Positions 1 through 29,007 of a stretch of 29,007 nucleotides of DNA are shown piece after piece. This DNA comes from a virus. Every line of letters starts with the position of its first letter. The first letter of the stretch is position 1. Location: IMG/VR virus record IMGVR_UViG_3300042988_001629, positions 1-29,007 of that record. One strand, given 5' to 3'. The notes beneath the pieces were generated by a model. The model was not told where the DNA came from. It saw only the letters and a program-made list of their open reading frames with translations, and searched no databases. Made by a program: the position numbers and the translations under genes.

Positions 1-2
1 CG

Positions 3-236
3 CGGCGACACGTCCGGGCCGTGTCGGAGCTCCTCGAGCTCGCCACTCAGGCCACCGACCGAGAGCACGCGGCAGACGAGGTGCTCGCCCGCTGGCGCCG
101 TGCGCTCGCCCACCAGGGCTACCCGACCGTCCGCGAGGTCGGCGAGCTCGCCAAGCACTGGGGGCACTTCGCGCCGCCCCGCGACACCATCGCGGACACG
201 TGGGCAGGCACCGAGTCGGGAGACATCGCCCTATGA
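3..236 (+). CDS. 3' end of an unidentified early/replication gene (partial)
   Basis: The reading frame is open from the left edge of the window to the stop at 234-236. A GTG at 21 could start a 71-residue protein, but it has no convincing ribosome-binding site and the frame continues upstream. It is therefore probably the C-terminal part of a longer gene. The visible part is helical and charged, with no recognisable motif. Its stop overlaps the ATG of the helicase-loader gene (ATGA at 233-236). In many phages the gene just before a DnaC-like loader is the replication initiator or a helicase partner, so that role is plausible here by context only. Confidence 0.6.
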   Translation, partial: RRHVRAVSELLELATQATDREHAADEVLARWRRALAHQGYPTVREVGELAKHWGHFAPPRDTIADTWAGTESGDIAL

Positions 237-1009
237 GCGCGCGAGACCCGACGGCCATCTGGGCCGACATCCGCGCTCTCGGTCGGCCCCAGCACCCGCT
301 GTGTGGTGGCGCCGCAGCACTGAGCGACCGCGTGCGCGGCATGGCCCTGCTCGCGCACTGGCGCTGCGCACTCGACGGGTGGCGGCAGGAGAACCCCGAG
401 GGCGAGCAGCGCTACGAAGCCCTTCTCGCAGAGCTCGACGCCGGAGAGCGCAAGCTCGCAGAGGCCCGACGTCGCCACGCGGCTGAGCGCTCGTGGGCAG
501 AGACCGGCGCGGTACCGCCTCGGGTGCTGGCGGCCCTCGAGTCCTACCGGCCCGACACGGCCGCGGCCGCGGCCGTGGCTCGCTGGCTCCCGAGCCCTGC
601 CACCTGGCTCTTGCTCCTCGGCGGCACTGGCACCGGGAAATCCACCGCGGCCGCGTGGGCACTGCGCGAGGTGCACCGCGCAGGCGCCTCGGTGGCGTGG
701 GTCCAGTCAGCGCGCCTCGCAGTCGACGCCGGAGGCTGGGAGGGCGAGCAGCTTGCGCGGCGCCTCCGCGGCGTCACGGTGCTCGTGGTGGACGACGTGG
801 GCGCCCAGGACGGCAGCGAGTACGCACGCGGAATCCTCCGCGAGCTACTCACCGAGCGCCACGAGGCCAGCGAGCGCACGATACTGACCTCGAATCTCGA
901 GGCCGCGGCGCTGCGTGCGCACCTGGGTGACCGCCTGTACGACAGGGTGCGACATGAGTGCAAGTTGACCCTGTGCGTCGGTGCGTCGATGCGTGGAGGG
1001 GCGAAGTGA
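233..1009 (+). CDS. DnaC/IstB-like AAA+ ATPase, putative replicative helicase loader
   Basis: 258 residues. The N-terminal 110 residues are helical, as expected for a helicase-binding domain. An AAA+ core follows: Walker A GGTGTGKST at about residues 130-138, Walker B LVVDDVG at about 184-190, sensor-1 ILTSN at about 217-221, and an arginine-rich GDRLYDRVRH segment at about 232-241 where DnaC/IstB proteins carry the arginine finger. Such proteins load the replicative helicase on single-stranded DNA at the origin. The ATG at 233 is chosen for its ATGA overlap with the preceding stop and because it removes an upstream stretch that only mirrors the neighbouring frame. No IS21 transposase lies beside it, so an IstB transposition role is unlikely. 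Confidence 0.88.
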   Translation: MSARDPTAIWADIRALGRPQHPLCGGAAALSDRVRGMALLAHWRCALDGWRQENPEGEQRYEALLAELDAGERKLAEARRRHAAERSWAETGAVPPRVLAALESYRPDTAAAAAVARWLPSPATWLLLLGGTGTGKSTAAAWALREVHRAGASVAWVQSARLAVDAGGWEGEQLARRLRGVTVLVVDDVGAQDGSEYARGILRELLTERHEASERTILTSNLEAAALRAHLGDRLYDRVRHECKLTLCVGASMRGGAK

Positions 1010-1161
1010 CGCGAAGTCGGACACGTGTCCTGGTTTCGTACGCCACAGAAGGCCTCTGGTCGCCGCGTGGTGGCACGAAGTTGACGCGGACCGGCGTGGA
1101 GATGGGCAGCGAAGAAGCACGCAACAGAGAGGCAGTCGGAGCCGTTAAGCGCTGTTCTTGA
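1006..1161 (+). CDS. Small hypothetical protein, 51 residues
   Basis: Unrecognised and basic, with no visible domain. The case for a real gene is architectural. Its GTG overlaps the helicase-loader stop as GTGA (1006-1009), and its TGA overlaps the next ATG as TGATG (1159-1163). These are the same coupling arrangements used across the window. It fills what would otherwise be a 150-base gap. A longer form from the GTG at 958 would run deep into the loader gene and is less likely. An alternative is untranslated leader DNA for the next gene. Confidence 0.45.
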   Translation: MTRSRTRVLVSYATEGLWSPRGGTKLTRTGVEMGSEEARNREAVGAVKRCS

Positions 1162-1511
1162 TGAAAGAGGCTAAAATGTCAAAACGGACTGTAAAACAGC
1201 ATTACGTTTACAAACCTGTAAATTTACAAGAGTCTGTAAATCCGGTCGTCACCTGGGAATCCGACTGGGAGCGCCCACCGGCTCGGCACCCCGTCGTCGT
1301 GTGTCCTCGGTGTGGTGGCGTCCGTCGAGCGACGGCTGGGCCGCACGCGCTGCGGTGGGTGGACGGGCGGCGAGTCGACTGCTGCGGGGAGGTGGTGCCG
1401 CTCGAGCGGCTCGGGGTGGCCGCGCAGTTAGAGGCACTGGCGAGAGGCGGCAACGCCGAGCGCTATTACCGCGAGGCGCTCGAGTTGCTCGCCGAGGAGG
1501 CGAAGCCGTGA
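1161..1511 (+). CDS. Small zinc-ribbon protein
   Basis: 116 residues from the ATG at 1161 (TGATG coupling), or 111 from the ATG at 1176, which has a good AGAGG site five bases upstream; the choice is open. Cys48-x2-Cys51 (CPRCGG) and Cys74-Cys75 form a plausible zinc ribbon, followed by a helical C-terminus (about 83-112). Function is unknown; a nucleic-acid or partner-binding role is the usual guess for such phage mini-proteins. The first 25 codons are strikingly AT-rich compared with the rest of the window and hold the TGTAAA repeat cluster annotated separately, so this 5' end may double as a DNA control site. Confidence 0.75.
   Translation: MKEAKMSKRTVKQHYVYKPVNLQESVNPVVTWESDWERPPARHPVVVCPRCGGVRRATAGPHALRWVDGRRVDCCGEVVPLERLGVAAQLEALARGGNAERYYREALELLAEEAKP
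1190..1240. promoter_or_regulatory. AT-rich island with TGTAAA/TTTACA half-sites
   Basis: Five copies of one hexamer occur in 51 bases: TGTAAA at 1190-1195, TTTACA at 1207-1212, a perfect palindrome TGTAAATTTACA at 1217-1228, and TGTAAA at 1235-1240. The surrounding genome is so GC-rich that this is not expected by chance. The cluster lies inside the 5' end of the zinc-ribbon gene and about 180 bases after the helicase-loader gene. It could be an operator for a dimeric regulator, or origin iterons with an unwinding element. The sequence alone does not decide between them. Confidence 0.5.
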
Positions 1512-1729
1512 GCCGCGCGGCCCTGCTCGACGTGCTGCGCGCCGACGCGCGAGAGATTGCTGGGGCACTCACGCCAGCGCGCAGCGCTCCTCGGGCCGAG
1601 GTGCTCGAGCTCGTGGCGCGGGCTGCCAAACTCTACCTCCTCGCTCTCGACGCCGAAGCCAGGACCATCCGCGGAGACGCAGAGGACTACCTGCGTGACG
1701 CCCTGGCGACGCTGCGGAGGGCGCCGTGA
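1508..1729 (+). CDS. Small helical hypothetical protein, 73 residues
   Basis: Start GTG at 1508, overlapping the previous stop as GTGA. A longer open frame extends upstream to 1301, but that part only mirrors the zinc-ribbon gene in another frame. The protein is alanine/leucine/arginine-rich, almost certainly all helical, with no cysteine cluster or membrane segment. It ends in a GTGA overlap with the RuvC-like gene, so the two are probably made together. Function unknown. Confidence 0.7.
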   Translation: MSRAALLDVLRADAREIAGALTPARSAPRAEVLELVARAAKLYLLALDAEARTIRGDAEDYLRDALATLRRAP

Positions 1730-2403
1730 CTCCGCGCGAATTTCTCAGCCAGCTCAGTCCGTCGCCCGAGGTGCTTCCCGCGCCCGGTCAGTGGACCGTC
1801 GTGGGCGTGGACCCAGGCCTCACTGCGGCCGGGGCCTGCATCTGGGCCGGAGAGGAGGTGGACGGCGTCCTCCGAGGCCGCGTCGTCTGGGTGAATGCCT
1901 GGTCGCCGCGCCAGGGCGGCCCGAGGCGCTGCCGCACGACACGGACAGACGACCTCGCGCGTCGGTACCAGTCACATGCGCGGTGGCTCGACGGCGTGCT
2001 GGCGCTGGCGTCGGAGTGCTACCACGGACGCCTGCTGTGCGTGGCCGTGGAGGCGCTGGCCATTCCGCACCGCACGTCGCGCGTCACCGTCAGCACCCTG
2101 GGGCGCTCTCGCGGCCTCGTGGACGCGCTGGCGGTGGCCCACCGGGTGGAGCTGGTGGACGTGCAGGCGAAGGCAGCGAAGGCCGCGGCTACCGGGTACA
2201 CCGGGGCCGCGAAGACGGAGGTGCAGGACGCGGTTGAGGCCAGGTGGTGCACGCTCGGGCACGTGCACCCGCCATCGCGTCGCGAGCACGCGGCAGATGC
2301 GGTGGCGGTACTACTCTCGGCAGGGCCTGCTGTGGTACGCGTAGCGCAGACGCTGGGTCGAGATGTGGAGCGATTCGAAGTCCTCGAGAGGAGCGAGACA
2401 TGA
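1726..2403 (+). CDS. RuvC-like Holliday-junction resolvase / RNase H-fold nuclease
   Basis: 225 residues. The N-terminal strand VVGVDPGLTAAG (about 25-36) matches the first RuvC motif, with Asp29 as catalytic acid. VAVEAL at about 107-112 supplies Glu109. HAADAVAVLL at about 188-197 supplies His188 and Asp191, in the pattern of RuvC proteins that use His in place of the third Asp. In phages such enzymes cut branched recombination and replication intermediates before packaging. The start is GTG at 1726 (GTGA overlap). It lies upstream of the terminase genes, consistent with debranching DNA for packaging. Confidence 0.82.
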   Translation: MTPREFLSQLSPSPEVLPAPGQWTVVGVDPGLTAAGACIWAGEEVDGVLRGRVVWVNAWSPRQGGPRRCRTTRTDDLARRYQSHARWLDGVLALASECYHGRLLCVAVEALAIPHRTSRVTVSTLGRSRGLVDALAVAHRVELVDVQAKAAKAAATGYTGAAKTEVQDAVEARWCTLGHVHPPSRREHAADAVAVLLSAGPAVVRVAQTLGRDVERFEVLERSET

Positions 2404-2969
2404 CGCGAGAAGAGACGGCTGCTGTGCTGGTGCGTGCGGCAGCGCGACACGAGGCAATGGCCAACGCCCTGGGTCTGTGGGCTGCCGGAATGCGCAACGA
2501 CTTCGCCGCACACGACGTCGCTGTGGACGTGCTCGCGGCCCAGGACGTGTTCGAGAGGCTGGTGGAGCTTCAGCAAATCGGGCTCGAGCTGAGAGGCCTG
2601 TGCGTGGGCAAGCTCGGGTGGGCAGACCTCGCCACGCCTGAGCCTCACCTGTGGCCGCCACTCTACTACGTACCAGCGTCCGGGCCGCCATTACGGGGCG
2701 GTGAGCTCGCCCATGGCGTGGACTGCTATCTCGAGGAGGAGCGTCCCAGTACGCCGCGTGACTGGGCACGCCACCTGCGCGCTGCGCTGGCCCCAGACGC
2801 CACGGGGCAGCTGGTGTTGCACCGGCGAGACATCCAGGGCCTGGCGCTGGTGCTCGAGGGGCTGGTCGCCACGGTGGCGCAGCTCGAGGGGTACGTCCAG
2901 ACTGCGACGGACGAGGCCGCGAAGCTGAGGCAGCGCGAGGCGTTTACGCGCCGAGGAGAGGCGCCGTGA
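2400..2969 (+). CDS. Hypothetical protein, 189 residues
   Basis: Starts at ATG 2400 (ATGA overlap) behind a GAGAGGAGCG ribosome-binding site. The N-terminal 80 residues are helical. The middle has tryptophan/proline/tyrosine-rich segments (about residues 80-125), and the C-terminal 60 residues look like a helix pair or coiled coil. No domain is recognised. It belongs to the run of overlapping early genes between the resolvase and the DUF3310 gene, and its stop overlaps the next GTG as GTGA. Confidence 0.75.
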   Translation: MTREETAAVLVRAAARHEAMANALGLWAAGMRNDFAAHDVAVDVLAAQDVFERLVELQQIGLELRGLCVGKLGWADLATPEPHLWPPLYYVPASGPPLRGGELAHGVDCYLEEERPSTPRDWARHLRAALAPDATGQLVLHRRDIQGLALVLEGLVATVAQLEGYVQTATDEAAKLRQREAFTRRGEAP

Positions 2970-3688
2970 GTCGCAGCGGTGGAGCTGATTCGGAGACTGG
3001 AGGCACTGCAATGAGCCAAGTAGACCCGAGAAACGGACGCATCAACCCATACCTACCGGTGCGCCCGGCACGCAGCCTCGTCACGCCTGCCGACTGGTTC
3101 TCACTCGTCGACGGACTGCTGAAGCCTACGTGGATGCGCTGGGAGCCAGGCGAGGGCAAGAACGGCCGCATCCATGTCGAACCTGTCGCTGGCTTCTCGC
3201 CCACGGTGACGTCCGAGCCTGGACCTAGGCTTGGCCCATGGGGCCAGGAGGAGGACGCGGTCGTGGTGCGCATGGTGGACGCTAGAGCCCTGCGCGCGCT
3301 GCGAGTGTTGGTGGTGCGCGGCTGCGGCGTGGTGTTGGTGGAGCGAATTGTGCCGCACGTGGCAGACTGGGCGAACACAGCACCAGACGAGAGGATTTGG
3401 ATGGCGCCTGAGGACCCGCGGACGTCGGTGACGCCGACCGAGCCCGAGCACCTCGCAGACTCAGACGTCGCGCACCCGGCGCACTACACCCGGGGCAAAG
3501 TCGAGTGCATCGACGCCATCGAGTCCGCCGTCCAGGGGCTCGACCCGGTGTCGGCCGTGCTGGTGGGGCAGGTTCTCAAGTACGTGTGGCGGCACGCGCA
3601 CAAGGGGACGCCAATGAAGGACCTCGAGAAGGCTGCATGGTACCTGGAGCGGCTCACGCGGCACGTGACTGCGAAGGAGACGAAGTGA
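2966..3688 (+). CDS. DUF3310-domain protein with long N-terminal extension
   Basis: 240 residues from the GTG at 2966 (GTGA overlap, upstream GAGGAGAGG). An ATG at 3011 with GGAGG seven bases upstream would give 225 residues, and both starts are credible. The C-terminal part (about 170-232) has the DUF3310 pattern: HPAHY, then IDAIES, then a GQVLKYVWRHAHKG core and a WYLERL end. DUF3310 proteins are common in phage early regions and are sometimes annotated as nucleotide-kinase-like, but their activity is not established. The first 165 residues are not recognised and are much longer than the usual short DUF3310 protein. Confidence 0.8.
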   Translation: MSRSGGADSETGGTAMSQVDPRNGRINPYLPVRPARSLVTPADWFSLVDGLLKPTWMRWEPGEGKNGRIHVEPVAGFSPTVTSEPGPRLGPWGQEEDAVVVRMVDARALRALRVLVVRGCGVVLVERIVPHVADWANTAPDERIWMAPEDPRTSVTPTEPEHLADSDVAHPAHYTRGKVECIDAIESAVQGLDPVSAVLVGQVLKYVWRHAHKGTPMKDLEKAAWYLERLTRHVTAKETK

Positions 3689-3831
3689 GGCGCATCTCAG
3701 AGCCAGAACTCGAAGCGGTGGGGTGCGGCATCGACCCGCGCGCAGCGGAGCAACTGGTGGTTCGCGACACGCTTCAGAGTCTCATCGACAACGAGCCCGA
3801 GGAGGACGCATGCAAGCCCTCGTCGACGTGA
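3685..3831 (+). CDS. Very small hypothetical protein, 48 residues
   Basis: GTG start at 3685 overlaps the DUF3310 stop as GTGA. The product is acidic and helical, with no motif. Its last 22 bases overlap the start of the next gene, whose GGAGGAC ribosome-binding site lies inside this coding sequence. Existence rests on coupling and on lack of another explanation for 3689-3809. Confidence 0.5.
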   Translation: MRRISEPELEAVGCGIDPRAAEQLVVRDTLQSLIDNEPEEDACKPSST

Positions 3832-4055
3832 CCATCGTCCTCTCGGCCCTGGTGGTGCTCTGGATGGCATGGCTCGCCTGGCGTGGCACCCGAGAGGAAT
3901 CGGTGGGCCTGCCGTGCCAGCGCTGCGGTGCACCCGACTCGTCGCAGCTGTGGACGACTCGGGACGACTGGGGGCGGTACGTGCACCACTGGGTGTGCCC
4001 GGCGTGTAAGGCCGACCTGGCCGCTCGACATGTGCCCAGCGACGTGGCACCCTGA
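3810..4055 (+). CDS. Single-pass membrane protein with zinc ribbon
   Basis: 81 residues from ATG 3810, behind GGAGGACGC, a near-ideal ribosome-binding site. A hydrophobic helix spans about residues 4-25. The rest carries Cys36-x2-Cys39 (CQRC) and Cys63-x2-Cys66 (CPAC), a four-cysteine zinc ribbon. The probable topology is an N-terminal anchor with the ribbon in the cytoplasm, because positively charged residues follow the helix. Function unknown. Small membrane proteins in phage early regions can affect the host envelope or superinfection, but nothing here shows that. Confidence 0.75.
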   Translation: MQALVDVTIVLSALVVLWMAWLAWRGTREESVGLPCQRCGAPDSSQLWTTRDDWGRYVHHWVCPACKADLAARHVPSDVAP

Positions 4056-4121
4056 ACAGCAGGCAGCAGCTGAGCAACAGCGGTACTGAGCAGCGAGGTG
4101 GCGGTACCGCGAGGGCAGACC

Positions 4122-4418
4122 ATGGCCGAAAAGAGCAGCAGTGGTATTGCTTCGGTGCGCCTCATCGAGTCCGTGTGGCTCGGTGGGACTGAGACGGTGA
4201 CGGTGGTGACGCGCACGGGCGCAGCGGGTGGCGGAGTCGTCGCCGCCGTGACGCCAGCGCGCCTCGAGACGGACGGCAGCGCGGTCGCAATCGAGACGAA
4301 GCAGCGTGCGGACGGACTCCTCCTTGTCGCGACGCTGAGAGACCGCGGCAACGGCAGCGAGGTGCGGGAGCGCGTCTTCGTTCCGTGGTCCAACGTGCGG
4401 CAGGTCCGCTATGAGTGA
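4122..4418 (+). CDS. Hypothetical protein, 98 residues, beta-rich
   Basis: ATG 4122 is preferred: GAGGG lies six bases upstream. A GTG at 4098 in the same frame has a poorer site. The sequence alternates hydrophobic and polar residues in short strands, suggesting a small beta barrel or sandwich; VPWSNVRQVRYE near the end resembles small phage proteins placed before the terminase. The last eight bases overlap the small-terminase start (ATGAGTGA at 4411-4418). The 66 bases before it (4056-4121) hold no gene. Confidence 0.65.
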   Translation: MAEKSSSGIASVRLIESVWLGGTETVTVVTRTGAAGGGVVAAVTPARLETDGSAVAIETKQRADGLLLVATLRDRGNGSEVRERVFVPWSNVRQVRYE

Positions 4419-4791
4419 CGCACCGTCGGCGGCAGTCCCTCCGACGGTGCGGAAGAAGGTGGTTGGGAGGCCGTTTCAGAAGGGCGTGAGTGGCAACCCG
4501 GGCGGGCGCTACGCCAATGGCGGAGGCTCGACGACGGCAGCGCAGCGACTGGCGAGAGAGCTCCGGGCCGGCATCCAGGCGGACCTGGTGCGGCTGCTGT
4601 GGGGAATCGCAGCCAACGAAGCCGAGGAGACGCGGGAGCGCATCAGCGCCGCCAAGGCGCTGCTCGACGAACCAGCGCCCGAGGTGGAGGAGCTGCTCCA
4701 GCGAATCGAGGACCTCGAGCGCGAGCTCGACGTGGAGGCCGGCCGTGTCGCGAGCGCAGCGCCAGCTGAGCCAAGCCCAGAAGCGTCTTGA
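4411..4791 (+). CDS. terS: Putative terminase small subunit (DUF5681-like)
   Basis: 126 residues. The N-terminus has the GRPFQKGVSGNPGGR pattern (about 19-33) of DUF5681 proteins, which in phages usually lie directly before the large terminase. A helical region (about 42-90) and a C-terminal coiled coil (about 90-112) follow, consistent with an oligomeric DNA-recognition subunit that picks the packaging site and stimulates the large subunit. It overlaps the large-terminase start by 47 bases. The role is inferred from position and motif; no DNA-binding helix-turn-helix is obvious. Confidence 0.72.
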   Translation: MSDAPSAAVPPTVRKKVVGRPFQKGVSGNPGGRYANGGGSTTAAQRLARELRAGIQADLVRLLWGIAANEAEETRERISAAKALLDEPAPEVEELLQRIEDLERELDVEAGRVASAAPAEPSPEAS

Positions 4792-6205
4792 CGCGCTAGA
4801 GCAGCGTCGCCGGGCCAAGCGCGAGTGCCTGCCGTGGGACGTGGCCAGCATCCTGTTCCCTCGGCAGAGCGAGTTCGGGCTGGAGACGGCCCGCTACATG
4901 ACGGCGGTGTGCACGCGCCGCGCTGGGAAGTCGTACGCCTGCGCGGTGAAGCTACTCGACACGGCGCTGAGAAAGCCCGGCTCGGTGGCGCTGTACATCA
5001 CGCTCAGCCGCATCAACGCCAAGCGTCTCGTGTGGGGCATTCTGAAGGAGCTCAACGAGCGCCACGGCCTCGGTGGTGAGGTGCTCGAGGGCGACTTGTG
5101 CATCCGGCTCCGCAACGGCTCCGCGGTGTACCTCTCTGGCGCCAGCGATGAGGGCGAGGTGGAGAAGTTCCGTGGCTTGGCTCTGTCGGTCGTCGTGGTC
5201 GACGAGGCGCAAGCCTTCCCCCGCTACCTCCAGCGCCTGGTCGACGAGGTGTTGGCGCCAGCTCTGATGGACTTCGCGGGCCAACTGGCCCTCATCGGCA
5301 CACCTGGGCCGGTGCCGGTCGGGTACTTCTACGACGCGAGCCGCAACGCCGCGTGGGCGCACCACGCCTGGAGCGTCGTCCACAACCCGCACGTGCTGGC
5401 GAAGTCGGGGCAGACGCCGACGCAGCTGCTCCAGGCCGAGTTGGAGCGCCGGGGGGTGACTGCCGAGGACGCAGTCATCCAACGCGAGTGGTTTGGAAGG
5501 TGGGTCCTCGACCGGAGCGCCCTCGTCTTCGCCTGGGACGCGCAGCGCAACGGCCGCACGCCGCGCCAGGACTGCCAGCACTACGTCGTAGGGGTAGACC
5601 TGGGCTTCGACGACGCCGACGCGGTAGCGGTGCTGGGCTGGCGCGACGACTCGCCGGAGGTGGACCTGGTCTACGAGTGGGTTGGCGCTAAGCAGGGCGT
5701 CACGCCGCTCATGGAGCGCGTCCGGGAGGTGTGGGAGCGCTACCAGCCCATCGTCGTGGTGGCTGACACGGGAGGACTGGGCAAGAAAATCGCCGAGGAA
5801 ATCACCCAGCGCACCTCCATCCCCATTGAGGCGGCCGACAAGGCGAGGAAGCTTGAGCACATCGAGCTGATGAACGATGCGCTGCGCACAGGGCGCCTCT
5901 TCGCCCCGACTGACTCGCGCTTCGCTGACGACTGCGTGCGCGTGGAGTGGGACCGAAGCAACCCAGAGAAGCCGGAAATCAGCGACCGCTACCACAGCGA
6001 CATCGCCGACGCCGTACTGTACGCCTGGCGTCGGGCTATGGGGTGGCTGTACTCTCCGGCCAAGCCTCCACCGCCGAAGCCACAGACTCCGGAGTGGCTG
6101 GCGGCAAAGAGGGCTGAGGCGGAGGAGGAGTTGGAGGCTGAGATGGAGCGGGAGTTCGAGGTCAACCGGCAGCGCGCTGCCGAAGACGAGGAGCAGTGGG
6201 CATGA
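4745..6205 (+). CDS. terL: Terminase large subunit (ATPase-nuclease)
   Basis: 486 residues from GTG 4745, with GGAGG six bases upstream inside the small-subunit gene. Translation further upstream only mirrors terS. The ATPase half has the Walker A-type CTRRAGKS at about 56-63, Walker B VVVVDEAQ with Asp153/Glu154, and a coupling motif LIGTPG at about 183-188. The nuclease half has an RNase H-fold acid set: VGVDLGF (Asp285), VVVADTGG (Asp341) and HSDIADAV (Asp419/Asp422). This motor pumps DNA into the prohead through the portal and cuts the concatemer. The C-terminal 55 residues are proline-rich, then an acidic helix. Confidence 0.95.
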   Translation: MSRAQRQLSQAQKRLDALEQRRRAKRECLPWDVASILFPRQSEFGLETARYMTAVCTRRAGKSYACAVKLLDTALRKPGSVALYITLSRINAKRLVWGILKELNERHGLGGEVLEGDLCIRLRNGSAVYLSGASDEGEVEKFRGLALSVVVVDEAQAFPRYLQRLVDEVLAPALMDFAGQLALIGTPGPVPVGYFYDASRNAAWAHHAWSVVHNPHVLAKSGQTPTQLLQAELERRGVTAEDAVIQREWFGRWVLDRSALVFAWDAQRNGRTPRQDCQHYVVGVDLGFDDADAVAVLGWRDDSPEVDLVYEWVGAKQGVTPLMERVREVWERYQPIVVVADTGGLGKKIAEEITQRTSIPIEAADKARKLEHIELMNDALRTGRLFAPTDSRFADDCVRVEWDRSNPEKPEISDRYHSDIADAVLYAWRRAMGWLYSPAKPPPPKPQTPEWLAAKRAEAEEELEAEMEREFEVNRQRAAEDEEQWA

Positions 6206-6486
6206 CAGCAGACGAGCTCGGACGGATGACGATTGCGGACCTCGAGAGCGCCGCGGCACGAGTAGCCGCAGCGCTGGCGGTGCTGCGTGAGGCAGGGGCG
6301 TGGGCGCCCAGGACGGCTTCCTCGACCGCTGCGCCCGTGGCGACCGCCGTGCCTGCGCCACCCCTGGCCCAGGAGACGGCCGCGGCCCTGTCGGCGACCG
6401 AGCTCTCCGAGCGCCGGGCCCTGCTGCGCCGCATCCGCGGAGAGGACCTGCCGCCAGAAATCGCAGCGCTGGAGCGGACGTCATGA
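6202..6486 (+). CDS. Small hypothetical protein, 94 residues
   Basis: ATG 6202 overlaps the large-terminase stop (ATGA). Two helical stretches (about 1-35 and 60-92) flank an Ala/Pro/Thr linker. No domain is recognised. It is the first of three mini-genes between terminase and portal, all linked by stop-start overlaps, so it is probably translated with them and may act in head assembly or packaging; that is inference from position. Confidence 0.65.
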   Translation: MTADELGRMTIADLESAAARVAAALAVLREAGAWAPRTASSTAAPVATAVPAPPLAQETAAALSATELSERRALLRRIRGEDLPPEIAALERTS

Positions 6487-6692
6487 GCCGCGTGGACGGT
6501 GACCCTGTCGGCGCCGAGGCAGAGAAGTCCGTCTCGCAGCGCAAGGGACGGTACGACCCAGGATGGACGCCGACGGAGCGACGCCAGCGCGACCAGCTGA
6601 TGAAGCAGTTCACCTCGACGGGCGGTGAAGGCACGCGAGGCAACTCCGAGGCCTACCGCCGCGGGTACGACGCAATCGACTGGAGCAAGTGA
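6483..6692 (+). CDS. Small hypothetical protein, 69 residues
   Basis: ATG 6483, ATGA overlap with the previous stop. Charged and largely polar, with a helix around GWTPTERRQRDQLMKQF (about 27-43) and a tail ending in GYDAIDWSK. No recognisable domain, membrane segment or cysteine cluster. An upstream extension of the frame only shadows the preceding gene. Confidence 0.6.
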   Translation: MSRVDGDPVGAEAEKSVSQRKGRYDPGWTPTERRQRDQLMKQFTSTGGEGTRGNSEAYRRGYDAIDWSK

Positions 6693-6928
6693 TGGAGCTC
6701 GAGCGCCTCGCAGCGTTGCTGTCCATCCTCCGCGTCAACGGCGTGCGCACCTACCAGGACGACAACGTGCGGCTGGAGCTCGACCCGCAGTCGACGCCAG
6801 AGTCCACGCGCAGCACGGCCGCAGAGTCGGACACGTGCGCGTGCGGGCACGGCCACTACGCCCACGTCAACGGGCTGTGTACAATGGGCTGCAGCGTCGA
6901 GGTGTGCGCCCCTGAGGAGAAGCCGTGA
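6692..6928 (+). CDS. Small Cys/His-rich putative zinc-binding protein
   Basis: 78 residues from ATG 6692 (TGATG overlap); a GTG at 6689 would add one residue. The C-terminal half holds Cys49, Cys51, His53, His55, His58, Cys63, Cys67 and Cys72 in 24 residues, a dense set able to bind one or two metal ions. The N-terminal 30 residues are a helix and strands. It lies directly before the portal gene. Function unknown. Confidence 0.7.
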   Translation: MELERLAALLSILRVNGVRTYQDDNVRLELDPQSTPESTRSTAAESDTCACGHGHYAHVNGLCTMGCSVEVCAPEEKP

Positions 6929-8844
6929 CGGACTACCGAGACCTGAAACCTGCCAGCGGGCAGGCGCCGTGGCCCAAGGAGGACAAGGGCCAGGCGACCC
7001 GCCGGCGAGACTGGTGGCGCCTGAAGGGCCGCGAGGCTGCAGACGCCATCGGGAGCGACGTGACGACGCTGCAGAAGGCGCAGTCAGAGCGCATGAGGCA
7101 GCAGGTCATCGCCTCGAGGCTCTACGGCAACACGTCGGCCCTCGGGTCCTCGAGCGCCTACGGCCGTCTGCATCGCTCCATGGCGTCGCAGCGAGAGCGC
7201 ATCACCTACAACGCCGTCCAAGAAATCGTGGACACCTTGGTGTCGCGCGTCGGCGAGACGAAGCCCCGGCCCTACTTCCTCACGAGTGGCGGCTCGTACC
7301 GACAGCAGCGCAAGGCGAAGAAGCTGAACCAGTGGGTGGAGGGCGTCTTCTACGAACAGAAGGTGTACGACCTCGGGCTGGAGGCCTTCCGCGACGCTGC
7401 CATCGGAGGGGACGGCTTCCTGTACGTCTACGCAGCCCACGAGCGCGTCTGCGTCGAGCGCGTCCACTCCTCGGAGCTCTGGGTCGACGAGGTTGAGGCG
7501 CAGTACGGGCGCCCGCGCACCATGTACCGCGTCAAGGCCGTGGACCGCGAGGAGTTGGCCGCAGCGTGGCCGAAGTTTCGCGGCGACATCATGCAGGCGT
7601 CGGCCCTCGCCGACGGCAGCGCTCCGCAGACCATCTCGGACATGGTGACGGTGGTGGAGGCATGGCACCTCGGGACGGAGGATGACGATGGCGAGGTGTC
7701 CGGTGGCAGGCACGCGCTGGCCCTCCTCTCACAGTCCGGGAGCGGCGTGCTCCTCGGCGAGCCGGACGAGTGGTGCCACCCGGTGTTCCCCTTCGCGCGC
7801 ATCTCGTGGTGTCGCCGTCAGCTGGGCTACTGGAGCCAGGGCCTCGCGGAGCAGCTGCGCGGGGACCAGCTCGAGCTCAACTACGAGCTGCAGCTGATTC
7901 AGTCCTCGATGCGCCTGGCCGGCTCCTTCAAAATCCTGCGCCAGGCTGGTTCCAAGGTGGTGAAGGAACACCTGAGTAACGAGGTTGGCGCCATCATCGA
8001 CTACGTCGGGACGCCTCCCCAGTACGTGACGGTGCAGCCGCTTGACCCGGTCTACTTCCAGAACGTCCAGACCATCGTGGAACGCATGAGGAACCGCGCC
8101 GGCGTCAACGCCATGTGGACGCACGGCACCAAGCCGCAGGGGCTCAACAGCGGAGTGGCCATCCGAGAGATGGAGGACGTGGAGAGCGACCGCCACCGCA
8201 CCACCCAGCGCGCCAACGACAACCTCTACCTCGAGACCGCGGCGCTCGTCATCGCCATCGGCCAGGAAGCCGCATCGGCCGGGAAGCTCCGTGCGGTGCG
8301 CGTGCCCGGCAAGACGTCGTTCGCGACCATCGACTGGGCGAAGGACATTAAGCTGGTGAAGTCCGACGAGTTCGTCATGCAGTGCTTCCCGGTCTCGAGG
8401 TTGCCACGCGACCCAGCTGGGAGGCTGCAGACCATCCAGGAGTACATCCAGGCCGGGATGATTACGCCGCGCCAAGGCAAGCGCGCGCTCGACTTCCCGG
8501 ACATTGACGGGATGGAGTCGCTCTCGAGCGCCCAGGAGGACCTCATCACGAGGAACCTTGACAGCATCATCGACGACGCGGAGTTCCATCCTCCCGAGCC
8601 CACGGACGACCTCGAGCTGTCGGCAGAGATGGTGCTGGAGTACATCCAGAGGTACCGCCTCCTCGACCTCGAGGACGACAAGCTTGAGCTGCTCTACGAC
8701 TACCAGGCCGCGGTCGCGACGCTCCTGAAGTTGTCGGAGCCACCCGCGCCGCCGCCAGGGGCCGGTGGTGCTCCGCTCGCTGCGCCTGAGCCGACGCCAC
8801 AGAGCGACCTCGTGCCCAACACCGCGGCACCGCCGCCAGCCTGA
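6925..8844 (+). CDS. Portal protein
   Basis: 639 residues, GTG 6925 (GTGA overlap; GAGGAG just upstream). Position right after the terminase and before the scaffold, plus the length, fit a podovirus-type portal, the dodecameric ring through which DNA enters and leaves the head. Supporting features: the N-terminal ITYNAVQEIVDTLVSRV segment, a long mixed central domain, the long helix around EQLRGDQLELNYELQLIQSS (about 310-330) expected for the stem, and SGVAIREMED (about 410-419). The last 45 residues are proline/alanine-rich and probably flexible. I recognise the family by overall pattern rather than by a catalytic motif. Confidence 0.88.
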   Translation: MTDYRDLKPASGQAPWPKEDKGQATRRRDWWRLKGREAADAIGSDVTTLQKAQSERMRQQVIASRLYGNTSALGSSSAYGRLHRSMASQRERITYNAVQEIVDTLVSRVGETKPRPYFLTSGGSYRQQRKAKKLNQWVEGVFYEQKVYDLGLEAFRDAAIGGDGFLYVYAAHERVCVERVHSSELWVDEVEAQYGRPRTMYRVKAVDREELAAAWPKFRGDIMQASALADGSAPQTISDMVTVVEAWHLGTEDDDGEVSGGRHALALLSQSGSGVLLGEPDEWCHPVFPFARISWCRRQLGYWSQGLAEQLRGDQLELNYELQLIQSSMRLAGSFKILRQAGSKVVKEHLSNEVGAIIDYVGTPPQYVTVQPLDPVYFQNVQTIVERMRNRAGVNAMWTHGTKPQGLNSGVAIREMEDVESDRHRTTQRANDNLYLETAALVIAIGQEAASAGKLRAVRVPGKTSFATIDWAKDIKLVKSDEFVMQCFPVSRLPRDPAGRLQTIQEYIQAGMITPRQGKRALDFPDIDGMESLSSAQEDLITRNLDSIIDDAEFHPPEPTDDLELSAEMVLEYIQRYRLLDLEDDKLELLYDYQAAVATLLKLSEPPAPPPGAGGAPLAAPEPTPQSDLVPNTAAPPPA

Positions 8845-8868
8845 GTCACGTAGCACGGAGGTAGCACC

Positions 8869-9852
8869 ATGGCCGAAGCAGTAGGCGCACCAGTAGCACC
8901 AGAAGCACAGCCGACGCAGACCCAGACGCCTCCACCCGAGCCCCCGAAGGCCCCGGTAGCACCAGCGGAGCAGCCCCGGGACTGGGCGGCGGAGTACAAG
9001 CGGCTCGAGGCCGACCACTCCCGCAAGGTCCGCGAGCACATCATCGAGCGGCGCAAGTGGGAGGCCGACAAGAAGACGACGGGAGAGCGGCTCTCGAAGC
9101 TGTCGGAGCTGGAGAAGCGGGAGCAGAGCGCTCGCCTCAACCCGACGGCGTTTGCGCAGTCCGTCTGGGGCGAGAACTGGCACGAGGTCCTCACCGAGGC
9201 GAAGGTGCACGGGGTGCCTCCGGCAGACCTCATCGCCGCCGAGCTGGCGAAGGTGCGCGAGGAGTTCGAGGCCAAGTTGTCGGCCAGGGAGACCGACGCG
9301 CAGCGCCGGGCGGAGCAAGCCCAGCAACAGCAGCTAGAGCAGGCCCGGGCCGGCATGCGCGAGGAAGCGGCCTCATGGCTGGCGGCAAACGCCAAGGAGT
9401 ACCCGGTGCTCGAGCGCCTCGGGCCCGCGCAGTCGGTGGCGAAGAAAATCGCAGAGCGCATCGAGCACGAGTACCACCGCTCCCGTCGAGACGAGTCCGG
9501 GGCCATCGTGCGGCCTGGACGCATCCTCACCTCGCAGGAGGCTGCGGACCTCATCGAGCGCGACTTGCTGGCCATCGCCGAGGCGGCCGCAGCGGCCCCG
9601 AAGTACAGAGACAGGCTGGCGCCAAAACTGGCCCCCTTGCCATCACAGCCGCCGTCGAGTAGCGTCCAAGGTGCGCAGTCGCAGCAGTCGGACAAGCAGC
9701 AGTCGAACCAGTCCAGGCAGCAGCCGCGCGAGACGCTGAACAACAACATCGGGGCCAGGACAGCAGGCCAAGCCCAGCTGACGCCGGCAGAGCGCCGGGC
9801 GAGAGCCGAGGCCGCCATCGAGGCGGCAGCGGCGAGGCGGGCAGCAACCTGA
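8869..9852 (+). CDS. Head scaffolding protein
   Basis: 327 residues, ATG 8869 with GGAGG seven bases upstream. The first 40 residues are Pro/Ala/Gln-rich. Residues about 40-160 and 170-235 are highly charged long helices; a Gln/Ser-rich segment (about 260-290) and a basic helical end (about 300-327) follow. Scaffolding proteins between portal and capsid genes typically look like this: a rod with a basic C-terminal helix that holds the capsid protein during prohead assembly and then leaves. No protease motif is seen, so it is not a protease-scaffold fusion. Confidence 0.85.
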   Translation: MAEAVGAPVAPEAQPTQTQTPPPEPPKAPVAPAEQPRDWAAEYKRLEADHSRKVREHIIERRKWEADKKTTGERLSKLSELEKREQSARLNPTAFAQSVWGENWHEVLTEAKVHGVPPADLIAAELAKVREEFEAKLSARETDAQRRAEQAQQQQLEQARAGMREEAASWLAANAKEYPVLERLGPAQSVAKKIAERIEHEYHRSRRDESGAIVRPGRILTSQEAADLIERDLLAIAEAAAAAPKYRDRLAPKLAPLPSQPPSSSVQGAQSQQSDKQQSNQSRQQPRETLNNNIGARTAGQAQLTPAERRARAEAAIEAAAARRAAT

Positions 9853-9898
9853 CCATCTGCGCCCCCAACGCGCCAGACACGGCGCATGAGGTTGCACG

Positions 9899-11119
9899 AT
9901 GGGTGCTTATTTCGATTTGGCTGCCGGCAATGCCGGGCTCAAGGAGTGGTACGACGACCAGACGGTGGAGAATCTGGCGTACGACGACAACCCTCTCCTG
10001 ACGATGGTTCCGAAGGAGACGAAGGCGACGGGCAAGTACATCCCGGTCCCCGTCATCTACGAGGTGAACCAGGGGCGCAGCAGCAACTTCGCGGTGGCGC
10101 AGGCGAACCAGTCGGCCGGACTTCTCGCGGAGTACATGATTACCCTGAAGCCCGACTACGACATCGCGACGTTGATGAACCAGGCGATGGAGGCGGCCCA
10201 GGACCGCAAGGGCGCATTCCTCGACTACGCAACGATGTTCGTGGACCTCGCCATCCAGGGCGCGGCCTTGTCGGTGGCGTCCTCGCTGTTCCGGGCTGGG
10301 ACCGGGACCATCGGCCAGGTGTCTGGCATCGTCGGCGGAGTCATCACGCTGACCAACGCCGCAGACGTCTCGCAGTTCGGAATCAACCAGACGCTGCAGG
10401 CGGCCAACGTCGACGGTGGTGCGCCCCGCGCCTCGCTGGGCTGGGTCATCGCGCGCAACGTGATGGCCGGCACCATCACCGTCTCTGCCGTGTCGATGGG
10501 CGGGCCAGCTGGCACTCCTGCGGCGTGGGCGGCCAACGACTTCCTTCTGGTGCAGGGCGACTCCAACGCCAAGCTGACCGGACTGTCGGCGTGGCTTCCG
10601 GCGACTGCGCCGCTCGGGACGGACAACTTCTACGGGGTGAATCGCTCCGTGGACTCGCGCCTCTACGGCCTCACCTACCCCGGCGCTCAGCAGCCGGTCG
10701 AGGAGGCCATCATCGACGCGGCCCTCATCGTGCGGCGTGAGAAGGGGCGCCCCCGGCACTTCTTCACCAACTACGGCTCCGAGGCCGCGCTGCTCAAGGC
10801 GCTCGGCAGTCGGCGTGAGTACGTCGACTGGAAGGGTGAGGGAGAAATCGGCTTCCGTGGAGTGAAAATCCAGGGACCGGCCGGTCCCATCGAGGTGTAC
10901 AGCGACCGGAACTGCCAGGCTGCCACCGGGTACCTCCTCCAGCTCAACACCTGGAAGCTGTACAGCCTCGGCTCGGTGCCGAAAATCTTCCGGTACGGCG
11001 ACGGGCTCGAGATGCTCAGGCTCGCCAACGCCGACGCCAGCGAAGTGCGCGTCGGCGACTACGCCAACCTAGGGTGCCGTGCCCCGGGCTGGAACTCCCA
11101 GGTTCAGCTCGCGGTCTGA
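9899..11119 (+). CDS. Major capsid protein (HK97-fold type)
   Basis: 406 residues, ATG 9899 with GAGG seven bases upstream. The N-terminal pattern (helix with LKEWYDDQTVENLAYDDNPLL, then a basic strand) and the C-terminal domain with EVYSDRNC and LQLNTWKLYSLG strands fit podovirus capsid proteins of the HK97 fold. A beta-rich insert at about 140-215 looks like an added surface domain. It follows the scaffold after a 46-base gap, the usual order. No N-terminal delta-domain processing site is obvious. Expected to be the most abundant virion protein. Confidence 0.88.
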   Translation: MGAYFDLAAGNAGLKEWYDDQTVENLAYDDNPLLTMVPKETKATGKYIPVPVIYEVNQGRSSNFAVAQANQSAGLLAEYMITLKPDYDIATLMNQAMEAAQDRKGAFLDYATMFVDLAIQGAALSVASSLFRAGTGTIGQVSGIVGGVITLTNAADVSQFGINQTLQAANVDGGAPRASLGWVIARNVMAGTITVSAVSMGGPAGTPAAWAANDFLLVQGDSNAKLTGLSAWLPATAPLGTDNFYGVNRSVDSRLYGLTYPGAQQPVEEAIIDAALIVRREKGRPRHFFTNYGSEAALLKALGSRREYVDWKGEGEIGFRGVKIQGPAGPIEVYSDRNCQAATGYLLQLNTWKLYSLGSVPKIFRYGDGLEMLRLANADASEVRVGDYANLGCRAPGWNSQVQLAV

Positions 11120-11128
11120 GAGGGCGCC

Positions 11129-11626
11129 ATGGCCGACCGGACTTTCGTGGACAAGCAGTACTGCCTCCTCAAGCGTCGCGTGGACATCTACGCGACCATC
11201 AACGTGGGTGCTGGCGGTGCCGTCGAGCTCCAGAAATGGAACTACCCCACCCTGGGGACTGGACCCAACGCCAGGACGTACACCGCCGCGCCGCTGGCGA
11301 CCGGCCTGCCGAGTGGGGCCGCCTACCCGCTGCAGTACAACGCAGGGGCTGAGGGCGTGCGGAGCGTCACGCGCACCGGCGTCGGGCAGTGGACGGTGCA
11401 GTTCCAGGACTCGTACCAGCGCCAGCTCGGCGTCGGCATGACGCTCGAGGTGGCTGGCGGTGTCGTTACCGGGCAACTGGCCCTCAACTCCACGACGACC
11501 AATATGGCCGCAGTGGGCGGTTCCGTGTTGGGGCTCACCACCGTCGTAGGCGGAGCGGCGGCTGACCTCCCGGCAGGCACGGTGGTCCACCTGCGTTTCT
11601 TCCTGCAAGACGCGACGGAGCCCTGA
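11129..11626 (+). CDS. Putative virion surface protein (head decoration or minor capsid)
   Basis: 165 residues, ATG 11129 behind GAGAGGGCG. Beta-rich with many Gly/Thr/Val residues. The C-terminal region (about 105-165) has repeated small-residue strands ending in a VHLRFFLQDA strand. No known motif. Position directly after the capsid gene suggests a decoration or head-fibre component; that is inferred from synteny. Confidence 0.65.
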   Translation: MADRTFVDKQYCLLKRRVDIYATINVGAGGAVELQKWNYPTLGTGPNARTYTAAPLATGLPSGAAYPLQYNAGAEGVRSVTRTGVGQWTVQFQDSYQRQLGVGMTLEVAGGVVTGQLALNSTTTNMAAVGGSVLGLTTVVGGAAADLPAGTVVHLRFFLQDATEP

Positions 11627-11629
11627 GTC

Positions 11630-12154
11630 ATGCCCCTCGAGTGCTTCGTCGCCATGACTCGCGCCTCGTGCCAGTCGCAGGGCTCGCCACCCATGGCGGC
11701 CGTCATCGCCTACAACCCGACGGCGACGCCACTCGTCATCCTCGGCGGGGTGCTGACGGTGAAGACGCTGGGCGGCTCACGCCAGGTGCCGTCGGCGAGC
11801 GGCGCTCTCCCGACGGGGCCCGGCAGCACCGGGGCCGTGCCTGCTGGCGGCTACGTCGTGCTGGGCCCGGTCTCGGTGGCCGTCCACAGCGCAGCGGCCG
11901 CCAACTCGTTCCAGGCCGTGGCGCAGGACACCCAGGGACAGCAGCCGGCGCACCTGTACGCGCCGGGGCCGCAGCCGCAAATCACCGTCCTGGTGGGAGC
12001 CACCCTCTACGTGTCCGACGGCACCACCTCTGAGGCTGCCACCGCGCCGCTGCTCGTCGACGTCGCCGTCGCTCCGCCTCTTGGCTGGCAGGGAGGGGCG
12101 CTCGAGCTTGCCTCTGCCAACAACCTCGTCACCTACCTCGCTGGGGTGCTCTGA
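11630..12154 (+). CDS. Beta-sandwich-like virion protein, copy 1 of a tandem paralog pair
   Basis: 174 residues. ATG 11630 lies three bases after the previous stop, with GGAG nine bases upstream. Predicted all-beta, with short alternating strands and a PAGG turn at about 81-84, like Ig-like surface domains. The end of the protein (SDGTTSEA, then GGALELAS, then NLVTYLAGVL) matches the end of the next gene's product (SDGTVSTA, GGGMQLSS, NLINYLTAFA), so the two are paralogs. The ATG of copy 2 overlaps this stop (TGATG). Likely head-surface or fibre-attached; function not shown. Confidence 0.65.
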   Translation: MPLECFVAMTRASCQSQGSPPMAAVIAYNPTATPLVILGGVLTVKTLGGSRQVPSASGALPTGPGSTGAVPAGGYVVLGPVSVAVHSAAAANSFQAVAQDTQGQQPAHLYAPGPQPQITVLVGATLYVSDGTTSEAATAPLLVDVAVAPPLGWQGGALELASANNLVTYLAGVL

Positions 12155-12660
12155 TGCCACTGACTCTCTCGCTCTCCCGGGGCGCTGCCCCGACCGACAC
12201 CGCACAAGGAAGCTCGTCCGTCTTCGTCGTCACGGCCACCAACGCCGGCGCCGCGGCACTCTCGCTCCGCACGCTGTCGGTGTACGAGACGAGCTCGACT
12301 GGCGCGCACGTCGACCAGCCCAGCTACTTGCGGCCCAACGCGCCGGCTGGCGTGGTGCCTGTCATCCCGGCCGGAGGCAGCGCGTCCTACGCCTTCGCCG
12401 TCTCGCTCCCGTCGCCTGCGGGTGCTGGTCCGAGTCCGCAGACTCCAGGTGGTGCGGCGGGACACGGCAACGCATGCCCGGCGCCCAACTCCACCGTCCT
12501 CCTCCGTGCCGAGTGCCTGGCGTCCGACGGCACCGTCTCCACGGCCCTCCTGTCGGTGCCGGTGCTGTCCACGATTGCCCCCTTCCCCATTGCCCAGGGC
12601 GGTGGCATGCAGTTGAGCTCGGGCTTCAACCTCATCAACTACCTCACGGCGTTCGCCTGA
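12154..12660 (+). CDS. Beta-sandwich-like virion protein, copy 2 of a tandem paralog pair
   Basis: 168 residues, ATG 12154, TGATG overlap with copy 1. The N-terminal half resembles an Ig-like domain (VFVVTATN strand, then IPAGGSASYAFAVSLP). A Gly/Pro/Ala loop (about 90-107) carries a lone CPAP, and the C-terminal segment is shared with copy 1. Divergence is large (similarity is convincing mainly in the last 60 residues), so the duplication is old or the copies evolve fast. Expected on the virion surface. Confidence 0.65.
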   Translation: MPLTLSLSRGAAPTDTAQGSSSVFVVTATNAGAAALSLRTLSVYETSSTGAHVDQPSYLRPNAPAGVVPVIPAGGSASYAFAVSLPSPAGAGPSPQTPGGAAGHGNACPAPNSTVLLRAECLASDGTVSTALLSVPVLSTIAPFPIAQGGGMQLSSGFNLINYLTAFA

Positions 12661-12679
12661 GGACCAAGGAGAACCAGTC

Positions 12680-13309
12680 ATGGCCATCACCCCCATCATC
12701 GTCCGCGACGGCAACAACGCCGCCCAGTCCATGTCCGCGCTGCAGGACGCCAGCGGCTACAACGCCACCATGGTGTCCCTCGACACCGGCCGCCCGACGT
12801 ACCGAGCGGCCGCGAACTTCACCCCCCAGGCCACCGGCGCGGTCACCGTCCTCAGCATCCAGGGCAGCGCGACCAAGGCCGTGCGCGTGAAGCGAATCGG
12901 TCTGAGTGGCGTCTCCACCGGCGCCGGGCAGAGCATCTACACCCTGCAGAAGACGTCGGCCCTCGGCGCAGGTGGCACCACCGTCACCCCCACCGTCGCG
13001 AAGATGGACTCGGCCGACGCCAACGCGACCGCCGTCGTGCAGCACTACACCACCAGCCTCAAGGCGGCCGGAACGCCCATCGGCGGGCCGCTCAGCGCCG
13101 CCAACGTCCAGACGTGCGTCACTGCCGTCCCCACCACCGGCGTCCTTCCATCGACGCAGCTGTTCCCCGAGTTCGGCGCGCCCATCGGGCATGCCATCGT
13201 CCTCCGCGGGGTCGCCGAGTTCCTCGAGGTCCAAAACATCGCGGCGGCCAATCTGGCGGCTGGCACGGTGCTCTGCTACTTCATCGAGTGGGAAGAGGAC
13301 GCGAGCTAA
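12680..13309 (+). CDS. Virion structural protein (common phage beta-rich family)
   Basis: 209 residues, ATG 12680 with AAGGAG upstream. The sequence has the pattern of a widespread phage structural family: YNATMVSLDTGRPTYRAA (about 27-44), a LSIQGSATKAVRVKRIGLSG segment (about 58-77), and a C-terminal APIGHAIVLRGVAEFLEV, then FIEWEED. In other phages such proteins lie among head and tail genes; their exact place in the virion is usually not known. The product is beta-rich with no catalytic motif. Confidence 0.7.
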   Translation: MAITPIIVRDGNNAAQSMSALQDASGYNATMVSLDTGRPTYRAAANFTPQATGAVTVLSIQGSATKAVRVKRIGLSGVSTGAGQSIYTLQKTSALGAGGTTVTPTVAKMDSADANATAVVQHYTTSLKAAGTPIGGPLSAANVQTCVTAVPTTGVLPSTQLFPEFGAPIGHAIVLRGVAEFLEVQNIAAANLAAGTVLCYFIEWEEDAS

Positions 13310-13327
13310 GACCTTCCATGCGCAGTG

Positions 13328-13356
13328 CCCGGCGACCGGATGTGACGGTCGCCGGG
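13328..13356 (+). terminator. Strong perfect hairpin between structural genes
   Basis: Arms 13328-13338 (CCCGGCGACCG) and 13346-13356 (CGGTCGCCGGG) are perfectly complementary over 11 base pairs, nine of them G-C, with a seven-base loop. It sits in the 75-base gap 13310-13384, the longest gap in the structural region. No T-run follows, so it is not a classical intrinsic terminator. It may pause or partly terminate transcription, block 3' exonucleases, or mark an RNA-processing site that changes the ratio of capsid to tail products. Confidence 0.5.
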
Positions 13357-13384
13357 GTAGCACCAGACCGACGTCGAGGCACCC

Positions 13385-14107
13385 ATGGCCACGCTGCTGG
13401 AGCTCAGAGACAGGTGCAAGAGCGAGAGCGACAACGTTGGTCAGTCGTTCATCACCGACGCCGAGTGGAACGCCTTCATCAACGCCAGCTACCAGGAGCT
13501 CTACGGCCTGGTCGTGACGAATTTCGGCAACGACTACTTCGTTCAGACTCCGGCAACAGGCTTCACGTTCGTCACGACCGGCACGGCTGAACACTTCCCG
13601 CTCCCAGCCGACTTCTTCAAACTGCTCGCGGTCGACCTTCAGGTGTCTGCACCTGGCTACTGGGTAGCCTTGAAGCCCTTCATGATGAGCGAGCGGAACT
13701 CCTTCGGCCTGCTCGGACCGACCGCGCCCATGGCTGGGCAGACCATCCGCATCCTCTATGTGCCGCGCGCCAACACGCTCGTCAACAACGGAGACGCGGT
13801 GGACGGAGTCAACGGCTGGGAGGAGTACATCGTCTGCGACGCGTGCATCAAGGCGATGGCCAAAGAGGAGAGCGACCCCTCCGTCTTCATGGCGCGCAAG
13901 GGCGCCCTCCTTGAGCGGCTCAACGGCGAAATCACCAACCGCGATGCGGCGGCTCCGGCCGTGGTGGCCGACGTCCAGGGACGGCGCAGCCGCGGCATGC
14001 GGTACCGCCTCAACGGCAACTACATCTGGCTGCGCGGCAACGGGATGCCGGGCTGGGGCCCGTGGGGCGACTGGCCCGCCGAGTCCGAGGCATGGGGAGG
14101 CTGGTGA
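13385..14107 (+). CDS. Head-tail adaptor (connector) protein
   Basis: 240 residues, ATG 13385 with GAGG upstream. The N-terminal helix pair (LLELRDRCKSESDN, then ITDAEWNAFINASYQELYGLV) is typical of podovirus adaptor proteins that bind below the portal ring. The middle has strand segments FPLPADFFKLLAVDLQV and TIRILYVPRANTLV seen in this group, followed by a helical part (about 138-185). The last 45 residues are Gly/Trp/Arg-rich, perhaps an extended arm. Position before the nozzle gene supports the role, comparable in place to T7 gp11. Confidence 0.78.
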   Translation: MATLLELRDRCKSESDNVGQSFITDAEWNAFINASYQELYGLVVTNFGNDYFVQTPATGFTFVTTGTAEHFPLPADFFKLLAVDLQVSAPGYWVALKPFMMSERNSFGLLGPTAPMAGQTIRILYVPRANTLVNNGDAVDGVNGWEEYIVCDACIKAMAKEESDPSVFMARKGALLERLNGEITNRDAAAPAVVADVQGRRSRGMRYRLNGNYIWLRGNGMPGWGPWGDWPAESEAWGGW

Positions 14108-14565
14108 TGGCCTCGCGCATGCTGGCACTACGAGGGCCCGACGCTGGCGCCAACCGCCAGACGGACGCCATCGCACGGGTGGTGGATGAGACGGCGCAGC
14201 AGGTGCAGGCGACGCCCATTGGTGGCGCAGCGCCGCCGGCGTGGGTGCGGCCGCAACTGCTCAACGGCTTCGTCGACACGGCGCTGATGGCGGCTCCAGC
14301 CGCTTACCACGTCGACGCCCTCAGGTACGTGCACCTGTGCGGCGCCGTGGACACGGCTGCAGGGTGCGCCGCAGGCACGGAGGTGTTCAGGCTTCCAGCC
14401 GGCGCCAGGCCGGCCTCGCCGAGAACATGTGCGGTCGTGAGGGTGTCTGCCGGGACGTTTGCCATCGTCAGCATCGAGACGTCCGGAGCGGTCGTGACGG
14501 TGCAGGCGCTGCTTGCTGGCGCCACACTTGGGTTGGACGGTGTCGACTTCCTGGCGGAGGGCTGA
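14107..14565 (+). CDS. Fibre-like virion protein
   Basis: 152 residues, ATG 14107 (TGATG overlap; GGGGAGG upstream). After a short N-terminal helix (about 15-35), the protein matches the pattern of phage fibre C-terminal domains: W46 and LLNGFV (about 51-56), PAAYHVDALRYVHLCGAV (about 64-81), VFRLPAGARPASP (about 93-105), and the closing LGLDGVDFLAEG. This form is found in tail fibres and fibrils that touch the host or form trimers. It is unusual to see it as a separate gene between the adaptor and nozzle genes. Confidence 0.68.
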   Translation: MASRMLALRGPDAGANRQTDAIARVVDETAQQVQATPIGGAAPPAWVRPQLLNGFVDTALMAAPAAYHVDALRYVHLCGAVDTAAGCAAGTEVFRLPAGARPASPRTCAVVRVSAGTFAIVSIETSGAVVTVQALLAGATLGLDGVDFLAEG

Positions 14566-17500
14566 TGGCGCTCGAATTCACCACCGTCCCAGTCGATTTC
14601 ACGAAGGGGCTCGACACCCGGAGCAACCCGAAGCTGGTTCTCCCTGGGGACTGGAACCTCCTCGAAAACTGCACCCTGGCGGTCGACGGCGCGCTGACGA
14701 AGCGAGACGGGCACGTGGCAATGGTGGCGTCAGCCCAGGTCGAGGCCACCAAGGGACACGGACTGGTGGAGTTCGACGACGAGCTCCTCGTCATCAACGG
14801 GCCCAAGGTGTCGCGCATCACGAGCCCCGACAATCCGTCGGTGGCGACGCAGGCCGTTCAACTCTCCGGGCTGCTGCCGTTCCTGCACCTCACGCGGGAG
14901 TCGGTGGCGCGCTCTTCGGACCTCGCCGACTCGCCAGACTGCGCCGTCGGAGGCGGCGAAATCATGTACGTCTGGCGCACGTACTCCGCAGCCGGTGCGG
15001 TGACGGGCATCTCGTATGCCGGTTACGACGCAGACACGGGCGGGCTCCTGGCGTCCGGCCAGGCATCCAGCAGCGTCAACGCCTCGACTCCGAGAGTCGT
15101 CTGGGATGGCAGTGCGTTCGTGATATTCTGGCTTCAGTCCGGCAATCTGATTGGCTACGTCCGCACGGCCGGGCCGGCCCCGACCGGAAGCAGTACGATA
15201 CTGGTGGCCGCGGCAGGTAACGTGATTGACGCATGCGCGTTCGGAGGCGCAGACGTGTCTGCAGTCTCTTACTTGTCGACCGACGCGACTTACTCTGTCT
15301 TCTGCGCCAAAATAACCAGAGCAGCCGGCTTCCCAGTGCTGTCGGCAACAACTGGCCTGATGACTCAGGCTCAAATCCCAAACACAGCCATCGTCGGAAT
15401 CGCCACCGGCAAGCTCGGGTCCTACTGCGGTACGTACACCTACGCTCCTACGACGGGACTCGGCTACTCGCACGAAGGACTTGCCGGGGCCAACATCAAT
15501 ACCGCATGGGCGGCGAGTCTGGCGACGCTGCTGCGGTTCCCATCGGCCAACGTTGTGTCGTTCTGCCATGTCGCGGCGACCGACTGGGCAGACGGCCTGC
15601 CGCAGGCGTGCGTCTGCTTCGACCAGATTTCTGACTACGGTGGCGGCGGGGCAGGCGCCGGGACCAGGGACGTCTGGCGCACCTACGTCGAGGCCGGAGC
15701 GCCTGGTGCAGCCATGACGCTCATGCCTGGAGCTGGAACGGTCATCCGTTCTGCCGTCTACGTCGGTGGCGGTGGAGCCGGTCCGACATCACCGCAGGGC
15801 CCGTTCATCTGCGGCAAGCCTGTGGTCGTCATGCCTCCGACTTCTGCCGGAGCCGGGTACCTGGCTTGGCCTGGTACGGTGGCTCTGCCGTGCCGGATGA
15901 TTGCGGGCTCAGGCAACGCGCAGTCCGGAGTCTTCTTCCTCGACGCGGTGAGCGGCCAGGTGGTGGGCAAGGCCATGTACGGCCGCCTCGGGCGACTCCT
16001 TGGAGCCGAGACGTCCACTCCGTCTACCCCGTGGGTTGCTCCGGCTGGCGCGGTGTCGCCACAGCGACCGTACGCGAGCACCTTCGTCCTGCCGGTGCTG
16101 GAGTCCGGGCGCCTGAGCTTCGAAGACGGCATCGACACGACGGCCGTAGGCGTCGCGGCGCTGCATGTCACGCCGAATGCTCCGCACGGTAGCGACCCAA
16201 TGGGTGCCTTTGCGCCTCGTAGCGTCCAGCTTGGCCGCACGACGCACGTCGCCAACGGCATGTTGTCGATGTACGACGGCACCAGGATGTGCGAGTCCAA
16301 CTGGAACATGTACCCGGAAGGCATCTCTGTCACTCGCGCCGGCGGCGGCGGGACGTGGCCGGCCGGGCAATACCAGTTCGTGGCCGTCTACGAGTGGGTG
16401 GACGCCCAGGGACAGCGCCACCAGTCGGCACCGTCGCAGCCCTTCACGCTGGCAGTGACGCTCAATGACACGCTGACATTCCAAGTTCCGACGCTGTTTC
16501 TGACGTGGCGCTACGGCGTTAGACACGCGCTGTACGGCACGCTGGCCAACGGAACCATCTTCTATCGCATCACCGCAACCATCGCCAACCCGACGTTGAC
16601 GGCGTGGTCGTCAACTGTGGTGCTGAACCCGCCGGTGGCGAGCAACGAGCTCCTCTACACCCAGCCTGAGCAGGCCGGTACGACGCTCGCCAACGTCGCT
16701 TCTGGCCCGTGCTCGACGGTGGGAATCCACCAAAACCGCCTCTGGTGCGACCTCACGGACCAGGATGGCGCCATCCGGTACTCCCAGGAGTACGTCGACG
16801 GCGTTGGCCTGCAATGGAACGAGGCCCTCGAGCTCTCGCTGCCCGTCGGCTCCGGCGTGGTGGCGCGCACGGCCAGCATGGACGACACGCTTGTGGTGCT
16901 GGCGTCGGAGCGCGTCTACCGCGTCACGGGCTCCGGCCCGTCTCCGAGCGGAGCCAACAACGGCTACTCGACGGCGGTCGAGGTTCCGTCGGACGTGGGC
17001 GCATCCAACCCGCGCGCCGTGGTGGAAATGCCGGTTGGCGTCGTCTTCTTCTCGCGCAAGGGCTGGTACCTGCTGAGTCGAGACCTCGCCGTGCGCTACA
17101 TCGGGGCGCCGGTGAAAGGCTTCGACGGCGACACCTTCACGAGCGCGGTGCTGATGCCGGACCGCCAGGAGCTGCGCATCGGCAGCAGTCGGACGCGGTA
17201 CGATGGGTACTGGGACCCGACGGCTCCGACGGCATTAGGTGGGCCTCGTCTGACGTACAGCTACGTGTCCGACGCCTGGAGCATGGCGTCCGTCCAGAGT
17301 CGCACCGGGGCCGGGCAGCGGTGGCTTGCCACGTACGATGCGCGCTACTGGCGCGCCGCCGGGCGCTACGTCGCCGTCAGCCTCCAGGACGGCCTCAACG
17401 GCGACACGGCCGGCGTGTACTCTGACCAGGTCGGCACGTCCGTGGCCCCGCTTGCGGTCGGCATGCGCGCGCGCACGGCCTTCTTCCGTCTCGCCGGCCT

Positions 17501-17861
17501 CGAGGGGTACCAGCGCGTCCGGTGGCTCTACCTCACGATGTCGGCTAGCGTGACGCCTGTGAGTAACCTCATCCTCACCGTGGACTACGACGACGACTAC
17601 CAGGCCGTCACGCCTCCTGGGGCTCCAGGCTCCTACGCCACGACGCCTGCGCTGCTGTCGTCGATGGGTTTCGCGTCGCCCGCAGCCATCGACGTGCGGC
17701 ACAAGTTTCGACGGCAGAAGTGCAAGTCGCTGGCGGTCACCATCGAGGAACTCCCCACCCTTGCCGGGCCGGCTGGAGTCACCGGCATGCAGGCCATGGC
17801 GCTCGTGGTCGGCCTCAAGGACGGCGCCAATAGGCTGCCTGCGGCGCAGGGGGTGGGCTGA
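14565..17861 (+). CDS. Large tail nozzle / tail-hub-like protein
   Basis: 1098 residues, ATG 14565 (TGATG overlap, GGAGG just upstream). The N-terminus FTKGLDTRSNPKLVLPGDW then LENCTLAVDGALTKRDGH is the signature of podovirus tail proteins such as nozzle or stabilisation proteins (T7 gp12-like or P22 gp10-like in place). Most of the chain is beta-rich, with repeated strand segments that fit a beta-propeller-type nozzle. It is longer than T7 gp12, so extra domains are present, especially at about 170-480. Part of that stretch (15100-15500) uses more A/T-ending codons than its surroundings. It forms the distal channel of the tail. Confidence 0.8.
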   Translation: MALEFTTVPVDFTKGLDTRSNPKLVLPGDWNLLENCTLAVDGALTKRDGHVAMVASAQVEATKGHGLVEFDDELLVINGPKVSRITSPDNPSVATQAVQLSGLLPFLHLTRESVARSSDLADSPDCAVGGGEIMYVWRTYSAAGAVTGISYAGYDADTGGLLASGQASSSVNASTPRVVWDGSAFVIFWLQSGNLIGYVRTAGPAPTGSSTILVAAAGNVIDACAFGGADVSAVSYLSTDATYSVFCAKITRAAGFPVLSATTGLMTQAQIPNTAIVGIATGKLGSYCGTYTYAPTTGLGYSHEGLAGANINTAWAASLATLLRFPSANVVSFCHVAATDWADGLPQACVCFDQISDYGGGGAGAGTRDVWRTYVEAGAPGAAMTLMPGAGTVIRSAVYVGGGGAGPTSPQGPFICGKPVVVMPPTSAGAGYLAWPGTVALPCRMIAGSGNAQSGVFFLDAVSGQVVGKAMYGRLGRLLGAETSTPSTPWVAPAGAVSPQRPYASTFVLPVLESGRLSFEDGIDTTAVGVAALHVTPNAPHGSDPMGAFAPRSVQLGRTTHVANGMLSMYDGTRMCESNWNMYPEGISVTRAGGGGTWPAGQYQFVAVYEWVDAQGQRHQSAPSQPFTLAVTLNDTLTFQVPTLFLTWRYGVRHALYGTLANGTIFYRITATIANPTLTAWSSTVVLNPPVASNELLYTQPEQAGTTLANVASGPCSTVGIHQNRLWCDLTDQDGAIRYSQEYVDGVGLQWNEALELSLPVGSGVVARTASMDDTLVVLASERVYRVTGSGPSPSGANNGYSTAVEVPSDVGASNPRAVVEMPVGVVFFSRKGWYLLSRDLAVRYIGAPVKGFDGDTFTSAVLMPDRQELRIGSSRTRYDGYWDPTAPTALGGPRLTYSYVSDAWSMASVQSRTGAGQRWLATYDARYWRAAGRYVAVSLQDGLNGDTAGVYSDQVGTSVAPLAVGMRARTAFFRLAGLEGYQRVRWLYLTMSASVTPVSNLILTVDYDDDYQAVTPPGAPGSYATTPALLSSMGFASPAAIDVRHKFRRQKCKSLAVTIEELPTLAGPAGVTGMQAMALVVGLKDGANRLPAAQGVG

Positions 17862-20800
17862 TGCCGCGGCGACCCGACGGCGTCTGGACGGACGCGCAGG
17901 GCAACCCCCTGTACTACACGGACCCGAACGACCCGCTGTGGCGGACGGCGCCGGAGATGGAATTCAGGGATGGCCGCTGGGTCAGCAGGGCGACCGGCGT
18001 GCCGTCTCTCATGCGCGACGACCTCCCGCGCGAGACGAGGCCCGGAAGCAACGCCTTCGTCTGGCCGGATGGGACGCCGGTGTCAGACGCCGACAAGGCC
18101 GAAATCAGCCACCAGGCCGCCGGGAATCCTCCGTCGCCTGGTGCGACGGACTACGGCGTGCATGGCTCGTACGACCTCACGGGCGCGCTCGACAGTCTGC
18201 TGCCTGCTGACGCGCCAGGGGCAGAGCTCGGCACGGCCGGAGCCGACGAGTCGCGCCAGCGCATGCAGGCCTACCTGCAGCAGCTCCAGGGCCAGGCCCA
18301 GACTGGTGGCGGGGCATGGGAGCAGGCCCTCAGCGCGTCTACGCGCGAGGCGGCGCAGGGGGCCCAGGCTCTCGGACAGTCGACGCCTGGAGTGGAGGCG
18401 ATGGCGGCGAGGCGCGGCATCGCCAACGCCCAGGCCGGAGTCCGTCAACGGGCAGCTGGCACCGCGGAAGAGCTCCGCGCCCAGACGCGCCAGGTGGCAC
18501 AGCGGGAGCTCGACGCCACCCTCGGGGCTCAGGGTGCTACGGACGCGGCGCAGGCCGCAGAGGTGGCCGCGGCTCGCCAGGCCAGGCGCGAGGCCAACGC
18601 GGCCATCTACGAGCAGGCCGCGGCGAAAAACGAGCGCATCATCGGGGCCGTGGGACAGACGATGGCGACCGCTGCCGGAGGCCTGTCCTCTGGCGGTGCC
18701 GTCCCTGGCGCCCCGGTAGACCCAGGCGACTCGCCGGACAACGACACCGTGCCGGCGTGGCTGTCGCCCGGCGAGGTGGTGATTCCGCGCAGCGTCGTCG
18801 CCCAGGGTCCGGACGCAGCGAGGGATTTCGTCGCGGCCATCCAGCGCCGCGGGGCGCTGCACTTTGACGTCGGGGGCCCGGTTCCAGCCCCAGCCCCCGT
18901 GCCCGGCGGGCGCCAGCCTGCGCCGTGGAGGCCCGACCCGACGCCGGTCCCGACCCAGGGACCAGTACCGGTGCCTGCTCCAGCTCCGAGCCAGACGCAG
19001 GCACCGGTGCCCACGCCGGTCCCGGTCGAAGGGCCCGTGCCTCTCCCATCCTCGGCGCTGCCTGGTGTGACTCCGGTGCCAGTGGATGGCCCGGTGCCGC
19101 TCCCTGCGTCGGCCCAGCCTCCGACGCCTGGTCCGACTCCAGCGCCATCCTCGCAGTCGTCAGACCCTACGGCCCGCGGCCAGAATGCGGGCCTGTTCGG
19201 GTTCGGCGCCCCACAAATCGCCGCGGACATCGCCCACGGCGGACTCCTCGACACCGCGGCGTACGACTCCACCCGCGCAGCGGCGATGGCCAACGCTGAC
19301 GACTTCATTCGTGCCTACGGTGGGCAGGGCCCCAGCGTCGCCGGTGCGCAGCGCCGTGCGGCCTTCGACGACACGATGGCGGCGGCCATGGCAGCCCAGG
19401 CCGGAATGCGCGGAGCCGGGCGAGCGGCAGGAGCTGGCAACGTCCAGAGCGCCGCAGGCCAGGCACTCCAGGGCGACGCCGCGAAGGCCGGGCGCACCGT
19501 CGCAGGCGAGACGATAGAGGCCGGGCACGCCTACGCGATGGCCACGCAGCGGCAGCGCCAGCAAGATTTGGCGCTCGCCATGGCCCAGCAAAAGGCCGCA
19601 TGGCGCAACTCGATGATGAACGCCGGCATCGGTATTGCGGCCCAGAACCAGGTGCTGGGCCTCATCGGCGGCGCCGGGCAGGCGTTCGCGTCGGCAGCCG
19701 ACGCGCTCTCCGACCTCGACTGGGGCGGTAGCGACGACAACGAGTCCGACGCCAACCCGTTCGACGACGCCGACGGAGCGGCCACGGGCGGCGAGGTAGC
19801 CGAGGACGGCGTGCTTCCTCCTGGCTACGTCGGGGCCATTCAGCCCGGCGAGACGCCGGAGGAGGCCGCGGCGCGTCTTGGTGGCGTCTACGTCGACCGC
19901 CCACCGGCGCAGGTGGCGACCGAGTCAGCGGCAGCGGCAGCGCAGCGCGCGCTCTACGGCACGGGCCCTGCGGTGCCGACCGGACGCGCGGCGTGGGCCG
20001 CGGCGCTCGGGGACGCCCAACCGCACGGCCAGGTGCCGGTGGCCTCTGAGACTCCGGCCCTCGCTCCTCAGACCTCGGTCCCGGTTTCGCCGCCACAGCT
20101 CCCCTCCACTCCGACGCCTGCAGCCGTGCCACAGCGCCAGGCCGCGCCTCGCTCCGTCGGCGCTCCGTCGGCGCCAGCGAAGCCCAAGGAAGACTTCTTT
20201 GGCCAGGAGCGCGCAGCCGCCACGCAGATGGGCGAGCTCCAAGCTCAGGCCGCGCGAGAGGCCGCTGACGCACAGGCCGCCTACGTCGACCAGGTGCAGG
20301 CCCACCAGCGCGCCGCGGCTGAGAAGCAGGTGCGAGCCAAGGAGGAGTCGGAACGCTACTTCTCGGCCATCCAGACGGCGCGGGAAGAGATGAAGAGCAT
20401 CAACATGACGGTGGACCCTGGTCGCTGGTGGGCTACTCGTTCCACACCTGGCAAGGTCGCCGCGGCCATCGGCCTGGCGCTCGGAGCCGTCGGCGCGGCA
20501 AGGGACGGGGTCAACAGGGCGGTCGGCATCATTGAGAACGCGGTGACTCGCGACCTCGAGGCCCAGCGCGCGGAGCACGAGCTCAGGCTGCGCAAGGGCC
20601 AGTTGGCGCTTGAGTCGGCCACGTCCATCTACAGCCTGCACCGCCAGATGACTCAGGACGACCTCGCAGCGACGAGCTCCAGCAAGGCCACGGCCCTCGA
20701 GCTCGCGAAGGCCCAGGTGGACCTCGCTGCGGCCAAAATCGGGAGCCCGATGGCGAAGCAGCAAGCCATGATGCTGAGCGCTCAGCTCGGCCAGAAGGCC

Positions 20801-21361
20801 CAGCAGCTCGACGCCGAGACGAAGCAGCGCTCGTTTGAGAACTACCTCAAGCGCGAGGAGCTCGGCATCAAGCGTCAAGCTGCCGGAAAGCAAGACAAAG
20901 CCGGGAAGGAACTCATTGCCCAGGTGGAAGCCGAGCACTCGACCATCGAGCGCGCCGGCAAGCAGCTTCTGGAGCTCGTCAAGAAGCACGGGACCTCCGA
21001 CCTCACCGGGCCAGCCAACGCCCAGATGAGGCAGCTTGTCGACGCGATGGCCGTCGCAGCGGCCAAGTTGAAGGACCCGGCCTCGGTGGCTCGAGAAGAC
21101 GAGGTCAAGATGGAGCGAAAGAACATCTTCGAACCTGGGGTCTCCATCGAGAACCTGCGCGGAGGAGTCGAGGAGAAAATCCAGTCGTACATGGCCAACG
21201 CGCAGGCGCGCCGCAACGACGCCTACCGCGTGCGCGGGTTGGAGGCGCCTGGTGCTGAGCCGGCGCAGGCCGGCGGCCCTAGGCCCGGCGACATCGCCGT
21301 CATGCCGGACGGGTCTCGCATCCGCCTGTCGTCAGACGGCTCCAAGTGGGAGAAAATCTGA
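17861..21361 (+). CDS. Giant internal virion (DNA-ejection) protein with proline-rich linker
   Basis: 1166 residues, ATG 17861 (TGATG overlap). Order: a short N-terminal module with WTDAQGNPLYYTDPNDPLW; Ala/Gln-rich helices (about 125-275); a DTVPAWLSPGEVVIPRSV motif (about 296-313), also seen in tape-measure and internal virion proteins; a Pro-rich linker (about 335-440) with a 19-residue repeat; more Ala/Gln helices (about 465-615); an acidic patch; a hydrophobic stretch GKVAAAIGLALGAVGAA (about 863-880); and a long charged coiled coil (about 885-1110). The end resembles a small beta module. Such proteins sit inside the head and are ejected first to make a channel across the cell envelope. 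Confidence 0.75.
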   Translation: MPRRPDGVWTDAQGNPLYYTDPNDPLWRTAPEMEFRDGRWVSRATGVPSLMRDDLPRETRPGSNAFVWPDGTPVSDADKAEISHQAAGNPPSPGATDYGVHGSYDLTGALDSLLPADAPGAELGTAGADESRQRMQAYLQQLQGQAQTGGGAWEQALSASTREAAQGAQALGQSTPGVEAMAARRGIANAQAGVRQRAAGTAEELRAQTRQVAQRELDATLGAQGATDAAQAAEVAAARQARREANAAIYEQAAAKNERIIGAVGQTMATAAGGLSSGGAVPGAPVDPGDSPDNDTVPAWLSPGEVVIPRSVVAQGPDAARDFVAAIQRRGALHFDVGGPVPAPAPVPGGRQPAPWRPDPTPVPTQGPVPVPAPAPSQTQAPVPTPVPVEGPVPLPSSALPGVTPVPVDGPVPLPASAQPPTPGPTPAPSSQSSDPTARGQNAGLFGFGAPQIAADIAHGGLLDTAAYDSTRAAAMANADDFIRAYGGQGPSVAGAQRRAAFDDTMAAAMAAQAGMRGAGRAAGAGNVQSAAGQALQGDAAKAGRTVAGETIEAGHAYAMATQRQRQQDLALAMAQQKAAWRNSMMNAGIGIAAQNQVLGLIGGAGQAFASAADALSDLDWGGSDDNESDANPFDDADGAATGGEVAEDGVLPPGYVGAIQPGETPEEAAARLGGVYVDRPPAQVATESAAAAAQRALYGTGPAVPTGRAAWAAALGDAQPHGQVPVASETPALAPQTSVPVSPPQLPSTPTPAAVPQRQAAPRSVGAPSAPAKPKEDFFGQERAAATQMGELQAQAAREAADAQAAYVDQVQAHQRAAAEKQVRAKEESERYFSAIQTAREEMKSINMTVDPGRWWATRSTPGKVAAAIGLALGAVGAARDGVNRAVGIIENAVTRDLEAQRAEHELRLRKGQLALESATSIYSLHRQMTQDDLAATSSSKATALELAKAQVDLAAAKIGSPMAKQQAMMLSAQLGQKAQQLDAETKQRSFENYLKREELGIKRQAAGKQDKAGKELIAQVEAEHSTIERAGKQLLELVKKHGTSDLTGPANAQMRQLVDAMAVAAAKLKDPASVAREDEVKMERKNIFEPGVSIENLRGGVEEKIQSYMANAQARRNDAYRVRGLEAPGAEPAQAGGPRPGDIAVMPDGSRIRLSSDGSKWEKI
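19013..19114 (+). repeat. Two-copy proline-rich peptide repeat inside the ejection protein
   Basis: Residues 385-399 (TPVPVEGPVPLPSSA) and 404-418 (TPVPVDGPVPLPASA) are near-identical, offset by 19 residues (57 bases). Codon choice differs between the copies, so the DNA repeat is less perfect than the protein repeat. That suggests selection for the peptide, probably as a stiff extended linker joining two helical halves. The surrounding 335-440 region is also rich in PVP and PAP. Confidence 0.7.
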
Positions 21362-23589
21362 TGGTCGCCCCACTGCCACCAGGCGCCGTGCTTGAGCCGA
21401 GCTCAGGCTACGCGCCGTTGCCTCCTGGTGCAGTGCTCGAGGGGTCGAGGCCGGTGGCCCCGGACACCTTCAAGTCCCGCGGCGTCCGCCAGCCCGACGG
21501 GACGTGGCTGGTGCAGACTCCGGACGGGCCCGTGCGCCTCGACGACGCCGGCAACCTCGTGGAGTCACCAGAGGACAAGCGCGTCAAGCGCCAGCTCGAG
21601 GACGCCCAGACGCGCGAGGGCGTCCTCTCGCGCATCGTCGCCACAGCCCAGGGTGGCGCCCAAGGCTTCGTGCCCCAGCTCGCCGGCCTCAAGGCTGCGC
21701 GCGAGGGTGGGGACTACGGGGAGGCCAGGGACGCCGCGCGCCGAAGCGTCGACCTAGCGGTGGAGGATGCCGGCGCGGGCTACGTGATGGCCGGCCAGCT
21801 GGCGTCGAGCGGCCTCGTCGGCGCGGAGACGGCCGCCGCCCGCATCGCCGTTGGCGGGGCGCTTGGGGCCGCCAACGCGGCTAGCGCCAGCAACCTCGAC
21901 CTCGCGGAGACGCTCAAGGGCGCTGCGCTGGGCGTGGGCGTGGGCGCTGCCGGAGAGGTGCTTGGAGCTGGCGTGCGCGCTGCGGCAGGCAAGGTGTCGT
22001 CGATGGCCTCCAGGGCCGTGGCGCGGCAGACGGCCAAGGACGCCGCGGCCGTGGAGAAGGAGATTGCCAGCCTCACCGGCAAGCTCGGGGGTGAGACGCA
22101 GAAAGGGAGCCGCTTGCTGGAGAATCTCCAGCGGGCCGCGACTGGGGAGCCAGCGCCCGGGGCCGCCGTGGCTGTCGGTGAGTCGGTCCAAGAGGCCGCG
22201 CTCCAGGCGCTGCGTTCCCCGGAAGCGCAAGAGCTCGCCGAGCAGGTGACTGGCTCCGCCCTCAAGGCCTACCCTGGACAGAAGGCGACGATTGACCGGC
22301 TCGCTGCCGAGCTCGCCGCCAAGACGGCCGGAGCCAAGCAAGAGGCGGCGCAGCGGACCGCGGACTACTTCGCGGCGCCCATCTGGCAGACGGAGGTACT
22401 CCCCCGCCTCAAGACGTTGGCGCCGCGGTTCGGTCTCGCGGCCGCAGGAGCCGTGGCCGGGGGCGCGGTGTCAACACTGGCTGGCACCGACGGTGGGCTT
22501 GGCCTCGGGCTCTCGGGCGGTTTCATCGGCGCGGTGCTGGGGGCCCCGGGCGTCAGGATGATGATGAAAAACGTGGCCAACAGCCCCCGCGTCCAGTTCG
22601 CGGTCGGGACTCGGCTGGCGCCGCTCCTCGAGGGCGCGGCCACGGCCATCAGCCGCGGCATCACGCCGACGGCGCAGGTGCTGGCCGGCCTCACGTTGAC
22701 GGAGGAGCACCTGGGCGACCAGACGCTGGCAGCTGAGCAACTCGTGGCGCGAGGTGGCCTCGACTCCGTCCTCGGTCGCCACCCTCCAGACGTCGGAGAG
22801 GCCACGGGGGTCAACGCACCCCAGACGCCGCTCGACGCGGCCATCCGTCAGACGGCGGCCATCGTGGCGCTTGGCGGCGCACTCGAGCGGCACCACGACG
22901 AGATTGACCGCGGCGTGGACGCCTTCCTGAAGGGCTCCGACAAGCCACTGGTGCGCGCCAAGGACGCAGCCGCGAAGGCGAAGAGCGACGCGCCTGCCGC
23001 AGTGGCGGACCCGGTGGCCATGGTCGACCGCATGGCAGCCAACACGGGCTCGCTCGCCGAGGTGGCCCCCGGCGTCCACGCGGCGCTGACCGACGTGGCC
23101 CAGCGCGCGGCCCAGCACCTGGCGGAGCTCGAGGCCGGGCCGCCTCCCAAGGGCCCTCTGTCGCGCCCACGGTGGCCGTCGGAGAGCGAGCAGCGTCTCA
23201 GCGCCGCTGCGCGCGCCGTGGCGGACGACCCGCTGCGCATCCTCGAGCTCGCCCGCACCGGGCGCCTGACGGGCGAGGCCATGCGCACGGCGACGGCCAT
23301 CTACCCGGCCCTGACGAGGGCCATTGGCGACCGTGCGCTCGACGCGGCGATGGAGGCGGGCGGCAAGCTCTCGAGGACCCAGCTCCTCATGCTGTCGCTT
23401 CTTGCCGGCGTGGACGTCGACGGCCAGCTGGGAGACACCGCGGCCAACCAGCGCACCATCCATGCGCAGTCGAGCAAGCCTTCGCTGGCTGGGACGCCCG
23501 AGGGCTCGCCAGCGAAGCCGGACCCTGGCAAACTGACGCTGGGCCAGCGGATGGCGCCACCACACGCACGACGGGAGCGCGACGAATGA
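21361..23589 (+). CDS. Second internal virion (DNA-ejection) protein, membrane-active type
   Basis: 742 residues, ATG 21361 (TGATG overlap, GGGAG upstream). The N-terminus carries APLPPGAVLE twice (3-12 and 18-27). Several long Gly/Ala-rich hydrophobic segments follow: about 137-175, about 185-212, and about 358-399, the last being the most membrane-like. The rest is Ala-rich helix. Internal proteins that cross from the head to the host membrane have this mix of Gly/Ala zipper segments and helices. No lysozyme or transglycosylase motif is visible, so any peptidoglycan-cutting activity must lie elsewhere. The stop overlaps the next ATG (ATGA). Confidence 0.72.
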   Translation: MVAPLPPGAVLEPSSGYAPLPPGAVLEGSRPVAPDTFKSRGVRQPDGTWLVQTPDGPVRLDDAGNLVESPEDKRVKRQLEDAQTREGVLSRIVATAQGGAQGFVPQLAGLKAAREGGDYGEARDAARRSVDLAVEDAGAGYVMAGQLASSGLVGAETAAARIAVGGALGAANAASASNLDLAETLKGAALGVGVGAAGEVLGAGVRAAAGKVSSMASRAVARQTAKDAAAVEKEIASLTGKLGGETQKGSRLLENLQRAATGEPAPGAAVAVGESVQEAALQALRSPEAQELAEQVTGSALKAYPGQKATIDRLAAELAAKTAGAKQEAAQRTADYFAAPIWQTEVLPRLKTLAPRFGLAAAGAVAGGAVSTLAGTDGGLGLGLSGGFIGAVLGAPGVRMMMKNVANSPRVQFAVGTRLAPLLEGAATAISRGITPTAQVLAGLTLTEEHLGDQTLAAEQLVARGGLDSVLGRHPPDVGEATGVNAPQTPLDAAIRQTAAIVALGGALERHHDEIDRGVDAFLKGSDKPLVRAKDAAAKAKSDAPAAVADPVAMVDRMAANTGSLAEVAPGVHAALTDVAQRAAQHLAELEAGPPPKGPLSRPRWPSESEQRLSAAARAVADDPLRILELARTGRLTGEAMRTATAIYPALTRAIGDRALDAAMEAGGKLSRTQLLMLSLLAGVDVDGQLGDTAANQRTIHAQSSKPSLAGTPEGSPAKPDPGKLTLGQRMAPPHARRERDE

Positions 23590-23900
23590 CACCGGAGCAC
23601 ATCGAGGAGACAGCCACAGGGCACGTCTGCCGTCACTGCGGCGGGGCCGTGGACGCCGAGGGCTTTTCGTCCCACGGGCTGGTCGACGACGCGCCGCCGT
23701 CAGAGGAGCAGCAGGAAGCCTCCGAGCCGGACGAGTCGCTTCAGCACGAGTACGTGGAGATGATGCGCGAGGCGTCAGGGGCGGCTCCGAGTCCAGTTGA
23801 GGCGTCCGAGGACGAGGGCCAGACGAAGGCGCCAGCGGATGAGCTCGCGGAGAGGCGCCGCAGACACTACGCCGACATGTTCGGCTCGAGGGCTTCATGA
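23586..23900 (+). CDS. Small acidic protein with CxxC zinc-knuckle-like motif
   Basis: 104 residues, ATG 23586 (ATGA overlap with the ejection-protein stop). Cys15-x2-Cys18 (CRHCGG) is present, with His4, His13, His17 and His30 nearby as possible further ligands; no second CxxC exists, so metal binding is uncertain. The middle (about 38-90) is very acidic and Glu/Ser/Pro-rich, and the end is a basic helix (ERRRRHYADMF). Its role is unknown. A large acidic N-terminal extension of this frame upstream is a shadow of the ejection gene. Confidence 0.7.
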   Translation: MTPEHIEETATGHVCRHCGGAVDAEGFSSHGLVDDAPPSEEQQEASEPDESLQHEYVEMMREASGAAPSPVEASEDEGQTKAPADELAERRRRHYADMFGSRAS

Positions 23901-24301
23901 GCACCTACGGCACAGGGCGACCGCCCAACACGAGAGACACGCTGCATGCCGTCAACGGGGTGCCGAAGTTCCTCGGCGTCCTGGTGTCGGCCGGAGCGGC
24001 CGTCAACAACGCCACGACGGCGGCGCCGTTCTTGGCGACACCGAGTCCAGGGACGATGAAAGGCACCCTGGCAGGCCGGACGCTGCTCATTCAGTCGTCC
24101 GCGGCGGGCTTCGTGCTGACGGGCGAGTCGCCAGCACTGACGGTGGCCAACCAGACGCTGCCGACGCCGGTGGGCCGCGAGCCTGGCGTGCTGATTCCGT
24201 CTCAGGCACCTCAAATCATCGTCATGCGTCCTGACACCGGGTGGCTTCAGTGGCTCCCGTCTGCAGGTGCGGCCAACCTCTTCGTCTGGGAGTTGACGTA
24301 A
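23897..24301 (+). CDS. Small beta-rich virion or fibre-associated protein
   Basis: 134 residues, ATG 23897 (ATGA overlap). Predicted mainly beta, with Gly/Ala/Thr/Val strands and a closing FVWELT strand. No motif is recognised. It lies at the head of the fibre/tailspike block and its stop overlaps the next gene (TAATG at 24299-24303), so it may be a tail-fibre adaptor or chaperone; this is context only. Confidence 0.65.
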   Translation: MSTYGTGRPPNTRDTLHAVNGVPKFLGVLVSAGAAVNNATTAAPFLATPSPGTMKGTLAGRTLLIQSSAAGFVLTGESPALTVANQTLPTPVGREPGVLIPSQAPQIIVMRPDTGWLQWLPSAGAANLFVWELT

Positions 24302-24825
24302 TGTTTGGCACCGGCGGCGGACTCACAAATCCTGGCTCATCTGCTTCGAGCACCTCGTTCGTGCCCACTGGCTCGATTTCCTCGACGACCGTCCAGGCGG
24401 CCATTGAGGAGGTCAACACCGAGTGTGTCCACATCGCAGGTACCGAGACCATCACAGGCCAGAAGACATTCAGCGACAGGCTCAACGCCTCGCAGGGTGG
24501 GTACGCCTTCTACGCGTCCGGCGGAGGTGGCTTCGGGTCGTCAGGGTCGGCGAACCTCGTCACATCTTCACTGGGCGGCGGCGCCGCGGCGAAGTGCGCC
24601 AAAATCGGCACACAGGTGGAGATTGGCTCGGTGCATGCCACCGCTCGCATCGCTTCGTTCTGTGCCGGCATCTACGCCACAGAGACAGAACTTGCCTGGA
24701 TGTCGGGAGCCGGCGAGCTCGAGTTCGCTCTTGCCGGAGTCGGAATCATCATGCGGAGCCCGGACGGCACGCGCTGGCGCGTGACTGTCACCAACGCTGG
24801 TGCGCTCCTGGTGGCTCCGGCATAA
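24301..24825 (+). CDS. Short tail-fibre-like protein
   Basis: 174 residues, ATG 24301 (TAATG overlap, GGGAG eight bases upstream). Residues about 25-58 show the classic phage fibre pattern: SISSTTVQAAIEEV, then HIAGTETITGQKTFSD. A Gly/Ser/Ala-rich beta region and a closing RWRVTVTNAGALLVAP strand pair follow, like fibre knobs and collar domains. It is too short for a full fibre, so it may be an attachment module that works with the tailspike encoded just downstream. Confidence 0.72.
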   Translation: MFGTGGGLTNPGSSASSTSFVPTGSISSTTVQAAIEEVNTECVHIAGTETITGQKTFSDRLNASQGGYAFYASGGGGFGSSGSANLVTSSLGGGAAAKCAKIGTQVEIGSVHATARIASFCAGIYATETELAWMSGAGELEFALAGVGIIMRSPDGTRWRVTVTNAGALLVAPA

Positions 24826-24828
24826 GTC

Positions 24829-26847
24829 ATGTCTTTTCTCGATGACGCCAGCGTGCTGGATGCGACCAAGACGGACGTCGCGCCGGCTGCTGTGCGTCGC
24901 CCTGACATCTCTGCCGAAGAGTGGAACCACTCGGCTCGAGCAGCGATGGACCTGCGCACCGGCGTGCTCGAGGGGCAGTACACGGGCCTCGTTGTTGGGG
25001 GCACGGCGGCCGTTGCGCCGACGGCGCGCGTGCGGACGAAGGCCGACGCGGCCGGACGACTCACCACATCTGCGGCTGGGGACAGGTACCGCACGCTCGG
25101 GCGGCCTTCGCACGTGCACGTGAGAGACTACGGGGCGGTCGGTGACGGGACGACCGACGACACGGCGGCAATCCAGGCCGCAATCGACGACTCGATTGGC
25201 CGGGCGGCTAAGCTGCTGTTCGAGCCGCTCACGTACCGCTGCGTGGGCCCGCTGCATGTCTGGGGAATCTCCAGGCTCGAGGGCGAGGGCCGCTGGCGCG
25301 ACAACCCGACCGTGCTGTCGTTCCCGGCCGGTTGTCCTGGGCTGATGATGCACTCGGCCGACTCATACGGCTTGCGCTCTGGGATTCACGGCGGGTGGTC
25401 GCAGTCGTCGTCGGTGCGAGGCATCAAGTTTCTCGGGACCGGGACCACAGCGGTAGGGCTACTTACGCACGCGCGCGTCAAGGTAACCGAGTGCGCGTTC
25501 GAGGGTTGGGGCGCAGGCTTCAAAATCCAGGCAGGGCACTACTGCACGCGTGCTGTCGTGACCTCGAAGACGGGATGGATGCCAGGCACGTTCAGCGCTG
25601 CGCCTTCTGGGGCCACCGGAGAAGTAGAGTTCGAAAGCGCTGCTTCTGGGAGCGCTCTGGTCTGGCTCTGGGTCGAGTCCGGTACGCTGGCGCCAGGAGA
25701 CACCATCACCGTCGGAGCGCAGACCTGCACCGTCAGTAGTGTCACGAGCCATCTTACCAACGCCAACAACGTCCAAGTGTCGGACGTGTGGTGCTACCTG
25801 GACGCGCTCGGACTGAGGGTCAGAGGTGGAGACGCCAACAGCTGTGCGTTTCGGGACGTGGAGGTCATGGTCTGCGCGCTTGGAATTCACGACTCAAGCT
25901 TTTTCGGGTCGCTTTGGGACCACCCGCACACCGAGGGCTGCACGGTCGGCATGCGGCTGGACGGCCCCGCCCAGACCGGGTTGGTGCACAGCGGGTATTC
26001 CGAAAATCTCAACCCATGTGAAATCTCGGCACCAAACGAGGTACGCGGCGGGTGGTGGGCGCACGGTTGGGTTGGAGCCGGAGGTGGAGTACCAGCGTAC
26101 GGAGCAGCTGGCGTGTACGAGGCCGGGCACATGCTACAGGCACAGTTCATCCACGGCGCACAGATGGGTTACTGGAAGGACTCGTCCGCAGCGGCCAACG
26201 GAGCCATTCAGGGCTACACGGACGGGCGCTACGGGCGCTCGTTTCTGAAGTACCGAGACGACGCGACCGGCGAGAGCGAATCTCGTTCTCGTGCGTGCTA
26301 TTACTGGAACGTCGAGAACTCACCAGGTGCAGCCGTCGGGTACGCCCTGGCGGCCCCCCGCACCGCGTACGGCCCTGGCGGGCGGGTGCTGGTGGCAGGC
26401 ATCGAGAAGATGTCTGAGGTGTCGCAGGGCCTGCTGAACTTCCCATTCGCCTTCTACCTGGACGGGCGGCGCCATGGGGTCGGGTCGGTAGCGAGTCTCT
26501 CTACCCTGCACACGACCTGGGATGTCGGAGCCGTGCTGTGGGAGCCGACGCCTACGGTGGGCAACCAGGTGGCTCGCGTGTGCGTCAAGGCCGGGACATC
26601 CGGCACCTACGCATCGGCGGTGACGGCCACGGCGGACGGCACCACGACGGTGGTTCTCTCGGCCATCGACCCGGCGCAAGCGCACCAAATCAAGCAGGGA
26701 GAGTACCTCACAATCCACGCGACGGCGGTCAGGGTCGAGGCTATCAGCGGCACGACCGTCACCACCGACGTGGTCGTTCCTGCCGGGTCCGGTTTGGCCA
26801 TCGCCTACACTCCACCGGTCTGGGGTACGTTCGGAGTCATCTCGTGA
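24829..26847 (+). CDS. Tailspike with pectate-lyase-type beta-helix, putative polysaccharide depolymerase
   Basis: 672 residues, ATG 24829, three bases after the previous stop, with only a weak ribosome-binding site, so translation probably follows the upstream gene. Residues about 1-95 form a virion-attachment region. VRDYGAVGDGTTDDTAAIQAA (about 98-118) is the pectate-lyase-3 start signature, leading into a right-handed beta-helix to about 520. A loop-like insert at about 245-320 interrupts the helix. The end (about 560-672) is a beta-rich C-terminal domain. Such spikes bind and often cut surface polysaccharide of Gram-negative hosts. Active-site residues cannot be assigned by eye. Confidence 0.88.
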   Translation: MSFLDDASVLDATKTDVAPAAVRRPDISAEEWNHSARAAMDLRTGVLEGQYTGLVVGGTAAVAPTARVRTKADAAGRLTTSAAGDRYRTLGRPSHVHVRDYGAVGDGTTDDTAAIQAAIDDSIGRAAKLLFEPLTYRCVGPLHVWGISRLEGEGRWRDNPTVLSFPAGCPGLMMHSADSYGLRSGIHGGWSQSSSVRGIKFLGTGTTAVGLLTHARVKVTECAFEGWGAGFKIQAGHYCTRAVVTSKTGWMPGTFSAAPSGATGEVEFESAASGSALVWLWVESGTLAPGDTITVGAQTCTVSSVTSHLTNANNVQVSDVWCYLDALGLRVRGGDANSCAFRDVEVMVCALGIHDSSFFGSLWDHPHTEGCTVGMRLDGPAQTGLVHSGYSENLNPCEISAPNEVRGGWWAHGWVGAGGGVPAYGAAGVYEAGHMLQAQFIHGAQMGYWKDSSAAANGAIQGYTDGRYGRSFLKYRDDATGESESRSRACYYWNVENSPGAAVGYALAAPRTAYGPGGRVLVAGIEKMSEVSQGLLNFPFAFYLDGRRHGVGSVASLSTLHTTWDVGAVLWEPTPTVGNQVARVCVKAGTSGTYASAVTATADGTTTVVLSAIDPAQAHQIKQGEYLTIHATAVRVEAISGTTVTTDVVVPAGSGLAIAYTPPVWGTFGVIS

Positions 26848-27089
26848 GTCCGCCCCTGGTCGCCGAAGCCGTGCGCGTCCCATCTGACCTCGACCTCCGC
26901 GTCGAGCGGCTGGAGCTGTTCCAGGCCGAGGTGACCGGCCGGCTCCTCGACTTCGCGCGAGAGCTCGAGGACGCGAACCAGGCCATCCGCCAGCAAACGG
27001 CCGTCAACGAGCGGATGCTGTCCGTCATGCACCAGATTCGCGACGCCATCAGGCCTCGCGAGCGAAGGAGGAAGCGCCGTGGATGCTGA
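26844..27089 (+). CDS. Small coiled-coil protein
   Basis: 81 residues, GTG 26844 (GTGA overlap with the tailspike stop). Residues about 15-70 form a regular charged helix (LRVERLELFQ, then ELEDANQAIRQQ), a likely coiled coil. The last 12 residues are very basic (RERRRKRRGC). The next gene's AAGGAGG ribosome-binding site lies inside its 3' end. Could be a spike chaperone or the first lysis-module protein; not determined. Confidence 0.65.
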   Translation: MSPPLVAEAVRVPSDLDLRVERLELFQAEVTGRLLDFARELEDANQAIRQQTAVNERMLSVMHQIRDAIRPRERRRKRRGC

Positions 27090-27405
27090 CCAGGTGATGG
27101 CCGTAGGTGCTGGCACGCTGAGCGGCGGGACGCTTGTGCTGGCTCTGGCCAAGGTGATGTTCGCTCGCCTCCTCACGCAGTTCGACGTCGTCGTCGCCAA
27201 GGTGGGCCAGCTCGACGTCGCGCAGGCGCAGACGCAGGCGCGCGTGGAGGCTGTCGACGAGCGCACGTCGCGCAACAGCGAGGACGTGGCGCGGATGGGG
27301 GCGCGCCTCGACGCAGTCCAGGGGCGAGTGGAAGGCATCTCCTCCAGCTACGGCCCTCGCCTCGCTGCGCTGGAGACGGCCGCCTCGCTGAGGGCTCAGA
27401 CGTGA
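27079..27405 (+). CDS. Membrane-anchored coiled-coil protein of the lysis module
   Basis: 108 residues, GTG 27079 behind AAGGAGG. An N-terminal hydrophobic helix (about 8-30, rich in Gly/Ala/Leu/Val) is followed by a coiled coil (about 38-100) with heptad-like LDVAQAQTQARVEAVDERTSRN. An N-terminal anchor with a coiled-coil ectodomain is the layout of inner-membrane spanins and of some holin partners. It lies directly before the endolysin (GTGA overlap). The i-spanin reading needs an outer-membrane partner, which the window does not clearly show in the usual form. Confidence 0.6.
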   Translation: MDADQVMAVGAGTLSGGTLVLALAKVMFARLLTQFDVVVAKVGQLDVAQAQTQARVEAVDERTSRNSEDVARMGARLDAVQGRVEGISSSYGPRLAALETAASLRAQT

Positions 27406-27887
27406 GCGCGAGGCGGGACATGTTCCTCACGTGGTGCCTCCAGCAGCTGAACGCGCCCATCCCGTACGTGTGGGGAGGCAAGGACCCTGGGCAGCGCCCA
27501 GGACGGGACTGGCGCGTCGGCGGGCTCGACTGCTCAGGCTTCGTCACGTACTCATTGCAGCTCCTCGGTGGGCCGGACTGGCGCGGTGCCTACAACACGG
27601 ACCGCCTCTGGACGGAGCTACCGCGCGTGGCGATGGGGGACGTGATGCCGGGCGACCTCGCGCTGTACCGCGGCCGAGACTCGAAGGGGCCTGACGACGT
27701 GGAGCACGTGATGGTCTACGTGGGCACTGGCGGTTCACCAGAGCGCGGGCTCGTCGTGGGCCAGGCGCGTGGAGGCTCCCAGGACGTGGACCCGAAGGTG
27801 TCGCGCCAGCTCGGGCGCGTGACTCGAATCGAAAGCCTGCTGTACCGGGACGGGTTCGCCGGGTTTGTCCGGCTCCCGCTGACGTAG
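27402..27887 (+). CDS. Endolysin, NlpC/P60 cysteine peptidase
   Basis: 161 residues, GTG 27402 (GTGA overlap, GAGGG upstream). The NlpC/P60 pattern is clear: PYVWGGKDPG, then GLDCSGFVTYSL with nucleophile Cys44, MPGDLALYRG (about 82-91) and EHVMVYVGTG with His102; the third polar residue is probably in the SQDVDP region (about 126-131). Such enzymes cut peptide links in the stem of peptidoglycan. No signal peptide or cell-wall-binding domain is present, so export should depend on the holin encoded next. The length fits a single-domain Gram-negative-type endolysin. Confidence 0.9.
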   Translation: MSARRDMFLTWCLQQLNAPIPYVWGGKDPGQRPGRDWRVGGLDCSGFVTYSLQLLGGPDWRGAYNTDRLWTELPRVAMGDVMPGDLALYRGRDSKGPDDVEHVMVYVGTGGSPERGLVVGQARGGSQDVDPKVSRQLGRVTRIESLLYRDGFAGFVRLPLT

Positions 27888-27896
27888 GAGGACACA

Positions 27897-28328
27897 ATGG
27901 ACACCTCGAAACCGCTGCTCTCAGGCCTTGCGGCCACCATCCTCGGCACCGTGGGCACGCTCGCCGCGGCTGTCTCGCCAGTCGTGCCTGCCCCGTGGGG
28001 TGCGCTCGTCGGAATCGTCGGCTTCCTCTGTGCGGCGTTGGCCGGACTCTCCGTTGCGGCGCCGAAGGTGACGGAGGGGCGGCCCGTTCTCCAGGGAGCG
28101 GCCCTCACGGTGGCCACCGGGGCCCTCTCGGTGCTGGTGCAGTTCTACCCCGTCGTACCGGCCGGGTGGCCCCAGTCGGTGGCCCTCGGAGTCGGCGCGC
28201 TCCTCGCGTGGCTGACCGGGCATGCCCTCCCTGCCCTGGGTGCCACCTCGCCCACGGTGGCACCTCCCAAGCCCGTGGAGCCGGTGGCGGACCTTGAGGA
28301 GGCCCGGCGACTCCTGGGCGGGCGATGA
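27897..28328 (+). CDS. Holin with about four membrane helices
   Basis: 143 residues, ATG 27897 with AGGAGG and a six-base spacer, one of the best ribosome-binding sites here. Hydrophobic helices lie at about 9-28, 34-55, 65-85 and 98-114. A proline-rich linker and a short charged C-terminal helix (VADLEEARRLLGGR) follow. Small size, several membrane helices, a charged cytoplasmic tail and position right after the endolysin all fit a holin, which makes the lesion that releases the endolysin. The family is not recognised by sequence. Confidence 0.75.
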   Translation: MDTSKPLLSGLAATILGTVGTLAAAVSPVVPAPWGALVGIVGFLCAALAGLSVAAPKVTEGRPVLQGAALTVATGALSVLVQFYPVVPAGWPQSVALGVGALLAWLTGHALPALGATSPTVAPPKPVEPVADLEEARRLLGGR

Positions 28329-28645
28329 AGCTGGGGCGCCTCGTCGCCCTTCTGTTGTCGCTGGTAGCCTCTCGGTGCGCCAGCGCGGCAGAGCCCGTCG
28401 TGCTGGTGGTGGACGAAGCCGTCCTTCGTGTGCACGATGGCGGAGTAGTCGAGGTTGGGCCTGGACTCTACCTCGACCGTGAGGCCTCCCTCACCGCCGC
28501 TGCCGCCGTGCGCGACTGCGCCGAGCCGCAGATTGCTCCTGCCCCTGCCCCTGCCCCTGCCGCGGCTGTGGGCTGGGCGCTGGTGGTTGGCCTCGCTCTC
28601 GGCCTCGTCGGCGGGGCGACGGTGGCTGTGGCGGTGACTCGGTAG
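28325..28645 (+). CDS. Putative unimolecular spanin (signal sequence plus C-terminal membrane helix)
   Basis: 106 residues, ATG 28325 (ATGA overlap with the holin). An N-terminal signal-like helix (about 3-15) ends near SRCASAAE, with Cys18 as a possible lipidation site although Arg at -1 is not canonical. A 55-residue ectodomain of mixed beta character follows, then a PAPAPAPA linker and a C-terminal membrane helix (about 79-103). Signal at one end and membrane anchor at the other is the layout of a u-spanin, which links outer and inner membranes in the last step of lysis. Cys64 in VRDCAEP could form a disulfide. The function is inferred from layout and position. Confidence 0.5.
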   Translation: MKLGRLVALLLSLVASRCASAAEPVVLVVDEAVLRVHDGGVVEVGPGLYLDREASLTAAAAVRDCAEPQIAPAPAPAPAAAVGWALVVGLALGLVGGATVAVAVTR

Positions 28646-28826
28646 TTCGTACCTCGTAGGGTCCGAGTTGGCGATGAAGGCTGAACGAGACCTCGCCCAC
28701 CGACACCGTCCACGACGACGGCGGGCCATCACGGCGCAGTTGTTCGACGGCGCAGGCAATTCCGGCTTCGTCGTCAGCAGCGACCGTGACGCCGACCAGG
28801 ACTTGCACGTGGGCGTACCTGGTCAC
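28491..28826 (-). CDS. Minus-strand orphan protein B, unknown family, paralog of protein A
   Basis: 111 residues from a GTG at 28826-28824, overlapping the stop of the upstream minus-strand gene as GTGA. The first 66 residues are a compact alpha/beta unit (VQVLVGVTVA strand, DDEAGIACAVEQLRR helix, then WTVSVGEVSF and GPYEVRTTE strands) and align without a gap to 60 residues of protein A, with 32 identities by my count. The last 45 residues (from PQPPSP) have no match in A, are Pro/Arg/Gln-rich, and overlap the 3' end of the spanin-like gene on the other strand by 155 bases. The stop may have been lost. Function unknown. Confidence 0.6.
   Translation of the reverse strand: MTRYAHVQVLVGVTVAADDEAGIACAVEQLRRDGPPSSWTVSVGEVSFSLHRQLGPYEVRTTESPPQPPSPRRRGRERGQPPAPSPQPRQGQGQGQEQSAARRSRARRQRR
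28538..28561 (+). repeat. Four tandem copies of CCTGCC
   Basis: Four exact copies of the hexamer in frame, coding for (Pro-Ala)4 in the linker of the spanin-like protein. On the other strand the same bases fall in the C-terminal extension of the minus-strand paralog and are read as a Gly-Gln run. Copy number could vary by slippage without shifting either frame. Confidence 0.85.
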
Positions 28827-29007
28827 GGCGGTGACTCGATGACGCGCACTTCGTATGGCCCGTCCTGGCGCAGTAGGCCTAACGAATCGCCACCCAGCGA
28901 CACCACCCAGCACGACGGTGGGCCGTCGCACCTCAAGCGCTGCAGCGCCTCCTTTACTCCAGCCTCGGTGGAGGTCTGGATTACGACGGGCACAGAGACA
29001 ACGGCGT
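28823..29007 (-). CDS. Minus-strand orphan protein A, partial at window edge
   Basis: Sixty C-terminal residues are visible, ending at a TGA at 28825-28823. The start lies beyond the right edge; comparison with protein B suggests only about six residues are missing. Shared features with B include EAG, the LR-x-DGPPS-x-W segment, RQ, GPYEVR and the exact end ESPP. A has Cys at two positions (RCDGPPSCW) where B has Arg and Ser. It is the only clear gene here, with B, on the minus strand, and may be part of a longer leftward operon. No known family is recognised. Confidence 0.65.
   Translation of the reverse strand, partial: AVVSVPVVIQTSTEAGVKEALQRLRCDGPPSCWVVSLGGDSLGLLRQDGPYEVRVIESPP

Follow-up and report, generated by a model that had tools for sequence, protein, structure and literature searches.

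The window analysed here is the whole of a soil-type phage contig in IMG/VR (29,007 bp), the right end of which is position 29007. As far as 28645, the calls of a simple codon-usage gene caller are all on the plus strand; they are followed by a single minus-strand gene at 28823–28993. The remaining genes had been said to point rightward throughout, and every other gene-like frame in the window indeed scores on the plus strand. Spurious long frames are common at the 69% GC content of this DNA (135 ORFs of at least 100 aa in the window). At the right edge, two small paralogous minus-strand frames (copies 1 and 2) face the rightward lysis genes, and the features of this region are as follows:

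27402–27887, plus strand: NlpC/P60 endolysin-like gene
27897–28328, plus strand: holin-like membrane protein, assigned by eye and position, used as synteny anchor
28325–28645, plus strand: final rightward gene (106 aa), converging with copy 2 and overlapping its tail
28491–28826, minus strand: copy 2 (downstream in transcription), a formal 111-aa ORF from GTG at 28826
28491–28628, minus strand: C-terminal tail of copy 2, running antisense to the last part of the lysis gene, with a low coding score
28630–28730, no strand: direct-repeat DNA unit of copy 2, 71% identical to 28827–28927
28823–28826, minus strand: GTGA overlap of the copy-1 stop with the copy-2 start
28823–28993, minus strand: copy 1 (upstream in transcription), a 56-aa frame from GTG at 28993 (...EAGVKEALQRLRCDGPPSCWVVSLGGDSLGLLRQDGPYEVRVIESPP), with its TGA stop at 28825–28823
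28827–28927, no strand: direct-repeat DNA unit of copy 1, 71% identical to 28630–28730

The product of the final rightward gene has, by eye, a signal-peptide-like N-terminus and a C-terminal hydrophobic segment. Copies 1 and 2 align without gaps over 60 residues (minus-strand positions 28826–29005 against 28629–28808). The initial annotation had counted 32 identities by hand over this stretch, with DGPPS-x-W and GPYEVR..ESPP in common, and recomputation returned exactly that number. The GTGA coupling overlap that it described is also present, the copy-1 TGA occupying 28823–28825 and the copy-2 GTG 28824–28826. The paralogous part of copy 2 comprises approximately its first 66 residues (VTRYAHVQVLVG...GPYEVRTTESPP). 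The two repeat units are direct and spaced 197 nt apart, and it is because of this spacing that the copies lie in different minus frames. Both copies are open across the 60 codons, and the homologous stop is missing from copy 2. No stop interrupts the frame of copy 1 before the contig end, which leaves its start uncertain: it may lie beyond 29007. The first 26 residues are weakly alike (9 identities), a count that was nonetheless equalled by none of 6,980 ungapped placements along the proteins of this phage (maximum 8). The window, up to its end at 29007, contains no third copy, and none was found in the related phages described below.

Over the 60 codons dN is 0.46 and dS 1.34, and in the core the values are 0.24 and 0.90, which places dN/dS between the copies well below 1 (about 0.35 for the whole and 0.27 for the core). 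The proposal that the two frames are real coding genes is backed by these ratios (0.27–0.35), together with the shuffles and codon usage given below, and the likeness between the copies is selected at the protein level.

No family had been recognised from the sequence, and this held in searches of Pfam, PHROGs, NCBIfam, PADLOC and PDB sequences, none of which gave a profile match at permissive thresholds. The domain likewise had no match in phage or plasmid records, IMG/VR or GTDB genomes, collections that may lack near relatives; homologs in other phages were not found among the collections searched. Searches by tblastn of copy 2 against phages and of copy 1 against plasmids returned no match. 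Peptide patterns derived from the two-copy alignment picked out 143 stretches in IMG/VR and 309 in GTDB genomes, of which none was confirmed, and the nine places in IMG/VR that carry the GPYEVR-x-x-E DNA pattern were all judged by profile to be chance occurrences. AlphaFold models were poor (pLDDT 56 for copy 2 alone and 53 with copy 1), both showing a helix-strand-strand-strand order with a possible strand before it. Foldseek gave no match to a solved structure below an E-value of 0.38; its best viral match had an E-value of 0.01, and several viral matches span approximately 60 residues, all of these being non-significant leads only. GMA3_74 (60 aa), picked by length as the GMA3 protein among the viral fold matches, was not a sequence relative.

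Related soil phages were found through the portal protein: G001 (IMGVR_UViG_3300033493_000006; 39,623 bp), which is probably complete because it carries a 127-bp exact terminal repeat, and G002 (IMGVR_UViG_3300021438_000038; 37,355 bp), in which the terminase is split across the contig ends. A third related contig is L071 (IMGVR_UViG_3300049856_000469). Neither the terminase nor the 1206-aa virion protein led to any relatives, and the relatives of the NlpC enzyme were far, cellular or unrelated. The window's phage, G001 and G002 share a large-virion-protein plan (1206, 1166 and 747 aa). Among 50,697 phage records, the 1166-aa protein and the portal had no match, while the terminase had only weak ones (22–28% identity among the matches listed). 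Two adjacent virion-region genes of the window, 11630–12154 and 12154–12660, are apparent distant paralogs; each matches the other's homolog in G001, as 11630–12154 also does in G002.

Like the window, G001 and G002 have syntenic structural genes and holin, the synteny running from terminase to holin at 41–76% protein identity. Homologs of the holin-like protein in G001, G002 and L071 are 57–62% identical to it. The endolysin slot between conserved neighbours has been exchanged, with the NlpC/P60 gene in the window (27402–27887) and a glucosaminidase-looking enzyme, recognised by eye, in the relatives (G001 24537–25049 and G002 22359–22892, in reverse-complement coordinates). To the right of the holin, both relatives carry a few small rightward genes and then a minus-strand block of approximately 4–6 kb. 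Profile scans of the G001 block revealed RecT (Pfam, E-value 3e-47), a YqaJ/RecE-like exonuclease, a phrog_874 protein and small unknown genes, and the YqaJ/RecE-like matches in the relatives' block had E-values of 4e-15 and 2e-50. The G002 block contains homologs of the RecT frame at about 61% identity and of the YqaJ-like frames at 58–79%. At least two neighbouring small genes of the G001 block are paralogous to each other. Small minus-strand genes that neighbour one another and have MSxDAKxxTT-like starts (G001 28292–29333 in reverse-complement coordinates; L055 10291–11332) look like another tandem-duplicated set of small genes in that leftward block.

G001 and G002 differ from the window in that the few small rightward genes separate holin from block and in having no small gene related to the 60-residue domain. 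In L071 an NlpC-like gene, the holin homolog and a signal-peptide-like gene are followed at once by leftward genes, as in the window, a gene with a hydrophobic stretch occupying the place of 28325–28645. Its structural genes, however, are not detectably related: the holin (57% identical) and a weak NlpC match are all that it shares with the window, and its leftward genes encode ParB-like, AAA and PD-(D/E)XK proteins together with other small orphans. Within the leftward block of L071, at 14355–15046, a low-complexity frame with GSGSGDGDGYGYG-type repeats overlaps with a DUF6948 gene. Convergent leftward DNA-metabolism blocks are also known in other phages (PMC13313380). The same large-scale plan, with the leftward block in the right arm, is seen in actinophages: in Gordonia phage GMA3 (KR063279), with rightward structural and lysis genes, a leftward DNA-metabolism block and many small unknown genes, and in Rhodococcus cluster CA phages, with rightward structural genes and a leftward block containing DNA-metabolism genes (PMC13313380), although neither has any sequence relation to the window.

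The pair therefore most likely consists of promoter-distal early-operon genes, because the relatives have a leftward block on the right-hand side of their lysis cassette. More fully, the two copies are very probably tandem-duplicated small accessory genes at the 3′ end of a leftward early operon that converges with the rightward structural/lysis operon. That they form the edge of a leftward early block had been suggested from the window alone, and the minus-strand block beside the homologous lysis cassette in G001, G002 and L071 supports this, although in this phage itself the contig stops at 29007, short of where such a block would lie. An ancestral gene of approximately 60 codons would have been duplicated in place as a unit of about 197 nt, after which the copies would have diverged under purifying selection. 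The leftward and rightward operons would meet near 28.6 kb, and translation of copy 2 would probably be coupled to that of copy 1 via the GTGA overlap. The products, of approximately 60–66 residues, may adopt a fold with a weakly predicted beta-alpha-beta-beta-beta pattern. By analogy with the relatives, the pair may be co-transcribed with a recombination block, and roughly 8–10 kb of this phage's genome would be expected to be missing here. A scan restricted to sigma-70 types turned up neither a promoter-like site nor a terminator-like one on the minus strand. The 60-residue domain is absent from G001, G002 and L071, so that the pair does not count among the conserved elements of the block. 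The gene call is sound and the arrangement is ordinary phage biology, new only as an orphan duplicated family; it makes a convergent lysis/early-gene junction recognisable at a contig edge, tied to the recombination block via the relatives.

As to function, an early host-interaction accessory pair is the first guess, held tentatively, since such roles are usual for small non-conserved genes of these blocks; the second choice would be a replication/recombination helper. It is possible, if somewhat doubtful, that the duplicated genes encode anti-defence or host-takeover proteins, the copy number or divergence of which would be selected against host defence through dose or two targets. Small, non-conserved, duplicated genes of an early block match the habit of anti-defence genes, and tandem amplification of the counter-defence gene tifA has been documented in T4 (PMC9391042). 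However, no specific feature speaks for this role, no sequence or structural match to a known inhibitor was obtained in Pfam, PHROGs, NCBIfam, PADLOC or the PDB, and small genes with other functions have the same appearance in early blocks.

The position of the copy-1 TGA reads CAG in copy 2, the frame of which runs past ESPP to 28491. Over this tail (28491–28628) the minus frame has a codon log-odds score of −11.8, and the overlapping plus-strand gene (28325–28645) scores +9.6; the tail probably arose as a passenger extension once the ancestral stop was lost. Because of this loss copy 2 could be decaying, and it may be losing function. A decaying copy 2 that runs stopless into the lysis gene, with copy 1 alone functional, is nevertheless rather unlikely: the CAG codon and the non-coding score of the tail fit such a pseudogene, as does the choice of copy 1 rather than the whole copy-2 ORF by the simple gene caller, but the paralogous part is intact, scores as coding and retains both DGPPSxW and GPYEVR.

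A long shot is that the domain founds a new family of early proteins, in which two diverged duplicates, forming a heterodimer or a two-target inhibitor for example, would act against host defence and a larger array would continue beyond the contig edge. What the locus adds is a duplicated family of small orphan genes, which could join screens of early phage genes; alone, it settles no open question.

It is quite improbable that a non-coding element between convergent operons, such as a duplicated regulatory or replication/packaging site, accounts for the repeat and that the frames are accidental. The abundance of long spurious frames at this GC content would suit such an element, as would the modest third-position excess of differences: codon positions 1, 2 and 3 differ at 22, 19 and 35 sites over the 60 codons and at 5, 8 and 17 in the last 34 (chi-square p = 0.058 overall and 0.020 in the core). 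Against this, 32 identities were reached in none of 5,000 shuffles (whole-column, within-codon or 12-nt-block), the BLOSUM score was likewise above every codon-internal and block shuffle, and protein-level similarity persists in the upstream part, where DNA identity is only 41%. In both copies codon usage also points to the minus frames, with log-odds of +6.5 (copy 1) and +5.1 (copy 2), the plus frames reaching no more than +1.3 and −5.7, although codon scores of single 180-nt stretches are weak (the mean for true genes is 14.7, sd 10.6).

The strand cannot be told from wobble periodicity alone, because the antisense plus frame shares the third positions and keeps 30/59 identities. The least probable reading, that this plus frame, open through copy 1 (28668–29006), is the gene, is countered by two stops that interrupt this frame in copy 2, by codon scores of +1.3 and −12.9, and by high GC at its putative second codon position. 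The GC contents of the minus frames by codon position (0.70/0.50/0.77 and 0.75/0.52/0.68) are lowest at the second position and resemble those of the phage's genes. Given the plus-frame stops, the lower plus codon scores and the misplaced plus GC, the minus strand is the better reading.
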